64,000 nt of DNA from the NCBI RefSeq assembly GCF_037081775.1, contig NZ_JBAMHQ010000001.1:2604001-2668000 (forward strand). The letters are read 5' to 3'. A program made the position numbers and the translations under genes. Shown in pieces: positions 1 through 64,000 of this stretch (positions within the stretch are counted from its first letter, which is position 1; every line of letters begins with the position of its first letter). The notes below the pieces were generated by a model. The model was not told the DNA's origin, searched no databases, and saw nothing but the letters and a program-made list of their open reading frames with translations. This DNA is from Haladaptatus sp. ZSTT2 (GTDB lineage Archaea > Halobacteriota > Halobacteria > Halobacteriales > Halococcaceae).

Positions 1-141
1 GAGGAGATCTCAGAGGCCGAGCGCAGACGCCGCGAGAGCCAGTCGCGCGAGTTGATGCAGTCGTACTTCGAAGAACCGCACCCGGACGGGCCGACGATGC
101 ACCCGAGCGTGCTCGCTGCGCGTGCCGAAGAAGACGAGTAG
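1..141 (+). CDS. C-terminal fragment of an unrecognised protein
   Basis: The first 46 codons of the window are open in frame 1 and end at a TAG at 139-141. The visible tail is highly charged: an Arg/Glu-rich helix-like stretch (EAERRRRESQSRELMQ), then FEEPHPDGPTMHPSVLAARA and an acidic end. The amino-acid composition is typical of a haloarchaeal cytosolic protein and the frame is clean, so I take it as the true end of a gene that starts before the window. I do not recognise the family. It ends 53 bases before coaBC, whose own promoter lies in that gap. Confidence 0.6.
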   Translation, partial: EEISEAERRRRESQSRELMQSYFEEPHPDGPTMHPSVLAARAEEDE

Positions 142-162
142 CCACCCGCGACTGTCCTATAC

Positions 163-168
163 TTTTAC
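163..168 (+). promoter_or_regulatory. TATA-like element of coaBC
   Basis: TTTTAC inside the AT-rich stretch TATACTTTTACC, 27-32 bases before the coaBC ATG. This is the usual spacing for a leaderless haloarchaeal transcript. Confidence 0.5.
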
Positions 169-194
169 CCTCGCGCGACAGAGATACGACAAGA

Positions 195-1349
195 ATGCTA
201 GAGGGAGTGAACGTTGCGCTGGGCGTGACCGGGAGCATCGCGGCGGTCAAAACCGTGGAACTCGCCCACGAACTGCGACGACACGGGGCGTCCGTCCGGG
301 CGGTGATGACCCAGAGCGCACAGGGAATCATCCACCCGTGGTCGCTCGAATACGCCACCCAACAGCCCGTCGTCACCGAAATCACGGGCAAGGTCGAACA
401 CGTCGAACTGTGTGGCTACGACGGCTGGGCTGACGTGCTCCTCATCGCGCCGGGAACCGCAAATTCGGTGGGGAAAATCGCAAACGCGGTCGATGACACG
501 CCGGTCACGACGTGCGCGACGACGGCGCTGGGGTCGGGAATTCCCGTCGTCATCGCCCCGGCCATGCACGAACCGATGTACGACCATCCGGGCGTTTTGG
601 AAGCCATCGAGAAAGTCGAGTCGTGGGGCGTCCACTTCGTCTCCCCGCGCATCGAGGAGGGCAAGGCGAAAATCGCGACCAAGGACACAATCGCCCTCGC
701 GCTCGCGCGCCACGTCACTCCGAGTCCGCTCTCGGGCAAGCGCGTTGTTGTCACCAGTGGCGGCACGTCGGAGGCAGTTGACCCCGTGCGCGTCATCGCA
801 AACCGCTCGTCGGGAAAGACCGGCCGCTCAGTCGCCCGTGCGCTCTACACCAAGGGTGCGGACGTGACGCTCGTCCATGACGGCCCCGACGTGCCCTACG
901 CAGACATCGTACGCGTCGAAACCGCGGCAGAGATGCTCGATGCGGTCATGGATGCAGCAGAAACGGCGGACGCGCTCATCTCCGTCGCCGCAATCAGCGA
1001 CTACACCGTCGAGACGAGCGACGAGAAGATTCGCTCGAAACAGGACGACCTCTCGCTCTCGCTCGTCCCGACGCCAAAGCTCATCGACAGCGTGCGAAAG
1101 GCCCATCCTGACCTCACCATCGTTGGCTTCAAAGCCGAATCAGACGGCACAGACGACGCGCTCATCGAGAAAGCTCGTGAGATTCTCACGCGCGCCGACC
1201 TCTCCTTTGTCGTCGCAAACGACGCGAGCGTGATGGGACAAGACGAAACGCGCGCGCTCATCGTTCGAGAGCATAGTGCGCGAGTGTTCGAAGGCGAAAA
1301 AACTGCCCTCGGCGTTTGCGTTGCAGAAGAGTTGGAAACCGAACTTTAG
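195..1349 (+). CDS. coaBC: Bifunctional phosphopantothenoylcysteine decarboxylase / phosphopantothenate-cysteine ligase
   Basis: CoaBC carries out two steps of coenzyme A synthesis in the cytosol: ligation of cysteine to 4'-phosphopantothenate (CoaB) and FMN-dependent decarboxylation to 4'-phosphopantetheine (CoaC). The 384 residues match a full-length two-domain protein. The N-terminal flavoprotein half shows the early GSIAA segment, the catalytic-type His69 before ELCGYDGWAD, and PAMHEPMY at 122-129. The ligase half opens near 181 with VVVTSGGTSEAVDP and the NRSSGKTG nucleotide/subunit motif at 203-210. The ATG at 195 fits a TATA element 27-32 bases upstream. The gene converges on mrpG and their 3' ends overlap by four bases. 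CoA supply suits the many acyl-CoA genes later in the window. Confidence 0.95.
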   Translation: MLEGVNVALGVTGSIAAVKTVELAHELRRHGASVRAVMTQSAQGIIHPWSLEYATQQPVVTEITGKVEHVELCGYDGWADVLLIAPGTANSVGKIANAVDDTPVTTCATTALGSGIPVVIAPAMHEPMYDHPGVLEAIEKVESWGVHFVSPRIEEGKAKIATKDTIALALARHVTPSPLSGKRVVVTSGGTSEAVDPVRVIANRSSGKTGRSVARALYTKGADVTLVHDGPDVPYADIVRVETAAEMLDAVMDAAETADALISVAAISDYTVETSDEKIRSKQDDLSLSLVPTPKLIDSVRKAHPDLTIVGFKAESDGTDDALIEKAREILTRADLSFVVANDASVMGQDETRALIVREHSARVFEGEKTALGVCVAEELETEL

Positions 1350-1687
1350 TCGTCTTCGTCGCCCGGCCACGCGATGTCGTTCATGAACGGGATGCCCATC
1401 TTCTGGGCCGCCCGCGAAATCATGTGCGCACCCGTGGGTGCGGTCAGGAACAGGAACCCAATGCCGACGAGCGAGGTCAGCCCTTCTGCCCGCGGGCCGA
1501 AGTAGACGAACGCAGCGAGGAACATGGAGGCCACGCCGAGCGTGGTCGCCTTACTCGTCGAGTGCATCCGGTTGTAGACGGTCGGGAGGCGAAGCAGGCC
1601 CACGGTGCCGACGGTGAGGAAGAACGCACCGACGGCGACGAGGGCGACGACGATGATGCCCTGCAGGGTGGAGATTGCGGCGGTCAT
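1346..1687 (-). CDS. mrpG: Mrp-type Na+/H+ antiporter subunit G
   Basis: Small membrane subunit of the multisubunit Mrp (Mnh) cation/proton antiporter, which exports Na+ in exchange for protons across the cell membrane. The 113 residues show three hydrophobic helices and the MrpG signature region VGLLRLPTVYNRMHSTSKATTLG (positions about 28-50, conserved in MnhG/PhaG). It is the last gene of the seven-gene minus-strand operon and its start overlaps the mrpF stop. The tail is acidic (DEDD). The family call rests on this motif, the size and the invariant operon position, and is secure. Confidence 0.93.
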   Translation of the reverse strand: MTAAISTLQGIIVVALVAVGAFFLTVGTVGLLRLPTVYNRMHSTSKATTLGVASMFLAAFVYFGPRAEGLTSLVGIGFLFLTAPTGAHMISRAAQKMGIPFMNDIAWPGDEDD

Positions 1688-1980
1688 TCGATGATGTCCC
1701 CCTCCGTGACGTAGCGTGCCACGGCAATTGTACTGATGAACCCGATGATGGCGAGCACCAGCGCCACGTCGATGAACAGCCCTTCGTCGGTGAGCAGGGC
1801 GAACAACACGGCGATTGCGACGACGTTTGTCCCGATGGTATCGAGGGCGACGACGCGGTCTGGCGTCGTTGGCCCCGTGATGACCCGGTAGCCCGCGAGC
1901 AGCGTGACAGTGCTTGCGACGATGAGGCCCGCCTGCAAGGCGAGCGTGACGAACTCTGGCGCGGCGGCCTCAGTTGCCAT
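1684..1980 (-). CDS. mrpF: Mrp-type Na+/H+ antiporter subunit F
   Basis: MrpF is a three-helix membrane subunit of the Mrp antiporter. The product has the family hallmark GPTTPDRVVALDTIG after the first helix and two further helices, ending in an acidic tail (TEGDIIE). I place the start at the ATG at 1980 (98 residues); an in-frame GTG at 1989 would add three residues. The start overlaps the end of mrpE by 11 bases and the stop overlaps mrpG, so translation is probably coupled along the operon. Confidence 0.92.
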   Translation of the reverse strand: MATEAAAPEFVTLALQAGLIVASTVTLLAGYRVITGPTTPDRVVALDTIGTNVVAIAVLFALLTDEGLFIDVALVLAIIGFISTIAVARYVTEGDIIE

Positions 1981-2530
1981 CTGGCTCACCCCCGTGGACG
2001 GGGACGGGGTCGTCGGGATTCAGTTCTTCGTCGAAGATGACCAGTGCGTAGTCTTCCCACGTCCGAATCGGGGCCATGATGGCCGCGGGGTCGCGGGCGT
2101 CGATGGCGTGGACGTAGAGGGTGTTCGTCTCCTCGTTGTAATCCATGGTGAGTGTCCCTGGAGTCAGGGTGATGCTGTTTGCGATGGTCGTGATGCCGAG
2201 GTCGGACTTGACGCGCAGGGGTACCTCGATGACGCCCGGGTGGATGGGCATCGACGGCGAGAGCACCCGGTAGGCGACGTCCACGTTTGCGGTGGCGAGT
2301 TCTCGGAGGAACACGAGCACGTAGAGCAGCGCGTACGGCACGGCTCCAACTGCCCGGCCGAGTTTCACGTCGTCCGCGTAGAACCGGCGGAAGGCAAACG
2401 CGATGGGAATGCCGAGGGCGAGCCCGAGCAGGAACTCCCCGAACAGGGCGACCGGCTCGAACAGCGGCGCGCCGCGGACGAACAGCCAGAGTACGGCGAG
2501 CGAGACGCCGAGCACGGGCCAGCGTTTCAT
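1970..2530 (-). CDS. mrpE: Mrp-type Na+/H+ antiporter subunit E
   Basis: MrpE is needed for assembly or stability of the Mrp antiporter. The 186-residue product has two to three N-terminal membrane helices (about residues 5-45 and 65-85), then a soluble domain with ITTIANSITLTPGT, the most conserved stretch of MnhE/MrpE. The ATG at 2530 overlaps the mrpD stop as ATGA. A longer reading of this frame exists upstream, but it lies inside mrpD and lacks membrane or family features, so I reject the longer start. Confidence 0.92.
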   Translation of the reverse strand: MKRWPVLGVSLAVLWLFVRGAPLFEPVALFGEFLLGLALGIPIAFAFRRFYADDVKLGRAVGAVPYALLYVLVFLRELATANVDVAYRVLSPSMPIHPGVIEVPLRVKSDLGITTIANSITLTPGTLTMDYNEETNTLYVHAIDARDPAAIMAPIRTWEDYALVIFDEELNPDDPVPVHGGEPDGN

Positions 2531-4098
2531 GCCACCACCTCCGGGGCGACGGCATCGATGTAGCCCGCTCGGTCGAGTGCGGCGTTCGCGGCGGCGTTCG
2601 CCGCCTCCATGACGGGGTCGAACCCGATACCGAGGACGACGACGCCGAGGGCGAGTGCCACGACGGCGACGGTCAGCGTGGTCGAGGGCCGTTCGAGAAT
2701 CTCGACCGGCTCGCCCCAGAAGCCACGATTCCACGCTCGCGAGAAGTACGCAATCGTCAGGATGGCTCCGACGAGCGCGACGGCGAGCGCGGCGTCAGCC
2801 CCCGCGCGGGCGGCCGTGTCGAACACAAGCAGTTTGCCGAAGAAGCCAGACAGTGGTGGGATTCCGATGAGCGCGAGCGCACCGAGGAAGAAGCCACCTG
2901 AGAGCACGGGCGCGCGTTCGGTGAGGCCGCCGAGGTTCGCAAATTCGAGCGTCCCGGTCATCCGCTCGATGATACCGCTTGCGAGGAACAGCAGCGCCTT
3001 CGCAAAGCCGTGGTTCAGCGAGTAGATGAGCGCGGCGGCGATGCCGAGCGTGCGCACTTCAGGCACCGTCGCGGCGACGGCGAGTGGGAGCAGGATGAAG
3101 CCAACCTGTCCGATAGAGGAGTAGGCGAGCATCCCGTCTACGGTTTTTCTCCCGACTGCGCCGAAACCGCCGAGCAGGATGCTCGCAGTGGCCATGATGA
3201 ATAACACCGGCCCGAAGAAGTCGAGGAACGAGGTTCCCGACAGGCCGGGCAGTGAGAGTCCAGCGGGCAGGGTCGCGGCGGCGAAGATGGTGAAGTAGAG
3301 GCGGATAATCGCGTACACGCCGACCTTCTTCACCACGCCCGCGAGCATCGCGGCGACCGGTGCAGGGGCCGCGCGGTAGGCGGGTGGCACCCAGAACTGG
3401 AACGGCGCAATCCCCGCCTTCAGCGCGAAGACGGTAAAGAGGATTGCAGAGAGGCCGAGCACCGGGGCCGGGTCGATGCCAAAGGCCGCTGGGTCTGCGA
3501 GTCGCTGGGCCATGTCGGCCATGTTGAGCGTGCCGGTCGTGGCGTAGAGGCCACCGATGGCGAGCAACATGACGGCGCTCCCGAGCAGGTTGAGCACGAC
3601 GTAGGTGAGCGCCGCGCGGGTGTGTTCTTTCCCGCTGTAGAACGCGACGAGGACGTAACTCGACATGAGCATCACTTCGAACCAGACGAACAGGTTGAAG
3701 ATGTCGCCCGTAAGGAACGACCCGGTCACGCCCACCATCATGAGGTGGTAGAGCGGGTGATACGAGACGCGCTGGCCGTAGTCGCTGATGAAGCGCACCG
3801 AGTAGGCGAGCGCGGCGAGGCTCACGAGCGCGGCGAGGCCGAGCATGAACACGGCGAGGGCGTCCGCGACGAGCGTGATGCCAAACGGCGCACCCCAGTC
3901 AGACAGCTGGTAGACGATGACGCCGTCTGCGTCCGCCTGAATCGCCTGATAGAGGACGCCGACGCCCACGAGGTAGCCGAGGCCGCCAAGTGCGCTCACG
4001 GCGCGCTGGACGTTCAGGTAGTTGCGCGTGGCGAGCGTCAGGATGGCCGTCACGAGCGCCGTCAGTAAGGGCGCGATGACGAGGTGTGCAGGCTCCAT
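2527..4098 (-). CDS. mrpD: Mrp-type Na+/H+ antiporter subunit D
   Basis: MrpD is one of the two large antiporter-like subunits, homologous to NuoL/M/N, and is thought to carry the proton path. The 523-residue protein is almost wholly transmembrane with about 14 helices. It has the family's central segment AGIAPFQFWVPPAYRAAPAPVAAML (about 225-250) with the essential-type lysine in LKAGIAPF, and a second conserved block around LNHGFAKALLFLASG. Its start at 4098 touches the mrpC stop. NuoN in this window is a close structural relative; the Mrp neighbourhood decides the name. Confidence 0.95.
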   Translation of the reverse strand: MEPAHLVIAPLLTALVTAILTLATRNYLNVQRAVSALGGLGYLVGVGVLYQAIQADADGVIVYQLSDWGAPFGITLVADALAVFMLGLAALVSLAALAYSVRFISDYGQRVSYHPLYHLMMVGVTGSFLTGDIFNLFVWFEVMLMSSYVLVAFYSGKEHTRAALTYVVLNLLGSAVMLLAIGGLYATTGTLNMADMAQRLADPAAFGIDPAPVLGLSAILFTVFALKAGIAPFQFWVPPAYRAAPAPVAAMLAGVVKKVGVYAIIRLYFTIFAAATLPAGLSLPGLSGTSFLDFFGPVLFIMATASILLGGFGAVGRKTVDGMLAYSSIGQVGFILLPLAVAATVPEVRTLGIAAALIYSLNHGFAKALLFLASGIIERMTGTLEFANLGGLTERAPVLSGGFFLGALALIGIPPLSGFFGKLLVFDTAARAGADAALAVALVGAILTIAYFSRAWNRGFWGEPVEILERPSTTLTVAVVALALGVVVLGIGFDPVMEAANAAANAALDRAGYIDAVAPEVVA

Positions 4099-4448
4099 CA
4101 GGTGTCACCTCCGCGTTCGAGTTCGAACAGGTCGATTGTCCCGTGCTCTTGGTGGACTCGGTAGGTGAGCACGAGCGCGAACGCCGTCGTCCCGAAGCCG
4201 ATGACGATGGCCGTGAGGACGAGCGCCTGGACGAGCGGGTCGGTGACTGCGCCGACCTCGCCGTGAGCGCCGTGTGAGAGTATTGGGACACTCCCAGAGA
4301 GTCCACCCATAGTGACGAGATAGACGTTTGCAGACTGGCTGATGATGGTCACACCCCAGACGACGCGGACGATGTCGCGTCGAAGGACGAGGAACGTCCC
4401 GAGGGCGAACAGCAAGCCGAGGACGGCGGCGAGGGCAAACTGCGTCAT
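4098..4448 (-). CDS. mrpC: Mrp-type Na+/H+ antiporter subunit C
   Basis: NuoK-like three-helix subunit of the Mrp antiporter, 116 residues. The sequence has the MrpC/NuoK pattern: a first helix, a conserved VWGVTIISQSANVYLVTMGG segment around residues 30-50, then ADPLVQALVLTAIVIG-type sequence (here TDPLVQALVLTAIVIGFGTTAFAL), a signature of MnhC. The C-terminus is a short charged cytoplasmic tail. It lies between mrpB and mrpD with overlapping stops and starts on both sides. Confidence 0.94.
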   Translation of the reverse strand: MTQFALAAVLGLLFALGTFLVLRRDIVRVVWGVTIISQSANVYLVTMGGLSGSVPILSHGAHGEVGAVTDPLVQALVLTAIVIGFGTTAFALVLTYRVHQEHGTIDLFELERGGDT

Positions 4449-4921
4449 TCTGCCCCCACCACCGCGAGAATCGTGAGCAGCGCGCCGACCACGACGAGAT
4501 AGACGCCGAAGTCGAACGCGAGCGCCGAGGCGAGTTCGATTTCATGGTAGATTGGTACGTGTTCGACGAACAGGACGGCCTGTGTGAGGAAGGGGACGCC
4601 AAACAGCATGGCGACGACGCCGCTTCCCGCCGCGAGGATGAGACCGGCGGCGAACAGGCCGCGGTAGTCTTCGACGATGCTCGGCTGGATGACATCGAGC
4701 GAACTCTCCGGTCTGCGATGGAGGAGTTCTTCTTCGAGGTAGTCGAGCCCGAAGATGATGTAGATGAGGGCGAACGAGGCGACCGTGAGGACGCCCGCGA
4801 TGAACCCACCACCGGGCAGGTTGTGGCCCTGTAAGAGTAGCGCGATGGCTACGAGGAGGATGAGTGGGACGACGATGCGGGTGACCGTCCGCGAGATGAC
4901 GGTCGTGTCCTTTTCTGTCAT
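4445..4921 (-). CDS. mrpB: Mrp-type Na+/H+ antiporter subunit B
   Basis: The 158 residues hold an MnhB domain: four membrane helices with the conserved HNLPGGGFIAGV segment near residues 32-43. MrpB sits next to MrpA in the antiporter and takes part in cation transport. The ATG at 4921 overlaps the mrpA stop, and the stop overlaps the mrpC start, so the four-base ATGA couplings run through the operon. N- and C-termini are short and polar. Confidence 0.94.
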   Translation of the reverse strand: MTEKDTTVISRTVTRIVVPLILLVAIALLLQGHNLPGGGFIAGVLTVASFALIYIIFGLDYLEEELLHRRPESSLDVIQPSIVEDYRGLFAAGLILAAGSGVVAMLFGVPFLTQAVLFVEHVPIYHEIELASALAFDFGVYLVVVGALLTILAVVGAE

Positions 4922-7425
4922 CCGCGCTCACCTCGCCCACGCATGGCAATCAGAGTCAGCACCGACAGCGCGGCCATTGCGACGACCGAGATTTCACCCA
5001 AGGTGTCGAACGCTCTGAAGTCCACGAGGATGACGTTAACGATGTTGCCTCCGCCGCCGTAATTGACGAGGAGGTTGCCGTGTTCTGCGGGGATGCCCGC
5101 CCGTTCGATGAAGTAGGTGTAGATGGGGTCGTCCGGCGTCGCGGCCGTCGTGAGCAAGACGGTCAGGAACACCGTGACGCCCACCACCGCAGAGAGGACG
5201 GCGTCTCGCGCCGCGATGGCGCGCTTTGCCGTGCCGTAGTAGGCTGGCAGCTTGTCGAGTACCAGCAGGAAGATGACCAACACGAGCGTCTCGATGACGA
5301 GTTGGGTCAGGGCGAGGTCGGGTGCGTTTGCGAGCACGAAGAACACCGCGACCATGAAGCCGAGAATCGAGAGTGTGAGCACGCCCGCGATGTGTGACGG
5401 TGCGATGCTCACGGCAATCGCGCCGACCACCGCGAGGAGCAACACGAGCGCGATTGGGATACCGATTGCGACGCCCGAGAACGCCGGGAGCGACACGCTC
5501 GCGGCGAGGTAGCCGCCGAGGGCGAGCGCGCTCACCGCGGCGAGCGACCACGTGATGTAGGTGCGCACGAGGCCGGTCTGGACCTGCGGCATCGAGAACT
5601 GTGAGAGCGTGGTCAGCCCGTAGATCGTGTTGTCGTAGTACCAGTTCGCGCGAAGGTATTTCACGGCCGTAATCGCGTTGATGCCCGCGTGGAGGCGGTC
5701 GTAGAACGGCCACGCCACCGCGCCGAGGCCGATGGTGATGGCGCTCATGATGACGGCTGGCTTGAGTTCGGTCGGCAGACCAATCGTCATGTGGTGGACT
5801 TCTTCGCCCGGTCCGTGGGCCGGAATGACGCCCTCGAACACCGATTGGACGATGGTGTCGATGGCCGTCTGCGGGCTAATCGAGATGACCAGCGCGAGGC
5901 CGGCGAGCAGGAGCGGCGGCGCAACCATCGTGAGCGGAGGTCGGTGGACGTGTCCGAGCCCCTCTGGCTTGTCGCCGAAGAACAGCGAGAGGAACTTGAT
6001 GGAGTAGAGGAAGGTGAACACGCTGCCGAAGACGGCGACGGCGGGGTACAGCCACCAGATGCCGCCCGCGTGCACGGCCGCTTCGTAGGCTGCCTCGAAG
6101 AGCAGTTCTTTCGAGTAGAAACCGTTGAACGGCGGCACGCCCGCCATACCGAGGGCCGCGACGAACGTGATGCCGGCGGCGATTGGTAAGTCCTTGCGCA
6201 ACCCCCCGAGTTCCGAGATGAGCCGCGTCCCTGCCTCGTGCGCGATGATACCAGCGACGAGGAAGAGCGCGGCCTTGAACACGGCGTGGTTCAGGATGTG
6301 GAACGCGCCCGTTTCGCCGCCGAGTTCGTTCGCAAAGCCGAAGCCAGCGATGATGAGTCCGAGGTGCGAGGCCGTCGAATAGGCCAGCAGTTCTTTGATG
6401 TCCGTCGCGCCGACGGCGAGGATGGCGGTCACCGTCATCGTGAGCAAGCCAAGCGTGGCGAAGATGAGCATCCATTCGTCGCCGACGAGCAGCGGCCGGA
6501 AGCGGCCGACGAGGTAGACGCCGGCTTTGACCATCGTCGCGGAGTGGAGGAACGCCGAAACGGGCGTTGGCGCTTCCATCGCGTTTGGCAGCCAGATGTG
6601 CAGGGGAACCTGCGCGGATTTGGCCGCCGCGCCGACGCCGATGAGCGCGATGACCGGGATGAGGAGGCCCGAAGAGCGAAGCGCCTCGTTGATGGCGTCT
6701 GCGTTCTCGATGAGGCCGTTTTGCGAGCCGACGAGGGTGTAGGTTGCCTCACCAAGCACTTGCGCGGAGACGTGGTGGAGCAACAGGAAGCCAACGAGCA
6801 TGAACAGCCCGCCCGCGACGGTGATAATCATGGATTTGCGGGCGGCGTACTGCGAGCTGCGTTTGCGCTGGTAGTGGCCGATGAGCATGAACGACGACAG
6901 GCTCGTCAGCTCCCAGAACACGAACAGCGCGATGAGGTCTGCGGCGAAGGCGACGCCGAGCATCGACCCCATGAACGCGAGCAGCGAGGCGTAGTACTTC
7001 GCTTGCCCCGGCTCGCCGTGCATGTAGCCACCGGAGTAGGTGAGGATGAGCACGCCCACGCCGCTGGCGAGGAAGCCAATGAGCAGCGAGAGGCCGTCTA
7101 CGTACAGCGTCAGTGAGACGCCGAGTTCAGGTATCCACGGGATGGTGACCGCGCCGACGCGGCCGTACTGCGAGGCAACGAGCGCGAAACACGCGAGCGC
7201 GATTGCCGCCGCGAAGTAGGCCGTGCGCTCTCCGAGGGCACGGTACACCACCGGGACGAGTGCCGCGCCGAGAAACGGGAGCGCGAGCACCGCGAGCAAC
7301 GCTAGGGTGTCCGGGGCAGGGGCTGACGTAGCCGCGACAGTCGAGGTCACGACACCTTGGCTGGCGAGCGAGCCGAGGTCGGGAACGCCAGACGCCTGCA
7401 GGGATGACAGCGTCTGTGGTAGCAC
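4918..7425 (-). CDS. mrpA: Mrp-type Na+/H+ antiporter subunit A
   Basis: First and largest gene of the Mrp operon (835 residues). The N-terminal two thirds are a NuoL-like antiporter domain with about 14 helices, including FWELTSLSSFMLIGHYQ, then the conserved AAKSAQVPLHIWLPNAMEAP segment (about 270-290) with the functional lysine. The C-terminal third matches the DUF4040 and MbhE-like domains normally fused to MrpA (LALTQLVIETLVLVIFLLVL; then FRAFDTLGEISVVAMAALS). The only reasonable start is a GTG at 7425. A TTAAGT stretch about 30 bases upstream could be the operon promoter. Together with NhaC it points to strong Na+ export in a high-salt habitat. Confidence 0.95.
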   Translation of the reverse strand: MLPQTLSSLQASGVPDLGSLASQGVVTSTVAATSAPAPDTLALLAVLALPFLGAALVPVVYRALGERTAYFAAAIALACFALVASQYGRVGAVTIPWIPELGVSLTLYVDGLSLLIGFLASGVGVLILTYSGGYMHGEPGQAKYYASLLAFMGSMLGVAFAADLIALFVFWELTSLSSFMLIGHYQRKRSSQYAARKSMIITVAGGLFMLVGFLLLHHVSAQVLGEATYTLVGSQNGLIENADAINEALRSSGLLIPVIALIGVGAAAKSAQVPLHIWLPNAMEAPTPVSAFLHSATMVKAGVYLVGRFRPLLVGDEWMLIFATLGLLTMTVTAILAVGATDIKELLAYSTASHLGLIIAGFGFANELGGETGAFHILNHAVFKAALFLVAGIIAHEAGTRLISELGGLRKDLPIAAGITFVAALGMAGVPPFNGFYSKELLFEAAYEAAVHAGGIWWLYPAVAVFGSVFTFLYSIKFLSLFFGDKPEGLGHVHRPPLTMVAPPLLLAGLALVISISPQTAIDTIVQSVFEGVIPAHGPGEEVHHMTIGLPTELKPAVIMSAITIGLGAVAWPFYDRLHAGINAITAVKYLRANWYYDNTIYGLTTLSQFSMPQVQTGLVRTYITWSLAAVSALALGGYLAASVSLPAFSGVAIGIPIALVLLLAVVGAIAVSIAPSHIAGVLTLSILGFMVAVFFVLANAPDLALTQLVIETLVLVIFLLVLDKLPAYYGTAKRAIAARDAVLSAVVGVTVFLTVLLTTAATPDDPIYTYFIERAGIPAEHGNLLVNYGGGGNIVNVILVDFRAFDTLGEISVVAMAALSVLTLIAMRGRGERG

Positions 7426-7620
7426 AACTGTTGTTCACAAGCAAATCAACTTAACCGTTCTCAATGACTGCGCGAACCTGTCTCGTGGTGATTTTCCGTG
7501 ATGCTCCAAGTCCGTAACAATCCTTGCCGGAAACACACCCGGGAACACGTCCAACAGGTGATACAACGGGGAAAGCGCATATTTCCTGTTGTTAATAAAC
7601 AATTATCTCCCACGGAAACA

Positions 7621-7629
7621 TTTAATATA
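7621..7629 (+). promoter_or_regulatory. TATA-like element of pilin gene 1
   Basis: TTTAATATA is the strongest TATA match in the gap. It would place the transcript start near 7650 and give a leader of about 125 bases, long for a haloarchaeon, where most mRNAs are leaderless. Confidence 0.45.
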
Positions 7630-7722
7630 CTTGGACACTTCATATAGGCTGAACACTCTGGTCAACACTGGAGAGGGGGGAAGGGGATTAACAGCTAATC
7701 TTCTACCAGCTTCAGCTAAGTA

Positions 7723-7741
7723 AACAGGGCACTGCTCTGTT
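7723..7741 (+). promoter_or_regulatory. Leader hairpin before pilin gene 1
   Basis: AACAGGG, a five-base loop (CACTG), then CTCTGTT: seven pairs with one G-U. A Shine-Dalgarno-like GAGG follows at 7763-7766, eight bases before the ATG at 7775. A leader with a hairpin and a ribosome site suggests control after transcription, but the hairpin is small. Confidence 0.35.
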
Positions 7742-7774
7742 GGGAACACGGTCGGGGTGTCTGAGGAAAACACA

Positions 7775-8197
7775 ATGCAGTTAAAACAACTCTTTACAGA
7801 AGAGGACGCAGTCTCGCCAGTGATTGGGGTTATCTTGATGGTCGCCATCACGGTCATTCTCGCCGCAGTCATCGGGACGTTCGTTCTCAACCTTGGGGAT
7901 CAAGTGGGGGACGCAGCTCCGCAGGCAAAGTTCAGCTTCGACTACACCGAATCAACCGACACGCTCGTGATTACCCACGAGTCCGGTGACAAGGTCAAGG
8001 CAGCAAACCTGCACGTGAAGTCGAGCGGTGGCGTTGACGACACCTGGGACGGCCTCGGTGGCTCTACGTTCGCAACCGCTGGTGACTCGATCACGTTGTC
8101 CGGCACTGTCGCCTCTGGTGACACCGTCCGCCTCATCTATGACGACGGCTCTGGTGACACGGCAACCATCCAGAAGTGGTCTGGACCACAGGCATAA
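7775..8197 (+). CDS. PilA-type archaeal type IV pilin (copy 1)
   Basis: Major-pilin-like surface protein of 140 residues. A short charged leader ends in DAVS (residues 11-14), which fits the archaeal prepilin peptidase (PibD) recognition pattern with cleavage after Ala12. It is followed by the hydrophobic H-domain [20 protein letters not shown], the conserved segment of haloarchaeal PilA pilins. The rest is a small beta-rich head ending in [13 protein letters not shown] use the ATG at 7775 because it has GAGG eight bases upstream and keeps the normal leader length; an in-frame GTG at 7757 would add six residues. The first 57 residues are identical to the next gene. In Haloferax such pilins serve adhesion and the H-domain influences motility. 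Confidence 0.9.
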
Positions 8198-8318
8198 TCG
8201 GGAAAACATCGCCAACATTCACTTTTTCTGACGTAAAATTTCCCGACCTGTGGGTTCGCCCAGAGAGAGATATGTTATCAATGTTTACCTTTATTTCAGA
8301 TTAAATTTTCTGCGTAGA

Positions 8319-8324
8319 TTTATT
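8319..8324 (+). promoter_or_regulatory. TATA-like element of pilin gene 2
   Basis: TTTATT with an expected transcript start near 8345-8350, exactly where the leader inverted repeat begins. ATTAAAT near 8300 is an alternative. Confidence 0.45.
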
Positions 8325-8349
8325 AGGGTATAGCTAATATCAATAATTA

Positions 8350-8421
8350 GCACGCTCTGACGGGATGGAAACTCGCGCCCACTGGAATTGTCGGCTTTCT
8401 TCCGTACCCGACAGAGCGTGC
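8350..8421 (+). repeat. Long inverted repeat in the pilin 2 leader
   Basis: GCACGCTCTGACGGG (8350-8364) and CCCGACAGAGCGTGC (8407-8421) are complementary at 14 of 15 positions, with a 42-base loop. In RNA this would close a stem-loop at the very 5' end of the predicted transcript. Confidence 0.6.
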
Positions 8422-8439
8422 ATGGGAACAAACCATGCA
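8419..8439 (+). promoter_or_regulatory. Hairpin enclosing the start codon of pilin gene 2
   Basis: TGCATGG (8419-8425), a seven-base loop GAACAAA, then CCATGCA (8433-8439): seven perfect pairs that bury the ATG at 8435-8437. Three bases (8419-8421) are shared with the upstream long stem, so the two structures would be mutually exclusive at that edge. Confidence 0.5.
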
Positions 8440-8848
8440 ACTCAAACAACTCTTCACAGAGGAAGACGCGGTATCGCCCGTGATTGGCGTCATCTTGATG
8501 GTCGCCATCACGGTCATTCTGGCCGCGGTCATCGGCACGTTCGTACTCAATCTGGGCGACCAGGTGGGGGACGCAGCTCCGCAAGCAAAGTTTAGTTTCG
8601 ACTACGACGGTTCATCTGATTTGACAATTACGCACGAATCTGGTGACAAAATCGCAGCGGATGATTTAGTCGTAAAAAGCTCTGCTGGATCGGTTGATGT
8701 CACCTGGGGGGCGTCTGGCAGTTTCGTCACCGCAGGTACGTCACAAACCTTTACTGGCATTGGGCCAACCGAGACTGTCCGCCTCATCTACGACGACGGC
8801 TCCGGCGACACGGCAACCATCCAGACGTGGGATGGGCCAGAAGCATAA
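8435..8848 (+). CDS. PilA-type archaeal type IV pilin (copy 2)
   Basis: Second tandem pilin, 137 residues. Residues 1-57 (leader, DAVS cleavage motif, H-domain, linker and start of the head) are identical to copy 1, although many codons differ at the third position, so the protein and not the DNA is being conserved. After residue 57 the head diverges ([15 protein letters not shown] against [16 protein letters not shown]), then both end in the shared block [15 protein letters not shown]. Separate promoter and leader suggest separate expression from copy 1. It probably assembles into the same pili or into a variant pilus; adhesion is the likely role by family. Confidence 0.9.
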   Translation: MQLKQLFTEEDAVSPVIGVILMVAITVILAAVIGTFVLNLGDQVGDAAPQAKFSFDYDGSSDLTITHESGDKIAADDLVVKSSAGSVDVTWGASGSFVTAGTSQTFTGIGPTETVRLIYDDGSGDTATIQTWDGPEA

Positions 8849-9012
8849 TCAACTAACTTCTCTTTCGGTTATTTTTCAACGTCCACGAGTGACGACACTC
8901 TTCAACCTGCCACACCACTGAAATCCAGCTCGTACTCTCCATCCTACGACACCTTTCTGCACCCCCTGTATTCATCTCTCTGCGGGCGAAAAATAGTAAC
9001 ATGAGCCATCTC

Positions 9013-9018
9013 TTTTAT
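9013..9018 (+). promoter_or_regulatory. TATA-like element of the pilin-like gene
   Basis: TTTTAT, predicting a start near 9043 and a leader of about 50 bases. Confidence 0.4.
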
Positions 9019-9056
9019 CTTCTAGTAGCGCGACTATCAGGATAGGCAACTAGTCG

Positions 9057-9073
9057 GGTAGTGGGGTACTACC
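9057..9073 (+). promoter_or_regulatory. Leader hairpin before the pilin-like gene
   Basis: GGTAGT, loop GGGGT, ACTACC: six perfect pairs. A second inverted repeat, CGACTA/TAGTCG (9031-9056), abuts it, partly upstream of the predicted start site. Confidence 0.4.
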
Positions 9074-9094
9074 AGCGCGTCTGCCGGGGAATAC

Positions 9095-9514
9095 ATGGTT
9101 TGGGGAGTCCGCACAAAGGAGTTAATTTACAGTAAACAGGGTCGCAATGCGCTCATCGTAGCCACGGCGCTTTTGCTCATCGTCCCATTCGCTACGGGAT
9201 TCATTGGGCTGGCCGACCTCACGCATAGTCCAGAACCGGCGCCGACGGTGTCGTTCAGCTTCAGTTACAACGAAGGGGGCCACGAGCTAACCGTGGTTCA
9301 CGAATCGGGGTCGCGGCTCGCGGGCGACTCGATTCGTTTCGAGACGACGGATGGTCGGCACCTCGGGGTGTGGCAGGGTCCCATCGACGCGGGGGATTCA
9401 ATCACGCTGCTGAACGTGCCCGCGGATGCGACCGTACAGGTGGTCTGGTACTCAGAAAAGCGAGATGTTGACATCGTCCTCGACGAGTGGGACGGCCCGG
9501 CTGTTTCTGCCTGA
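9095..9514 (+). CDS. Pilin-head-like protein with a non-pilin N-terminus
   Basis: 139 residues. The exported part clearly resembles the two pilins upstream: APTVSFSFSYNEGG aligns with [29 protein letters not shown] with [15 protein letters not shown], then DAGDSITL and DEWDGP near the end. The N-terminus is unrelated: a basic start, then one hydrophobic helix (about residues 20-42, ALIVATALLLIVPFATGF). I find no match to the prepilin cleavage pattern and no VSPVIG H-domain. It should therefore be a membrane-anchored or Sec-exported protein rather than a pilus subunit. Possible roles are an anchor, cap or assembly partner; none is established. Confidence 0.75.
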   Translation: MVWGVRTKELIYSKQGRNALIVATALLLIVPFATGFIGLADLTHSPEPAPTVSFSFSYNEGGHELTVVHESGSRLAGDSIRFETTDGRHLGVWQGPIDAGDSITLLNVPADATVQVVWYSEKRDVDIVLDEWDGPAVSA

Positions 9515-9556
9515 GAGCGTCGGGATTTAAGGTGTTTGCATCAGTTTTCGGATATA

Positions 9557-10054
9557 ATGCAGCCGGTACGAGCCGTCGCGTCCGCGACGCTTCTCATTCT
9601 GTTGACGGTGACCATCGTCTCCGGCCCGCTTGTCGGGGCGGTTGACCTCACGCCCGAGCCGCAGGCGGACGATGCGCCGATTGGCTCCGGGGCTGCGGAC
9701 GTAGCCATCCTCTCGGTTCCCTCTGCGGGAGTCACCCTCGAACGCGGTCAGTACGGTTCTGAGTCGTTCTATCTCCACGCACCCAACGCGCGCGTCCGTG
9801 TCGATGCAGTCTCCGGGCAGCCGATGGTGGTCTACAAGATTCGGATTCCCGAACTCGGAGCCACCTTTGGGACGACACGCTTTTTGGGGGCTGACGATGT
9901 CGGCACGCACTCGCTCTCGCTCGGCCAGAAAGCGTTCGCGCCCGAACGCATTACACAGGAGTCCTACGAGGCTGAACTCATCGTCCTCGTCCGCGCGGGC
10001 GATGAGGAACACGAGCTGGTTCGACAGCCCGTCACGGTGGCGGTTGTCCGATGA
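9557..10054 (+). CDS. Secreted protein of unknown function
   Basis: 165 residues from the ATG at 9557. A Sec-type signal is visible (basic start, ILLTVTIVSGPLVGAVDLT), followed by a soluble domain of about 140 residues rich in short beta-like stretches (VAILSVPSAGVTLERGQYGSESFYLHAP, of which the part up to residue about 65 is best ordered) and ending in PVTVAVVR. I do not recognise a domain. Its stop overlaps the start of the next membrane protein by four bases, so the two are co-translated and probably work together at the outer face of the membrane. An earlier in-frame TTG is possible but gives a poorer signal peptide. Confidence 0.7.
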   Translation: MQPVRAVASATLLILLTVTIVSGPLVGAVDLTPEPQADDAPIGSGAADVAILSVPSAGVTLERGQYGSESFYLHAPNARVRVDAVSGQPMVVYKIRIPELGATFGTTRFLGADDVGTHSLSLGQKAFAPERITQESYEAELIVLVRAGDEEHELVRQPVTVAVVR

Positions 10055-11934
10055 CCGCCGCGCCCGATTCGGCCACTCGACAGCGGGCACTGCGACTCGG
10101 CAGACTCGTGTTCGGTGACTTGCGCGGCCTACTCGTGTTCATCGTCGCACTCTGGTTTTTCGTCCTCTACTGGCGAATCGGCATCTTCATCAGCGACACG
10201 TTCACCGTCGCGAATGCGTTCGTCGCCGTCTCTGAGGGACACCTCTGGCTCGACCACTTCCCGTACGGCCAAGGCCCGAACACGCCCGGTATGGTGCTCG
10301 TCGATGGAAAGCTGTACGGGCGAAATTATGGCCAGATATTCCTCGCGCTCCCCTTCTTGTGGGCGATGCAAGCGGTTTCTGTCGTCGCTGACCCGCGCGT
10401 CGCCCTTGTCGCTGGGTGGAGCGGCCTGACCCTCGCCGGGTGGGTCGTTGCAGGTCGACTGACCGACCGAACCACCGAGTTCACCCTCGCGGGAAGCGCC
10501 CTCGCGTTGCTCCTGTTCGCCGTGAATCTCGCGGTCTCACCGCCGCTCGACCCGTTTTGGATACATCAAGCCGCGTTACAACTCGCCTCGATGGTCGCCG
10601 CCGCGTTCGTCGGCGTCGTGCTCTACCGCCTGCTCGCGGCGATGCACGGTCCTCGTGTGGGGCTGCTCGCGGGCCTGTTCGTCGTGCTCGCAACGCCCGT
10701 TGGATTCTGGGCGTCGATTCCAAAGCGCCACGCACTGACGACGCTGTTTGCCGTCTGTACCCTCTATTGTTTCTACACGAGTCGTGAAGGGGATCTCAAA
10801 CTGCGCGCGCTCGCCTACGTGTTCGTCGGCCTCACCGCGTGGGTGCACGCGCCCGAGGCGTTCGTCCTCATCGTTGCCCTCGCCGTCGTTGACCTCCCCA
10901 CTGCGAAATCGAACGACCTGCGAACGCTCGCCATGCTCGGCGTCGCCTTCGCCGTCTCACTCCTGCCGTTTTTCCTCACGAACGCACTCATCTCCGGCAA
11001 TCCGATCCAACCACCGAGACTCCTGCCGCAATACAACGGCGGGCCCATCCCCGACGCACCCATCCCCGATGGTGGTGGAGTGGGTACAGGCAGTGGGGGC
11101 AGTGGGAGTCCGCCTCCCTCAGTCATCGCCTCTGTGGTCGGAACGTTCGCCACACTTGGTTCTGCAGCACTCGGAAAAATCGCCATTTTCACCTCGCTGT
11201 TCACAGACGGCGTCGCCGTTGCCTTCCAGTCACCAGAGCGCCTGTTCCAGACCTACATTCGCCAGGGCTACTACGTGCGGGGCATAGCCAACGACGGCAA
11301 CGAAGCAATCAACCTCTCCATCCTCGAGTCGGCTCCCATCCTCGGCGCACTCACCGCGTTTCCGGTATATGCCGTCCAGCAATTCCGCACCGAAAATCGC
11401 GTTCGGGCGTGGCTTTCGACTCCGGCTGGTGCGACTGATATCTTTGCCTTCGTCTACTGTGTGCTCCTGACCGCTGTCTACCTGCCACGACTCCCGCTCT
11501 ACGCCACGATTACCGTCCGCTATCTCCTTCCCGTGTTCCCCTTCTTACTCTACGCGGTGTTTCGTCTCCCATCGGTTCGCCGCGCAGTCACGACACACCC
11601 GCAGCCACTCGCGTGGGCGTATGCGGGAACGGTACTCATCGGCGGTCAAGGACTGCTTCTCGCGCTGTTAGTCCAGCGTCCGGCGCTCGGTGAGGCAGTC
11701 CAACTTCACGCCCTGCTCGGCATCGGCGTGGGCGTCGCCTTCGGCCTCTGGTCGCTTGCGAGTCTGCGATGGCCGCGCGCAGACATTCTAGGGGCCTCGT
11801 TGCTCGGCGTCGTCGCCGGGACGGGAACCCTGTTCTTGCTGCTTTCCGGTATCGAGTACTTCGCCTACGCGGGCGAGTTCGCCCTGCCACTGAGTCAGTG
11901 GCTCTCACGCCTGCTCCCGTTGCTGGCCGGATAA
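10051..11934 (+). CDS. Large multi-spanning membrane protein, possible GT-C glycosyltransferase
   Basis: 627 residues with about 12 hydrophobic helices. The first extracellular loop after helix 1 carries an acidic residue pattern ([20 protein letters not shown]), then [12 protein letters not shown]. This layout, with a loop aspartate after the first helix and many helices, recalls GT-C type lipid-linked sugar transferases and PMT-like proteins, but I see no decisive motif. A proline/glycine-rich loop (about residues 330-355) separates the two membrane halves. It overlaps the upstream secreted-protein gene. Its position after the pilin genes makes a role in glycosylating surface structures possible; that is inference only. 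Confidence 0.7.
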
Positions 11935-11941
11935 TCGTCAG

Positions 11942-11948
11942 TTTTTAC
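11942..11948 (+). promoter_or_regulatory. TATA-like element of hpt
   Basis: TTTTTAC, 24-30 bases before the ATG at 11972; fits a leaderless transcript. Confidence 0.5.
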
Positions 11949-11971
11949 CGGGGTGTTGCTCTACCCACGAC

Positions 11972-12541
11972 ATGGACCAGTTGAAGAAGTCCCTGCTCGA
12001 AGCCCCTATCATCGAGAAAAACGGGTATCAGTACTTCGTACATCCCATCAGCGACGGCGTCCCGATGCTGGAACCGGGGCTGCTCCGCGAAATCGTCATC
12101 AAAATCATCCGCAAAGTGAGCTTAGAGGACGTGGACAAAATCGTCACCCCCGCGGCGATGGGTATCCACATCTCGACGGCCGTCTCGCTCATGACGGACA
12201 TCCCACTCGTCGTCGTCCGCAAGCGCCAGTACGGCCTCGAGGGCGAGATGGCGCTCTCGCAGGTTACTGGCTACTCTGAAAACGAGATGTACATCAACGA
12301 CGTAGACGAGGGCGACCGTGTTCTCCTGCTCGACGACGTGCTCTCGACCGGCGGCACGCTCAAGGCGCTCACGGGAGCACTCGAAGAAATCGGCGCAGAT
12401 GTCGCCGACGTGGTCGCTGTCATCAAGAAAGTCGGCGGCGAGAACAAAATCGAGGGGACGGGCTACGACGTCAAGACGCTCATCAACGTTGACGTACAGG
12501 ATGGCGAAGTCGTCATCATCGACGAACACGGCGACGGATAA
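11972..12541 (+). CDS. hpt: Hypoxanthine/adenine-type purine phosphoribosyltransferase
   Basis: Purine salvage enzyme of the archaeal HGPRTase-like/APRT group: transfers phosphoribose from PRPP to a purine base. The 189 residues match the family size. The PRPP-binding loop is [17 protein letters not shown] (about 113-129), and the N-terminal [11 protein letters not shown] and TPAAMGIHI segments are typical of archaeal members. Which base is used cannot be told from sequence; in haloarchaea this family has been linked mainly to adenine. Single gene with its own promoter. It complements the de novo purine genes purE and purK at the other end of the window. Confidence 0.9.
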
Positions 12542-12568
12542 CCGGACACTTTCTCTGTGGGCGTGGCG

Positions 12569-12574
12569 TTTATG
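12569..12574 (+). promoter_or_regulatory. TATA-like element of the DJ-1/PfpI gene
   Basis: TTTATG, 28-33 bases before the ATG at 12602, which supports that start. Confidence 0.45.
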
Positions 12575-12601
12575 CGTCACCAACCTATATTCAGGCCCAC
12601 A

Positions 12602-13285
12602 ATGCCTTCTGCACTGTTCGTCGTTAGTGAATCCGGCTATTGGGGCGAAGAATGCGTAGAACCACTCACCCAGCTGAGTGCCGCTGGCGTCGACATTACG
12701 GTGGCCACACCATCCGGCAACCCACCAGTCCTCGACGAGCGGTCGGTCGACCCGGACTCGATTGGTGAGGACACAGCAGAACACATCCGAACCGTCCACG
12801 AGACAGACGAGCGACTGAACAATCCGATTCCCGTCGCACAGGCCGACGCGAGCGACTACGACACCGTCGTCTTCCCCGGCGGCCACGGCACGGTCTGGGA
12901 CATCAACCAAGACGTCCACGCCCGCACCCTCCTGCGCGACGCGGTGGAAGGCTCCAGCAAGGCACTCGTCATCTGCCACGCCGTGGGCATCCTCGCCTTC
13001 GCGCGCACCAGTGACGGCTCGTTCCTCGTCGCAGACCGCGACGTGACTGGATTCCCGAACGAGTGGGAAGCAGACATCGTCGACGAAAACGACGTCCTCC
13101 CTGACGGCGAGAAGCTCCCCTACTGGGTCGAAGACGAAGTCATCGCCGCAGGCGGTAACTGGGACGCCGAACTCGAAGCCGAGGAAAGCGTGACCGTAGA
13201 CGGCGACCTCATCACCGCCCGCGGTCCCGGCTCCTCTAGCGCCGCCGCAGAGACGTTGCTCGACGAACTTAGCATCACGCAGTAA
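12602..13285 (+). CDS. DJ-1/PfpI family protein (Hsp31-like, type 1 glutamine amidotransferase fold)
   Basis: 227 residues. The nucleophile elbow is ALVICHAVGIL with the conserved cysteine (about residue 125), and the partner glutamate lies in WGEECVEPLTQL near the N-terminus. FPGGHGTVWD precedes the elbow, as in Hsp31/YhbO-like members. Such proteins are reported as glyoxalase-III/deglycase-like enzymes, chaperones or proteases; sequence does not decide. The ATG at 12602 is preferred over an upstream in-frame GTG because the family begins with ALFVVSE and the TATA element sits at the right distance. Stress protection is the likely role. Confidence 0.88.
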   Translation: MPSALFVVSESGYWGEECVEPLTQLSAAGVDITVATPSGNPPVLDERSVDPDSIGEDTAEHIRTVHETDERLNNPIPVAQADASDYDTVVFPGGHGTVWDINQDVHARTLLRDAVEGSSKALVICHAVGILAFARTSDGSFLVADRDVTGFPNEWEADIVDENDVLPDGEKLPYWVEDEVIAAGGNWDAELEAEESVTVDGDLITARGPGSSSAAAETLLDELSITQ

Positions 13286-13365
13286 CCCGGCCGCTTCTTT
13301 TGCTGTCGATGACCGGCGTGCAGCCCACGAGCTGCCCGTAGATTTTCCTCATTCGGCAGAAACAT

Positions 13366-13439
13366 AGCGGGAGGTAGATTTGAACTACCGATCTCCGGGT
13401 TATGAGCCCGGCGGAATCTCCTGGCTATCCCATCCCGCT
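13366..13439 (-). tRNA. Initiator tRNA-Met (CAT)
   Basis: On the minus strand a 74-base cloverleaf reads from AGCGGGA to TCCCGCT. The anticodon stem CCGGG/CCCGG encloses CTCATAA, giving anticodon CAT. The T arm is GGTAGTTCAAATCTACC. The first pair is A1-U72, which marks archaeal initiator tRNA rather than elongator tRNA-Met. No intron and no encoded CCA. Confidence 0.95.
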
Positions 13440-13462
13440 ACTACATTGTATTCGAGGACCCC

Positions 13463-13468
13463 AATTAA
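13463..13468 (-). promoter_or_regulatory. TATA-like element of the initiator tRNA
   Basis: Reads TTAATT on the minus strand, 24-29 bases upstream of the tRNA 5' end, with a G-rich flank. Confidence 0.45.
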
Positions 13469-13689
13469 GGGTTGTGATTCGAGCGCCGTGTGCGACATTT
13501 TCACTGCCGTGACACCCAGACCACTCCCACACCGCCCCTACCCGGAGCCGTGGACGTATTAGCTGCTCACCAGAAAAAATCGACCCGCGAAAACGGTGCT
13601 GTTCAAACAACTGTGAACCACTGTTGAATCCGCACTCCGAACCACGGACACACGGCCATCTGCAACCGATTTTTCCCATCCACAAGAGG

Positions 13690-13695
13690 TTTAAT
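13690..13695 (+). promoter_or_regulatory. TATA-like element of the DUF2298 gene
   Basis: TTTAAT, 25-30 bases before the ATG at 13720. It supports the shorter start and a leaderless mRNA. The rest of 13440-13689 holds no gene. Confidence 0.5.
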
Positions 13696-13719
13696 CGCTC
13701 CTGTCCGTTTTTTCGCGTA

Positions 13720-15948
13720 ATGGAATTCGGTCTCGTTGCGCTGTGGTTGGCGGTGTATCTCGCATTCTGGGCGCTTTCGATGCCCCTCGCTGCGCTGCTC
13801 TTTGCCGGGTTCGACGACCAAGGCGCAGGCTTCGCCCTCCCGCTCGGACTCGGACTTCTCACGCTCGTCGCCTACTGGGTTGGCCACCTCGCCTTTGGCT
13901 GGGTTGCGGTGCTCGCCGGGCTCCTCGTCCTCGGCGGCGCAACGGCGCTCGCGCTCACCCGAGACATTGAGATTCGCTGGCGCGACCGAATCGACGTGCC
14001 GCTCGTGTTCGTGGGTGCATTTTTGTTTATCATCTTGATTCGCGGCGCAGACCCTGGCATCATCCCCGGCGGCGGCGAGAAGTTCCTCGATTTCGGCATT
14101 CTCAAAGTCCTCCTTCGCTCGCCAACGCTCCCCCCTGAAGACTTCTGGTTTGCGGATGCGCCGGTGCGCTACTACTTCGGTGGCCACCTCCTCACCGCGC
14201 TGCTCACGATTCTCACGGGCACAGAAGCACGATTCGCCTACAACCTCGCACTCGCGGGATTTTTTGGCATGCTCATCTCCGCAGGCTACAGTCTTGCCGG
14301 CGCGATTGCCGCGGGTTTCGCTGTCTCTCGGCGGAAAGCCGGACTCTTTGCGGCATTCTTCATCGGCTTTGCGAGCAACCTGCTCACCGGTTTGCAGGTG
14401 TTTATCTGGGCGCTTCCTGACGCGATTGGTGTTCCCCTCGGGCGGGCGATTGCGGCGAATCTGAACGACCTCGCCGCAGAGAAGGTGGTCGCCCCGCCGC
14501 GTGAGTTTTCCTACTGGCATCCAAGCCGCGTGATTCCGGGCACCATCAACGAGTTTCCCTTCTTCTCGTGGCTGAACGGCGACCTCCACGCGCACATGAT
14601 GAGCACGCCGTTTCTCCTGCTCGCCGCTGGGCTGTTGTTCGTCTACTTCCGGACGCCAGAGCGCGAGGTGACGCGCCGTCGCCTGCTCGTGTTCGGCGCG
14701 CTGCCACCGCTCGCCGGATTCATCGCGTTTGTCAACACGTGGTCGTTCCCAGCCGTGTTGGGACTCGCGTGGCTCACGCTCGCGTTTGCGCCTGCTTCCC
14801 CCACAACGCTGTTCCCCCGACAGCTAGCGACGCGGGCACGCCGCGCCGAGTCGTGGCTCACCACGGAACTACTGCGACTCGCAAGCGCGCTCGCCTGTGC
14901 CATCGTCATTCTCGCTGGGGGCCTGCTCTGGACGCTCCCGTTCTGGCTCGGAACCGCCAGCAGGCGGAGCATCGGGCTGTTTCCTGAACGAACCGCGCTC
15001 GTCCCACTGCTCGTGGTGCACGGCGCGTTCCTCGCGGTGTTCGTGCCCTATCTGGTCGCCCACGCGCGCCCGGAACTCAAGAAACACGCCGCACAGACGG
15101 GCGTCGTCCTCGCACTGTTCATCCCGACGGCGTGGCTCGGCGGCCTCGCAGGCGTGGCCCTCTTCTGCCCGCTGCTCGCTGCTGGCTGGTTGTTGCTCAG
15201 ACTCCGTGACGACCTCGGCTACGAAACCGTGTTGATGCTCGCTGGCCTCGGTCTCGCGCTCATCGTTGAGTTCGCCTTCGTCAGAGAAAACGCCGCACCC
15301 GGTCGCTTAAACACCGTGTTCAAGGTGTACATGCAGGTCTGGGTGCTCTGGTCGATAGCGGCGTCGGTGATGCTCGCACGCTTGCTCAACGCTGGGCAGG
15401 CAATCCCGACGAACTGGCGCACCGGCGCACGGGTTCTCGCCGCGCTCCTCGTCGTCTCCACATCGTTTTACAGCGTGTTCGCCCTCGCCGGTCACTTCAA
15501 CGACGGTGCAACAGACGACATGACGCTCGACGGGTTGCAGTACGTCTCTAACTACCACGGGGGCGAAGCCGGAGCGATTCACTGGCTCGACGACAGAGAG
15601 GGCAGACCACACCTCATCGAAGCACCCGGCGGCGCGTATCGCTGGGCGAACGCCCCCTCTGCGCTCACCGGGATTCCATCGGTTGTCGGGTGGCCACACG
15701 AACGCATCTATCACGGCGAAGATGCCTACAAAGACCGAATCACGGACGTGACGAAGTTCTACACAGGTACGCCGGACGAACAGGTCGCCATGCTCGAAAA
15801 ATATGACGTGCGCTATATCTACGTCGGCCCACACGAGCGCGACGCGTACGACCCCGGTGACTTCTCACAGTTAGCTGGGGTGACGGTCGCCTACGAAGGC
15901 GGCGACGTGACGATTTACGAAGTGAACCACGACCAGCTAGAAACCTAG
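13720..15948 (+). CDS. DUF2298 (YYY-type) multi-spanning membrane protein
   Basis: 742 residues, about 14 membrane helices. The region APVRYYFGGHLLTALLT (about 145-160) carries the YYF/YYY motif that names this archaeal and chloroflexal family, and the large loop holds FSYWHPSRVIPGTINEFPFF and NGDLHAHMM, also conserved in it. The C-terminal 150 residues form a soluble domain with AIHWLDD and PHLIEAPGG. The family is thought to be related to GT-C transferases because of the loop acidic residues; the substrate is unknown. The start at 13720 follows a TATA element; a longer frame from 13624 has a non-halophilic extension and is rejected. The 3' end overlaps the convergent lipoprotein gene by four bases. 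Confidence 0.85.
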   Translation: MEFGLVALWLAVYLAFWALSMPLAALLFAGFDDQGAGFALPLGLGLLTLVAYWVGHLAFGWVAVLAGLLVLGGATALALTRDIEIRWRDRIDVPLVFVGAFLFIILIRGADPGIIPGGGEKFLDFGILKVLLRSPTLPPEDFWFADAPVRYYFGGHLLTALLTILTGTEARFAYNLALAGFFGMLISAGYSLAGAIAAGFAVSRRKAGLFAAFFIGFASNLLTGLQVFIWALPDAIGVPLGRAIAANLNDLAAEKVVAPPREFSYWHPSRVIPGTINEFPFFSWLNGDLHAHMMSTPFLLLAAGLLFVYFRTPEREVTRRRLLVFGALPPLAGFIAFVNTWSFPAVLGLAWLTLAFAPASPTTLFPRQLATRARRAESWLTTELLRLASALACAIVILAGGLLWTLPFWLGTASRRSIGLFPERTALVPLLVVHGAFLAVFVPYLVAHARPELKKHAAQTGVVLALFIPTAWLGGLAGVALFCPLLAAGWLLLRLRDDLGYETVLMLAGLGLALIVEFAFVRENAAPGRLNTVFKVYMQVWVLWSIAASVMLARLLNAGQAIPTNWRTGARVLAALLVVSTSFYSVFALAGHFNDGATDDMTLDGLQYVSNYHGGEAGAIHWLDDREGRPHLIEAPGGAYRWANAPSALTGIPSVVGWPHERIYHGEDAYKDRITDVTKFYTGTPDEQVAMLEKYDVRYIYVGPHERDAYDPGDFSQLAGVTVAYEGGDVTIYEVNHDQLET

Positions 15949-16700
15949 CGCATTCCCGGCGGCGGCCCGCGGCGGTCGTCATCCATATCGACGCTCAAGC
16001 CGAGTTCCTCGCGGCGTTCGCGGAGCACACGAATCTGCTTGAGGTAGTAGAACGCGCCGACGACTCCGGCGATGGCGAGGCCAGCGGCCACGGTTGCGAA
16101 GATGGTCAAGTCGCGGTCGAGATACCACCGAAGGATGACGGCGCGACTTTGGACGTCAGCCCACGTGATGTGGACGCGGTTATCCTCAAGGCGCGTCTCG
16201 TACCCGCCGGGTTGCACCTGCGCGAGCGGGACGTAATCGACGCGCATCCCCGGCGGGAGGATGACCTCGTATGAGCCGGTGACGAACGTTGGCGTGCCAA
16301 AGCTCTTGCCCCGTGCAGGGGCGGTGTAGGCGACTTTCCCGTGCTCTGCTGGGAGTTCGACGATGAGACGGTTTCGCGTCTGAGACACATCGAGGGCGGA
16401 GGCGTTTACGACCGTTCCGTTTTCGAACTGGAACTTGAGCGCCGAGATTTCGAGCGGCCGCTCCGTGCCAAAGCCGTCGCGGTCGTAAAGTTCGATTGTC
16501 GATTGGTCGACGATGTACACTGCCTGATACTCGCCACTGCGGATGTCGATGGTGGCGTTTGCGTGCGCGTTGTCCCAGTCGTACGTTGCACTCTCGTTGA
16601 GACGTTGCTGGTCGACCTCACCGGGCCCGAAAATCGCGGTACAGCCTGCTGACATCGTGAGCAGGGCGAGTAGGGCAAGGGCGAGCAGCCGTCGTCTCAT
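15945..16700 (-). CDS. Membrane-anchored lipoprotein, DUF5803-like
   Basis: 251 residues. A lipobox is visible in the signal sequence (LTMSAGC, cysteine at about 20), so the mature protein should be lipid-anchored on the outside. The middle is a beta-rich domain (residues 40-200), followed by one C-terminal helix (about 200-222, FATVAAGLAIAGVVGAFYY) and a cytoplasmic tail with RERREELGLSVDMDDDRRG. This matches my recollection of haloarchaeal DUF5803 proteins; the function is unknown. Its start overlaps the DUF2110 stop, so it is the last gene of the trm56-tfe-DUF2110 run. Confidence 0.75.
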   Translation of the reverse strand: MRRRLLALALLALLTMSAGCTAIFGPGEVDQQRLNESATYDWDNAHANATIDIRSGEYQAVYIVDQSTIELYDRDGFGTERPLEISALKFQFENGTVVNASALDVSQTRNRLIVELPAEHGKVAYTAPARGKSFGTPTFVTGSYEVILPPGMRVDYVPLAQVQPGGYETRLEDNRVHITWADVQSRAVILRWYLDRDLTIFATVAAGLAIAGVVGAFYYLKQIRVLRERREELGLSVDMDDDRRGPPPGMR

Positions 16701-17362
16701 GGAATGACACAGAGGAGTTCAGCAGGCACGTACTCACCGATGCTGGCGAGCAGTCCGGGTGGGTCCGTGCTTTCTTTACAGACGATGCTCTGTTCGAGCA
16801 AGCCGAGGCGTTCGACCGTCACGATGTCCTGGGCGTGGCCCGCGCGGTTGACCGTCGCGCGCACCTCGCCGCGGGTGGCGTTGTTGACGTTTACGCGGCC
16901 GAGGCCACGCGTCCACTCGTAGAGTTCGTCGCGCTGTTCGTCGGCCAGCGTGCACGGTTCTCCGTACACGAACTTTAACGGCGTGTGCTGGACGAGGCCG
17001 TAGCGTTTGCGAATCTGTTCGGGCGTCCCCGCACCGAGGCCGAGTTCTTCTGCGGGGATGCGAATCTCGCGTCCGGCGTCCAAGATGAAGCCGTCGTCGT
17101 CCCAGTGTTCGAAGGTGCCGACGTAGGTTTCGCCGTCTTTGAACGAGTTCGTTATTTCACCCCAGGTTTCGCGGAGCGTGTTGCGCGCGATGGTGGCGTC
17201 TGGCCCATCGAGCGTCACCGACGGGAAGTCGTTGTCGAGAATCCCGATGGTGAAGCTGACATCGAGGTCGCCGATGTCGTTGTTGATAAGTGACCGAAGC
17301 CCGTCGAGCGAGCGCTCGCGGGCGTCTCCTTTTACGTACAGTTTTGTTGCGAGTACTACCAT
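16697..17362 (-). CDS. DUF2110 family protein
   Basis: 221 residues, soluble, no membrane segment. DUF2110 proteins are found next to tfe across Euryarchaeota, as here: the start codon follows the tfe stop directly. Visible features are VLATKLYVKGDARERSLDG at the N-terminus, a central domain with GTFEHWDDDGFILDAG that resembles a small beta-barrel, and a C-terminal part with VTVERLGLLEQSIVCKE. The constant pairing with a transcription factor suggests a role in transcription or RNA metabolism, but none is proven to my knowledge. Confidence 0.85.
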   Translation of the reverse strand: MVVLATKLYVKGDARERSLDGLRSLINNDIGDLDVSFTIGILDNDFPSVTLDGPDATIARNTLRETWGEITNSFKDGETYVGTFEHWDDDGFILDAGREIRIPAEELGLGAGTPEQIRKRYGLVQHTPLKFVYGEPCTLADEQRDELYEWTRGLGRVNVNNATRGEVRATVNRAGHAQDIVTVERLGLLEQSIVCKESTDPPGLLASIGEYVPAELLCVIP

Positions 17363-17881
17363 TCAGATGTCTACGTTGAGTTCGTCCCGGAGCGCGTCGA
17401 TACGGTCGTCCATTGCTTCGACGAGCCGTGCGTTGTCCATCGCATCGAGCGGGGAACCGCACTCGGGACACTGGAAGCCAAAGTCCATTGCTTCACCGAA
17501 TTCGAAGCGAATCGAGCAGACTTCACAGAGGAAAAATTCGTTGTTTTGTTCATACTCTCGGCGCTCTTCTAACGCGCCGAGGAGGCGTTCCATCTCGCTT
17601 GCCAGATTTTCGGGGATGGCGTCGTATTCGAACGTCCAGAGGTACGTGAGCCAGCCGGAGTCTTCGTCACGAAGCCGCCGGTACGTGGCGAGGTCATTTT
17701 CGTAGAGGATAAACAGGGCGCGACGCACGTCGTTGAGTTCGAGTCCCAAATCCTCCGCCAATTCTTCGTCGGTCACTTCGCCGTCAGGCGGCGCGGCGGC
17801 GACCGGCATTCCCGTCGGTCCAACTAACTCGTGGAGATATTTTTGGATGACAGGGTCCTCGAGAAGCTCCTCAAAAGCCAT
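17363..17881 (-). CDS. tfe: Transcription factor E (TFIIE-alpha homologue)
   Basis: TFE joins the RNA polymerase, TBP and TFB at the promoter and helps open the DNA. The 172 residues have the expected layout: N-terminal winged helix (about 1-95, with TDEELAEDLGLELNDVRRALFILYEN), a charged linker helix, and a zinc ribbon with Cys119, Cys122, Cys138 and Cys141. The length is normal for archaeal TFE. The ATG at 17881 is 26-32 bases from a TTTAAAA element on the minus strand, so tfe probably has its own promoter besides reading from trm56, 47 bases upstream. Confidence 0.96.
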   Translation of the reverse strand: MAFEELLEDPVIQKYLHELVGPTGMPVAAAPPDGEVTDEELAEDLGLELNDVRRALFILYENDLATYRRLRDEDSGWLTYLWTFEYDAIPENLASEMERLLGALEERREYEQNNEFFLCEVCSIRFEFGEAMDFGFQCPECGSPLDAMDNARLVEAMDDRIDALRDELNVDI

Positions 17882-17906
17882 TACCAGAAAGTGATGCGCT
17901 CAGGAG

Positions 17907-17913
17907 TTTAAAA
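17907..17913 (-). promoter_or_regulatory. TATA-like element of tfe
   Basis: Reads TTTTAAA on the minus strand, 26-32 bases before the tfe ATG, in the gap after trm56. Confidence 0.5.
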
Positions 17914-17928
17914 CCATCGGGTGCGCGC

Positions 17929-18465
17929 TTACTCCTCTACGGGCTCTACGCGCTTGCCCGTTTTCTGTGGGATGACGCGCTTTTTCGCCCCGACCCACTC
18001 GCGGTCGAGCTCCCGCCCTTCGAACAACCGGTCTAAGAACACGGCCAGCCCGGCGACCTCCGAGTGTGGCTGATTGGTGACGCCGACGTTCCAGTCTGCG
18101 GCGTCGTACACCTCGAAGGGCACCTTCTCTGCACCGACGACGATGAGCAGTGGGTCTTCGTGGTGGGCGGCGCGAATGTCGGCTTCCACGTCTTGGACGC
18201 GCTCGCCGTACATCGTGAGGTGGACGATCTTCCCTTCCCAGTCTCGAATGACCGGGCGGTGTGAGGAGACGACATCGACCTTGTAGGGGCCGCCAAAGCG
18301 GTCGGTGATATCTTCGATGGTGTCTTTCGAACTCTCCGTATCGACGAGGATGACGCGGTCTGCGCCGAGTGCCCGGCCCGTGAGGCCGACGTGAGTCGTC
18401 ATGCGCTCGTCTCGGCCCGGGCGGTGGCCAAGGCGGAGGATGACGACTTCGGGTTCTCCCTGCAT
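17929..18465 (-). CDS. trm56: tRNA (cytidine-56 2'-O)-methyltransferase
   Basis: Archaea-specific SPOUT methyltransferase that methylates the ribose of C56 in the T loop of tRNAs, using S-adenosylmethionine. The 178 residues match the single-domain form. Family features are EVVILRLGHRPGRDERMTTH (about 5-24), the substrate-side SSHRPVIRDWEG and the SPOUT knot region LLIVVGAEKVPFEVYDAADWNVGVTNQPHSEVAGLAVFLDRL (residues about 104-145). It is the first gene of the tfe cluster, an arrangement seen in many euryarchaea. Confidence 0.95.
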   Translation of the reverse strand: MQGEPEVVILRLGHRPGRDERMTTHVGLTGRALGADRVILVDTESSKDTIEDITDRFGGPYKVDVVSSHRPVIRDWEGKIVHLTMYGERVQDVEADIRAAHHEDPLLIVVGAEKVPFEVYDAADWNVGVTNQPHSEVAGLAVFLDRLFEGRELDREWVGAKKRVIPQKTGKRVEPVEE

Positions 18466-18489
18466 AGGCGTGCAAAGCGGCGGCGACGG

Positions 18490-19311
18490 TTAGGGGGTTT
18501 CGGATTCGGTCGTTCGCGTCTCGACGCGGTGGAGAAACGTTCTGAGTTCGGTGTAGGCGGTCTCGTACTGGTCGCGAAACACCGCATGGCCCGCGTTGGG
18601 AATGTGGACGAGACGGCCAGACGCCAACGCCTCTGCGGCGGTGAGGTCGGCCGCCCGCGAGGCCGGGTCGCCGTCAGATTTGATGATGAGCGTCGGGCAC
18701 GTTATCGCCGGGAAGGCGTCTGCGGTCTCCGGGTAGCCCTCACGCGCGAGGTTGATAATGTTCGGACGACACTCCGAATTGGCGATGGCGAGGTGGCGCG
18801 CCAACTTCGGGCCGTACTGTTCGTACTCGCTTGCAATGTCTTCGACCGACCGGTCTTCCCACGCGGCCAGTTGGTCACGAACGAGATTCACGCGCTCGTC
18901 TGCGGGTCGTGCGTGCTGACCGCGCAGGTTCGCCGGGTCTTCGATGATGAGCGCGCGCGGCAGGTCGGGGTGTGTCGCGGCCGTCCACGCCGCCGTCGAC
19001 CCGCCCATCGAGTGGCCGAACAGAATCGGATTTTCGAGCGAGAGGGCGTCTATCACTCCCACGAGGTCCGTGACCCGGTCTTCAATGGCGTAGCCTGTGT
19101 CGGGCGCAGCAGACAGGCCGTGGCCGCGCGCGTCGTAGAGGATGACCTCGTACTCGTCAGCAAGGTCGTTTGCCAACCGTTCCATGCACGGGCCGTTTTC
19201 GAAAAAGCCGTGTGCCATGACGAGCGGGGGGCCGTCGCCGGTTCGGTAACACTGGATGTCGGTCCCGTTCACCGAAAGATTCGCAGTAGCCCACTCGTAG
19301 GGAAGGCGCAT
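18490..19311 (-). CDS. Alpha/beta hydrolase
   Basis: 273-residue single-domain hydrolase. The oxyanion segment is VMAHGFFENG (about 31-40), the nucleophile elbow is GHSMGG (99-104, Ser101), and the acid and His fall in SDGDPASRA and IPNAGHAVFRDQ near the C-terminus, so a complete catalytic triad is present. DARGHGLSAAP is typical of esterase and haloperoxidase-like members. The substrate cannot be read from sequence. It lies 24 bases upstream of trm56 on the same strand, with no clear functional link. Confidence 0.88.
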   Translation of the reverse strand: MRLPYEWATANLSVNGTDIQCYRTGDGPPLVMAHGFFENGPCMERLANDLADEYEVILYDARGHGLSAAPDTGYAIEDRVTDLVGVIDALSLENPILFGHSMGGSTAAWTAATHPDLPRALIIEDPANLRGQHARPADERVNLVRDQLAAWEDRSVEDIASEYEQYGPKLARHLAIANSECRPNIINLAREGYPETADAFPAITCPTLIIKSDGDPASRAADLTAAEALASGRLVHIPNAGHAVFRDQYETAYTELRTFLHRVETRTTESETP

Positions 19312-19386
19312 ACCGAGACAAGCAAGCCGGATGAGAAAAATCCCTCAGTCACGCCACGCTGGCTGTGAACAGTTCACATCTCCGGT

Positions 19387-21009
19387 TCAGTCGAACATCG
19401 CGCCGACGCCGACGCGGTCGGTTTTGCCGACGTACTCTGAGAGGAGGTAGGCGCTCAGAGCCATGAGAGTCGTCCCCACAGCGAGTGTGACCCACGGTGA
19501 CAGTGCGGTGTAGCCGCTTACGAGGAAGCCTAGCGTCCCCACCACGGCGGCGAGAATCGCGTACGGCATCTGGGTTGCGACGTGGTCTACGTGGTCGCTC
19601 GCGGCGAACATCGAACTCATCACCGTCGTGTCGCTGATTGGCGAACAGTGGTCACCGAACAGCGACCCGGTGAGGATGGCCGCGATGGCCAGCGTGAGGG
19701 TTGCATCGAGTTCGACGGCGAGCGGGACGGCGACGGGGAACAGAATCCCCATCGTCCCCCAGGAGGTTCCGATGGCGAAGCTGATGAGCGCTGCGGTGAG
19801 GAAGATGACCGCAGGGAGCAGCGGTGCGGTGATGATTCCCTCTGCGACGCGCACGACGTACGGGCCGACGCCGAGCAACTGGCTCACGTTGCCAATCGTC
19901 CACGCGAGCGAGAGAATCGCCACGGGGAACATGACCATCTTGAAGCCCTCGAAGATGGCATCGCTGACCTTGTCGAGGCCGATGCGGGCGTGCCCGACGA
20001 GGATGGTGAGCATCGTCGCACACCCGGCGAACGACGCCCAGAGGATGGCGTCCGCGGTTCCGGCTTCCTTCAGTGCGTCGGCGTAGGAGCCGAAGAACGC
20101 AGACACTGCGGCGAGACCGCTCGTGCCGGCGAGTGCGGCGTTCGTTTTTGCTGGGCCACCACCGGTCCACCAGAGGCCGACGAGGGTGACGGCAACCAGT
20201 GCGAGGATTGGTGCGGCGAAGTACCACCAGCGCGGAGTCACGTGATCCGGCGTTTCGATGTCGCTCGCTTGCGTCTCCATGAGCGGTGAGGCGTCGTCGC
20301 GCATGAGTTTGCCTTCGTTCTGTGCGCGCTCTTCTGCCTTCTTCATCGGACCGAAGTTCCAGTCGGTGAAGACGACGATATAGACGAGGATGAGCGCGAA
20401 CACGCTGTAGAAACGGAAGGGGATGGACTGGACGAACACGAGGAAGGCGTTTCGTTGAATCCCGAGTGCGTCGAACTGTTGTTGGATGAGGCCGACTTCG
20501 AAGCCGAGCCACGTCGAGACGACGGCGAGGGAGGCCATCGGTGAGGTGGTCGAATCGAGGAGGTAGGCGAGTTTCTCACGTGAGATGTTGAACTGGTCGG
20601 TGACCGGACGCATGACCGACCCAGAAATCATCGTACTCGCGTAGGAGTCGAAGAAGATGAGCGTCCCGAGGAACGCGGTTCCGGCTTTCGCCTGTCTACG
20701 CGTTTTGATTCGCTTTACGATTCCATCTGCCACCGCGCGCATCCCTCCAGAGAGGAACACCATTCCCAGCAATGCACCGACGAGGAAGGTGAACAACAGG
20801 AGCTTTGCGTTGAACGCGGAGGTGACGTTCGTCACGACGAGTTCGAGCGATTTCGCGCCCCCTGCGATTGGATTCCACCCGACGAGGATGGTCGCGCCGA
20901 GCCAGATTCCCGCGAACAGGGAGAGCAACGCCTGTCGCGAGACGAGGGTCAGCACGATTGCCAGCAACGCAGGCAGCAAACTAATCAACCCATACGTCTC
21001 TGTTGGCAT
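19387..21009 (-). CDS. NhaC-family Na+/H+ antiporter
   Basis: 540-residue membrane protein with about 12 helices. Helix features of NhaC/YfkC-type carriers are visible: SLFAGIWLGATI, FFDSYASTMISGSVMRPVTDQ (about 128-148), and SFAIGTSWGTMGILFPVAVPLA with SLFGDHCSPISDTTVMSS (about 425-465). The last segment with its acidic residue and GDHCSP is the family's most conserved block. A hydrophilic loop (about 225-265) separates two halves. It should exchange external protons for internal Na+ (related members take other substrates such as amino acids). Start at the ATG at 21009. Monocistronic. Confidence 0.9.
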   Translation of the reverse strand: MPTETYGLISLLPALLAIVLTLVSRQALLSLFAGIWLGATILVGWNPIAGGAKSLELVVTNVTSAFNAKLLLFTFLVGALLGMVFLSGGMRAVADGIVKRIKTRRQAKAGTAFLGTLIFFDSYASTMISGSVMRPVTDQFNISREKLAYLLDSTTSPMASLAVVSTWLGFEVGLIQQQFDALGIQRNAFLVFVQSIPFRFYSVFALILVYIVVFTDWNFGPMKKAEERAQNEGKLMRDDASPLMETQASDIETPDHVTPRWWYFAAPILALVAVTLVGLWWTGGGPAKTNAALAGTSGLAAVSAFFGSYADALKEAGTADAILWASFAGCATMLTILVGHARIGLDKVSDAIFEGFKMVMFPVAILSLAWTIGNVSQLLGVGPYVVRVAEGIITAPLLPAVIFLTAALISFAIGTSWGTMGILFPVAVPLAVELDATLTLAIAAILTGSLFGDHCSPISDTTVMSSMFAASDHVDHVATQMPYAILAAVVGTLGFLVSGYTALSPWVTLAVGTTLMALSAYLLSEYVGKTDRVGVGAMFD

Positions 21010-21157
21010 CGACTCAGTTGTAGTCGAATTTCACTAATAATTGTTCTGGCCCTTGGACAGTCATCCAAAAAAGCTCGATAATTGTGCGGTGCTATCTAAT
21101 CGCATGTTCTAGACAATGACCCAGAACGCCTTTGATGAGTCCCACACATTTCGGGCC

Positions 21158-22093
21158 ATGAAGCTCTCAGGCAAGCGGATTCTCGTGACCGGTGGCGCAG
21201 GGCTCATCGGCTCTCGCATGGTCGCCCAACTGCTCCCCGAAAACGAGGTCGTCGTCGCCGACAACCTCTCGAACGGGATTCGAGACAGCGTCCCCGACGA
21301 GGCGGAGTTCGTGAACGTAGACCTCGCGGACGAAGCCGCAGTCGCCGAGGTCATCACCGACGACCTGGATGCCGTGTTCCACTTCGCCGCCGCAGAGAAG
21401 TACGTGAACTCGGACGAACCGCGAAAACAGTTCGAGGTGAACGGCGAAATCACCTATAACATCTTAGAACGGATGCAGGAAGTCGGCGTCTCGAATCTGG
21501 TGTTCACCTCGTCTTCGACGGTGTACGGCGAGGCTCCCCGGCCAACGCCCGAAGACTACGCCCCACTCGAACCCATCAGCATTTACGGCGCGGCGAAACT
21601 GTCTGAAGAAAGCCTGCTCTCGGTGTTCGCCCACTCGTATGACTTCACGGTGTGGAACTTCCGCTTTGCAAACATCGTCGGCCCACGCTTCGGGCACGGC
21701 GTCGTCCCCGACTTCGTCGAGAAGTTGCAAGCGAATCCAGAGAAACTCGTCATCCTCGGCAACGGTCGCCAAGAGAAGTCCTATATGCACGTCTCCGAGT
21801 GCGTCGAAGCCATCGCACACGTGGTTGAAAACGCGGACGCGCCGATGAACTCCTACAATCTCGGGACGCGCACGACCACCTCGGTCACGACCATCGCAGA
21901 CATCGTTTCCGATGAGATGGGACTCGACCCCGAGTACGAGTACACCGGCGGCGACCGCGGCTGGACCGGCGACGTGCCGAAGATGCGCCTCTCCATCGAG
22001 AAACTCTCCGCACTCGGCTACGAGCCAACCCTGTCATCTCACGAATCCGTGCGGAAAGCCGTGAGCGAACTGCTCGACTCGCCCGACCAGTAA
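21158..22093 (+). CDS. NAD-dependent epimerase/dehydratase (extended SDR)
   Basis: 311 residues from the ATG at 21158. It has the Rossmann motif TGGAGLIGS near the N-terminus, the catalytic STVYGE with the YxxxK pair in SIYGAAKLSEE (about 145-160), and a C-terminal substrate domain. The fold class is UDP-sugar 4-epimerase / dTDP-glucose dehydratase-like, so it probably makes nucleotide sugars for surface glycans. The reaction cannot be fixed. An in-frame ATG at 21116 would add 14 residues that lie before the usual MKLSGKRILVTGGAG start and do not extend any conserved feature. Stands alone between nhaC and a convergent small gene. Confidence 0.88.
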   Translation: MKLSGKRILVTGGAGLIGSRMVAQLLPENEVVVADNLSNGIRDSVPDEAEFVNVDLADEAAVAEVITDDLDAVFHFAAAEKYVNSDEPRKQFEVNGEITYNILERMQEVGVSNLVFTSSSTVYGEAPRPTPEDYAPLEPISIYGAAKLSEESLLSVFAHSYDFTVWNFRFANIVGPRFGHGVVPDFVEKLQANPEKLVILGNGRQEKSYMHVSECVEAIAHVVENADAPMNSYNLGTRTTTSVTTIADIVSDEMGLDPEYEYTGGDRGWTGDVPKMRLSIEKLSALGYEPTLSSHESVRKAVSELLDSPDQ

Positions 22094-22116
22094 TACTGGC
22101 TCGTATTACTGACTAG

Positions 22117-22446
22117 TCACACTGTCAATGTCGTCCGTGCTTCCCCGCCGTCCATCGTTTTGAGTTCGCAGACTACGTCGTAGTCGCCGGGCGTCGGATG
22201 CTCCCATACAGCTTCGAGTTGCAGACTCTCACCCGGCGCGAGTTCCTCGGTCGTGAGCATCTGAGCGAACAGTTTTCCGTCAGACCAACGCCAGCACTCC
22301 GTGTCGCCGTCCACCACCACGAAATCTGCTTTGCCTGCGTCGCGGAAGGTGAGCGTGGCGGGTTGGTCGCCGGTGTTCGTGAGTTCGAGGACGAAGCGCA
22401 CACCTTCGCCGTCAGGGATTGCTTCGAGGCTCGTTTCGAGGGCCAT
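22117..22446 (-). CDS. BsuPI-like intracellular proteinase inhibitor domain protein
   Basis: 109 residues, one immunoglobulin-like beta domain. The pattern LELTNTGDQPATLTFRDAGKADFVV, then a Trp-rich ECWRWSDGKLFAQML and APGESLQLEAVWEHPTPGDYDVVCEL, matches the BsuPI (IPI) domain found in Bacillus intracellular proteinase inhibitor and in many haloarchaea. No signal peptide, so cytosolic. I choose the ATG at 22446; upstream in-frame codons give a non-acidic extension over the promoter. Whether it inhibits any protease here is not known. Confidence 0.8.
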   Translation of the reverse strand: MALETSLEAIPDGEGVRFVLELTNTGDQPATLTFRDAGKADFVVVDGDTECWRWSDGKLFAQMLTTEELAPGESLQLEAVWEHPTPGDYDVVCELKTMDGGEARTTLTV

Positions 22447-22533
22447 ACGAACGCAATAGAACGTCACTACCTTAGCACTGATTGAATTGGTTACAGGTTC
22501 ACGTCGCCTGCCCGCCTCCGACCTCACCTCAAC

Positions 22534-23331
22534 GTGCTTAGCGGACGGTTTTTAGACGGCGACGGCGTAGGCAGACCTGTGCAAATCGTTGGGTATCGAA
22601 CCGGCCCGGGACGCGATCCTGCCCTAGTGATAGCCGAGGAGGGGACCCTCCGCACGGAGCCGTTGGCTCCCGGCACAGAGCTCGCTTACTCCCTCGGTGA
22701 GCGCCACTGTGCGGGCGTCACCGTAGACGGCACCCACCACGCCTGCGATACCGCAAAAGCACCCTACTGTCGGCTCCACACCGACATGTGGCCGTGTGCT
22801 ATCTGCACCGGGAACTGCTCGATGCCGATCGACGCCTGCCACGAAGAACACGCCGTCTATCTCGCCGCGTTTGCGCCCGACGTGTTCAAAGTCGGCGTGA
22901 CGCGCAGTTGGCGACTCGACACCCGGTTGCGCGAACAGGGCGCAGACCGCGCGGCCCACATTCTCACCGTTTCAGACGGGCGCATCGCGCGACGCAAAGA
23001 GGCCGAGATTGCGAAGCGACTGGTCGACCGCGTGCGCGTCCCGACGAAGATTTCGGGCCTTCACCGCGGGGTTGACGAGCACGCGTGGGACGCCCTTCTC
23101 ACGGAGTTCGACGTGATAGAACAGTTCGACTTCGACTATGGCTTTTCCCTAGACTCCTCACCCATCGCAGAGACGCTCGCCACTGGAACGGTTGTTGGCA
23201 CGCAGGGGCGCGTCCTCGTGGTTCGCCACGCCGGGTCGACGTACGCGGTCGACCTGCGGGGACTGGTCGGCTACGAACTGGCGGATGGGGCGACGACCAA
23301 AGATGTCCAGTCGAGTCTGACGGCGTTCTGA
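22534..23331 (+). CDS. DUF2797 family protein (zinc-binding, GIY-YIG-like)
   Basis: 265 residues from a GTG at 22534. A cysteine-rich middle part with CAGVTVDGTHHACDTAKAPYC and WPCAICTGNCSMPIDAC (about 60-105) looks like a zinc site. It is followed by EEHAVYLAAFAPDVFKVGVT, which resembles the GIY-YIG core where the second half reads KVG(V/I)T. DUF2797 has this combination. The function is unknown; nucleic-acid binding or cutting is a guess from the fold. The next in-frame Met is far inside the cysteine region, which supports the GTG. Confidence 0.8.
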   Translation: MLSGRFLDGDGVGRPVQIVGYRTGPGRDPALVIAEEGTLRTEPLAPGTELAYSLGERHCAGVTVDGTHHACDTAKAPYCRLHTDMWPCAICTGNCSMPIDACHEEHAVYLAAFAPDVFKVGVTRSWRLDTRLREQGADRAAHILTVSDGRIARRKEAEIAKRLVDRVRVPTKISGLHRGVDEHAWDALLTEFDVIEQFDFDYGFSLDSSPIAETLATGTVVGTQGRVLVVRHAGSTYAVDLRGLVGYELADGATTKDVQSSLTAF

Positions 23332-23414
23332 AATCCCGCGACGGCGCGCGTTGAATGTCAGACTCTCACAGCGTCCCCACAACGTTTTTCCGCGGCCACT
23401 TCCAAGCCGCGACT

Positions 23415-23822
23415 ATGCCGGAAGACGAGAATCAAGAGCACGCAGATGAGCAAGTAGACGAGTCAGCCGCAGAAGAAAAATCGTTCCGCGAGCGCGTCGA
23501 AGAAATTCGCGAGAAGCGAGCCCAAGAACGAGAAGAGGGCGAGGGCGACCGAAGCCGAGAGGAGCGACTCGAAGAGGCCTTCGGCGGTGGCGGCATGGGC
23601 GGCGGCCCCGGCGGCATGGGCGGGGGCAACCCGTTCGCGCAGATGATGGGCGGCATGATGGGCGGTGGCCCCGGTGCGGCAGCCGGTGGCCGACCGGGCC
23701 GCGAGCAGGAAAACAGCCGCGCGAACGAGGAACTCATCCGCGAAGTGCGCAAAGCCCGCGACGAGATGGTCGACATCCGCCGCGAACTCGGCCGCATCGC
23801 AGACGCGCTCGAAGACCGATAA
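23415..23822 (+). CDS. Coiled-coil protein with a Gly/Met/Pro-rich middle
   Basis: 135 residues in three parts. Residues 1-60 are very acidic and charged (EEKSFRERVEEIREKRAQER), predicted helical. Residues 60-95 are low-complexity Gly/Met/Pro (GGGMGGGPGGMGGGNPF, QMMGGMMGGGPG). Residues 100-135 form a heptad-like helix (EELIREVRKARDEMVDIRRE and on to IADALEDR). I do not recognise a family. The shape suggests a self-associating adaptor. The ATG at 23415 is chosen over 23355 because the extension is not acidic. A promoter is not obvious. Confidence 0.7.
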   Translation: MPEDENQEHADEQVDESAAEEKSFRERVEEIREKRAQEREEGEGDRSREERLEEAFGGGGMGGGPGGMGGGNPFAQMMGGMMGGGPGAAAGGRPGREQENSRANEELIREVRKARDEMVDIRRELGRIADALEDR

Positions 23823-23885
23823 CTCGTTCGTCATTGCGGGCGGGTTTTCAGAAAAGTAAAGGAACGACCATCCTAATTTCTCCCC

Positions 23886-25028
23886 ATGGACTTCAGCCTC
23901 TCCGCTGAGCAACAGCAAATAAAGGACATGGTCTCCGAATTCACAGACGAGGAGATCAAGCCGATTGCGGCGGACATCGACCACGACGACGAGTTCCCCG
24001 CAGATCTCGTCTCAGAAATGGGGAAACTCGGTCTGATGGGAATGCCGTTCCCCGAAAAATACGGCGGTGCAGGCCTCGACTACCACTCCTACGCGATTGG
24101 GCTGTCTGAAATCGCCCGCGGAAGCGGTGGGGTTGGCACCATCGTCGCCGCCCACATCTCCCTCGCCGGAAACATGCTCTACGAGTTCGGCAACGAAGCA
24201 CAGAAACAGGAGTACCTGACGCCGCTCGCAGAGGGGAAAGACATGGGCGCGTTTGCCCTGTCTGAGGCACAGGCGGGCAGCGACGTGCCCGCGATGGGGA
24301 CCACCGCCGAGAAAGACGGCGACGAGTATGTCATCAACGGCAGCAAACTCTGGATTTCGAACGGCTCGGTGGCGGACACCGTGACGCTGTTCGCAAAGAC
24401 CGACCCGGACGCCGGAAACAAAGGCATCTCCTCATTTATCGTTCGTCCCGAGGAGGACGATGGCTTCTACGTCGAAAACACCGAAGATAAACTTGGCGAC
24501 AAGGGCTGTCCGACCGCGGAACTCCGCTTTGACGACCTGCGCATCCCCGAAGACCGACTGCTTGGAAACGAAGGCGAAGGCTTCGTCCAGGCGCTCAAAA
24601 CGCTTAACGGTGGGCGCATCACGATTGCCGCCCGCTCGATTGGCATCGCACAGGCCGCACTCGACGAAGCACTCGACTACGCCCAAGAACGCGAGCAGTT
24701 CGGCGGCCCAATCTCGCAGTTCCAGGCGATTCAGCACAAACTCGCGGATATGGACACCAAAATTTCTGCCGCGCGGATGCTCATGCACCTCGCCGCAGAC
24801 AAGAAGATTCGCGGCGAGAACTTCATCAAAGAGGCCGCGCAGGCGAAACTCTACGCCAGCGAAATCTCCCGCGAAGTCGCAAACGAAGGCATTCAAATCC
24901 ACGGCGGCTACGGCTACACCAAAGACTTCCCCGCAGAGCGCTTTTACCGCGACGCAAAGCTGAACGAAATCTACGAGGGCACCTCAGAGGTGCTTCGCAA
25001 CACCATCGCCGCCCAGTTGCTCAACTGA
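23886..25028 (+). CDS. Acyl-CoA dehydrogenase
   Basis: FAD enzyme that oxidises an acyl-CoA to the 2-enoyl-CoA in fatty-acid or branched-chain amino-acid breakdown. The 380 residues are the normal family length. N-terminal helical domain, then AFALSEAQAGSDVPAM (family signature 1 region, about 120-135), GSKLWISNGSVAD, RDQFGGPI-type motif (here REQFGGPISQFQAIQ) and the C-terminal IYEGTSEVLRN with the catalytic-type glutamate. Electrons would pass to ETF and then to the respiratory chain. Chain length cannot be told. It opens the plus-strand run that continues to the thiolase. Confidence 0.95.
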   Translation: MDFSLSAEQQQIKDMVSEFTDEEIKPIAADIDHDDEFPADLVSEMGKLGLMGMPFPEKYGGAGLDYHSYAIGLSEIARGSGGVGTIVAAHISLAGNMLYEFGNEAQKQEYLTPLAEGKDMGAFALSEAQAGSDVPAMGTTAEKDGDEYVINGSKLWISNGSVADTVTLFAKTDPDAGNKGISSFIVRPEEDDGFYVENTEDKLGDKGCPTAELRFDDLRIPEDRLLGNEGEGFVQALKTLNGGRITIAARSIGIAQAALDEALDYAQEREQFGGPISQFQAIQHKLADMDTKISAARMLMHLAADKKIRGENFIKEAAQAKLYASEISREVANEGIQIHGGYGYTKDFPAERFYRDAKLNEIYEGTSEVLRNTIAAQLLN

Positions 25029-25073
25029 GAGAGAACCGATACCTTCGACTGGGTTCAGCCGAATTCTTTCACA

Positions 25074-25349
25074 ATGACCGAGACGGAGCTCACCGAAAAC
25101 GAGATTACAGCCACGTATTTCGAAACCGACCACGAGCGCGTGCTGACCTTCGAGAAAGGCGGCGTCACGGCCGCGATTGCCCAGAACCGAGAAGGCTACG
25201 CCATGCTCAAGGTGCGCCCGACGGCGGACGGCGACGAGATCGAACGCTACTACGGCTTCGACATGGCGTTAGACCACGCTGCAGAACTCCTTTCGGTGTC
25301 GCCCCACGACCTGCCGATTCCAGAGGCAGCGGCCGACATGGGGATGTAG
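25074..25349 (+). CDS. Small conserved haloarchaeal protein of unknown function
   Basis: 91 residues, acidic, no membrane segment. The sequence reads as a compact alpha/beta domain: ITATYFETDHERVLTFEKGG, then AIAQNREGYAMLKVRP, ERYYGFDMALDHAAELL and SPHDLPIPEAAADMGM. I do not recognise the family. It lies 45 bases after the acyl-CoA dehydrogenase and before the thiolase, so it may belong to the same transcript; that is the only hint of a role. Confidence 0.8.
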   Translation: MTETELTENEITATYFETDHERVLTFEKGGVTAAIAQNREGYAMLKVRPTADGDEIERYYGFDMALDHAAELLSVSPHDLPIPEAAADMGM

Positions 25350-25426
25350 CGCGAACGCTCACGAGTTCTTTTCAGAATTTGGGGCGTCCGGTAGGGCTTT
25401 ATCTCGAACACGACTTATGTCAACAC

Positions 25427-26593
25427 ATGACAACCGTTCGTGTTGCAGGAGTGGGCCTGACGCCGTTTGGCGAACAGCCAGAGCGGACTGCCCGCGACCT
25501 GTTTGCTGAAGCCGGTCTCGCTGCAATCGACGACTCTGGTGTCGATTCCGGAGACATCGAAGCACTGTTTTATGGGAATTTCATGGGCGAGATGGCGGAG
25601 CATCAGGGTCACCAAGGCCCGCTGATGGCGGAAGCCGTTGGCCTCGATGTGCCCGCAACCCGCTACGAAGCCGCTTGTGCCTCCTCGGGCGTCGCCATGC
25701 GGCAAGCCGTCAGAACGCTCAGAAACGGCGAGGCCGACGTGCTCCTCGTCGGCGGCGCAGAGCGTATGAACAACCTCGGGACGGCGGGCGCGACCGAAGC
25801 TCTCGCCATCGCCGCAGACGACCTGTACGAAGTCCGCGCGGGAATGACGTTCCCCGGCGCGTACGCGCTCATGGCGCGGGCCTACTTCGACGAGTTCGGC
25901 GGCACGCGCGAAGACCTCGCGCACATCGCAGTCAAAAATCACGAAAACGCCCTCCCGAACGAGTACGCCCAGTTCAGAAGGGCGATTACAATCGAACAGG
26001 CCCTTGAGGCACCCCTGATTGCCTCCCCGCTCGGGCTGTTCGACGCCTGTCCGATCACCGACGGCGCGAGTGCCGTGGTACTCGTGAGTGAGGACTACGC
26101 GAAGAAACACGGCATCGAGGCGACCGTCGCCGTCACCGGCACTGGGCAAGGCGGCGATAAAATGGCGCTCCAAGACCGTGGCGACCTCGCCACCTCACCG
26201 GCCGCGGACAAAGCCGCAAAGCAGGCCTACGAGGATGCAGGTATTTCTGCAAAAGACGTAGACGTGGCCGAGGTACACGACTGTTTCACCATCGCAGAGG
26301 TGCTCGCCACCGAGTCGCTTGGCTTCTTCGAGCGCGGTGAGGGCATCACCGCCGCCCGCGAAGGGACGACGACGCGAACCGGTTCGCTCCCGGTCAACCT
26401 CTCGGGTGGATTGAAGGCGAAAGGCCACCCGGTCGGCGCAACCGGCACGGCGCAAATCGCGGAGATGACGAAACTCCTGCGCGGCGACCACGCTCGCAGT
26501 GATGCGATTCCGGGCGCGGACGTTGGCGTCTGTCACAACGCGGGTGGCACCGTTGGCAGTGCCGTTGTCCACGTCTTGGAGGTGGTCGAATGA
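25427..26593 (+). CDS. Thiolase-family acyl-CoA acetyltransferase (SCP-X-like)
   Basis: 388 residues from the ATG at 25427. The acyl-accepting cysteine is Cys84 in YEAACASSGVAM; the C-terminal catalytic parts are GGLKAKGHPVGATG and CHNAGGTVG. The second cysteine is therefore in the CHN form seen in non-decarboxylating SCP2/SCP-X-type thiolases of archaea. It is followed directly by a DUF35 protein (four-base overlap), the standard archaeal partner, and in several archaea this pair works with HMG-CoA synthase in the mevalonate pathway. Here it could act in that pathway or in beta-oxidation. A 5' extension of 16 codons is possible but not needed. Confidence 0.9.
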   Translation: MTTVRVAGVGLTPFGEQPERTARDLFAEAGLAAIDDSGVDSGDIEALFYGNFMGEMAEHQGHQGPLMAEAVGLDVPATRYEAACASSGVAMRQAVRTLRNGEADVLLVGGAERMNNLGTAGATEALAIAADDLYEVRAGMTFPGAYALMARAYFDEFGGTREDLAHIAVKNHENALPNEYAQFRRAITIEQALEAPLIASPLGLFDACPITDGASAVVLVSEDYAKKHGIEATVAVTGTGQGGDKMALQDRGDLATSPAADKAAKQAYEDAGISAKDVDVAEVHDCFTIAEVLATESLGFFERGEGITAAREGTTTRTGSLPVNLSGGLKAKGHPVGATGTAQIAEMTKLLRGDHARSDAIPGADVGVCHNAGGTVGSAVVHVLEVVE

Positions 26594-26976
26594 CCGAAAA
26601 CGTGCGCGACGACGGCTTCGACGACCTGCTCGACGCCATCGAAGCGGGCGCGGGATTCTACCTGCGCTGTGCGAACGGCCACGGGTCGCTCCCGCCGCGC
26701 CGAGCGTGCCCGCACTGTGGTGACCAAGCGCTCACGCAAGAACCACTCCCCGAATCGGGTGAAATCGAGACGTACTCCGTCATCACCGTTGCGACACCGG
26801 AGTTCGAAGAAGATACGCCGTACGTCACAGCAATCGTCGATTTCGGCCCGGTTCGGCTCACCGGACAGGTTCGGGGAATCGACCCCGACGACGTTTCGAC
26901 CGGCCTCGTCGTCGGCCCGAACATCGAGCAAACGGCGACGATGGGCGAACGACTCATCACGTTCCGCCCGCGTTAG
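26590..26976 (+). CDS. DUF35 zinc-ribbon/OB-fold partner of thiolase
   Basis: 128 residues. N-terminal zinc ribbon with Cys27, Cys40 and Cys43 (CPHCG), one cysteine short of the standard four, and an OB-fold (VITVATPEFEEDTPYVTAIVD and VRLTGQVRGI). DUF35 proteins bind acyl-CoA and hold thiolase and HMG-CoA synthase together in archaea. Its ATG overlaps the thiolase stop as ATGA. The 3' end overlaps a convergent hydrolase gene by four bases. Loss of one zinc ligand is common in haloarchaeal members, so I do not read it as inactivation. Confidence 0.9.
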   Translation: MTENVRDDGFDDLLDAIEAGAGFYLRCANGHGSLPPRRACPHCGDQALTQEPLPESGEIETYSVITVATPEFEEDTPYVTAIVDFGPVRLTGQVRGIDPDDVSTGLVVGPNIEQTATMGERLITFRPR

Positions 26977-27878
26977 GCGAACACTTTTTCGAGCACCTTC
27001 TCTGCGCGTTCGACGTGCGGGAGGAGTTTCGCGCGTTTGAACACGTAGAGCGTCGCGTCTGCTTCCTTTGCGAGTTTTCGCCCTTCAGAGACCGGCGAAA
27101 TATCGGCGTCTGCTCCCCAGACGATAGTCACGGGAATGTCGAGAGCAGCAAGGATTTCGCCCAAGTCGATGTCGCTGTCGAGTGCCCCAGAGACGAACGA
27201 GGCGGGAGCGAAGCGTGCGCCCGGCTGGTGGGCGGTCTGCCACTCGTACTCGGTGCGCTCGTCGGTGATTTCGGCCTCGTCGTAGTAGCTGTGGTCTGCG
27301 CTGAAATGGCGAATCGACCGCTTGGAGGCGACGAGGTTGAACAGCGTCTGGCCGAGAACGGGCGACCGAAGCAGGGTTTTGACCCACGGGCGCTCGCCCA
27401 TCGTCGTGGTAGTCGGGCAGATGAGGACGAGTTCTGCGCAATCTGAATCGCTCGCGGCTTCCGCGGCGTAGGCACTCGTGAGCGACGAGGCAACCCACGT
27501 CGCATTTTCAGTGGTGTCTCTCGCGAACTCGCTAACGAAGGCGGTGTAGAACGCGGCGTCGTAGTTCACGGGGTGGCGAGATGACATGCCAAAGCCGGGC
27601 AGGTCGGGGGCGATGACGTGGTAGGACTCGGTGAGGGTCGCAAACAGCTCTTTCCACTCGGCGTTGGAGGCAGCGGCGTTGATACCGTGGAGCAAGAGGA
27701 GGTCTGGATTCGACTCGTCGCCCGCTTCGGTGTAGGCCACGTCGAACCCGCGCCACTGGTAGGTGTGCTGGATTCCGGAAAGGGCGGGTTCGAGGTCGGC
27801 GGCGCGCATGGCGAGATACTGGTTTGCGAGGAGGGGCGATGCGAGGGCAGTTGCTCCGGCGAGCAGGCGGCGTTTCAT
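26973..27878 (-). CDS. Alpha/beta hydrolase-fold protein with a degenerate nucleophile elbow
   Basis: 301 residues. N-terminal basic and hydrophobic segment (MKRRLLAGATALASPLLANQ) could be a signal or membrane anchor. LLLLHGINAAASN (about 61-73) and PDLPGFGMSS are standard. The elbow that should read GxSxG reads ASSLT (130-134): the serine is in place but both glycines are missing. A C-terminal acid (WGADADISP) and His (LLPHVER) remain. It may still be an enzyme or may have become a binding protein. The ATG at 27878 is chosen; the longer frame runs into non-halophilic sequence. Confidence 0.82.
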   Translation of the reverse strand: MKRRLLAGATALASPLLANQYLAMRAADLEPALSGIQHTYQWRGFDVAYTEAGDESNPDLLLLHGINAAASNAEWKELFATLTESYHVIAPDLPGFGMSSRHPVNYDAAFYTAFVSEFARDTTENATWVASSLTSAYAAEAASDSDCAELVLICPTTTTMGERPWVKTLLRSPVLGQTLFNLVASKRSIRHFSADHSYYDEAEITDERTEYEWQTAHQPGARFAPASFVSGALDSDIDLGEILAALDIPVTIVWGADADISPVSEGRKLAKEADATLYVFKRAKLLPHVERAEKVLEKVFA

Positions 27879-27903
27879 ACGCGAAAAAACGGTCGGCGGG
27901 CGT

Positions 27904-28875
27904 TTAGGACTGACGGCGAGCGGTGCAGTCTTCGATTGGTTCCATGATGCGGTCTGCGATCGTATAGGGGTCTGCCTCGCGGGCGACAACCTCGTCTACG
28001 AGGCTGTCGATGCCGCCCTGTTCGGCAATCTCTCCAGCGATGAGCGTCCCCATGTCGGCCCGAAGTAGCGCACGGATTTCCTCTGCGTAGCGGGTTCGCG
28101 CTTTTTCGTCCAAGAGGCCGGAGGTTTCGAGGTGTTCGTAGTGGTCTTCGAGCACCGACAGGAACTCCTCGATGCCCTCGCCGGTTTTGGCGACGGTTTC
28201 GACGACGAGTGGTTCCCACTCATCGTCAGAATCGCGCATGTGAATCATCTCTTTGAGTTCTTGGACGGTGCGGTCTGCGCCGTCTAAGTCGGCTTTGTTC
28301 ACGACGAACACGTCACCGATTTCGAGAATCCCGGCTTTCAGCATCTGGATGTCGTCGCCGCTCGCGGGCGGGACGAGGACGGCGACGGTGTCCGCGGTGC
28401 GGACGATATCGATTTCGTTCTGGCCCGCACCGACCGTCTCGATGATGATTTTGTCCTTGCCGAAGGCGTCTAAGGCTTTCACGGCGTCTGCGGTGGCCGT
28501 CGAGAGGCCGCCGAGGCTGCCGCGGGCGCTCATCGACCGGAAGAACACGTCCATGTCGCCGACCGTTGAGGCCATGCGGATGCGGTCGCCGAGGACGGAA
28601 CCGCCGGTGTAGGGCGAGGAGGGGTCGACCGCGATGACGCCGACGGTGTCGCCTTGGTCGCGGTAGACCTTCGCCATCTGGTCTACGAGCGTCGATTTGC
28701 CCGCGCCCGGACTCCCCGTGATGCCGATGACTTCGGCGTCGCCGGTGTGGGCGTGGAGTTGCGAGATAAGCTCGCGGTAGCCCGGCGAACGGTTCTCGAT
28801 TTTCGTGATGGTGCGTGCGAGCGCCCGGTGTTTGCCAGCCAGCAGGTCGTCTACGAGACTCGCTGTTGCATTCAT
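27904..28875 (-). CDS. meaB: Methylmalonyl-CoA mutase-associated GTPase MeaB
   Basis: G-protein chaperone that loads and protects adenosylcobalamin on methylmalonyl-CoA mutase. 323 residues from the ATG at 28875. Walker A is GSPGAGKST (about 54-62); ETVGAGQNEIDI is the switch region special to MeaB; NKADLDGAD gives the NKxD guanine motif. The gene follows the cobalamin-binding mutase subunit with one base between stop and start, the classical pairing. A longer frame would run into that gene and is rejected. Confidence 0.95.
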   Translation of the reverse strand: MNATASLVDDLLAGKHRALARTITKIENRSPGYRELISQLHAHTGDAEVIGITGSPGAGKSTLVDQMAKVYRDQGDTVGVIAVDPSSPYTGGSVLGDRIRMASTVGDMDVFFRSMSARGSLGGLSTATADAVKALDAFGKDKIIIETVGAGQNEIDIVRTADTVAVLVPPASGDDIQMLKAGILEIGDVFVVNKADLDGADRTVQELKEMIHMRDSDDEWEPLVVETVAKTGEGIEEFLSVLEDHYEHLETSGLLDEKARTRYAEEIRALLRADMGTLIAGEIAEQGGIDSLVDEVVAREADPYTIADRIMEPIEDCTARRQS

Positions 28876-28876
28876 G

Positions 28877-29296
28877 TTAGTCGCGGGCAGGGACGTTGTC
28901 GCGGACGAACGAAATCGTCTCTTCCATCGCTGCACCCGGGCCGAAGACGGCGTCAACACCGGCTTCTTTGAGTGCCTTTTTGTCCTTGTCTGGGATGATG
29001 CCGCCAACGAGAATGAGCGTGTCATCGAAGGCATCGTACGATTTCAGCCCGTCGATGATTTTCGGGACGAGCGTGTTGTGCGCCCCAGAGAGGATGGAGA
29101 TGCCGAGGACGTCAACGTCCTCTTGGACGGTTGCCTGGACGACTTCTTCGGGCGCTTTGTGGAGTCCAGAATAGATGACCTCGAACCCGGCGTCGCGGAA
29201 GGCACGGGCGATGACGTGCGCCCCACGGTCATGACCGTCGAGTCCAACTTTCGCTACGAGACACCGAATCGGTCGCTGTGATTGCTCTGTACTCAT
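28877..29296 (-). CDS. mcmA2: Methylmalonyl-CoA mutase, cobalamin-binding small subunit
   Basis: 139 residues forming a single B12-binding domain: DGHDRGAHV (about 20-28) gives the His that binds cobalt from below, followed by SILSGAHNTLVPKI and LVGGIIPDKD. The catalytic large subunit is encoded 17 kb away (46467-48167), so the mutase is of the split archaeal type. The pair interconverts methylmalonyl-CoA and succinyl-CoA. I use the ATG at 29296; a TTG two codons earlier is possible. An inverted repeat lies just upstream of its TATA-like sequence. Confidence 0.93.
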   Translation of the reverse strand: MSTEQSQRPIRCLVAKVGLDGHDRGAHVIARAFRDAGFEVIYSGLHKAPEEVVQATVQEDVDVLGISILSGAHNTLVPKIIDGLKSYDAFDDTLILVGGIIPDKDKKALKEAGVDAVFGPGAAMEETISFVRDNVPARD

Positions 29297-29318
29297 GGTC
29301 AATCATTCTCTATCGGAC

Positions 29319-29348
29319 AATTTTACTCTACCGGAACCGACATCCGGT
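29319..29348 (-). promoter_or_regulatory. Promoter of mcmA2-meaB with an upstream inverted repeat
   Basis: On the minus strand AGTAAAATTG (29319-29328) is the TATA-like element, 23-32 bases before the ATG. Next to it lies ACCGGA-N7-TCCGGT (29330-29348), a perfect inverted repeat in the position expected of an activator site. Confidence 0.35.
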
Positions 29349-29469
29349 GGCAGGAAGCTGGGAAAATCGCACGGACGGAAAGGTCCGAAGGACGCGAAAT
29401 GCGAGCATATGACATGCTAGAGGCCGCGAACGCAAAGACACATAGCCTCCCCGTCGTTACACACGACCA

Positions 29470-30099
29470 ATGGCCACCGCCAGTGGAACCTCCTGGGCGA
29501 AGGAGAATCCCCGAACGCTCACCATCGTACTGTCGGTCGTCGGCTACGCCCTCGTCATCGGCGTGTTCGCCGGCGCAATCGACATCTTCCCGCAGATTAG
29601 CAACGAGACGGTCATCCTGCTTTCTGACATGATTGCCGTCATCAACTCAACCGCACTCATCGCGTTGCTCGCCGGGTGGCGCTTCATCAAACGTGGCGAG
29701 ATTCGAAAACACCGCGCGGCGATGCTCACCTCGTTCGCGCTCATCTTGCTGTTTCTCGTCGTCTACCTCCTCAAAGTCGGCGGCGGGTTCGAGAAGGCCT
29801 TCGTCGGCCCCGAGCTGGTGAAAATCGCCTACCTCATCATGCTCGCCGTCCACATCCTGCTCTCTGTGGTGTCGGTGCCCGTCGTAATCTATGCCGTCGT
29901 GCTCGGGCTGACTCACACCCCAGACGAACTCAGAAAGACGAACCACGCGAAAATCGGCCGCATCGCGGTCGCGGCGTGGACGCTCAGCCTCGGACTCGGC
30001 ATCGTCACATACCTGCTGCTCAACCACATCTACGCGTGGGAACCGCTCCACCGCGGCGCGCTGTTCTTGCTGCCGACCCTCGGCCTGCGCCGTCCGTGA
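29470..30099 (+). CDS. DUF420 membrane protein (CtaM-like)
   Basis: 209 residues with five to six helices and polar loops containing GWRFIKRGEIRKHRAAMLTS (about 69-88) and TPDELRKTNHAKIGRIA, with conserved histidines. DUF420 includes Bacillus CtaM, needed to make active heme-copper oxidase. A role in assembling the oxidase encoded at 35326-42023 is therefore likely, although the gene lies 6 kb from that cluster. Start at the ATG at 29470. Divergent from mcmA2; the 170-base gap has two inverted repeats but no gene. Confidence 0.82.
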   Translation: MATASGTSWAKENPRTLTIVLSVVGYALVIGVFAGAIDIFPQISNETVILLSDMIAVINSTALIALLAGWRFIKRGEIRKHRAAMLTSFALILLFLVVYLLKVGGGFEKAFVGPELVKIAYLIMLAVHILLSVVSVPVVIYAVVLGLTHTPDELRKTNHAKIGRIAVAAWTLSLGLGIVTYLLLNHIYAWEPLHRGALFLLPTLGLRRP

Positions 30100-30180
30100 C
30101 ACGTCCACGCACACCTTATCTTTTCAGCCACCCTAACCACAGGTAAAGGCACCGATGCTCGCCGCCTCGCTGTCCCTCCC

Positions 30181-31158
<978 letters not shown>

Positions 31159-31159
31159 G

Positions 31160-31921
31160 TCAGTCCGTGGTGGGGATAAGCACCGCGCCGACGGCGAAGA
31201 TGGCGACGGCGAGCACGGTGAGGATGACGAACGGTTCTATCCACGCCGTCTGCCCACCACTCACGGGTGCGTAGGTGACCGCGCGAACCCCGCGAGCGAA
31301 GTACGTGAGCGGTGAGATGGCCATCACTGGGCGGAACCACGCGGGCAGCAAGTCCGGCGTGATGAACGTCTCAGAGAGGAACAGAAGCGGCAGGGCAATC
31401 CCGTTGCTCGCCGCGATGACGCCGTCTTGGGAGCCGGCAGTGCTTCCGAGAATCGCGCCGAGGCCACAAAAGAGCGCCACGCCCACTGCGAGAAACGGGA
31501 TGATGATGGGCGAGAGGACGATGTCCGCGCCCGTCGTGAGCAAGATGACGCCGAGCAACAGCAAGGCGGCGATGCCGATGATGACCACGTTCACGAGCGT
31601 CTGGCCAGCAAGCCACTCCCAGCGTCTGAGTGGGGTCGTCGCCAGCTTTTCGAAACGGTTGCCCTCGCGGTGGCGGGCGACTTCGCTGCCGACCCGCGAG
31701 AGTGGGGTGAACAGCACAACGACGGCGAGATATGCGGGCACGTAGTAGCCCGCTGGCTCTGCGAACAGGCCGCCGCCGGTTGGCTGGGTCTGGACGAGCG
31801 CGCCGAAGATGAGCACGAGCAACGCGGGGAAGAAGAACGTGAAGAACACGGCCGTCCGGCGACGGGTAAACGAGCGCCACGCCGCGACGAACTCGGCCGA
31901 GACGCGGCCAATGGCGCTCAT
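31160..31921 (-). CDS. ABC-2 type transporter permease
   Basis: 253 residues, six helices. It shows the ABC-2 pattern: cytoplasmic start with AEFVAAWRSFTRRRTAVFF, helix 1, an external loop (LVQTQPTGGG), then PLSRVGSEVARHREGNRFEKLATTPL (coupling helix, about 76-101) and WFRPVMAISPLTYFARGVRAV near the end. It pairs with the ATPase upstream (overlap of four bases) as an exporter of the DrrA/DrrB or NatAB style. Substrate unknown; drugs, Na+ or lipid-linked compounds are all possible. Confidence 0.9.
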   Translation of the reverse strand: MSAIGRVSAEFVAAWRSFTRRRTAVFFTFFFPALLVLIFGALVQTQPTGGGLFAEPAGYYVPAYLAVVVLFTPLSRVGSEVARHREGNRFEKLATTPLRRWEWLAGQTLVNVVIIGIAALLLLGVILLTTGADIVLSPIIIPFLAVGVALFCGLGAILGSTAGSQDGVIAASNGIALPLLFLSETFITPDLLPAWFRPVMAISPLTYFARGVRAVTYAPVSGGQTAWIEPFVILTVLAVAIFAVGAVLIPTTD

Positions 31922-32835
31922 TGGGCCACCTCCACTTTTTCGTCGTCATCCGCGAACGCAGAGCCGGTGAGCCGGAGGTACACGTCTTCGAGCGTCGGCT
32001 GGCTCCACGACAGCGCGTCGTAGGTCACCCCGCGCGATTCGAGTTCGCGCACCACGTCACCGATTGCTTCTGGCGGCACGTCGAAGATGGTGAGTTGGTT
32101 CTGGCTCGCCTCGACGCGGTAGCCCGACCCCGAGAGCGCAGAGGACCCGACGCTCGTTTCGAAGGTGAGGCGACTCTCGCCGCCGTGTTCTGCGACGAGT
32201 GCGCTTGGAGAGCCGACTTCCACGAGTTTCCCATCCGAAAGCAGGCCGACCCGGTCCGCGAGGCGGTGGGCCTCTTCCATGTAGTGCGTCGTGAGAAAGA
32301 GGGTGGTTCCCGAGGCGACGAGGTCTTCTAAGAGACTCCAGAGGTCGCGCCGGCCGGCCGGGTCGATGCCCGTCGTCGGCTCGTCGAGAAACAGGAGGTC
32401 AGGGTCGTTCACGAGTGAAATGGCGACGCAGGTGCGGCGTTGCTGGCCGCCCGAGAGGTTTTCGTACCACGTATCGGCCGCGGCCTCAACGCCGACCAGT
32501 GCGAGCAGATCGTCGGGGTCATTGGCGTCGTCGTAAAGGCCCGCGTAGTATTCAAGGAGTTCACGCGGCGTGAGGCGCTCCGGTGGGTCGAACGACTGGG
32601 GGAGCACGCCGATGCGCGCGCGGTCAACCGCGTCGGGTGGGCTTCCGAACAGCGAGACGCTGCCCTCCGCATCGGTGGTTCCGGTCAGCGCGCGTACGAG
32701 GGTGGTCTTGCCCGCGCCGTTCGGTCCGATGAGCGCGAACACCTCCCCTTCGGCCACAGAAAGCGAGACGCCGTCGAGAGCGACCGTGTCGCCGTATCGA
32801 CGTCGGACGTCCTCGCAGACGAGTACGTCGGTCAT
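31918..32835 (-). CDS. ABC transporter ATP-binding protein
   Basis: 305 residues from the ATG at 32835. Walker A GPNGAGKTT (37-45), signature LSGGQQRR, Walker B LLFLDEPTTGID and the H-loop TTHYMEEA are complete. The C-terminal 80 residues form the extra domain common in DrrA/NatA-type exporters (RLTFETSVGSSALSG, then LESRGVTYDALSWSQPTLEDVYLRLTG, from about 245 on). Works with the adjacent permease. The upstream extension of the frame has no ABC features and overlaps the expected promoter. Confidence 0.93.
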   Translation of the reverse strand: MTDVLVCEDVRRRYGDTVALDGVSLSVAEGEVFALIGPNGAGKTTLVRALTGTTDAEGSVSLFGSPPDAVDRARIGVLPQSFDPPERLTPRELLEYYAGLYDDANDPDDLLALVGVEAAADTWYENLSGGQQRRTCVAISLVNDPDLLFLDEPTTGIDPAGRRDLWSLLEDLVASGTTLFLTTHYMEEAHRLADRVGLLSDGKLVEVGSPSALVAEHGGESRLTFETSVGSSALSGSGYRVEASQNQLTIFDVPPEAIGDVVRELESRGVTYDALSWSQPTLEDVYLRLTGSAFADDDEKVEVAQ

Positions 32836-32875
32836 GTGTAAACCCACTCCCGTCCCTGTCGTAAGGGGTTCGGTT

Positions 32876-33109
32876 TCAGAAGATATGCGTGCGACACGCG
32901 CGCACGATGGCATCCACGTCGTACTCGTCGTCTGCCTTGTCGTAGACAATCTCGTCGTCAACCGTCACGCGGAGGACGCCGTGGTCGCCCATGCGGAGGG
33001 TTAGGCTGTCGAGATGGCCCTCAAACGAGGTGAGTATCGCGTGTTGCAACTCCTCTGCGCGCGGGAGATAGCCACAGGGGACACAGTAGGCGATTTCAAC
33101 GTCGGTCAT
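32876..33109 (-). CDS. Rdx/SelW-type thioredoxin-like protein
   Basis: 77 residues with the thioredoxin-like fold of the SelT/SelW/SelH (Rdx) group: YCVPCGYLPRAEEL with the redox pair Cys9-x-x-Cys12 at the N-terminus, then LTLRMGDHGVLRVTVDDEIVYDK. Both positions are cysteine; no selenocysteine is implied. Cytosolic. Possible disulfide or peroxide chemistry, unproven. It lies between the oxidase-maturation genes and the ABC exporter on the same strand. Confidence 0.88.
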   Translation of the reverse strand: MTDVEIAYCVPCGYLPRAEELQHAILTSFEGHLDSLTLRMGDHGVLRVTVDDEIVYDKADDEYDVDAIVRACRTHIF

Positions 33110-33140
33110 ACGTCGACTGTTGCGATTCACACGGGTAGGC

Positions 33141-33815
33141 TTACCGCCCGAACGGTCGCCAGTAGAGCAGACCCACCGTGAGCACGAAAATCACGGTCGA
33201 CAGGCCGTAGGACTGCACCGTGACCGCACCCGCGATGGCCGTGCCACTGCCCACAACGCCGCTCACAATCGAGGCGAGGATGGGCCACGAACAAGAGACA
33301 CACGACAGCAGGCCGAGGAGGCCTGTAATCGCCGAACTCGCCGCGTCGATGACCGTCGCGTAGACGAGGTAGGAGAGCGCGAGGTAGCCAAGCAAGTTGT
33401 ATGGCATGAGCGCAAAGCGCAGGGTTTCGCCGCCGTAGAGGAGCGCCGGACTCCAGCCTGGTGGAATCGACAGGACGGCGAGGCGCAAGCCAGTCGGCTC
33501 GAACCCACTCGCCGGGCCGACGATGCCGCCTGCAACCCCGAGGACGATGAAGTAGCCAACGGCGACCGCTTTTGCGAGCCGTCTGTGCTCGGGACTCGTC
33601 GGCGCGGGTTTGGTGCGGACGAGCGCCCAGAGCGCGACGTTAATCCAGACGAACGGGTAGACGTAGTACTTCGCCGACGCGAGCGTTGGCTGAACGTTTG
33701 AAAACTGGAGGTACGCGACGATGAGGAGCAGTTCGGTGTTGACGAGCAACGCGCCCCACATCAGCGTCGATTGGCGCGGGCGCGGCAGGCTGAGGGTGCG
33801 GTTTGTGAGACTCAT
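33141..33815 (-). CDS. Haloarchaeal membrane protein downstream of ctaB
   Basis: 224 residues, six to seven helices, starting at the ATG at 33815 that overlaps the stop of the heme synthase gene (ATGA). A striking motif is GLLGLLSCVSCSWPILASIVSG (about 165-186): a Cys-x-x-Cys inside a helix, suitable for a metal or disulfide. I do not recognise a named family. The strict overlap with ctaB makes a role in heme A or copper supply for the oxidase plausible. The C-terminus ends in a further helix and YWRPFGR. Confidence 0.78.
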   Translation of the reverse strand: MSLTNRTLSLPRPRQSTLMWGALLVNTELLLIVAYLQFSNVQPTLASAKYYVYPFVWINVALWALVRTKPAPTSPEHRRLAKAVAVGYFIVLGVAGGIVGPASGFEPTGLRLAVLSIPPGWSPALLYGGETLRFALMPYNLLGYLALSYLVYATVIDAASSAITGLLGLLSCVSCSWPILASIVSGVVGSGTAIAGAVTVQSYGLSTVIFVLTVGLLYWRPFGR

Positions 33816-35209
33816 AGGACGAGGGCGTCTATGATGATGGCGAGCAGCAACATCCCGAGATAGGCGTTCGAGGCGTGGAACGCGCGGAACGCCGCGCCGG
33901 TGGTGCGCTCGCGGTGGAGCCGGACGACCGCCCAGAGGAACACGCCCCCGAGCGAGACGGTCGTGAGCGCGTAGAGCCACCCGAGCGTGGTCACGGTGCC
34001 GAGGACGCTCGCGCCGATGAGCGTGGCCGCGAGGTACCACAGGATGTGTTTCCGGGTGAGTGCGTCACCGCGCACGACGGGCATCATCGGGAAGCCGCCG
34101 CGCGCGTAGTCGTCCTTGTACGCCAGTGCGAGGTTGTAGAAGTGCGCTGGCGTCCAGAGGAAGATGACACCCGCGAGCGCGAGACCGGGCAGCCCGATGT
34201 CGCCGGTGACGGCGGCCCAGCCGATGAGCGCCGGAAGCGCGCCCGCCGCCCCGCCGAGTACCGTGTTCTGGACGGTGTTCGGCTTGAGAACGAGCGTGTA
34301 GATGACGCTGTAAAACAGGATTGCCGTGAGGCCGAGGGCGGCCACGAGCAGGTTCACCTGTGCGAACACCCACAGCGAGATGCCGGTGAGTGCGAAGCCA
34401 AAGATGAGCGCGTTGCGGACGGGCACCTGATGGGTGGCAAGCGGTCGTTTTGCGGTGCGCTCCATTTTCTGGTCGATGTCGCGCTCTAAGACGTGGTTGA
34501 ACGTCCCGCTCGCGCCAATCGAGAGCACGCCACCGGTGAGGGTGTACACGACCGTTTGAATGCTGAGGCCGGGACCCGAGGCGAGCGCCATGCCCGCAGC
34601 GGCGACGAGCGCGAGCAGCCACATGAGCCGGGGCTTCATTAGTTGGAAGTACGCCCAGATAGTCGCCTTCGCGCGGGCGGCGAGCGGACGGTCTTTGAGC
34701 GGCGTGACGGCTTCCGGTGGCCTCGCTGGTTCTGGCTCGTCAGTGTCGTGTGGTTCGTTGTCGAACGCGGCGGTCTCCTCTTCAAGAGTCCACGCGAGCG
34801 CGACGACAATGCCGGTGAAAATTCCCATGCCGACGAGGAGGTGGGCGGTCGGAAGTGCTCCGACGCCACCGGAGTCTGCGACGAGCGCGCCGATACCGAC
34901 CTGTATCGGATAGAGCGCAAGAACTCCGACGAGCGCGCCTTTGACGCGGCGCGAGGCCGCCCCGCGCAGGCCGCGGACGACGGCGAGCAAGACGAGCAGG
35001 CCGACGAGCGCGGCGACGAGGCGGTGGGTGAGGGCGACGAGAAGGGCGGGGTCAGAAAAGTCGAGCGGGCCGCCACAGACAGGCCAACCGGAGCACGCGG
35101 CGGCCGCATCGGTGAGCGACGCGGTCGCGCCGACGACCACCAGCAAGTAGACACCCATCGCTGCGCCGGTGAGCAGCGTCGTAAACTTGGGAACGGTGGA
35201 GTCGGCCAC
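33812..35209 (-). CDS. ctaB: Fused heme A synthase-like (CtaA half) and heme O synthase (CtaB)
   Basis: 465 residues from a GTG at 35209. Residues 1-140 form a four-helix half-CtaA with the marks of a working domain: the CxxWPxC-type pair Cys39/Cys45 in ACSGWPVCGGP, His62 in LTHRLVAAL and His123 in PTAHLLVG. A charged linker (about 142-180) joins it to CtaB (about 185-465), a UbiA-type prenyltransferase with NHVLERDIDQKMERTAKRP and PHFYNLA-type sequence (PAHFYNLALAYKDDYARGG). CtaB turns heme B into heme O; CtaA turns heme O into heme A. It is divergent from coxB, sharing a palindromic promoter region. Most database names would mention only CtaB. Confidence 0.92.
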   Translation of the reverse strand: MADSTVPKFTTLLTGAAMGVYLLVVVGATASLTDAAAACSGWPVCGGPLDFSDPALLVALTHRLVAALVGLLVLLAVVRGLRGAASRRVKGALVGVLALYPIQVGIGALVADSGGVGALPTAHLLVGMGIFTGIVVALAWTLEEETAAFDNEPHDTDEPEPARPPEAVTPLKDRPLAARAKATIWAYFQLMKPRLMWLLALVAAAGMALASGPGLSIQTVVYTLTGGVLSIGASGTFNHVLERDIDQKMERTAKRPLATHQVPVRNALIFGFALTGISLWVFAQVNLLVAALGLTAILFYSVIYTLVLKPNTVQNTVLGGAAGALPALIGWAAVTGDIGLPGLALAGVIFLWTPAHFYNLALAYKDDYARGGFPMMPVVRGDALTRKHILWYLAATLIGASVLGTVTTLGWLYALTTVSLGGVFLWAVVRLHRERTTGAAFRAFHASNAYLGMLLLAIIIDALVL

Positions 35210-35245
35210 GATAACGTAACCTCTTATCCGTCTCTTCCATGCGAG

Positions 35246-35300
35246 CCTATTTATTCCCCGCGCTTTCAGCGCACGCAGAGGGGAAAGTTAGGTATTTATG
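35246..35300. promoter_or_regulatory. Divergent ctaB/coxB promoter region with a palindrome
   Basis: TATA for ctaB reads AATAAATAGG on the minus strand (35246-35255); TATA for coxB is TTTATG (35295-35300), 26-31 bases before its ATG. Between them lie TTCCCC (35254-35259), the perfect hairpin GCGCTTTCAGCGC (35260-35272) and GGGGAA (35280-35285). The outer and inner repeats make a composite site shared by both promoters. Confidence 0.5.
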
Positions 35301-35325
35301 CCCCTCTTTCTAAGCCCAACCAAGG

Positions 35326-36135
35326 ATGAATTACAAGCGCATCGGGTTCGGGACCCTGCTCTCCGTGGCGCTTCTTGCGTTGGCTGTCGAACCAGTGGCA
35401 GCACAAGAGGCAACGTCGGTCACACGGGGGCTTATCGATGGGTTGAACAGCAAACTCCTGTTCGTCGCGATTCCGATTACGATTCTCACCGAAGGAATCC
35501 TCATTTACACCGTTTACAAATTCCGTAAAACGGAAGAGCCGAAGCCAACCCAGGAGAACCGCCGCCTCGAAATCACGTGGACCGTCGCCACCGCGATTAT
35601 CCTCCTGTTCGTCGGCGTCGCCTCCTATCAGGTGCTCGGCAACGAGTTCGTCACCACACCGGAGGACCAAGTAAACAACATTCAAGAAGAGAACGCCGTC
35701 GTCGTTGAGGTCACCGCCCAGAAGTACTTCTGGACGTTCCACTATCCACAACACGACGTGAACGCCTCCGACACGATGGTCATCCCATCCGACCGGCCGG
35801 TGTATCTCAAGATAACCTCGACAGATTGGCTCCACGCCTTCCACGTGCCAGAACTCGGTCTCAAGCAGGACGCCTTCCCCGGTGAAACTCACACCATCAA
35901 AACGAAGGTGAACCCATCCGGCGAGGGCACCTACCAGCTCTACTGTGCAGAGTACTGTGGGGTTGGCCACTCCGGAATGCTCGGTGAGGTCAACGTCACC
36001 GACGGCGCAACTTACGACCAATGGATTGAGAACCAGCAGGCGGCCGCCGAATCTGAATCCGGTGGCAACAACACCACCGCTGGTGGCAACAACGCGACGG
36101 CCAGCAACAACACCACCGCGAAACTCGCGGCATAA
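35326..36135 (+). CDS. coxB: Cytochrome c oxidase subunit II
   Basis: 269 residues. Signal sequence (to about residue 26), two helices (about 42-65 and 84-105) and an outside cupredoxin domain with the complete CuA site: His173, Cys207, Glu209, Cys211, His215 and Met218 (CAEYCGVGHSGM). KYFWTF is the electron entry patch. It passes electrons from a mobile donor, probably halocyanin in haloarchaea, to CoxA. The C-terminal tail (248-264) is a run of Asn-X-Thr sequons with Gly/Ala, open to N-glycosylation. Leaderless with TATA at 35295. Confidence 0.96.
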   Translation: MNYKRIGFGTLLSVALLALAVEPVAAQEATSVTRGLIDGLNSKLLFVAIPITILTEGILIYTVYKFRKTEEPKPTQENRRLEITWTVATAIILLFVGVASYQVLGNEFVTTPEDQVNNIQEENAVVVEVTAQKYFWTFHYPQHDVNASDTMVIPSDRPVYLKITSTDWLHAFHVPELGLKQDAFPGETHTIKTKVNPSGEGTYQLYCAEYCGVGHSGMLGEVNVTDGATYDQWIENQQAAAESESGGNNTTAGGNNATASNNTTAKLAA

Positions 36136-36698
36136 TCTCCGTTCTTCTCTGTTTATCACACTGGTGAGCGACGGCGCTCTTGTGCGTCATCTCGTGTCGG
36201 TCACGACGTACCGCGCCCCAGCCGCGCTGACTGGTTCTCTCATCCGTTTTTAGGCAATTGACCGGACCCTCACCCTCCTGTCGCCAAGGTACCTACACGA
36301 CGCTGTGATGCGCCCGTGAGTACCTGCAGTGAGTGGGGGTTTCCGAGTGACTCGCCGGGTCGGGGGCACAGCCACTGGCGTGGATGGTAGCGCTGTCGCC
36401 GTTGCATTGTGTCTCTCCTTGTGGGCGTTCAGTGACCGTTCTCCATCGCTCCTGTGCGCTCATGTGTACGTATGACGACGGCCCTGCTCCGCACGGCAGT
36501 GAGTCTACTTCGCGTTCAGTCGGTGGGTGGCGGCGCGTTCTCGGTCGTCCGTCCCAGCGACTCAGAGACGATTCACAATGCCCAGACGCGACATGCTGCG
36601 ACACACGCGCTCCCGTGTGGAAGGTGTGATGCAACGATTGCTGGGTCGAGAATAGGGCAAGTGCTCGCGGGCGAAGCGGTGAAAAGGTGAGACGCAGG
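36136..36698. other. Unexplained 563-base GC-rich gap between coxB and coxC
   Basis: The two flanking genes converge here, so no promoter is needed, yet the stretch is long and GC-rich. The open frames in it (for example 36384-36629 and 36454-36690 on plus) encode basic, cysteine- and serine-rich products unlike haloarchaeal proteins, and I regard them as non-coding. It includes the palindrome CGAGTGACTCG (36344-36354). I see no tRNA, RNase P or SRP RNA signature. It may hold a small RNA or a decayed gene. Confidence 0.45.
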
Positions 36699-37553
36699 TT
36701 ACAGTGAGTACACCGCGCCGACGTACAGCACGACGACGAGGAAGACCCACACTGCGTCAACGAAGTGCCAGTACATCGAGACCGTCGACACGGAGGTGTG
36801 TCGCTCTGCGTCGTACTGGCCTTTGAGCGACCGGATGAACACGATGCCGAGGAGGACGGCACCGAGCGAAACGTGAAGCCCGTGGAGGCCAGTCAAGCCG
36901 AAGAAGGCGCTCGCAAACACGCCTTCGGTGAGCGTGAACCCTTCGACGATGATGAACTCGTAGTACTCGTACACCTGCCCGCCGAGGAACACGACCCCGA
37001 GCAGGAGGGTTGCGGCGAGCAGTTGGATGAACCGCGTGCGGTTCCCCTTCCGAAGCGCGACGTGCGCGTAGTGGAGGGTGACACTGCTCACGATCAGCAA
37101 TGCGGTGTTGATGATGACGAGCGACCCGAGGAATCCGTGTGGGATGTGCTCCGGTGGCCACGCACCTGCGCGGATAAAGAAGTAGTAAACGAACCCTGCG
37201 CCGAAGGTTGCGACTTCTGTTCCGAGGAACGATACCATCCCGAGACGCAGTCCTTTGCTGTGGCCGTCGCCGTCCCAGAAGTTGACGACGAAGGCGTGAT
37301 ACAGCCAGCCGTACAGTCCGGCAAGGAAGAGGAACGTGCTCGCGACGAACACGCCCGGTCCAGCCATCGGGTCAACGAGTGCATTCTCGCCCCGGGCGAG
37401 CACGAACAGGGCCGCGCCAACGTACAATCCAGCCCCGCCAAGGGCGGTGATAAACGGCCACCAGCTCGCCTCACCGAACCCGCGTGGCCAGTCCTCGACC
37501 GCGGGGAGGTGGTGGTGACCACCATGGTCATCCGATGCGTCTTCTACGCTCAT
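36699..37553 (-). CDS. coxC: Cytochrome c oxidase subunit III
   Basis: 284 residues with seven helices. Family features are ASWWPFITALGGAGLY (about 29-44), FFIRAGAWPPEH, and the C-terminal TGLHGLHVSLGAVLL and YWHFVDAVWVFLVVVLY. CoxIII binds lipid and keeps the proton uptake path active. The His-rich start (DDHGGHHHLP) is a common haloarchaeal trait. The ATG at 37553 is preferred to a 15-codon upstream extension. Unlike coxB and coxA it is on the minus strand, so the oxidase subunits are in separate transcripts. Confidence 0.95.
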   Translation of the reverse strand: MSVEDASDDHGGHHHLPAVEDWPRGFGEASWWPFITALGGAGLYVGAALFVLARGENALVDPMAGPGVFVASTFLFLAGLYGWLYHAFVVNFWDGDGHSKGLRLGMVSFLGTEVATFGAGFVYYFFIRAGAWPPEHIPHGFLGSLVIINTALLIVSSVTLHYAHVALRKGNRTRFIQLLAATLLLGVVFLGGQVYEYYEFIIVEGFTLTEGVFASAFFGLTGLHGLHVSLGAVLLGIVFIRSLKGQYDAERHTSVSTVSMYWHFVDAVWVFLVVVLYVGAVYSL

Positions 37554-37653
37554 GGTCGGACGTTTACAGTGGAATACCAAAAACCCTCCCAACCGCATCC
37601 GCCGGTAACTGTTTTCGGAACATACACGTTCGTGCCCAGACTACCGCCGGTAA

Positions 37654-39048
37654 ATGAGCGACCGCACCCCGAACGGAGGTCGCAGTTGGCTCCGGGCGGG
37701 TACCCTAACCCTCCTCACCCTCACGCTCTTCGTGGGTCGGGCACTCGCCCACGGTGGGAGCCTCCGTGCTGCCACGCCCGAACAACTGGCCATTCCGACG
37801 TGGCTCTTCTTGCTGACCGGGAGCGGCGTGATCGGGGCGTCGTTCTTGCTCGCGAGTTTCGTCACGAACCGCGCGTTCATTCGCTCGATTCACGACTGGC
37901 ACCGACGGCTCTCAGTCCCACGAGCAGCCTTGGCCGCGGGTGCGCTCAAACTCGTTGGCGTACTAGGTCTTCTCGCCGTACTCGTCGTGGGATTTTTCGG
38001 GCCACAGTTCCCGCTTGGCAACCTCGCCATCCTCACGGTCTGGGTGGGGTGGTGGGCGGGCTACACCATCTCCGTGTATCTCATCGGAAACACGTGGGAG
38101 ACGCTCAATCCGTGGCGGACGATTGCAGAGGTGCTCCCCACAGTTGGCGCGACCTACCCTGACCGCCTCGGTGCGTGGCCAAGCGTTGGCGGCCTGCTCG
38201 CACTCGTCTGGCTCGAAGTCGTGAGCCCGCTCGCAGACCAAGCCGACCTCCTCTCCACCGTCGTTCTTGGGTACACCATCGTCACACTCGCGGGTGCCGT
38301 TTTCTACACGCCGGACAAGTGGTTTTCGACGGTTGACCCCGTCTCGCGCGTGTTCACCTACTACGGCCGAGTCGCCCCACTCAGACGCACCGCGGATGGC
38401 CTCAAACTCCGGCTTCCCGGCTCGGCGCTCGAAGACACGCGATTCGTAGACGGCCCGGACGAGGTCGCGTTCGTCATCGCACTGCTCTGGGTCACGACCT
38501 ACGATGGATTCGTCACCACGCCCGCGTGGACGGACCTCGCGACGTGGCTCGTGAATCTCGGCGTGCCCGCGCTCGTGCTCTACTCCGTCGCATTGCTCGC
38601 CGGGTTCGGCCTCTTCCTCGGTGCATACCGTGCGGCCACGCGTCGAAGCATTGGCTTCGCGGAAACGTACCTCCCGGCAAAAACCCTCGCCACGCGATTT
38701 GCCCCGTCGCTTCTCGCCATCGCCGCTGGCTACCACCTCGCGCACTTCCTTGGTTACTTCATCTCACTGTCGCCCGCGCTCGTGACCGTTGCGTTCTCGC
38801 CACTTACCCCACCGGCGAACGTCCCCGTCATTCCGCTTCCATCGTGGTTTGGCGGCCTCAATCTCACCTTCGTCTTGCTCGGCCATCTTGTCGCAATTTG
38901 GGTGGCTCACGCGACTGCCTACGACCTGTTTCCCTCCCGGCTGCAAGCCATCAGGAGCCAGTACCCCTACATCGCCGTGATGATGTTCTACACCATGGTC
39001 AGCCTCTGGATTGTCGCAGAACCAGACCTCACCCCTCCATTCCTATGA
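37654..39048 (+). CDS. Large membrane protein of the oxidase region, unknown function
   Basis: 464 residues, about 12 helices. An N-terminal hydrophobic segment ends in ALAHGGSLRA (about 32-42), possibly a signal sequence or first helix. Helices contain conserved-looking polar spots: GYHLAHFLGYFISLSPAL (about 370-388) with two histidines, and LLGHLVAIWVAHATAYDLF with two more. Paired His in helices would suit heme or metal binding. I do not recognise the family, but the gene begins a plus-strand run that ends with coxA. Its stop overlaps the next gene (ATGA). A role in oxidase assembly or electron transfer is inference from context. Confidence 0.75.
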   Translation: MSDRTPNGGRSWLRAGTLTLLTLTLFVGRALAHGGSLRAATPEQLAIPTWLFLLTGSGVIGASFLLASFVTNRAFIRSIHDWHRRLSVPRAALAAGALKLVGVLGLLAVLVVGFFGPQFPLGNLAILTVWVGWWAGYTISVYLIGNTWETLNPWRTIAEVLPTVGATYPDRLGAWPSVGGLLALVWLEVVSPLADQADLLSTVVLGYTIVTLAGAVFYTPDKWFSTVDPVSRVFTYYGRVAPLRRTADGLKLRLPGSALEDTRFVDGPDEVAFVIALLWVTTYDGFVTTPAWTDLATWLVNLGVPALVLYSVALLAGFGLFLGAYRAATRRSIGFAETYLPAKTLATRFAPSLLAIAAGYHLAHFLGYFISLSPALVTVAFSPLTPPANVPVIPLPSWFGGLNLTFVLLGHLVAIWVAHATAYDLFPSRLQAIRSQYPYIAVMMFYTMVSLWIVAEPDLTPPFL

Positions 39049-39284
39049 CCGACGACGCACCCTTCCCGTGTCCGTACTGTGACCAGCGATTCGCCCGCGA
39101 ACAGTGGCAGGCGTTGCATCTTGGCCTCGACCACGACGACGTGTTAACCGACGCAGAGCGCGAAGCCGTCTCTGCGGCTCGCGAGCAAGAGGTTGCAGAC
39201 CTCAAGACATTCCGACTGAAGGCACTCGCCGCGCTCGTGTTCCTCTACTTTGGGTTCCTATTTGCCTACTCGCTTTTCGCCTGA
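39045..39284 (+). CDS. C2H2 zinc-finger protein with a C-terminal membrane helix
   Basis: 79 residues, ATG overlapping the previous stop. A single C2H2 finger (Cys9, Cys12, His25, His30) sits at the N-terminus, then a charged helix (DAEREAVSAAREQEVADLK) and one hydrophobic helix (about 60-78, ALAALVFLYFGFLFAYSLF). By topology the finger should face the cytosol. Haloarchaeal oxidase clusters carry this type of protein; its role is not known to me. It could bind zinc or copper during assembly, or tether nucleic acid or another protein to the membrane. Confidence 0.8.
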   Translation: MTDDAPFPCPYCDQRFAREQWQALHLGLDHDDVLTDAEREAVSAAREQEVADLKTFRLKALAALVFLYFGFLFAYSLFA

Positions 39285-39330
39285 GGCGAGTTCCGATGCC
39301 CCTTTCTATCGCCACTCCGTACGCCCGGCC

Positions 39331-39735
39331 ATGGACGAACAACCGGGATTGAGCGACCAGTACAGCCGTGCCAGCCCGTGGCCGGTGTTCGTCGCCCTCG
39401 GCCTCGCTTTGTCTGAGGTCGGTATCGTCATGGCGCTGTTCCCCCTCGCCGTTGGTGGCCTCTTGCTGTTCGCGGGAAGCGTAACCGGAATCCTACAGGA
39501 ATCAGACTATATCGAGTCACCGTGGCCACTGCTTTCTGGGTTCGGCGTCGTCTTGCTCGCCGTCGGTGGCGGCCTCGTGCTCTCACAGGCAGCTGCATCC
39601 ACGCCCGACGCCATCCTCACTGCCATCTCGCAGATGAATGGTCTCGTCTTCCGTGGCCTGTCGATTCTCCTCTCTGGTGTGATTCTCGCGGTTCTCGGCG
39701 TGGTCGGGAAGGTTGCGGAACCGGCCCAGTTCTAA
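39331..39735 (+). CDS. Four-helix membrane protein of the oxidase region
   Basis: 134 residues from the ATG at 39331. A polar start (MDEQPGLSDQYSRASPWPVF) is followed by four helices: about 20-45, 62-82 and 105-130, the second hairpin broken by a short loop (ESDYIESPWPL). No cysteine or histidine ligands are visible. I do not recognise a named family with certainty. It lies 46 bases after the zinc-finger gene and 47 before the next small gene. An upstream in-frame GTG/ATG would add 27 non-hydrophobic residues and is not favoured. Confidence 0.75.
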   Translation: MDEQPGLSDQYSRASPWPVFVALGLALSEVGIVMALFPLAVGGLLLFAGSVTGILQESDYIESPWPLLSGFGVVLLAVGGGLVLSQAAASTPDAILTAISQMNGLVFRGLSILLSGVILAVLGVVGKVAEPAQF

Positions 39736-39755
39736 GCCGAAAACCAACAATCTAT

Positions 39756-39761
39756 TTATTC
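39756..39761 (+). promoter_or_regulatory. TATA-like element of the 89-residue oxidase-region gene
   Basis: TTTATT within CTATTTATTCC, 22-27 bases before the ATG at 39783. Confidence 0.45.
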
Positions 39762-39782
39762 CGGTGGTCCTAGCAACCCACA

Positions 39783-40052
39783 ATGACCGAGCGCATCTTC
39801 GACCGTGACACGATGCTCGACCTCACGGTGAACATGATTCCGATGGGGATTATCCTCTTTTTCATCATTGGGTTCGCCGTGTTCAATCCGTTTGGATTCA
39901 ACCTAGAAAAGTCAAGTCTCCAGTACGCCCTCCTCATCGTTCCATTCGCCGCGATGGGCCTGCTCACATACTACGCGGGCAAGGCCATCTCGCTTGGCGA
40001 ACAGGAAATTGAGAACGACGCGAACATGGAAAACCCGTACGAAACGCACTAG
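39783..40052 (+). CDS. Small two-helix membrane protein, DUF6684-like
   Basis: 89 residues. N-terminal FDRDTMLDLTVNMIPMGI, helix 1 (about 18-38), loop with FNPFGFNLEKSSLQ, helix 2 (about 48-66) and an acidic tail (EIENDANMENPYETH). I recall this as the DUF6684 family that accompanies haloarchaeal coxA; it may be a small oxidase subunit like those found in other A-type oxidases. Its own TATA element and the 186-base gap to coxA suggest separate transcription. The gap holds only the coxA promoter. Confidence 0.75.
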   Translation: MTERIFDRDTMLDLTVNMIPMGIILFFIIGFAVFNPFGFNLEKSSLQYALLIVPFAAMGLLTYYAGKAISLGEQEIENDANMENPYETH

Positions 40053-40211
40053 GCCCGTTCGTTTCGACTACTTATTGCGTTCATCTCCTGCCTTGCTGTG
40101 CGCACACAACCCACACCGTGTTGGGCCTTCCCATAGCGCCCGGCAGACGCGAAAATTACGACGTATTTTGCCGGGTTAATCGTCACCCGCGGACGCGGAA
40201 CCTAACCATTC

Positions 40212-40217
40212 TTTACC
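40212..40217 (+). promoter_or_regulatory. TATA-like element of coxA
   Basis: TTTACC, 22-27 bases before the coxA ATG; fits a leaderless mRNA. Confidence 0.45.
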
Positions 40218-40238
40218 CTGTGGTTCCGAGGGTCGGAC

Positions 40239-42023
40239 ATGGCTACAGGACAGTTAGCACTGACGGTGCTGATGGGGGTGTTCCTCATCGCCGTCGCTGC
40301 CTGGCTCTCTCGCGTCGAAGATTGGCGCTCATATGCTCCGCTATCGGGAGGCGGCGGCTACAGGAGGGACACAGGCACCGCTCACGAGGAGAAGCCTGCG
40401 GGACTTATCCGCTGGCTGACCACGGTTGACCACAAAGACATCGGAATTCTCTACGGACTCTACGGGACGATTGCCTTCATCTGGGGCGGTCTCGCGGTCC
40501 TGCTCATGCGCGTGGAACTTGCCTCGCCGGCACAGGACGTCATCGAGCTGTCGATGTACAACGGCCTGCTCACGAGTCACGGAATCACGATGCTGTTTTT
40601 GTTCGCAACGCCCATCATCGCGGCGTTCTCGAACTACTTCATCCCGCTGCTGATTGGCGCAGACGACATGGCGTTCCCGCGCATCAACGCCATCGCGTTC
40701 TGGCTCCTGCCACCGGCGGCGCTGCTCATCTGGGCTGGCTTCTTCTTGGACCCACTCACGGGTGGACAGATTCAAGCCGCACAGACGAGCTGGACGATGT
40801 ACACCCCGCTGTCCGCAGAACAGGCCAACCCCGGCGTTGACCTGATGCTCCTCGGGCTGCACCTTTCTGGTGTCTCTGCGACCATGGGTGCGATTAACTT
40901 CATCGTCACCATCTTCACCGAACGCAATGACAAGGTCAACTGGGCCAACCTCGACATCTTCTCCTGGACGATTCTGACCCAGTCCGGCCTCATCCTGTTC
41001 GCGTTCCCACTGCTTGGCAGCGCGCTCATCATGCTGTTGTTAGACCGTAACTTCGCCACGACGTTCTTCACCGTCGGCGGCGGGTCACCGATTCTCTGGC
41101 AACACCTGTTCTGGTTCTTCGGCCACCCAGAAGTGTACATCCTCGTCCTCCCACCGATGGGGATGGTCAGCTATATCTTGCCGAAGTTCGCGGGACGCAA
41201 GCTGTTCGGGTTCAAGTTCGTCGTCTACTCGACGCTCGCCATCGGCGTACTCTCGTTCGGTGTGTGGGCCCACCACATGTTCTCGACGGGTATCGACCCA
41301 CGCCTGCGTGCGTCGTTCATGGCCGTCTCACTGGCGATTGCCATCCCGAGTGCGGTCAAGACCTTTAACTGGATAACCACGCTCTGGAACGGGAAACTCC
41401 GGATGACCGCCCCGATGCTGTTCTGTATCGGGTTCATCTCGAACTTCATCATCGGCGGCGTCACCGGTGTCTTCCTCGCGGCGGTTCCGGTCGACCTCGT
41501 GCTCCACGACACCTACTACGTCGTGGGTCACTTCCACTACATCGTGATGGGCGTCATTGCGTTCGGCGTGTTCGCCGCGGTGTACTACTGGTTCCCAATC
41601 TACACCGGGCGGATGTACCAGCGCACGCTCGCTAAGTGGCACTTTTGGCTCGTCATGGTCGGGACGAACCTGACGTTCTTTGGCATGCTCATCCTCGGCT
41701 ACCTCGGCATGCCGCGGCGCTACGCCACCTACGACTTCAACCCGGCAATCACGCCGATGCAGGCGATTACGGCGCTCCACCAGCTCGCAACCGTCGGCGC
41801 GTTCATCATCGCCATCGGCATGGCCATCTTCGTCTGGAACATCGTCATGTCCTGGATGGAAGGCCCCGTCATCGAAGACGGCGACCCATGGAGTCTCAAG
41901 GACACGAATCAGCACGGCCACGAATGGCACTGGCACGAAAACCGCGTCAACCGCTCTATTGTCGCGGCTGACGGCGGTGAAGAAGAAGTCGCAACCGACG
42001 GCGGCGAAGTCGCAGACGAGTAA
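40239..42023 (+). CDS. coxA: Cytochrome c oxidase subunit I (A1-type heme-copper oxidase)
   Basis: 594 residues, 12 core helices plus a short N-terminal hydrophobic extension (residues 1-25). Ligands: the low-spin heme His in NGLLTSHGITMLF, the CuB His and cross-linked Tyr in FFGHPEVYILVLPP, the next two CuB His in WAHHMF, and both heme His in LHDTYYVVGHFHYIVMGV. The HPEVY glutamate marks the A1 subfamily with a D channel. A further N-terminal segment (DWRSYAPLSGGGGYRRDTG) precedes the core. The C-terminus is acidic with His (HEWHWHENR). It reduces oxygen to water while pumping protons. Confidence 0.97.
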   Translation: MATGQLALTVLMGVFLIAVAAWLSRVEDWRSYAPLSGGGGYRRDTGTAHEEKPAGLIRWLTTVDHKDIGILYGLYGTIAFIWGGLAVLLMRVELASPAQDVIELSMYNGLLTSHGITMLFLFATPIIAAFSNYFIPLLIGADDMAFPRINAIAFWLLPPAALLIWAGFFLDPLTGGQIQAAQTSWTMYTPLSAEQANPGVDLMLLGLHLSGVSATMGAINFIVTIFTERNDKVNWANLDIFSWTILTQSGLILFAFPLLGSALIMLLLDRNFATTFFTVGGGSPILWQHLFWFFGHPEVYILVLPPMGMVSYILPKFAGRKLFGFKFVVYSTLAIGVLSFGVWAHHMFSTGIDPRLRASFMAVSLAIAIPSAVKTFNWITTLWNGKLRMTAPMLFCIGFISNFIIGGVTGVFLAAVPVDLVLHDTYYVVGHFHYIVMGVIAFGVFAAVYYWFPIYTGRMYQRTLAKWHFWLVMVGTNLTFFGMLILGYLGMPRRYATYDFNPAITPMQAITALHQLATVGAFIIAIGMAIFVWNIVMSWMEGPVIEDGDPWSLKDTNQHGHEWHWHENRVNRSIVAADGGEEEVATDGGEVADE

Positions 42024-42113
42024 GCATCGGTCGCAGTTTTTGTTTTTCACGCATTCACACCGCTGAGCAGCGCGTGCGAGGGGGAGAAAACGCCGGGTAG
42101 TTGGACGCCGGTA

Positions 42114-42200
42114 CTAGAACATCACGAGGACGAACCCGCCAAGGAACATCAACGCGGCTATCGCGCCGAGAATGAGCATCAACAGCTCTTTGTCGGACAT
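42114..42200 (-). CDS. 28-residue single-helix membrane microprotein next to coxA
   Basis: Read directly from the bases: ATG at 42200, stop TAG at 42116-42114. The product starts MSDKELLMLILGAIAALMFL and ends GGFVLVMF. It has a short charged cytoplasmic start and one glycine-patterned helix reaching the C-terminus, like the very small subunits of other oxidases. It is convergent with coxA and divergent from the 86-residue gene, in an otherwise unexplained gap of 236 bases. Too short for normal gene calling. Codon use is normal for this genome. Evidence is shape and context only. Confidence 0.6.
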   Translation of the reverse strand: MSDKELLMLILGAIAALMFLGGFVLVMF

Positions 42201-42259
42201 ACTCGGCGTTGGCACCGCGAGGTCAAAAGGCTAATCGTCGGTGATTCCTAAACCGGAAT

Positions 42260-42520
42260 ATGGGAAAGACGCAGACGTTCACCGGCGGTCGGCGCGTCGT
42301 CCTCACCATCTACGTCGTCGTCGTGGCAGTCGCCGCGCTCACGGGACTGATTCTCGGCACCTTCGTCGAAGGAAAACTGCTCGCACCAAAATATCTCGGC
42401 CTCATCGAGTTCCCCGCAACCCCCCTCGGACTCGCCGCCTACGGTGCGTTGACGCTCGCGACCGTCCTTGGCGTTCTCCTTGGGTTGGTCATCTACGTTT
42501 CAGACCGCTACGTCGAGTAG
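42260..42520 (+). CDS. Small two-helix membrane protein downstream of coxA
   Basis: 86 residues: basic start (MGKTQTFTGGRR), helix 1 (about 13-33), a loop with EGKLLAPKYLGLIEFPATPLG, helix 2 (about 58-80) and YVSDRYVE. No recognised ligands. Haloarchaeal coxA is often followed by a protein of this size, so I take it as part of the oxidase set. An inverted repeat ATTCC-N6-GGAAT ends at the base before the ATG. It converges on the acyl-CoA ligase with three bases between stops. Confidence 0.75.
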   Translation: MGKTQTFTGGRRVVLTIYVVVVAVAALTGLILGTFVEGKLLAPKYLGLIEFPATPLGLAAYGALTLATVLGVLLGLVIYVSDRYVE

Positions 42521-42523
42521 GGT

Positions 42524-44134
42524 TTACCCCTGCCCGACCATCGAATCTTGGTCGTCCCACTCCTTCTTGCGCAGTTCGTATTTTTGCACCTTCCCGGTCG
42601 CGGTGGTCGGAAGTGCGTCAACAAACTCGACGTTGTGGACGACTTTGTAGCCCGCGAGCCGTTCGCGGCAGAACGCCTCGATTTCTTCGAGGGTGATGCC
42701 CGGATTCTCCGTGTCACCGTTTGCGGGGACGATGAACGCCTTTGGCGTCTCGCCCCACTTATCGCTCGGTGCGGGAATCACGGCCACGTTGGCGATGGCG
42801 TCGTGGTCGAACAACGTGTCTTCGAGTTCGATCGAAGAGATGTTCTCCCCGCCGGAGATGATGATGTCCTTCTTGCGGTCTTGAATCGAAATCATGCCGT
42901 GTTCGTCCACGACCGCGAGGTCACCCATGTGGTAGTAGCCCTCGACGCGGTCTGTGAACGCCTCTTCGGTGGCTTCGGGCTTGTTCCAGTAGCCCTCCAT
43001 AATCTGGTTGCCGCGGACGACGACCTCGCCGAGCGTTTCGTCGTCCCACGGCACGTCCTCACCGTCCGCGTCCACGACACGGATTTCGGTCCCGAGGTAG
43101 CCGATTCCCTGCCGCTTCTTGAGTCGGAAGCGGGCGTCATCGTCATCGTCGAAAAAGCTCCCGAAGTCGGAGGTGGTGATGAGCGGCCCCGTCTCGGTCG
43201 CGCCGTAGACGTGCATCAAATACCAGCCGAACTCGTCTTCGACGACCCGGAGCGTCGCCTCTGGCGGCGCGCTGCCGGCGGTGGCGACGCGTACGTCGTT
43301 GTCACCTACCGTCTCCGGCTCTGCTTCGTCGTAGTACTCCATCAGCAAGTTGAGCACCGTCGGGGCGGCGCACATGTAGGAGACGTTCTCCTCGCGGACG
43401 GTGTCGAAAATCCACTCGGCGTCGATGCCGCGGGTACAGATTTGGCGCGCGCCGTTGCCGGTGACGGAAAAGATGTGTCCCCAGCCGTTTGCGTGGAACA
43501 TCGGCAGCGTCCACAGATACACGTCCTCGTCTGAGATGCGCTGGTGGTGGCTGATGAGGTAGGCGTGGAGTGTCTCACAGCGATGGGTGCGCATCACGCC
43601 CTTCGGGTCGCCGGTCGTTCCCGAGGTGTAGTTGATGGTGATGACCTCGTCTTCTGCCATCTCCGGGCGCTCGTACTCGCTCGATTCTGCGATGACGTCG
43701 TCGAACTGCTCCCAGTCGCCTTCGACGGCGTCCGCGTCGTTGGTGATGAAAATCTCGGTGGGGATGTCGTCGCGGATTTGCTCGATTTGCTCCGTGTAGG
43801 CGTGGTCTGCGTAGATGGCTTTCACGCCCGCATCGTTCAGGATGTACTCGAACTCGCGAGGGACGAGTCGGTAGTTGAGCGGCGTGTGCACCCCGCCAAG
43901 TTGCATGATGCCGTAGGCCGCTTCGAGGTGGTAGTGCGTGTTCGGGTCAAGGACGGCTACCCGGTCACCCTTTTCAACTCCGCGCGCCTGAAGTGCGGCG
44001 GAGAAGCCGTCTGCCCGGTCACCAATCTCAGCGTAGGTCAGTCGCTCTCCCGTAGTGGCGACGACCCCTTCTTTGTCTCCGTAATAGGTTCGTGCCCTAT
44101 CTAAAAACTCGGTGACGAGTAGCGGATTTTCCAT
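42524..44134 (-). CDS. AMP-dependent acyl-CoA ligase
   Basis: 536 residues of the ANL superfamily: activates a carboxylic acid with ATP to an acyl-AMP, then forms the CoA thioester. P-loop TINYTSGTTGDPKG (about 166-180), the A5 region VYGATETGPL, the hinge-side DRKKDIIISGGENISS (about 421-436) and the C-terminal catalytic lysine region LPTTATGKVQKYEL. Size and the order of motifs fit medium- or long-chain acyl or aryl acid ligases; the substrate is not fixed. It lies downstream of acs on the same strand with its own AT-rich upstream region. Confidence 0.92.
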   Translation of the reverse strand: MENPLLVTEFLDRARTYYGDKEGVVATTGERLTYAEIGDRADGFSAALQARGVEKGDRVAVLDPNTHYHLEAAYGIMQLGGVHTPLNYRLVPREFEYILNDAGVKAIYADHAYTEQIEQIRDDIPTEIFITNDADAVEGDWEQFDDVIAESSEYERPEMAEDEVITINYTSGTTGDPKGVMRTHRCETLHAYLISHHQRISDEDVYLWTLPMFHANGWGHIFSVTGNGARQICTRGIDAEWIFDTVREENVSYMCAAPTVLNLLMEYYDEAEPETVGDNDVRVATAGSAPPEATLRVVEDEFGWYLMHVYGATETGPLITTSDFGSFFDDDDDARFRLKKRQGIGYLGTEIRVVDADGEDVPWDDETLGEVVVRGNQIMEGYWNKPEATEEAFTDRVEGYYHMGDLAVVDEHGMISIQDRKKDIIISGGENISSIELEDTLFDHDAIANVAVIPAPSDKWGETPKAFIVPANGDTENPGITLEEIEAFCRERLAGYKVVHNVEFVDALPTTATGKVQKYELRKKEWDDQDSMVGQG

Positions 44135-44243
44135 ATGTCATGATAAAATTGGGCAAACCAAGCATAGGTTTTTCGCCTGCGGCAGGTGGTCGTCGCACCA
44201 GTCTGTGAGAGTACGCAATGAAAAAGACAGGGTGAACGTTCGC

Positions 44244-46238
44244 TCAGTTTGATTTGAGTTGGTCGCGGATTTTCTCCGGGACGGAAGGGTCACGAAGCGT
44301 CGTCGTGTTCCCGAGTTCTTCGTCGTTCGAGATGTTTTCGAGTAGGCGACGCATGATTTTCCCCGAGCGCGTTTTCGGCAGGTCGTCCACGAAGAGGACG
44401 TTTGCCGGGCGGGCGAACTTCCCAATCTCCTCTTCGACTGCGCCCACGATTCGCTTTCGCACGTCGTCGCCCGCCTCGACGCCCTCTCTCAGGATGACGT
44501 ACACGTCCGGCACTTCGCCCTTCGCTTCGTCCTTGCGCGAGACGACGGCGGCTTCTGCCACGTCTTCGACTTCTGCGACGGCGCTTTCGAGTTCCATCGT
44601 CCCGAGGCGGTGGCCCGCGACGTTCATCACGTCGTCCAACCGCCCAAGGATGCGGAAGTAGCCGTCGCGCTCGTGAACCGCGCCGTCCCCGGCTTTGTAC
44701 AGCCAGTCGCGCCAGTCGTCTGAGTCGGTGTCGGAGAAATCAGCCCAGTAGGTGCTGATGAAGCGCTCGTCGTCGCCGTACACCGTTTGGAGCATGCCGG
44801 GCCATGGCCGAGTGATGACGAGGTTGCCAGCCTGTCCCGTCGCCGGCTCTAAGAGGTCGCCCTCATCGTCTACGAGCGCGGGTTTGATGCCCGGACAGCC
44901 GACGCCCGCGCTGCCGGGTTTCATGTCTTTGAGCGCCGGGAGATTGGTGATGAGGTGGCCACCGGTCTCAGTCTGCCACCACGTATCCACGATGACGGCC
45001 TCCTCTTTGCCGACGTACTTGTAGTACCAGAGCCATGCTTCTGGCTGAATTGGTTCACCGACCGTCGTCATATGCCTAAAGGAGAAGTCGTAGTCGTCGA
45101 GGTACTGCTCGCCCCACTTCATGAACATGCGCACGGCGGTTGGCGAGGTGTGGAAGATGTCCACGTCGTACTTCTCTGCGATCTCCCACGTCCGGCTTTT
45201 GTGCGGGAAGTCGGGTGCGCCTTCGTACATCACCGAAGTCGTCCCGAGTGCGAGCGGGCCGTAGACGATGTACGTGTGGCCCGTAATCCAGCCGATGTCG
45301 GCCATACACCAGTAGGTGTCTTCGGGCTTGATATCGAGGACGTACTTCGAGGTGCCTGCCGCGTAGGCGAGATACCCGCCGGTGCGGTGCTGACAGCCCT
45401 TTGGCTGGCCCGTCGTCCCCGAGGTGTACATGAGGAACAGGGGGTCTTCTGCGTCACGGGAGACGGGGTCGACGCGCGCCCCGCGGTGATCTTCGAGGAG
45501 TTCTTCGACGCGGAGGTCACGGCCGTCTTCGAGTTCCACGTCGGGATGCAACTCGTCTTCGCGCGTCCAAACGAGCACGTTCTTGACGTCGTGGTCTGCG
45601 AGTTCCATCGCCTCGTCGGCCTTCTGTTTGTGGTTGAGCAACTCGCCACGGCGATAGTAGCCGTCAATGGTGACGACGTAGTCTGAGTTCGCGTCATCGA
45701 CGCGGTCTGCGAGTGCCTGTGCGGAGAAGCCACCGAACACTTCGCTGTGTGGTGCGCCAATCCGGGCGAGCGCGAGCATCGTAATCGGCAGAGCGGGCAC
45801 CATCGGCATGTGGAGGGTGACGATGTCGCCTTCCTTGACGCCGACGTCTCGCAGGAGGGACGCAAACTCGTTTACTTCGCGGTAGAGGTCTTGATACGAG
45901 ATGTTTCGCTGCTCGCCGTCTTCGCCCTCCCAGAGCAGTGCGGTCTGATTTTTTCGTTCGGCTAAGTGCCGGTCGATGCAGTTGTACGAGGCGTTCAGCT
46001 TCCCACCGGTGAACCATTTGAAAAACGGCGGGTTGCTGCCGTCGAACACCTCGTCCCACGGCTCGTCCCAGTCGAGCAGGTCTGCATACTCGGAAAATGC
46101 CTCGGGGTACTCCTCATCAAATCGGTCGTAGATGCCGGGGTCGGTCTGGTTTGCCTGCCCGACGAACTTCGGAGACGGTCGGAAATAGTCCTGTTCTCGG
46201 AGTCGTGCCTCAAGTGCCTGTGAAGAATCCTTCGTCAT
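44244..46238 (-). CDS. acs: Acetyl-CoA synthetase (acetate/propionate-CoA ligase)
   Basis: 664 residues, full Acs length. P-loop LMYTSGTTGQPKGC, the WWQTETGGHL segment (about 415-425) with the tryptophan that limits acyl chain length to acetate or propionate, and the C-terminal LPKTRSGKIMRRLL with the catalytic lysine. It makes acetyl-CoA or propionyl-CoA from the free acid. The neighbour mcmA1 suggests that propionate may be a real substrate. I use the ATG at 46238; 11 more codons upstream are open but run into a palindrome that looks like an operator. Confidence 0.95.
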   Translation of the reverse strand: MTKDSSQALEARLREQDYFRPSPKFVGQANQTDPGIYDRFDEEYPEAFSEYADLLDWDEPWDEVFDGSNPPFFKWFTGGKLNASYNCIDRHLAERKNQTALLWEGEDGEQRNISYQDLYREVNEFASLLRDVGVKEGDIVTLHMPMVPALPITMLALARIGAPHSEVFGGFSAQALADRVDDANSDYVVTIDGYYRRGELLNHKQKADEAMELADHDVKNVLVWTREDELHPDVELEDGRDLRVEELLEDHRGARVDPVSRDAEDPLFLMYTSGTTGQPKGCQHRTGGYLAYAAGTSKYVLDIKPEDTYWCMADIGWITGHTYIVYGPLALGTTSVMYEGAPDFPHKSRTWEIAEKYDVDIFHTSPTAVRMFMKWGEQYLDDYDFSFRHMTTVGEPIQPEAWLWYYKYVGKEEAVIVDTWWQTETGGHLITNLPALKDMKPGSAGVGCPGIKPALVDDEGDLLEPATGQAGNLVITRPWPGMLQTVYGDDERFISTYWADFSDTDSDDWRDWLYKAGDGAVHERDGYFRILGRLDDVMNVAGHRLGTMELESAVAEVEDVAEAAVVSRKDEAKGEVPDVYVILREGVEAGDDVRKRIVGAVEEEIGKFARPANVLFVDDLPKTRSGKIMRRLLENISNDEELGNTTTLRDPSVPEKIRDQLKSN

Positions 46239-46246
46239 ATGGTGCC

Positions 46247-46274
46247 ACCGTTCACCCGAAATTGGGTACACGGT
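46247..46274. promoter_or_regulatory. Palindrome in the acs promoter
   Basis: ACCGTTCACCC (46247-46257), six bases, GGGTACACGGT (46264-46274): 9 of 11 positions are symmetric. It starts nine bases before the acs ATG, so it would cover the transcript start region, where a repressor would act. Confidence 0.45.
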
Positions 46275-46419
46275 GCCATAGTTCTACCGTCCGGCCAACA
46301 TATGGTCGTAAACTGGGAAGAAAATTTCAAGGAGTCTGTGAATATCCGCATGCGGCGTTCGAATCACGATTCACACATCGCGCCCGAGAAATATGTTTAC
46401 TATTGGATGGTTTAGCGAA

Positions 46420-46466
46420 AAGAAGCGGCACACCAGCGCCCACACGAGGGGGTGACCGTCCCCGAA
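46420..46466 (-). terminator. Hairpin and T-rich tail after mcmA1
   Basis: On the minus strand after the mcmA1 stop, GGGG (46460-46463), a loop, CCCC (46449-46452), then CTTCTTTT about 25 bases on. A weak terminator candidate. The rest of 46239-46419 is the acs upstream region with no gene. Confidence 0.3.
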
Positions 46467-48167
46467 TTACGCGAGGCCGATTTTCTCTGAGTACGCGCCG
46501 TAGTGCTGTTTGAACACGTCCATAATCTCACCCATCGTGACGTAGGCTTTCACCGCGTCGATGATGGCTGGCATCACGTTCTCGCCGTTTTCAATCGCCT
46601 CGTCGAGCGCGGAGAGCGTGGCTTCGACTTCCTCGTCGTCGCGCTCTGCTTTGACTTCTGCGAGCCGGGTGAGCTGTTTTTCTTGCACTTCGTCGGAGAC
46701 GTGGAGCAGTTCTGGTTCGACTTCCTCGTCGAGTTTGTACTTGTTCACGCCGACGACGATTTCCTCGCCTTTGTCCACGCGCTTTTGGTACTCGTAGGAC
46801 GCCTCTTGAATCTCGCGCTGGAAGTAGCCCTGGTCGATGCCTTCGAGGACACCGTCGCGCACCGAGCCGTCGCCCATCTCCTTGATGTGCGTGATGTACT
46901 CCATCGTTTTCTCCTCCATCTCGTCGGTGAGTGCTTCGACCGCGAAACTGCCACCGAGTGGGTCGATGATGTCCGCAGCACCCGATTCGTCGGCGATGAT
47001 CTGTTGGGTACGCAGCGCGACGCGAACGGCCTCTTCAGAGGGCAGGGCAAGCGCCTCGTCGTAGCTGTTGGTGTGCAGGCTCTGGGTGCCCCCGAGGACC
47101 CCCGCGAGCGCTTGGATGGTCGTGCGGATGATGTTGTTGAGCGGCTGTTGGGCGGTGAGACTCTGGCCTGCCGTCTGGGTGTGGAACTTGAGTTGTTTGC
47201 TCGCATCCAACTCCGCGCCGTACCACTCGCTCATGACGCGGGCGTAGATGCGGCGGGCGGCGCGGTACTTCGCAATCTCCTCGAAAAACGAGTTGTGCGA
47301 GTTGAAGAAAAAGGAGAGCTGTGGCGCAAAATCGTCCACATCCAAACCGCGGTCCATCGCGTCTTCGACGTAGGCGAAGCCGTCTGCGAGCGTGAAGGCG
47401 AGTTCTTGAACCGCGGTCGAACCGGCCTCACGGATGTGGTAGCCCGAGATGGAGACGGGCTTCCACTTTGGCGTCTCTTCGGCCGCGAACTCGATGGTGT
47501 CGGTCACGACATCGAGCGACGGCGCGGGCGGGATGACCCACTCTTTTTGCGCGATGAACTCTTTGAGCATATCGTTTTGCAGGGTGCCCCGGACCTGGTC
47601 GCGCGGGACGCCTTGCTTGTCCGCGAGCGCGATGTACATCGCGTAGATGACGGCGGCGCTTGGGTTGATGGTGAAACTCGTAGACACCTCATCGACCCGG
47701 ATGCCGTCGAACAGTATCTCCATGTCGCGGAGCGTGTCCACGGCCACGCCCTCTTTACCGACCTCGCCGTCGCTCATCGGGTGGTCTGAGTCGAGGCCCA
47801 TCAGCGACGGCATGTCGAACGCCGTCGAAAGGCCAGTCTGACCCTCTTTGATGAGGTAGTGGAAGCGTTCGTTCGTCTCCTCTGCGGTGCCGAATCCGGC
47901 GAACTGGCGCATCGTCCACGTCCGTCCGCGGTACATCGTCGGGTAGACGCCGCGGGTGAACGGCTCCTCTCCCGGCATGCCGAGGTCGGTGTCGAAGTCG
48001 GTGTCGGCAACGTCGTCCGGGGTGTAGAGGCGGTCTACTTCGAGGTTGGAGACCGTCGCAAAGCGGTCTTTGCGCTCGCCGTAGGCAGAAAGAACGGGTT
48101 CTAAGGTGTCGTCCTCCCAGCGGTCGCGCGACTCACGAATTTTTTCGAGGTCGGCATCGTCGTACAT
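46467..48167 (-). CDS. mcmA1: Methylmalonyl-CoA mutase, catalytic large subunit
   Basis: 566 residues: the TIM-barrel substrate domain without a B12 domain, as in archaeal split mutases. Family sequence is TRGVYPTMYRGRTWTMRQFAGFGTAEETNERF (about 70-102), with the active-site Tyr and Arg, then STAFDMPSLMGLDSD and NIIRTTIQALAGVLGGTQSLHTNSYDEAL (about 355-385). The C-terminal helix region is a mutase-type helical linker. Works with McmA2 (28877-29296) and MeaB. It turns methylmalonyl-CoA, from propionyl-CoA, into succinyl-CoA for the TCA cycle. Confidence 0.96.
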   Translation of the reverse strand: MYDDADLEKIRESRDRWEDDTLEPVLSAYGERKDRFATVSNLEVDRLYTPDDVADTDFDTDLGMPGEEPFTRGVYPTMYRGRTWTMRQFAGFGTAEETNERFHYLIKEGQTGLSTAFDMPSLMGLDSDHPMSDGEVGKEGVAVDTLRDMEILFDGIRVDEVSTSFTINPSAAVIYAMYIALADKQGVPRDQVRGTLQNDMLKEFIAQKEWVIPPAPSLDVVTDTIEFAAEETPKWKPVSISGYHIREAGSTAVQELAFTLADGFAYVEDAMDRGLDVDDFAPQLSFFFNSHNSFFEEIAKYRAARRIYARVMSEWYGAELDASKQLKFHTQTAGQSLTAQQPLNNIIRTTIQALAGVLGGTQSLHTNSYDEALALPSEEAVRVALRTQQIIADESGAADIIDPLGGSFAVEALTDEMEEKTMEYITHIKEMGDGSVRDGVLEGIDQGYFQREIQEASYEYQKRVDKGEEIVVGVNKYKLDEEVEPELLHVSDEVQEKQLTRLAEVKAERDDEEVEATLSALDEAIENGENVMPAIIDAVKAYVTMGEIMDVFKQHYGAYSEKIGLA

Positions 48168-48181
48168 ACTCGTAGGTCTGT

Positions 48182-48204
48182 CCGGAAATTCATTAAGATT
48201 CCGG
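48182..48204. promoter_or_regulatory. Inverted repeat around the mcmA1 TATA element
   Basis: CCGGAA (48182-48187) and TTCCGG (48199-48204) enclose the sequence that reads TCTTAATGAAT on the minus strand (TATA-like, 21-31 bases before the ATG at 48167). A protein on this site would cover the TATA box. Confidence 0.4.
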
Positions 48205-48227
48205 GGTCAGCGGGCCGATTATGAAAA

Positions 48228-49028
48228 CTATTGGAAGCGTTTGGTCGATTCGATGAGCGGATGGCGAGCGTAATCGACCACGTCGATGTCGTCGATGGTG
48301 TTGAGTCCTTCCTTTTCTGCGGTCTTCGCCATCCCGAGGTCGACCGGCGTGTCGAGGACGATGACGTAGGCGTCCATCTCGGGGATACCGAGGCGGTCTG
48401 CGGCTTTAGAGCGGTGGTGACCGTCTGCGAGCAGCAGGTCGCCGTCGTTGTCGATGACGACGAGAGGCTCTGCAAGCCCGCGTTCGAGTTCGTAGCTTCG
48501 GCCTTCCAGTTCGTCCGCATACACACGCCCCTGCGTGGGCCGGAGTTCTGCGAGCTTCACCTTCCGGCGTTCCTCGCTCACCGTGACGCCGTGGATGTTC
48601 TCTAAGGTGCGCATGAGTTTCCCCACCTTCTCGGGGGTGGCGCGTTCGATTTGACTGCGAATCACGTCGGCGTTCGAGATGATGCCCACAAGGTTGCCGG
48701 CGTCGTCTACGACTGGGAGTTTCTGAATCCCCGACCGGAGGATGACGCGGGCAGCGTCGGTCAGGTCCATCTCCGGGTGGGCGACGATGAGTTCTTGGCT
48801 CATCACCTTGAAGATGAGTTCGTCATCGTCTGCGAGCAACAGGTCGCGGGCGCTCACGAACCCCTCGACGCGGCGGCCGCTACACACCGGAAACCCGCTG
48901 TGCTCGTCACTCTCTGCGATTCGCACTGCGACTGCTTCGACCGTATCATCGGGCGAAACGGTAGCCACGTCACGAGTCATATAGTCTTTGACGCGGGGCT
49001 TGGTTCCAGCCGAGTCAGGGTCTTCCAT
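48228..49028 (-). CDS. CBS-pair plus ParB-like nuclease-domain protein
   Basis: 266 residues. Two CBS repeats (about 13-65 and 75-128: VKDYMTRDVATVSPDDTVEAV, then QELIVAHPEMDLTDAARVILRSG) normally bind adenine nucleotides and sense energy state. The C-terminal half is a ParB/Srx-like domain with VKLAELRPTQGRVYADELEGR and LADGHHRSKAADRLG (about 200-215), the ADGHHR motif of this fold. No helix-turn-helix of true ParB is present, so chromosome partition is unlikely. ParB-like domains can hydrolyse CTP or phosphorylate small molecules; the substrate is unknown. Confidence 0.85.
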   Translation of the reverse strand: MEDPDSAGTKPRVKDYMTRDVATVSPDDTVEAVAVRIAESDEHSGFPVCSGRRVEGFVSARDLLLADDDELIFKVMSQELIVAHPEMDLTDAARVILRSGIQKLPVVDDAGNLVGIISNADVIRSQIERATPEKVGKLMRTLENIHGVTVSEERRKVKLAELRPTQGRVYADELEGRSYELERGLAEPLVVIDNDGDLLLADGHHRSKAADRLGIPEMDAYVIVLDTPVDLGMAKTAEKEGLNTIDDIDVVDYARHPLIESTKRFQ

Positions 49029-49067
49029 TACCCCGACTGACGGCCGCCCGCCGCAAAAGTGTCTCGC

Positions 49068-50546
49068 TCACTCCTCACCGTCGAAAAACTGTTTGCCGAA
49101 CTCGGGAATCGAGTACACCGACTCCACTGGCTGGCCGGGCCGCGAGGTGAGCGTATCGAAAAAGCGGTCTGTGATGACGTCGGTGAGAATCTGGCGCAAC
49201 GAGTCAGCAGACCCCTCTTCTACGTCACCGAGTAAGCCAAGTGAAATCTGCGCCCCGGCCATATCCGCGTGGCCGCCCGCAGAGCCAATCTGCCCGAACG
49301 CATCGCGCAGCGTCTCCCCGAGGTCGAGATCGGTGCCACGAGCGCGCGCAGAGACGTAGACGGTGCCCTCTTTGAAGCCGTAGACAAGGGTCGTCGTGAT
49401 GCCCTCCATGTTGAGCAGGTGGTCTGCGGCCTGGGCAAGCGCATCGCGGTCTGAGATGGGGCCAACCCCGCTCAACAACACGTCGCCTCGCATCTCACGT
49501 TCGTGGATGGCCCGCCCGATAATCGACAGCGTCTCTGCGCTCATACTCGGGGTTTCGAACTGGGCGAGCAGGCTGCTGTCTGCACGAGGCACGAGGAACT
49601 CGGCCGCCTCGAAATCCGCCGGTGAGATGTCACGCGAGAAGTCTTTCGTATCGACGCGAATCCCGTAGAGCAGTCCCGTCGCAACGGCCGTGTCCAGTTT
49701 GTAGCCAAGTTGCATCAGATAGTCCGTGAGCAGGGTGCTCGTCGCCCCAACGTCGCTTCGCACGTCAACAAAGCGGGCGTCGATGGGCGCGCGCGGTGGG
49801 TGGTGGTCGATGACCACGTCGACGTTCGTATCCGGGGGTAACTGGTCGTTGACGCCGGGGCGCGAGTGGTCGACGAGCGCGAACCCGGCGTACTCAGAGA
49901 GGTCGGCGCCGCGCTGGAGATTCCGTAAATCGAGGTCGAGCAGATTCACGAACGCGCGATTTTCTTGGTGGGTGATGTCACCAAAATAGACCACGTCCGC
50001 CGAACAGCCAACCGCCTGTGCAATCTTCTGGAGCGCCACGGCGCTCGCGAGCGCGTCCGGGTCAGGGTTGTCGTGGGTGACGACGGCGAGTTTGCCGGAG
50101 AGGGCTCTGAGCATCCGGACGAGCCGTCTCAGGCGCAGGCCTGTATCGCCCACACGCTCGATGATGTAGTCGGTCACGGCCGTACTCGGGTCGATGAGGG
50201 TGTCTGCGACCTCCTCAAGCGCCGTTAGTGTCTCCGCTCGGGGTTCTTCGCCCGTAAACACGGTAAGCTGTGCTTTTGGAAACGTGCGTCGGGCGGCTTT
50301 CGCGCTGGCGAGGTTTTGTCCGGGAATGTCGCTCGCAACCACGATGACATCCACCCCTTCTGCGGCATCGGCGATCGCCGTCGCGTTCGTGGGGTCTGCC
50401 AGCTTGGCGTTAATCGAATCGCTCCGAAGCGTTTCGACGCGCCGTTCTTCGTTCGTGAGCACGAGCAAGCGCCCGGAGTCGCGGCGGATGGTTTCGACTA
50501 ACGAATGGCCGAACGAGCCACAGCCGAGCACCAACCGGAAAACCAT
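49068..50546 (-). CDS. TrkA-N / DHH-DHHA1 phosphoesterase fusion
   Basis: 492 residues. N-terminal Rossmann domain of TrkA/RCK type (LGCGSFGHSLVE, about 7-18, with the GxGxxG-like start) that would bind NAD(H). Then a DHH phosphoesterase: THDNPDPDALASA (157-169), VDHSRPG, VVIDHHPP (DHH at 247-249) and the DHHA1 motif GSAGGHADMAGAQ near residue 430. Metal ligands appear complete. DHH-DHHA1 enzymes cut nanoRNA or cyclic di-AMP. Joined to a nucleotide-sensing domain it is a good candidate for a signal-nucleotide phosphodiesterase. It ends 39 bases before the CBS-ParB gene. Confidence 0.9.
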   Translation of the reverse strand: MVFRLVLGCGSFGHSLVETIRRDSGRLLVLTNEERRVETLRSDSINAKLADPTNATAIADAAEGVDVIVVASDIPGQNLASAKAARRTFPKAQLTVFTGEEPRAETLTALEEVADTLIDPSTAVTDYIIERVGDTGLRLRRLVRMLRALSGKLAVVTHDNPDPDALASAVALQKIAQAVGCSADVVYFGDITHQENRAFVNLLDLDLRNLQRGADLSEYAGFALVDHSRPGVNDQLPPDTNVDVVIDHHPPRAPIDARFVDVRSDVGATSTLLTDYLMQLGYKLDTAVATGLLYGIRVDTKDFSRDISPADFEAAEFLVPRADSSLLAQFETPSMSAETLSIIGRAIHEREMRGDVLLSGVGPISDRDALAQAADHLLNMEGITTTLVYGFKEGTVYVSARARGTDLDLGETLRDAFGQIGSAGGHADMAGAQISLGLLGDVEEGSADSLRQILTDVITDRFFDTLTSRPGQPVESVYSIPEFGKQFFDGEE

Positions 50547-50570
50547 GTGCCACCGTTCCCCTTCATTGGT

Positions 50571-50576
50571 CTAAAA
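50571..50576 (-). promoter_or_regulatory. TATA-like element of the TrkA-N/DHH gene
   Basis: Reads TTTTAG on the minus strand, 25-30 bases before the ATG at 50546, in the gap after nuoN. Confidence 0.45.
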
Positions 50577-50649
50577 CCCTCCGCCTGAACAGTGATTCTC
50601 TCGAACGCTATTGCTCAGCGGCAGAAAAACGAAAGAAAGTGGAGGCGAT

Positions 50650-52125
50650 TCAGCCAAAGAGGACGCTCGCGGCGTCCACGGCCGTGCTTGCAACCGGGTT
50701 GAACGCCGGGAGCAAGACGATGGTGATGATGGCGGCACCGACGACGGCGGCGTAGAGGCCTGCCGGGTAGCCGCTCAGTTCGCGGTCTTCAGTCGCCTCT
50801 TCTATCCACATCGCCTTGACGACGCGCGAATAGTAGTAGAGCGACAGCGCGCTGTTTATCGCACCGAAGGCGGCGAGCCACCAGAAGCCCGCGCCGACGG
50901 CGGCGGCGAACAGCACGTACTTAGAGAGGAAGCCTGCGCCGATTGGGAGGCCAGCGAGGCTGAACAGGAACACGGTCATCGCGGCGCAGGCGAGTGGTGC
51001 CTGCTTGCCGAGACCGTTGAAGTCCTCGAATTTGCGACCAATGCCCCAGTGCTCGGTCATGGCGATGAACAGGAACGCGCCCGTGTTCATGAAGCCGTAG
51101 ACGAGCAAGTGCATCATCGACGCCCCGAGAACGAGGTCGTTTTGCCCGCCGCTTGTAAGGGCGGCGAGCCCGATGAGGACGTAGCCTGCGTGGCCAATCG
51201 AGGAGTACGCGAGCATCCGTTTGACGTTCTCCTGGACCGCGGCGGCGAAGTTCCCGAGCGTCATCGTGACGATAGCGAGAATCTGGAAGGCGAGCACCCA
51301 ATCGACGGGCACCGTTTCCAGCGGGAAGGCTTCGACGAACACGCGGAAGGCGACCACGAACCCGGCGGCCTTCGAGGCCGACGAGAGGAAGCCCGAGATT
51401 GGCGCAGGTGCGCCCTCGTATGCCTCCGGCGCCCAGAAGTGGAACGGGACGCTCGCGGTCTTGAACGCGAAGCCGCCGAGCACCATCAGCACACCGAGGC
51501 CGAGGATGCCAACGAACTCCGTGTTTGCGGCTGCCTCAGCGATTGCGCCGAACTGCAGTGCGCCGGTCGCCGCGTAGACGAGGCTGATACCGTAGGCGAA
51601 CACCGCAGACGACAGCGCGCCGATGAGGAAGTACTTGAGGCCTGCTTCGACGCTGCCACGGTTCTTTTTCAAGAACGAGACGAGCGCGTACGATGGCAGG
51701 CTGGCGAGTTCGAGCGCGACGAACGCCGTCGCGAGGCTGTTCGCAGACGCCATGAGCGACATGCCCATCGCGGCCAGCAGGACGAGGATGTAGTACTCGG
51801 CCTGATTTTTGTGGCCACGGAGGTAGTCGTAGCTGGCGAGCGAGACCATCGCGGCGACGCTCGTGAAGATGAACCCGAAGAACAGGCTCATCCCGTCGAT
51901 AACGAGCTGGTCACCGTAGAGCGACAGCGGCTGGGTCACGATGTCCGTCGCCGTGAACAGGTAGCCCGTTCCGGCGAGCGACAACAGCGCGCCAGCCGTC
52001 GCGATGCCTGCGAGGCGACCGTCATCAGCTTTGTCCGGCGTCAGGCTGTCGAACAGGAACAACAGCGTCGCGGCGACGCCGAGGATGACCACCGGCGAGA
52101 GCGCCAGTGCGGTAGAGACCGCCAT
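50650..52125 (-). CDS. nuoN: NADH dehydrogenase-like complex I subunit N
   Basis: Last gene of the Nuo operon, 491 residues, 14 helices. Antiporter-type subunit; conserved segments are FVALELASLPSYALVSFLKKNRGSVEAGLKYFLIGALSSAVF (about 120-160, with the functional Glu and Lys) and GFAFKTASVPFHFWAPEAYEGAPAPISGFLSSASKAAGF (about 217-255). It pumps one of the protons. Its start is one base after the nuoM stop. Confidence 0.95.
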   Translation of the reverse strand: MAVSTALALSPVVILGVAATLLFLFDSLTPDKADDGRLAGIATAGALLSLAGTGYLFTATDIVTQPLSLYGDQLVIDGMSLFFGFIFTSVAAMVSLASYDYLRGHKNQAEYYILVLLAAMGMSLMASANSLATAFVALELASLPSYALVSFLKKNRGSVEAGLKYFLIGALSSAVFAYGISLVYAATGALQFGAIAEAAANTEFVGILGLGVLMVLGGFAFKTASVPFHFWAPEAYEGAPAPISGFLSSASKAAGFVVAFRVFVEAFPLETVPVDWVLAFQILAIVTMTLGNFAAAVQENVKRMLAYSSIGHAGYVLIGLAALTSGGQNDLVLGASMMHLLVYGFMNTGAFLFIAMTEHWGIGRKFEDFNGLGKQAPLACAAMTVFLFSLAGLPIGAGFLSKYVLFAAAVGAGFWWLAAFGAINSALSLYYYSRVVKAMWIEEATEDRELSGYPAGLYAAVVGAAIITIVLLPAFNPVASTAVDAASVLFG

Positions 52126-53649
52126 TTAGGCACCCCCTCCGACGACGAGAATCGGACGAATTGCGTCTTGAATCATCTGCATGAAGATGTCTGGTGCGAC
52201 ACCGAGTGCGATGATGAGGATGAGGAGCACGGCGAGCGGCGCAACGTCGTGGAACGGCGCTGGCGTGACCTCATAATCCGTTTCGAGCCGGAACGACCCG
52301 AACAGGGTACGCTGCATCGCAAACAGCAGGTAGCCTGCGACGATGACGATACCGAACATCGCAAGCGAGGTGAAGATTGGCGACCCCGGGAACGCGTTGA
52401 ACGCGCCGAGGAAGATGAACAGTTCGCCCGCGAAGCCAGCCATCAGCGGCAGGCCCATGTAGGCGAACGCGGCGGCGACGAGGATGCCAACCGTCCACGG
52501 CATCCGGTCTGCGAGCCCGGACATGTCTGCGACCATCCGGGTGTGGGTGGTGTTGTAGATGACACCGACCGCCATGAACATCAGCCCCGAGATGAGGCCG
52601 TGTGCAATCATCTGGAACGTCGCGCCGCCGACACCGTAGACGGTGTAGGCAACGAGTCCGAGGATGACGTAGCCCATCGAAGACACCGAAGAGTACGCAA
52701 CGATGCGCTTCAGGTCTTGTTGGGCAAGCGCGAGCATCGCGCCGTAGATGACGCTGACAACCGCAAACACGGCGATAATCGACGCCGCGCCGCGAGCCAC
52801 GTCAGCGAGCATGGTGAAGTTGAATCGGAGCAGGGCGTACGTCCCCATCTTCAGGAGGACGCCAGCCAGCATGACTGAGACGGGCGTGGGGGCCTCGACG
52901 TGAGCGTCGGGCAGCCACGTGTGGACCGGGACGACCGGCACCTTCACCGCGAAGCCAGCGAACATGGCGAAGAAGGCGAGCGCCTTCAGCGTGCCCGGCG
53001 CGATGCCACCGACCGAGCCGAGTTCACCGGCGCGAAGCGCCTGTGCGACTTCCGGCAGGCCGAGGGTGGTGACGGAGTCACCGAGGCCGAACACTAGCGC
53101 CATGAAGCCGATGAACATCACCAGCGAGGCGACGTTGGTGTAGACGAAGAACTTGATTGCGGCGTACTTCCGGCGTGGGCCGCCCCAGACACCGATGAGG
53201 AAGTACATCGGGATGAGGACGGCTTCCCAGAAGATGAACCAGACGAAGAAGTCCAGTGCCGCGAACACGCCGATGAGGCTCGCTTCCATGAGCAACATCA
53301 GGCCGTAGAACTGTGACTGACGTTCGTCGATTGGCGTCCACGCGCTCACGATTGCGAGCGTCGTGAGCACTGTCGTGAGCACGAACAGCGGCATACTGAT
53401 GCCGTCTAAGCCGACGTGCCACGTCAGGTCCCACGGGCCGAGGGAAACCCACTGGGCGTTCGTCTCATACGCGAGCGTCCCGCCGAGCAGTGCGTTGCCC
53501 GAGCCATCGAAGTTCAAATACATCCAGAGACTGCCGACCACAGGGAGCAGACTGACGGCGAACGCCAGCTTTCCTGCGACCTTATCCGGCGCGAGGAACG
53601 TCAGGAGCGCGCCGACGAGCGTTACGCCGAGTAGCAATTCAATCATCAT
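52126..53649 (-). CDS. nuoM: NADH dehydrogenase-like complex I subunit M
   Basis: 507 residues, 14 helices. NuoM motifs: FFVWFIFWEAVLIPMYFLIGVWGG (about 126-150) with the conserved glutamate, GFAVKVPVVPVHTWLPDAHVEAPTPVSVMLAGVLLKMGTY (about 225-265) and the later lysine/His region. Proton-pumping antiporter subunit. Two Met codons begin the protein (MMIE). It lies between nuoL and nuoN with stops and starts adjacent, so the three large subunits are made in a row. Confidence 0.96.
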   Translation of the reverse strand: MMIELLLGVTLVGALLTFLAPDKVAGKLAFAVSLLPVVGSLWMYLNFDGSGNALLGGTLAYETNAQWVSLGPWDLTWHVGLDGISMPLFVLTTVLTTLAIVSAWTPIDERQSQFYGLMLLMEASLIGVFAALDFFVWFIFWEAVLIPMYFLIGVWGGPRRKYAAIKFFVYTNVASLVMFIGFMALVFGLGDSVTTLGLPEVAQALRAGELGSVGGIAPGTLKALAFFAMFAGFAVKVPVVPVHTWLPDAHVEAPTPVSVMLAGVLLKMGTYALLRFNFTMLADVARGAASIIAVFAVVSVIYGAMLALAQQDLKRIVAYSSVSSMGYVILGLVAYTVYGVGGATFQMIAHGLISGLMFMAVGVIYNTTHTRMVADMSGLADRMPWTVGILVAAAFAYMGLPLMAGFAGELFIFLGAFNAFPGSPIFTSLAMFGIVIVAGYLLFAMQRTLFGSFRLETDYEVTPAPFHDVAPLAVLLILIIALGVAPDIFMQMIQDAIRPILVVGGGA

Positions 53650-55665
53650 CTAGAACCAACCTCCTGTGATGCCGAGGACGACCAGCAGGGCGACCAGCCC
53701 AACCGTGAGCAAGGTCGCGTAGTTGCTGACCACACCCGTCTGCACCCGGCGGACGCGGTTGCCGGAAAACAGACTCACGCTGGAGACGCCGTTGACGACG
53801 CCATCGACGACGCCGTTGTCGAACTTGTCGGCGGCGCGAGCGAGCGGGAGGGTGAGTCCCGTTGCGAGCCAGACCTGGTATTCGTCCTGGTAGTAGTTGT
53901 TGTACAGGAGCGTCTTGATGCTCCCGAGTTTGTCGGTGTGCTCGACTGGGACGGGCACGTTGTAGAGCGAGTATGCCAGTCCTGCGCCCGCGAGGGCGAG
54001 GGCGAGCGAGACTGCGCCAGCCGCGATGGACGGAATCTCCGCCGCGCTGTAGCCAGCGAAGTCGTGGAGCAACTCACCGTAGTGGTGTGCGCTGAGCCCG
54101 CTTGCGAAGCCTTCCTCTAAGTCGAGCCAACTGTGGAGGAACTCGATGTGCAGGCCAGTGAGGTCTGCCACCGGTGTCATGTTGACGAGCCCGATGGTCG
54201 CTGCGAGAATCCCGAGCACGACGAGCGGGAACTTGACGTTCCAGTGGATGCCGTGTGGGTCGCGGGCGAGGTCAGACCGCGGCTCACCGTGGAAGGTGAG
54301 GAACACCATGCGGAAGGTGTAGAAGCCGGTGAAGAACACCGCGATGAGCCCCATCGCGTACGCGAGGAGCAACACCGGGCTGTTCAGGCCGTGAATGAGC
54401 GCCTCGTAGAGCACCTCGTCTTTCGACCAAAACCCGGCGAACGGGACGATGCCCGCGAGGGCGAGCGACCCTGAAAGGAACGTCCAGTAGGTGACTGGCA
54501 TTTTGTCTTTCAGGCCACCCATGTCCCACATGTTCTCGTTGTGGTGCATCGCGATGATGACCGCACCAGCGCCGAGGAACAGCAGTGCCTTGAAGAAGGC
54601 GTGGGTGAGCAGGTGGAAGACACCGGCGACGTAGCCACCGGCACCCAGTCCGAGCATGATGTAGCCGTACTGGGAGATGGTGGAGTACGCGAGCACCTGC
54701 TTGATTTCGCGCTTTACGACGCCCATCGTCGCCGCGAACAGTGCGGTGAAGCCACCGACGAGCGCGATGACGGCGAGTGCCGTTGGCGAGAGCGCGTAGA
54801 AGCCGTACATCCGGGCAACGAGGTACACACCGGCTGCGACCATCGTCGCCGCGTGAATGAGTGCGGAAACGGGCGTTGGGCCTTCCATCGCGTCCGGCAG
54901 CCACGTGTGGAACGGGAACTGCGCGGACTTGCCCATCACGCCACCGAGGACGAGCAGGCCGAGGATGGTGAACCACATCTCAGGCGAGAAGCCGAACGTT
55001 TCGACCGTCTCCTCACCGAGGAGCACCTGCTCTGCGATGTGCGGGAAGCTCTCGGAACCGGCGAACGCGGCCGTGCCGAAGGTCGCGAAGATGGCGACCA
55101 CGCCAATGAGGAAGAAGTAGTCACCAAAGCGGGTGACGAGGAACGCCTTCTTCGCGGCGGATGGTGGCCCGTCTTCGCGGAACCAGAAGCCAATGAGCAG
55201 GTACGAACACAGCCCGACCAGCTCGAAGAACATGAACGCCATGAGCAGGTTGTTCGCAAACACGAACCCAAGCATGGACGCCGTGAACAGGCCGAGGCCG
55301 GCGTAGTAGCGTGGGAGTCCCGTCTCGCCCTCGTCGTTCATGTAGCCCAGACTGAAGATGTGGACCAAGAACGCCACCAGCGACACGATGACGAGCATCA
55401 TCGCAGACAGTGGGTCGAGCAGCAAGCCGAGGTGCAGGCTAAAGGTGTCCTGTCCCGCGACGAACGTGTAGAGATTTTCGTTGAACGCTTCGCCGCCTGC
55501 CACCGTGAGGAACACCCACAGCGACAGCAGCAGCGACCCCGCGGTCGCAAAGATTCCTGCGAGCGCGCCGCGCTTTGGCATGTACTTGCCAAAGAACAGT
55601 GCTACGAGGAACGATGCGAACGGGAGTGCCGCAATTGCCGGAGCAAATTCGAATACACCTGCCAT
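53650..55665 (-). CDS. nuoL: NADH dehydrogenase-like complex I subunit L
   Basis: 671 residues, 16 helices with the long C-terminal lateral helix expected in NuoL. MAFMFFELVGLCSYLLIGFWF (about 125-145) carries the key glutamate; GKSAQFPFHTWLPDAMEGPTPVSALIHAATMVAAGVYL (about 250-288) the lysine. I choose the ATG at 55665, two bases after the nuoK stop; a GTG three codons earlier would overlap nuoK. Largest membrane subunit and the distal proton pump. Confidence 0.96.
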   Translation of the reverse strand: MAGVFEFAPAIAALPFASFLVALFFGKYMPKRGALAGIFATAGSLLLSLWVFLTVAGGEAFNENLYTFVAGQDTFSLHLGLLLDPLSAMMLVIVSLVAFLVHIFSLGYMNDEGETGLPRYYAGLGLFTASMLGFVFANNLLMAFMFFELVGLCSYLLIGFWFREDGPPSAAKKAFLVTRFGDYFFLIGVVAIFATFGTAAFAGSESFPHIAEQVLLGEETVETFGFSPEMWFTILGLLVLGGVMGKSAQFPFHTWLPDAMEGPTPVSALIHAATMVAAGVYLVARMYGFYALSPTALAVIALVGGFTALFAATMGVVKREIKQVLAYSTISQYGYIMLGLGAGGYVAGVFHLLTHAFFKALLFLGAGAVIIAMHHNENMWDMGGLKDKMPVTYWTFLSGSLALAGIVPFAGFWSKDEVLYEALIHGLNSPVLLLAYAMGLIAVFFTGFYTFRMVFLTFHGEPRSDLARDPHGIHWNVKFPLVVLGILAATIGLVNMTPVADLTGLHIEFLHSWLDLEEGFASGLSAHHYGELLHDFAGYSAAEIPSIAAGAVSLALALAGAGLAYSLYNVPVPVEHTDKLGSIKTLLYNNYYQDEYQVWLATGLTLPLARAADKFDNGVVDGVVNGVSSVSLFSGNRVRRVQTGVVSNYATLLTVGLVALLVVLGITGGWF

Positions 55666-55667
55666 AA

Positions 55668-55970
55668 TTACCACCTCATCGTCGTCGCTTTGGTCACGTC
55701 GACGTCGCGGAAGTTACGGTAGAGCACCAGGATGATGCCGATGCCGACCGCCACTTCCGCGGCGGCGATGGCGATCGTGAACAGGCTAAACACCTGCCCC
55801 GTAACGTTCCCCCACTGCGCCGAGAACGCGACGAAATTGATGTTCGCGGCGTTCAGCATCAGCTCGATCGACATGAGGAACACAAGTGCGTTCCGTCGGG
55901 TGAGGATGCCGAACAGACCGATACAGAACACGGCGGCCGAAAGCAGGAGGTAGTACTGGGCCGGAACCAT
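55668..55970 (-). CDS. nuoK: NADH dehydrogenase-like complex I subunit K
   Basis: 100 residues, three helices. NuoK features: YYLLLSAAVFCIGLFGILTRRNALVFLMSIELMLNAANINFV with the essential glutamates in SIELMLNAANINF (about residue 36), and AIAAAEVAVGIGIILVLYR (about 71-89). Its start touches the nuoJ2 stop at 55970. Membrane-arm subunit in the proton path next to NuoJ. Confidence 0.96.
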   Translation of the reverse strand: MVPAQYYLLLSAAVFCIGLFGILTRRNALVFLMSIELMLNAANINFVAFSAQWGNVTGQVFSLFTIAIAAAEVAVGIGIILVLYRNFRDVDVTKATTMRW

Positions 55971-56317
55971 CAGTCGTCAGCCTCCTGTTCTGTCTGTTTG
56001 CCGCCGGGCTTGAACGCGCGTCCGAAGGCCTCACCTTCGTCGCGGCGTCCGAGCATGACCGCGCCAACGAGCGCCGCCACGAGCGCCAAGTCGATAATCT
56101 CGAACGCCACGAGGAAGCTCTCACTGTCGTGGGATGCGAGGTCGACGAGGTCGAACATGGCGTAACCGATAGACGCCGTAATCGAACCGTCACCAAAGCC
56201 GGTTGGCTCTGGGAAGGATGCGGTCAAGAAAACGGCAGCCATCACGCCAAAGAGCGCGACGGCAGCCAGCCCCGGAGCAAGGTGTGAACCGAGCTTAAAG
56301 CGGGGTTTGCTTGTCAT
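55970..56317 (-). CDS. nuoJ2: Complex I subunit J, second part (NuoJ2)
   Basis: 115 residues with two helices (about 14-34 and 70-90) and a hydrophilic C-terminal tail (RRDEGEAFGRAFKPGGKQTEQEADD). In haloarchaea NuoJ is encoded as two genes; this one corresponds to the C-terminal helices of bacterial NuoJ, with FLVAFEIIDLALVAALVGAV as the last conserved helix. The start overlaps the nuoJ1 stop by four bases, so the halves are made together. Confidence 0.88.
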   Translation of the reverse strand: MTSKPRFKLGSHLAPGLAAVALFGVMAAVFLTASFPEPTGFGDGSITASIGYAMFDLVDLASHDSESFLVAFEIIDLALVAALVGAVMLGRRDEGEAFGRAFKPGGKQTEQEADD

Positions 56318-56580
56318 GCGTTACTCACCTCCGTTTGCTGTGCGCGCGTGAGCATGACGGCGAACGTGATGAGGATGAGAACCCCGCCGACGTAGACGAG
56401 GATTTGCATCGCTGCGAGGAACTCCGCCTGCAGCATCACGTAATGGACCGCCACGCTCAACAGCGCCATCCCGAGCAGGAGTGCAGAATGCCACACGTCC
56501 CGCGCGAGGACAACGCCGAGGCTGCTGCCCACGGTGATGAGGGCGAACAGCGCGAACGCGAGTGTCTCGTAGATTGCCAT
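56314..56580 (-). CDS. nuoJ1: Complex I subunit J, first part (NuoJ1)
   Basis: 88 residues, three helices. LFALITVGSSLGVVLARDVWHSALLLG and EFLAAMQILVYVGGVLILITFAVML (about 53-78, with the conserved VYVGG pi-bulge region of NuoJ) match the N-terminal half of bacterial NuoJ. The ATG at 56580 begins after a 51-base gap from nuoI, the only real gap in the operon; a longer start into this gap is not needed. Confidence 0.92.
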   Translation of the reverse strand: MAIYETLAFALFALITVGSSLGVVLARDVWHSALLLGMALLSVAVHYVMLQAEFLAAMQILVYVGGVLILITFAVMLTRAQQTEVSNA

Positions 56581-56631
56581 TGATTTGTTGTGCGTGTTGC
56601 GTCCGTTAGCCACCCGGACGCGAGGTGTGGT

Positions 56632-57093
56632 TTACTGGTAGTCGACTTCGCCCTCGCCCTCGCCAATCCAGACGCCGCGGTCTGGTTCGCGGGACTTGAG
56701 GGGGTCGATGTCCTTGTACCACGGGACGTTTTTCAGCTGTTCCATGTTGTACGCCAGGTCGTCTTTCGTGTCACCCGTGAACTCGAAGTTCTGGGTGAGG
56801 ATGATGGCGTCAACGGGGCAGACTTCCTCACAGAGTCGGCAGTAGATACACTGGCCGATGTGGAGGTTGTACTGTTCGCCGTTGCGCTTGTCGTCCGTGA
56901 CAATCTGAATCGTGTCGTTCGGACAGACGTTCTCACACTGGCGACACCAGATACAGCGCTCCTGGCTGAACTTGTGAACACCACGGAATCGTGGGCTCAC
57001 TTCGGGTTCGACGTCGGGGTATTCGACCGTGAACGTCGAGCCGTCCAGGGCGTGTTTCATCGTTGCTGCCATCGATTTGAGTAAGCCAATCAT
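56632..57093 (-). CDS. nuoI: Complex I iron-sulfur subunit I
   Basis: 153 residues with two [4Fe-4S] ferredoxin motifs: Cys47, 50, 53, 57 and Cys82, 85, 88, 92. They form clusters N6a and N6b, which pass electrons towards NuoB. The N-terminal helix (IGLLKSMAATMKHAL) lies on the membrane. With no NuoEFG genes in the operon, NuoI is the likely first cluster of the complex, and an unknown donor such as a ferredoxin or F420-type protein may dock here. The start overlaps nuoH. Confidence 0.97.
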   Translation of the reverse strand: MIGLLKSMAATMKHALDGSTFTVEYPDVEPEVSPRFRGVHKFSQERCIWCRQCENVCPNDTIQIVTDDKRNGEQYNLHIGQCIYCRLCEEVCPVDAIILTQNFEFTGDTKDDLAYNMEQLKNVPWYKDIDPLKSREPDRGVWIGEGEGEVDYQ

Positions 57094-58154
57094 GCAATCA
57101 CACCCACAATGACGGCGGTCAGGACGAGGTTCGCGAACGAAAGCACGAGCATCCCTTTCCAGCCGATTTCAATCATCTGGTCGATACGGACACGCGGAAT
57201 CGCGGCGCGGAACCACTGGGTGAGCAAGAACACAGCCCAAATCTTCACGACGAACCAGATGAACCCGAGACTGTCTGGGCCGGGGCCTGCTGGGCCGCCG
57301 AGGAAGAGCGTCGCGATGATTGCGCCGCCGAGGAAGATGTGCAGGAACTCACCGAGGTACATCAGCACGAAGTACACGCTGGAGTACTCAGTCTGGTAGC
57401 CTGCGACGATCTCGGTCGGTGCCTCTGGCGTGTCGAACGGGTTCCGTCCGACTTCTGCGAGGTTCGCCACGATGAACAACACGAATGCGAACGGGTTGAG
57501 GAAGGCGAACCACGCGGGAATTGCGAAGCCGCCGATGGTGACGAGCGTCTCCTGTTGGGCGGCGACGATGCCGCTCATCTGGAGCGTGCCTGCGAAGATA
57601 ACGACGGAGGCTGCCGTCACGACGAGCGGAATCTCGTAGGCGAGGTTCTGCGCGACGGCGCGGAGGCCACCGAGCAGGGAGTACTTGTTGTTAGACGCGT
57701 AGCCGGCCATGACGAGGCCGAGCGACGCGAGCGAGGAAACCGCAAACACGTACGCAAGCCCCGTTTCGGGGTCTGCGAGTTGAATGCCGCTTCCCATTGG
57801 GATGACCGCGAAGCCGAGCAGCGCAGAAGACGCCATGATGATGGGCGCAAGGTCCCACGCTGGACGGTCTACGCCCTCGGGGACGATGAGCTCTTTCGAG
57901 AGCAGGCGCACGGCGTCTGCCACGATGATGAGCAGGCCAAACGGCCCCACACGGTTGACTGCAATGCGGTCGGTGAACGCGGCCGTAATCTTCCGTTTCG
58001 CCCACGGCCCTGCGAGTGCCGTCATGCCGAGCATGATGTTCCCGATGAGGAACGCGGCGAGCAGCGAGGCGATGAAGTCCTGTCCGGGACCCATCTCCGA
58101 GCCGAAGCCGAGGAGTTGACCAACGGTATCTGGCAGAGTCTGCAGCAGATACAT
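57090..58154 (-). CDS. nuoH: Complex I subunit H
   Basis: 354 residues, eight or nine helices. Quinone-chamber subunit. Typical segments are AKRKITAAFTDRIAVNRVGPFGLLIIVADAVRLLSKEL (about 50-90), NLAEVGRNPFDTPEAPTEIVAGYQTEYSSVYF (about 230-262) and RAAIPRVRIDQMIEIGWK (about 315-333). It links quinone reduction to the membrane arm. Overlaps nuoI and nuoCD at both ends by one to four bases. Confidence 0.97.
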   Translation of the reverse strand: MYLLQTLPDTVGQLLGFGSEMGPGQDFIASLLAAFLIGNIMLGMTALAGPWAKRKITAAFTDRIAVNRVGPFGLLIIVADAVRLLSKELIVPEGVDRPAWDLAPIIMASSALLGFAVIPMGSGIQLADPETGLAYVFAVSSLASLGLVMAGYASNNKYSLLGGLRAVAQNLAYEIPLVVTAASVVIFAGTLQMSGIVAAQQETLVTIGGFAIPAWFAFLNPFAFVLFIVANLAEVGRNPFDTPEAPTEIVAGYQTEYSSVYFVLMYLGEFLHIFLGGAIIATLFLGGPAGPGPDSLGFIWFVVKIWAVFLLTQWFRAAIPRVRIDQMIEIGWKGMLVLSFANLVLTAVIVGVIA

Positions 58155-59824
58155 TACCGGTCCACCTCGCCAAGCACGATGTCGAGGCTGCCAAGCGTCG
58201 CAATCAGGTCAGGGATGTACTCCCCGTTGGACATCTCGGGCAGCGCCTGTAGGTTCGAGAAGCACGGACTGCGAATCTTGAACCGGGCTGGTTTGTCGGT
58301 GCCGTCAGACCGCATATAGATGCCGAGTTCGCCCTTCGCGCCTTCGACGGTGCGGTAAATCTCCGCGTCTTCGTCGGGACGCAGAGTGCGTGGCACGTTG
58401 CTCTGAATTTCGCGGTCGTCTTCTGGCCAGTCTGCTAAGAGTTCGACACACTGGTCGATGATGCGTGCAGACTGTTCGACCTCGCCCATGCGGACAAGGA
58501 CGCGAGCGTAGTTGTCACAGCCGTCCATCGTCACGACGTCCCAGTCGAGTTTGTCGTAGTAGCCGTACGGGTCGTCACGACGCAGGTCGTAGTCGATACC
58601 GGAGCCACGGGCGACCGGACCGGTCACGCCGTACTGCTTTGCAACCTCAGGTTCGAGGATGCCGGTGTTGACACACCGCAGCTGGAAAATCTCGTTCGAG
58701 GTGAGTAGGTCGTGGTACTCCTCGACCTTCTCTGGGAGTTCATCGAGGAAGTCACGAATCTTGTCGAGGAACTCCTCGCGTGGCTCTGGAAGGTCCCACG
58801 CGACGCCGCCGAGGCGGAAGTAGTTGAACATCAGCCGCTGACCGGTGAGGTCTTCTAAGATGTTCTGGACGATTTCACGGTCGCGGAATGCGTATTGGAA
58901 GATGGCCGTGAAGTCGCCGTACACGTCGAGTGCGAACGTCCCGAGCGCGAGCATGTGCGAGGCGATGCGACAGAGTTCTGCGCCCATCGTCCGGATGACT
59001 TGCGCATACTCTGGCACGTCTAAGTCAGCTAAATCCTCTGCAGCGCGCGCGTAGGCCCACTCGTTTAAGAGGCCAGCAGAAATGTAGTCCCAGCGGTCTG
59101 GGTACGGCATAATCTGGTGACGGTAGGTGCCGTTCTGGCAGATTTGCTCCTCACAGCGGTGGAGATAGCCAATGTCTGGTTCGACGTCAGCGACCTGCTC
59201 GCCGTCGAGGACGGTTTTCAGGTGGAGCACACCGTGGGTCGCCGGGTGGTGTGGTCCGATGTTGAGGAACATCGTGTCCGACTCACCCTGTGCGTTGTCC
59301 GGTTCGAGTGGATTTTTGTGCTTGTCGAGGGTGACAATCTGGGGTTTTTCCTGGTTGTAGTCGAGCCCAAGTGGGTGACCTTGCCAGGTCTCAGGCAGCA
59401 GAATACGCCGCATATCCGGGTGGCCCTCGTAGTTGATGCCGACGAGGTCGTACGCCTCGCGCTCGTGCCAGTCGGCCGTGCGATACGCCGCGCTACCAGT
59501 TTGGCTCACGGGGTTGTCGCGGGCCGTCGGGACGACGACACCGACTTCCTGCATCGGGGCGTCGTACTTGCGGAGGTGGTAGATGCTCTCGAAGCGGTCT
59601 TCGTACTCCTGTGCGGTGACACACGAGCAGTGGTCGAAGCCAGCCTCGACGCGGAGCGTCTGAAGCGTCTCTTCGACGGCGTCCGGACGGACGACGAAGG
59701 CGGTTGCGTTGAGATGCTCTTCGCGCCGAAGGACTTTCTCACCGAGCAGATCTTCGAGCGCGTCGTAATCGACAGCGCCACCGGGCAGTTCACCGACGTC
59801 CGGAGTTGGTTCCTCCAAACTCAT
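58154..59824 (-). CDS. nuoCD: Complex I fused subunit CD
   Basis: 556 residues. Residues 1-170 are NuoC-like (HLRKYDAPMQEVGVVVP, DWHEREAYDLVGINYEGHPDMRRILL about 118-145), the rest is NuoD: NIGPHHPATHGVLHL (about 188-202) with the quinone-site His, and HRGTEQ-type helix (here HRCEEQICQNGTYRHQIMPYPDRWDYIS). A NuoCD fusion is usual in haloarchaea. The C-terminal sequence replaces the hydrogenase-type cysteines, as expected for complex I. Its start overlaps nuoB. Confidence 0.97.
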   Translation of the reverse strand: MSLEEPTPDVGELPGGAVDYDALEDLLGEKVLRREEHLNATAFVVRPDAVEETLQTLRVEAGFDHCSCVTAQEYEDRFESIYHLRKYDAPMQEVGVVVPTARDNPVSQTGSAAYRTADWHEREAYDLVGINYEGHPDMRRILLPETWQGHPLGLDYNQEKPQIVTLDKHKNPLEPDNAQGESDTMFLNIGPHHPATHGVLHLKTVLDGEQVADVEPDIGYLHRCEEQICQNGTYRHQIMPYPDRWDYISAGLLNEWAYARAAEDLADLDVPEYAQVIRTMGAELCRIASHMLALGTFALDVYGDFTAIFQYAFRDREIVQNILEDLTGQRLMFNYFRLGGVAWDLPEPREEFLDKIRDFLDELPEKVEEYHDLLTSNEIFQLRCVNTGILEPEVAKQYGVTGPVARGSGIDYDLRRDDPYGYYDKLDWDVVTMDGCDNYARVLVRMGEVEQSARIIDQCVELLADWPEDDREIQSNVPRTLRPDEDAEIYRTVEGAKGELGIYMRSDGTDKPARFKIRSPCFSNLQALPEMSNGEYIPDLIATLGSLDIVLGEVDR

Positions 59825-60519
59825 GGTGAATCGGCCCAGTTGTAGCGCATGACGAGCTGGTCTTCGTCGATTTGTTCTGAAAGCTTGTCTACGATTTCGT
59901 CACGCTCTAAGTCGCCGAACTGTTCGAGTTCGTACGGCTTGACCGTGACCGGGCTGGTTTCGCCGTTTGCGATGCGCTCTTGGAGCTTTGCGATGCCGTA
60001 GATGAGCGCCTCGGGACGCGGTGGGCAGCCGGGGACGTGGATGTCCACCGGGATGACCTCTTCTGCGCCCTTGATGACGTTGTAGCCCTCTTGGAACGGT
60101 CCACCGGAGATGGTGCACGACCCCATGCCGACGACGAACTTCGGTTCTGGCATCTGGTCGTAGACGCGCTTCATCCGGGGGGCGAACTTCGAGACGATGG
60201 TACCGGGGACGATAATCACGTCCGCCTGACGCGGCGACGCACGCGGCACACCCGCACCGAAGCGGTCAAGGTCGTGCTTGATTGCGTACGTGTGCATCAT
60301 CTCGATGCTGCAGCAGGCGATACCGAACTGCAGCATGAACATCGAGGAGCCCCGAACCCAGTTCATGAACTTGTCGAACTTGGTGAGGATGAACGGGGTC
60401 GAGCCGAACGCTTCTCGAAGGGTAGAGTTGAAGCGAGCGTCGACGCCGTCGCCCATACGGGCCTCCTGGGTTGTTTGCATCTCTGTACCTGTCGCCGTGT
60501 TCTGTGGCTGATTACTCAT
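59821..60519 (-). CDS. nuoB: Complex I subunit B (cluster N2)
   Basis: 232 residues. FGIACCSIEMMH gives the neighbouring Cys-Cys pair of cluster N2, with the other ligands in GMGSCTISGGPF and VPGCPPRPEALIYG. This cluster hands electrons to quinone. The first 30 residues are a polar, Gln/Thr-rich extension. The ATG at 60519 shares one base with the nuoA stop. Confidence 0.97.
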   Translation of the reverse strand: MSNQPQNTATGTEMQTTQEARMGDGVDARFNSTLREAFGSTPFILTKFDKFMNWVRGSSMFMLQFGIACCSIEMMHTYAIKHDLDRFGAGVPRASPRQADVIIVPGTIVSKFAPRMKRVYDQMPEPKFVVGMGSCTISGGPFQEGYNVIKGAEEVIPVDIHVPGCPPRPEALIYGIAKLQERIANGETSPVTVKPYELEQFGDLERDEIVDKLSEQIDEDQLVMRYNWADSP

Positions 60520-60926
60520 TAGTGGTCCACCCGCGATTGTTCAGCCCGTGGGCTTTTGACCCACTGCACTGCGCCCTTGCGCCACGCCCACGCGAGGCCG
60601 ACGACGAGGACCCCGATGAAGACAAGCATCGGCGCGAGCGCCTTTGCCAACCCGGCGTTGGCGACGGCGTCACGGTAGATGACCGTCCAAGGGAAGATGA
60701 GGACAGTCTCGATGTCGAAAACGACGAACAGCAACGCAACCATGTAGTACTGAATGTTAAACCGGATGCGTGTGTTCCCCGTCGGGATCTCGCCGCTCTC
60801 GTAGACGGCGCGTTTTCCTTGCTCAGGCACACTTGGGCGGAGCAGGCTCGACACTGCCATCATACCGAGAGGGATGCCGACCCCGACCACCGCAAGTGCG
60901 CCGATCGCTATCCATGGATTGCTCAT
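60519..60926 (-). CDS. nuoA: Complex I subunit A
   Basis: First gene of the Nuo operon: 135 residues, three helices, with the NuoA motif YESGEIPTGNTRIRFNIQYYMVALLFVVFDIETVLIFPW (about 42-82) and its conserved Asp-Glu in FDIETV. The ATG at 60926 has GGAG on the minus strand (60935-60938) nine bases upstream, so this mRNA probably has a leader with a Shine-Dalgarno sequence, unlike most genes here. Confidence 0.95.
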   Translation of the reverse strand: MSNPWIAIGALAVVGVGIPLGMMAVSSLLRPSVPEQGKRAVYESGEIPTGNTRIRFNIQYYMVALLFVVFDIETVLIFPWTVIYRDAVANAGLAKALAPMLVFIGVLVVGLAWAWRKGAVQWVKSPRAEQSRVDH

Positions 60927-60965
60927 ACCGTTATCTCCTATCGTTCGGCGGTTGGGAACGCACCC

Positions 60966-60972
60966 ATATAAG
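60966..60972 (-). promoter_or_regulatory. TATA-like element of the nuo operon
   Basis: Reads CTTATAT on the minus strand (cccttatatggg), about 40 bases before the nuoA ATG, leaving a leader of about 15 bases that contains GGAG. Confidence 0.5.
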
Positions 60973-61033
60973 GGTTGATTCTTGCCGTTCTCCCCGAAAA
61001 AACAGTGCTCAGTGACCGGAATTGCCGGTTCGC

Positions 61034-61654
61034 TTACTCAGTGTCGCGAGCCGCCCTGAACGCCGGTGTTCCCTGATCGTGCAATTTCCGCGAGACGGCG
61101 GCCACATCGGTCTGGAGATTGTCGTGATACTCGATAAGTTTCTGTTCTAACTCGGGCGACGACCGGGCGAGCAGTTGGGCCGCAGACAGCCCAGCGTTGA
61201 ACGACTTCCCGGCATCGACCGCGACGATGGGCGCGCCCGTTGGCATCCCAATCACCGAGTCCACCGACTTCTCTTGGACGGGGACGCCGATCACCGGAAT
61301 CGGGTAGGCGAGCGACGCCGTCATGTTCGGGAGGTCCGCAGATTTCCCGCCTGCCCCGGCGATAATCACGTCGAGCCCGCGTTCGCGTGCGGTCTGGGCG
61401 TACGCGTACATCAACTCGGGCGTCCGGTGGGCCGAAATCACATACGTTTCGAAGGTGAACTCCGCCTCCGGCGGCTTCTCGTAATCGGTGACTTCGGCAA
61501 AGCCGAGGCCAGTGAGCGCTTCGTGTGCGCCAGCCATTACGTCGAGGTCCGAGTCAGACCCCATGATGATGCCCACGTCGGGCGTGTTTGCTTGGTCGAG
61601 CTGTGCTTCGCGTTCGAACTGGTCGATGAGGTCTTGGACTGCGTCGACGGTCAT
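61034..61654 (-). CDS. purE: N5-carboxyaminoimidazole ribonucleotide mutase
   Basis: De novo purine synthesis: converts N5-CAIR to CAIR. 206 residues; class I PurE motifs are GIIMGSDSDLDVM (about 27-39), ISAHRTPELMYAYA (about 72-86) and GAGGKSADLPNMTASLAYPIPVIGVPV (about 98-125). It has about 20 extra residues at the N-terminus and a charged C-terminal helix. Its start overlaps the purK stop by four bases, so both are made from one mRNA. Confidence 0.96.
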   Translation of the reverse strand: MTVDAVQDLIDQFEREAQLDQANTPDVGIIMGSDSDLDVMAGAHEALTGLGFAEVTDYEKPPEAEFTFETYVISAHRTPELMYAYAQTARERGLDVIIAGAGGKSADLPNMTASLAYPIPVIGVPVQEKSVDSVIGMPTGAPIVAVDAGKSFNAGLSAAQLLARSSPELEQKLIEYHDNLQTDVAAVSRKLHDQGTPAFRAARDTE

Positions 61655-62808
61655 TGGGTGAAGGTGAGGTGGTCGCGGATGGTTCTGATGTGGGCTAACA
61701 GGTCGTCGCCAGCTTCGTTCTCGTTGCCAATCAAGGTGAGGTGTCCCATCTTCCGGAGCGGGCGCACCTCACGTTTCCCGTACCAGTGGAGGCTGACGCC
61801 GGGTTCTGCGAGCGCGGTTTCGACCCCTGAGAGTGCTGCGCGTTCTGGTTCTGCAACATCCCCGAGGATGTTCGCAGAGACGGTCGGACAGCGCAGTTCT
61901 GTAGAGCCAAGCGGCAGGCCGACCACAGCGCGGGCGTGCTGTTCGAACTGTGAGGTCACCGCGCCCTCGATGGTCCAGTGGCCGGAGTTGTGCGGGCGTG
62001 GGGCGATTTCGTTTACGAGAATCTCGCCGTCTGCGGTCTCGAACAGTTCGATGCCGTAGACGCCACGTCCTTCGAGAATTTCAAGGACGGATTCGGCCAC
62101 GTCGTGCGCTCGCGCCAATACGGCGTCGGAAGCGCGTGCTGGGACGACGGTTTCGCGGAGAATCTCCTCTTCGTGGACGTTCTCTCCGGCGGTGTAGGTC
62201 GCCACTTCGTCTGTGCCTTTCACGGCAATCACGGAGATCTCGCGGACGAACTCGACCATCTCCTCTACGAGCGCGTCGCCGCCGACTTCGTCGAGCACTT
62301 CCGCTGCGTGGTCGGCCGATTCGACGGGCAGGTTTCCGCGGCCGTCGTAGCCGCCTTCCCGGGCTTTCACCATCGCCGGATACCCGAACTCCTCGCACGC
62401 CTCGCGGAGTTCGTCTGCGTCCGCGACGGCTTTGAAATCGGGCACCGGAACGCCGTGGTCTGCGAGCCGGGTGTTCTGGACGAACTTGTCCTGAATCACG
62501 CGCAGGGTGTCCGGTGTCGGATGCACCGGAATGTCGAACTCCTCTCGCACGTCGTCTAGCACGTCCGGGTCTGCGAGTTCGATTTCGAAGGTGAGCACGT
62601 CGGCGCGGCGGGCGAGTTCGCGCATCGCTTCGGGATCGTCAAAGTCACCAACGAGCGTGTCGCGGACGGTTGGGGCCGCCGGGGGGTCTGGGGTCGGGTC
62701 GGAGACGATGACTTCGATGCCGAGTGGAGCCGCCGCCTCGCCAATCATGCGCCCGAGCTGCCCACCGCCGACGATGCCGAGCGTCGGGCCGGGTGACGTG
62801 AGTTTCAT
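61651..62808 (-). CDS. purK: N5-carboxyaminoimidazole ribonucleotide synthase
   Basis: 385 residues, ATP-grasp enzyme that carboxylates AIR with bicarbonate and ATP to N5-CAIR. N-terminal LGIVGGGQLGRMIGEAA (about 10-26), ATP-grasp loop MVKAREGGYDGRGNLPV (about 145-161), and VNEIAPRPHNSGHWTIEGAVTSQFEQH (about 262-288) with the metal ligands. It feeds PurE. A TTATTC element about 30 bases before the ATG may be the promoter of the purKE pair. Confidence 0.96.
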   Translation of the reverse strand: MKLTSPGPTLGIVGGGQLGRMIGEAAAPLGIEVIVSDPTPDPPAAPTVRDTLVGDFDDPEAMRELARRADVLTFEIELADPDVLDDVREEFDIPVHPTPDTLRVIQDKFVQNTRLADHGVPVPDFKAVADADELREACEEFGYPAMVKAREGGYDGRGNLPVESADHAAEVLDEVGGDALVEEMVEFVREISVIAVKGTDEVATYTAGENVHEEEILRETVVPARASDAVLARAHDVAESVLEILEGRGVYGIELFETADGEILVNEIAPRPHNSGHWTIEGAVTSQFEQHARAVVGLPLGSTELRCPTVSANILGDVAEPERAALSGVETALAEPGVSLHWYGKREVRPLRKMGHLTLIGNENEAGDDLLAHIRTIRDHLTFTQ

Positions 62809-62900
62809 CAGTTATCCGGCGTTTTCGATGGAGGTAGAATAAGCGTTGTCACCTTGGGTCGCAAGTGGGGAGACGGTCGCTCGACTTGCGCTGCGAGTGG

Positions 62901-64000
62901 TTAGTTGAGATACGAGTCGTCGATGAAGATGACGATAGTGTCCGCCCAGAGGCGGAACTCGTGTTCGTGGGCGGTGTAGCCGTCGAGGTGCGGTTCGAGC
63001 TCCTCTTTATCCCACTCGTAAGCGATGACGACGGGTGGCATCTCCTCGATTTCACCGGGATCGGTGCCTGGCTTCGTGCTCGTCACTTCCGCGCCATCGG
63101 CTTCGAGATACCACGGTAAGGGCAGGCGAGTGTGCCACGCCGGACCGCCCGGTGGTGGAGACAGCGTACTCGATTCGTTTTCGACGTAGAAGCGCGTCTC
63201 TGTGCTCCCCGACGGTCTCGTGCCGTAAAAGAGCACGTCAGCGCCCTCTTCGTGGGTATCTGCGACGACCGCAATCTTATCGAGGCTCTCACGAAGGTCG
63301 TTGTGCGGTTGGGCCCACTGGAGGAGTTCTTTGTTCTCCTCGTTTGCCGAGTTGATGTAGGACACGTCAACGGCCGTCCCGACGCTAAATCCGGCGACAA
63401 AGAGGATGATGATGGCGGTCATGGCGACGCTCACGTTGTCCTCGTCTTCGAACGCTTCCCGGCCCCAGCGGATGATGAGCGAGACGCCAACCGCGGCGGG
63501 GATGGCGAGCGGGACAATCGCGTTCACGGTCGCCCACGGTGCCATGATGTCGGTCACGATAGGGTAGCCGAGGACGGAAACGAACCCCCAGTACGCGCCG
63601 AGTGCGACGAGGTCTCGGGGACCGTCTTTCGCGTAGCGGTCTGCGATGAAGCCAATGATGGCGAACGCAACGAGCGGCCCCGCGCCGTAGAGCAGCGTTT
63701 CTGCGAAATCACCGAGGAACGGGATATAGGCGTGGTCCTGATGGCCCCCAGCAACCCAGAGGCCGTAGAACTCCTGCCACGAGCCGACCGTCGCCTGTTC
63801 GACGACGGCGGGGAGGAGCGTCGGATTCGAGAACATGGTGTCGAAGCCAACGCCCGTGCCGCCGGCGCGCGGGGCGTAGAACACGACGATGATGACGATG
63901 AATTCGAGCAGGCCTACGGCGAGCGGGATGGCCCACGCGCGAAGCACGTCACGGAACCAGAAGCCGTAGTCCACAAGTTCCTGTTTCCACGAGTGGGGGA
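62901..64000 (-). CDS. C-terminal part of a TIGR03663/Agl23-like membrane protein (cut by the window edge)
   Basis: The frame is open to the last base, so the start lies outside. The visible 366 residues have about six helices, then an outside soluble domain of about 150 residues ending in WADTIVIFIDDSYLN. Sequence such as VFYAPRAGGTGVGFDTMFSNPT and GGHQDHAYIPFLGDFAETLLYG resembles the haloarchaeal TIGR03663 family, which includes Agl23 and recalls dolichyl-phosphate-mannose transferases (GT-C). It probably acts in surface glycosylation. The N-terminal catalytic loop is not visible here. Confidence 0.75.
   Translation of the reverse strand, partial: PHSWKQELVDYGFWFRDVLRAWAIPLAVGLLEFIVIIVVFYAPRAGGTGVGFDTMFSNPTLLPAVVEQATVGSWQEFYGLWVAGGHQDHAYIPFLGDFAETLLYGAGPLVAFAIIGFIADRYAKDGPRDLVALGAYWGFVSVLGYPIVTDIMAPWATVNAIVPLAIPAAVGVSLIIRWGREAFEDEDNVSVAMTAIIILFVAGFSVGTAVDVSYINSANEENKELLQWAQPHNDLRESLDKIAVVADTHEEGADVLFYGTRPSGSTETRFYVENESSTLSPPPGGPAWHTRLPLPWYLEADGAEVTSTKPGTDPGEIEEMPPVVIAYEWDKEELEPHLDGYTAHEHEFRLWADTIVIFIDDSYLN

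Follow-up and report, generated by a model that had tools for sequence, protein, structure and literature searches.

Stabilising subunits of about 30–40 aa with a single helix were found late in cytochrome bd (CydX/CydH) and in the cbb3 oxidase (CcoM), and the aa3 oxidases of alpha-proteobacteria such as Paracoccus and Rhodobacter carry a one-helix accessory subunit IV (PF07835), a protein of about 50 aa that has a long extension at its N-terminus and the role of which is unclear. In B-type ba3 oxidases, the tiny single-helix subunit IIa (Thermus thermophilus, 1EHK/1XME chain C; Aquifex aeolicus CoxIIa; haloarchaeal CbaD) is encoded upstream of subunit II and provides the helix that the one-helix subunit II is missing. 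It is often overlooked by annotation and is reported absent where subunit II has two helices (PMC3128077). With regard to haloarchaea, the aa3 enzymes of Haloferax volcanii (HVO_0907) and Halobacterium salinarum (OE_1979R) have already been studied (PMC8305020).

Within the window, i.e., the whole 64 kb stretch of DNA that was analysed, a gene for a 28-residue peptide was found in an oxidase cluster. Similarly to subunit IIa, this peptide is tiny, oxidase-adjacent and, by prediction, single-helix. Unlike in IIa systems, however, the oxidase linked to it is A-type and its subunit II has both helices. The features concerned are the following:

33812-35209, minus strand: fusion of a CtaA-like protein and CtaB (heme A/heme O synthase); PF01040 E=6e-61, PF02628 E=1.3e-6, the latter just below cut-off
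35326-36135, plus strand: coxB, subunit II with two-helix membrane and CuA domains; PF00116 and full-length PF02790 (COX2_TM)
36699-37598, minus strand: coxC, subunit III; PF00510 E=1.3e-31
39331-39735, plus strand: DUF7541, multi-helix membrane protein; PF24396 E=9.7e-46
39783-40052, plus strand: DUF6684, two-helix membrane protein; PF20389 E=5e-32, AF2 model two-helix (pLDDT 82.7)
40239-42023, plus strand: coxA, subunit I of an A-type heme-copper oxidase, with a GHPEV motif; PF00115 E=3.9e-154, TIGR02891 above cut-off
42114-42200, minus strand: 28-aa gene (predicted single-helix membrane protein), from its ORF, homologs and pN/pS
42224-42237, minus strand: promoter-like box CGATTAGCCTTTTG, ~30 nt upstream of the ATG of the 28-aa gene, at the position of the BRE/TATA of a leaderless mRNA
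42260-42520, plus strand: membrane protein of the DUF7520 family, divergent from the adjacent 28-aa gene; PF24364 E=5.4e-28

Among these neighbours, DUF7541 is possibly a distant relative of oxidase subunit IV of the CtaF type, and thus a candidate haloarchaeal subunit IV, since 12 of 24 members matched PF12270 (Cyt_c_ox_IV) below cut-off, with a best E of 3e-4. A comparison of its AF2 fold with the PDB gave no confident match; 8hcr_H, from the M. tuberculosis bcc:aa3 supercomplex, appeared at rank 22 and is suggestive only. This sub-threshold likeness to CtaF suggests the presence of accessory oxidase subunits in the module, and it supports an oxidase-accessory role for the 28-residue peptide, DUF7541, DUF6684 and DUF7520. 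Between coxC and DUF7541 there is also a gene for a 464-aa multi-pass membrane protein (37654-39048, plus strand), which had no Pfam or NCBIfam match; its end is overlapped by DUF7410 (39045-39284, plus strand), a small protein with a zinc finger and, at the C-terminus, a hydrophobic stretch.

Reading frame and promoter-like box

A sequence-only reading of this DNA had placed a 28-residue frame after coxA on the opposite strand, and this arrangement was confirmed. Translation of the minus strand from an ATG at 42200 to the stop codon ending at 42114 gives MSDKELLMLILGAIAALMFLGGFVLVMF, with a hydropathy peak of 2.63 over a 19-residue span. Between the gene and the end of coxA there are 90 nt, and between it and the start of DUF7520, its neighbour in most loci, 59 nt; its own genome holds one copy. 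Although an in-frame GTG is located five codons upstream, the ATG is preferred as the start, because 78 of 91 distinct homologs have an ATG at the aligned position. Hydrophobic mini-ORFs of this kind are not rare (4 in the window) and, therefore, a single sequence is weak proof for a gene.

Upstream of the start codon, a [C/G]C[T/G]TT core was present at 22–40 nt in 76 of the 91 homologs, 70 of them having it at 29–32 nt, as against 9% of shuffled upstream regions. Within the window, the exact sequence TTAGCCTTTT occurs only at the box of this gene. Where the N-terminus is extended, in six loci (L120, L133, L134, L138, L139 and L198), the box is shifted along with the start codon, and a related box (GCCTTTG or ACCTTTG) remains upstream of the gene in L026-L028, where it is flipped to the coxA strand. 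Leaderless mRNAs are common in haloarchaea, and the spacing fits the BRE/TATA of a leaderless promoter, a role that we infer for the box and that would make it a handle on co-regulation.

Conservation, coding signature and helix shape

A search with the single peptide gave matches in 161 of 243 genomes of the order, and an aligned ORF was recovered in 30/30 of the first loci (29 in the first pass, L007 later). In an alignment of 24 rows, M1, K4, M18 and F19 were invariant and L7, L11, G22, L25 and V26 nearly so; with the profile built from it, 277 of the 392 genomes of the order gave a match (E<=0.1). Halococcus morrhuae, Halocatena marina and Halalkalirubrum salinum are among the carriers known by name. 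Counted from the aligned start, the 91 distinct ORFs measure 27–32 aa, with a few homologs beginning 5–9 codons further upstream. Elsewhere in the phylum, the profile search returned just weak partial stretches. A CoxA search of genome contigs retrieved 14 haloarchaeal loci among a bacterial majority; no convincing homolog of the peptide was found in 66 bacterial coxA loci. A tblastn search of the PLSDB plasmids gave no match, which says little for a query of only 27 aa.

Over 244 pairs, pN/pS was 0.31 in the frame of the gene, the lowest of the six, and 0.65–2.96 in the five others. This is a coding-type pattern of substitution and indicates that selection acts at the protein level. Antisense frame 1 was rejected as the coding frame: it is open in 90 of 91 homologs, yet its pN/pS is 0.65. 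Compared with the nearest relative, the gene shows 3 synonymous and 0 non-synonymous changes. For the sequence-only reading, disruption of the frame or a lack of conservation in close relatives would have counted against its proposal; the frame is intact, and the peptide is identical in one congener and 89% identical in the other. Given this conservation, the proposed frame is a real gene beyond chance.

Regarding the shape of the peptide, conservation along residues 6-27 is periodic, with an alpha-helical peak (moment 7.04 over 95–105 degrees, permutation p=0.0009). The conserved core consists of K4, L11, M18 and L25, in exact heptads, together with L7, A15, G22 and V26; L11, M18, L25, L7 and G22 fall on one face, and the variable residues 9, 16, 20 and 27 lie opposite. 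Such a pattern would be expected of a single membrane helix that packs against a partner, insertion into the membrane being a prediction. The earlier description of the helix as glycine-patterned stands only in part: positions 12, 13, 15 and 22 are mostly small residues, but Gly12 and Gly21 vary among homologs.

Association with A-type CoxA and separated loci

The frame recurs beside coxA in other haloarchaea, downstream of its 3' end in 81 of the 81 distinct loci that have both genes (median gap 129 nt), and on the opposite strand in 72 and the same strand in 9. Across 392 genomes, the gene and A-type CoxA occurred together in 268 and were both missing in 105, with 9 genomes having the gene only and 10 CoxA only (Fisher p 9e-72, in a test that ignores shared ancestry). 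Among the 19 discordant genomes, the 9 gene-only cases are mostly weak matches, and G003 and G051, scored as CoxA only, have a diverged ORF in the slot. The gene-negative genomes that were checked nearly all carry only a distant, fused-type COX1 homolog, or none. Both DUF7520 and DUF7541 were absent from the ten CoxA-poor genomes tested. CoxA paralogs in the same genomes have no copy of the 28-aa gene nearby.

There are also genomes in which the module is split. In genus g44, the 28-aa gene and DUF7520 are unlinked from coxA, DUF6684 and DUF7541 within the same genome, and in several f7 genera DUF7541, DUF6684 and the 28-aa gene are kept together without coxA, the aa3 CoxA being a 52–53% identical homolog encoded elsewhere. 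In G139 and G144, a diverged ORF lies between this other coxA type and a DUF7541 gene. This persistence of the gene and its partners after separation argues for a shared function and against passive linkage. Binding to this particular CoxA would not be obligatory, since some f7 genera keep the gene after replacement of the orthologous coxA.

A number of individual loci complete this picture. The trio without adjacent coxA was seen in L150-L154, L278 and L279, and in L150 it adjoins a polyprenyl synthetase gene. Downstream of a second, about 57% identical coxA type, near a DUF7541 gene, there is a related ORF, MARKELLALLLAAVSIGVFLIGFVVVLV (L164:3855-3941 and L165:457-543). Diverged second copies on other replicons (L158:2974-3060, L159:3006-3092 and L160:3046-3132) end in F-V-[IVL]-R-L-A; that of L160 is near DUF7520 and DUF7333, and that of L158 is near DUF7350/Fe-transport and DUF7405 genes and beside a relative of the 464-aa multi-pass protein.

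Candidate role and likeness to known oxidase subunits

Judging from these sequence comparisons, the peptide is probably an overlooked part of the oxidase or a helper in its building. The sequence-only reading, which saw in it a possible oxidase subunit missed so far, is supported in part. We favour, with moderate confidence, an accessory single-helix subunit that stabilises the haloarchaeal aa3 oxidase and has its own leaderless-type promoter. The gene would be transcribed from that promoter, and its product would enter the membrane as one transmembrane helix. The conserved face (K4-L11-M18-L25 plus L7, A15, G22 and V26) may then pack on a helix of the aa3 module, with CoxA, CoxC or the co-conserved DUF7541, DUF6684 and DUF7520 as candidate partners, and the peptide, as a small accessory subunit, would stabilise the complex together with these three DUF proteins. 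The peptide is not known from any haloarchaeal aa3 oxidase purified to date, although tiny subunits are easily missed. Counting against a subunit is that the peptide has no sequence relation to any of the known oxidase subunits searched, and that no copy of its gene lies near the CoxA paralogs of the same genomes.

Second in rank, and rather unlikely in our estimation, is an assembly or biogenesis factor with a transient role in membrane insertion, in the loading of heme a/CuB or in the joining of CoxA, CoxB and CoxC, which would work with DUF7541, DUF6684 and DUF7520 and be absent from the finished enzyme. The separate promoter, the usual location on the strand opposite coxA and the heme A synthesis genes in the same cluster are in line with such a factor, as is the fact that after an exchange of CoxA the gene is still found with DUF7541 and DUF6684, as expected of a general helper. 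However, a one-faced helix of invariant length, with neither a soluble part nor Cys/His metal ligands, looks more like a structural helix. It is still less probable that the peptide is a part or regulator of another complex (e.g., with DUF7520, a halocyanin or a copper system) and is near coxA through shared regulation. Its companions in genus g44 are DUF7520 and an AMP-ligase gene instead of coxA, and its diverged relatives on other replicons have the DUF7520/DUF7333 or DUF7350/Fe-transport/DUF7405 surroundings given above; nevertheless, its presence follows A-type CoxA over the 392 genomes, and the gene-positive f7 genomes G007 and G024, in which DUF7520 was not matched, still have it along with DUF7541. 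As for a spurious frame, or conserved non-coding or regulatory DNA, chance hydrophobic mini-ORFs do occur, but conservation of sequence, length, start and stop, coding-type substitutions, inverted copies in the same slot and a box that tracks the start codon leave this extremely improbable.

Returning to the accessory subunit, we also put forward, tentatively and with slightly less than even confidence, that haloarchaeal aa3 oxidases have an unrecognised accessory shell (DUF7541, DUF6684, DUF7520 and the 28-mer), in which the 28-mer would be a stoichiometric subunit that is found almost throughout the order, is specific to it and lacks any homolog beyond Halobacteria. The gene is conserved across haloarchaea and tied to their main terminal oxidase, and none of the protein-family libraries searched contains it, for which its size is a plausible reason. 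Should its product be a subunit or an assembly factor, the compositions published for haloarchaeal aa3 oxidases would be incomplete, and DUF7541, DUF6684 and DUF7520 would gain a first functional hypothesis as oxidase accessory proteins.

Comparison with Pfam, NCBIfam and the PDB gave no usable match for the peptide; those to DUF3185 (for the extended frame, E=0.015) and 7tgh_TE (E=0.12) were discarded as chance-level. Membership of the IIa/CbaD family was likewise rejected, as CoxA is A-type by TIGR02891 and CoxB has a full-length, two-helix COX2_TM. In addition, hhalign of the profile with Thermus IIa returned a probability of 1% over 7 aligned columns, and the IIa motif PX1-3GT/A was not found in the family, the consensus of which is without proline. 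Because CoxB already has both membrane helices, the peptide is not an equivalent of subunit IIa. Among 24 members, no match to PF07835 or other Pfam families was obtained, in searches whose filters can miss short models. CydX, CydH and CcoM differ in being bacterial and in belonging to other oxidase classes, and the PDB search did not match them. The actinobacterial aa3 subunit IV (CtaF, PF12270), for its part, is weakly similar to the neighbour DUF7541; it is a multi-helix protein and unrelated to the 28-aa peptide. Read as an accessory subunit, the peptide is like alpha-proteobacterial subunit IV, a one-helix accessory subunit of an A-type oxidase. Taken as a functional kind, and not as a homology family, single-helix accessory oxidase subunits share two traits with the peptide: a conserved short ORF genetically tied to the oxidase and, as predicted from sequence, a hydrophobic helix whose packing face is conserved.
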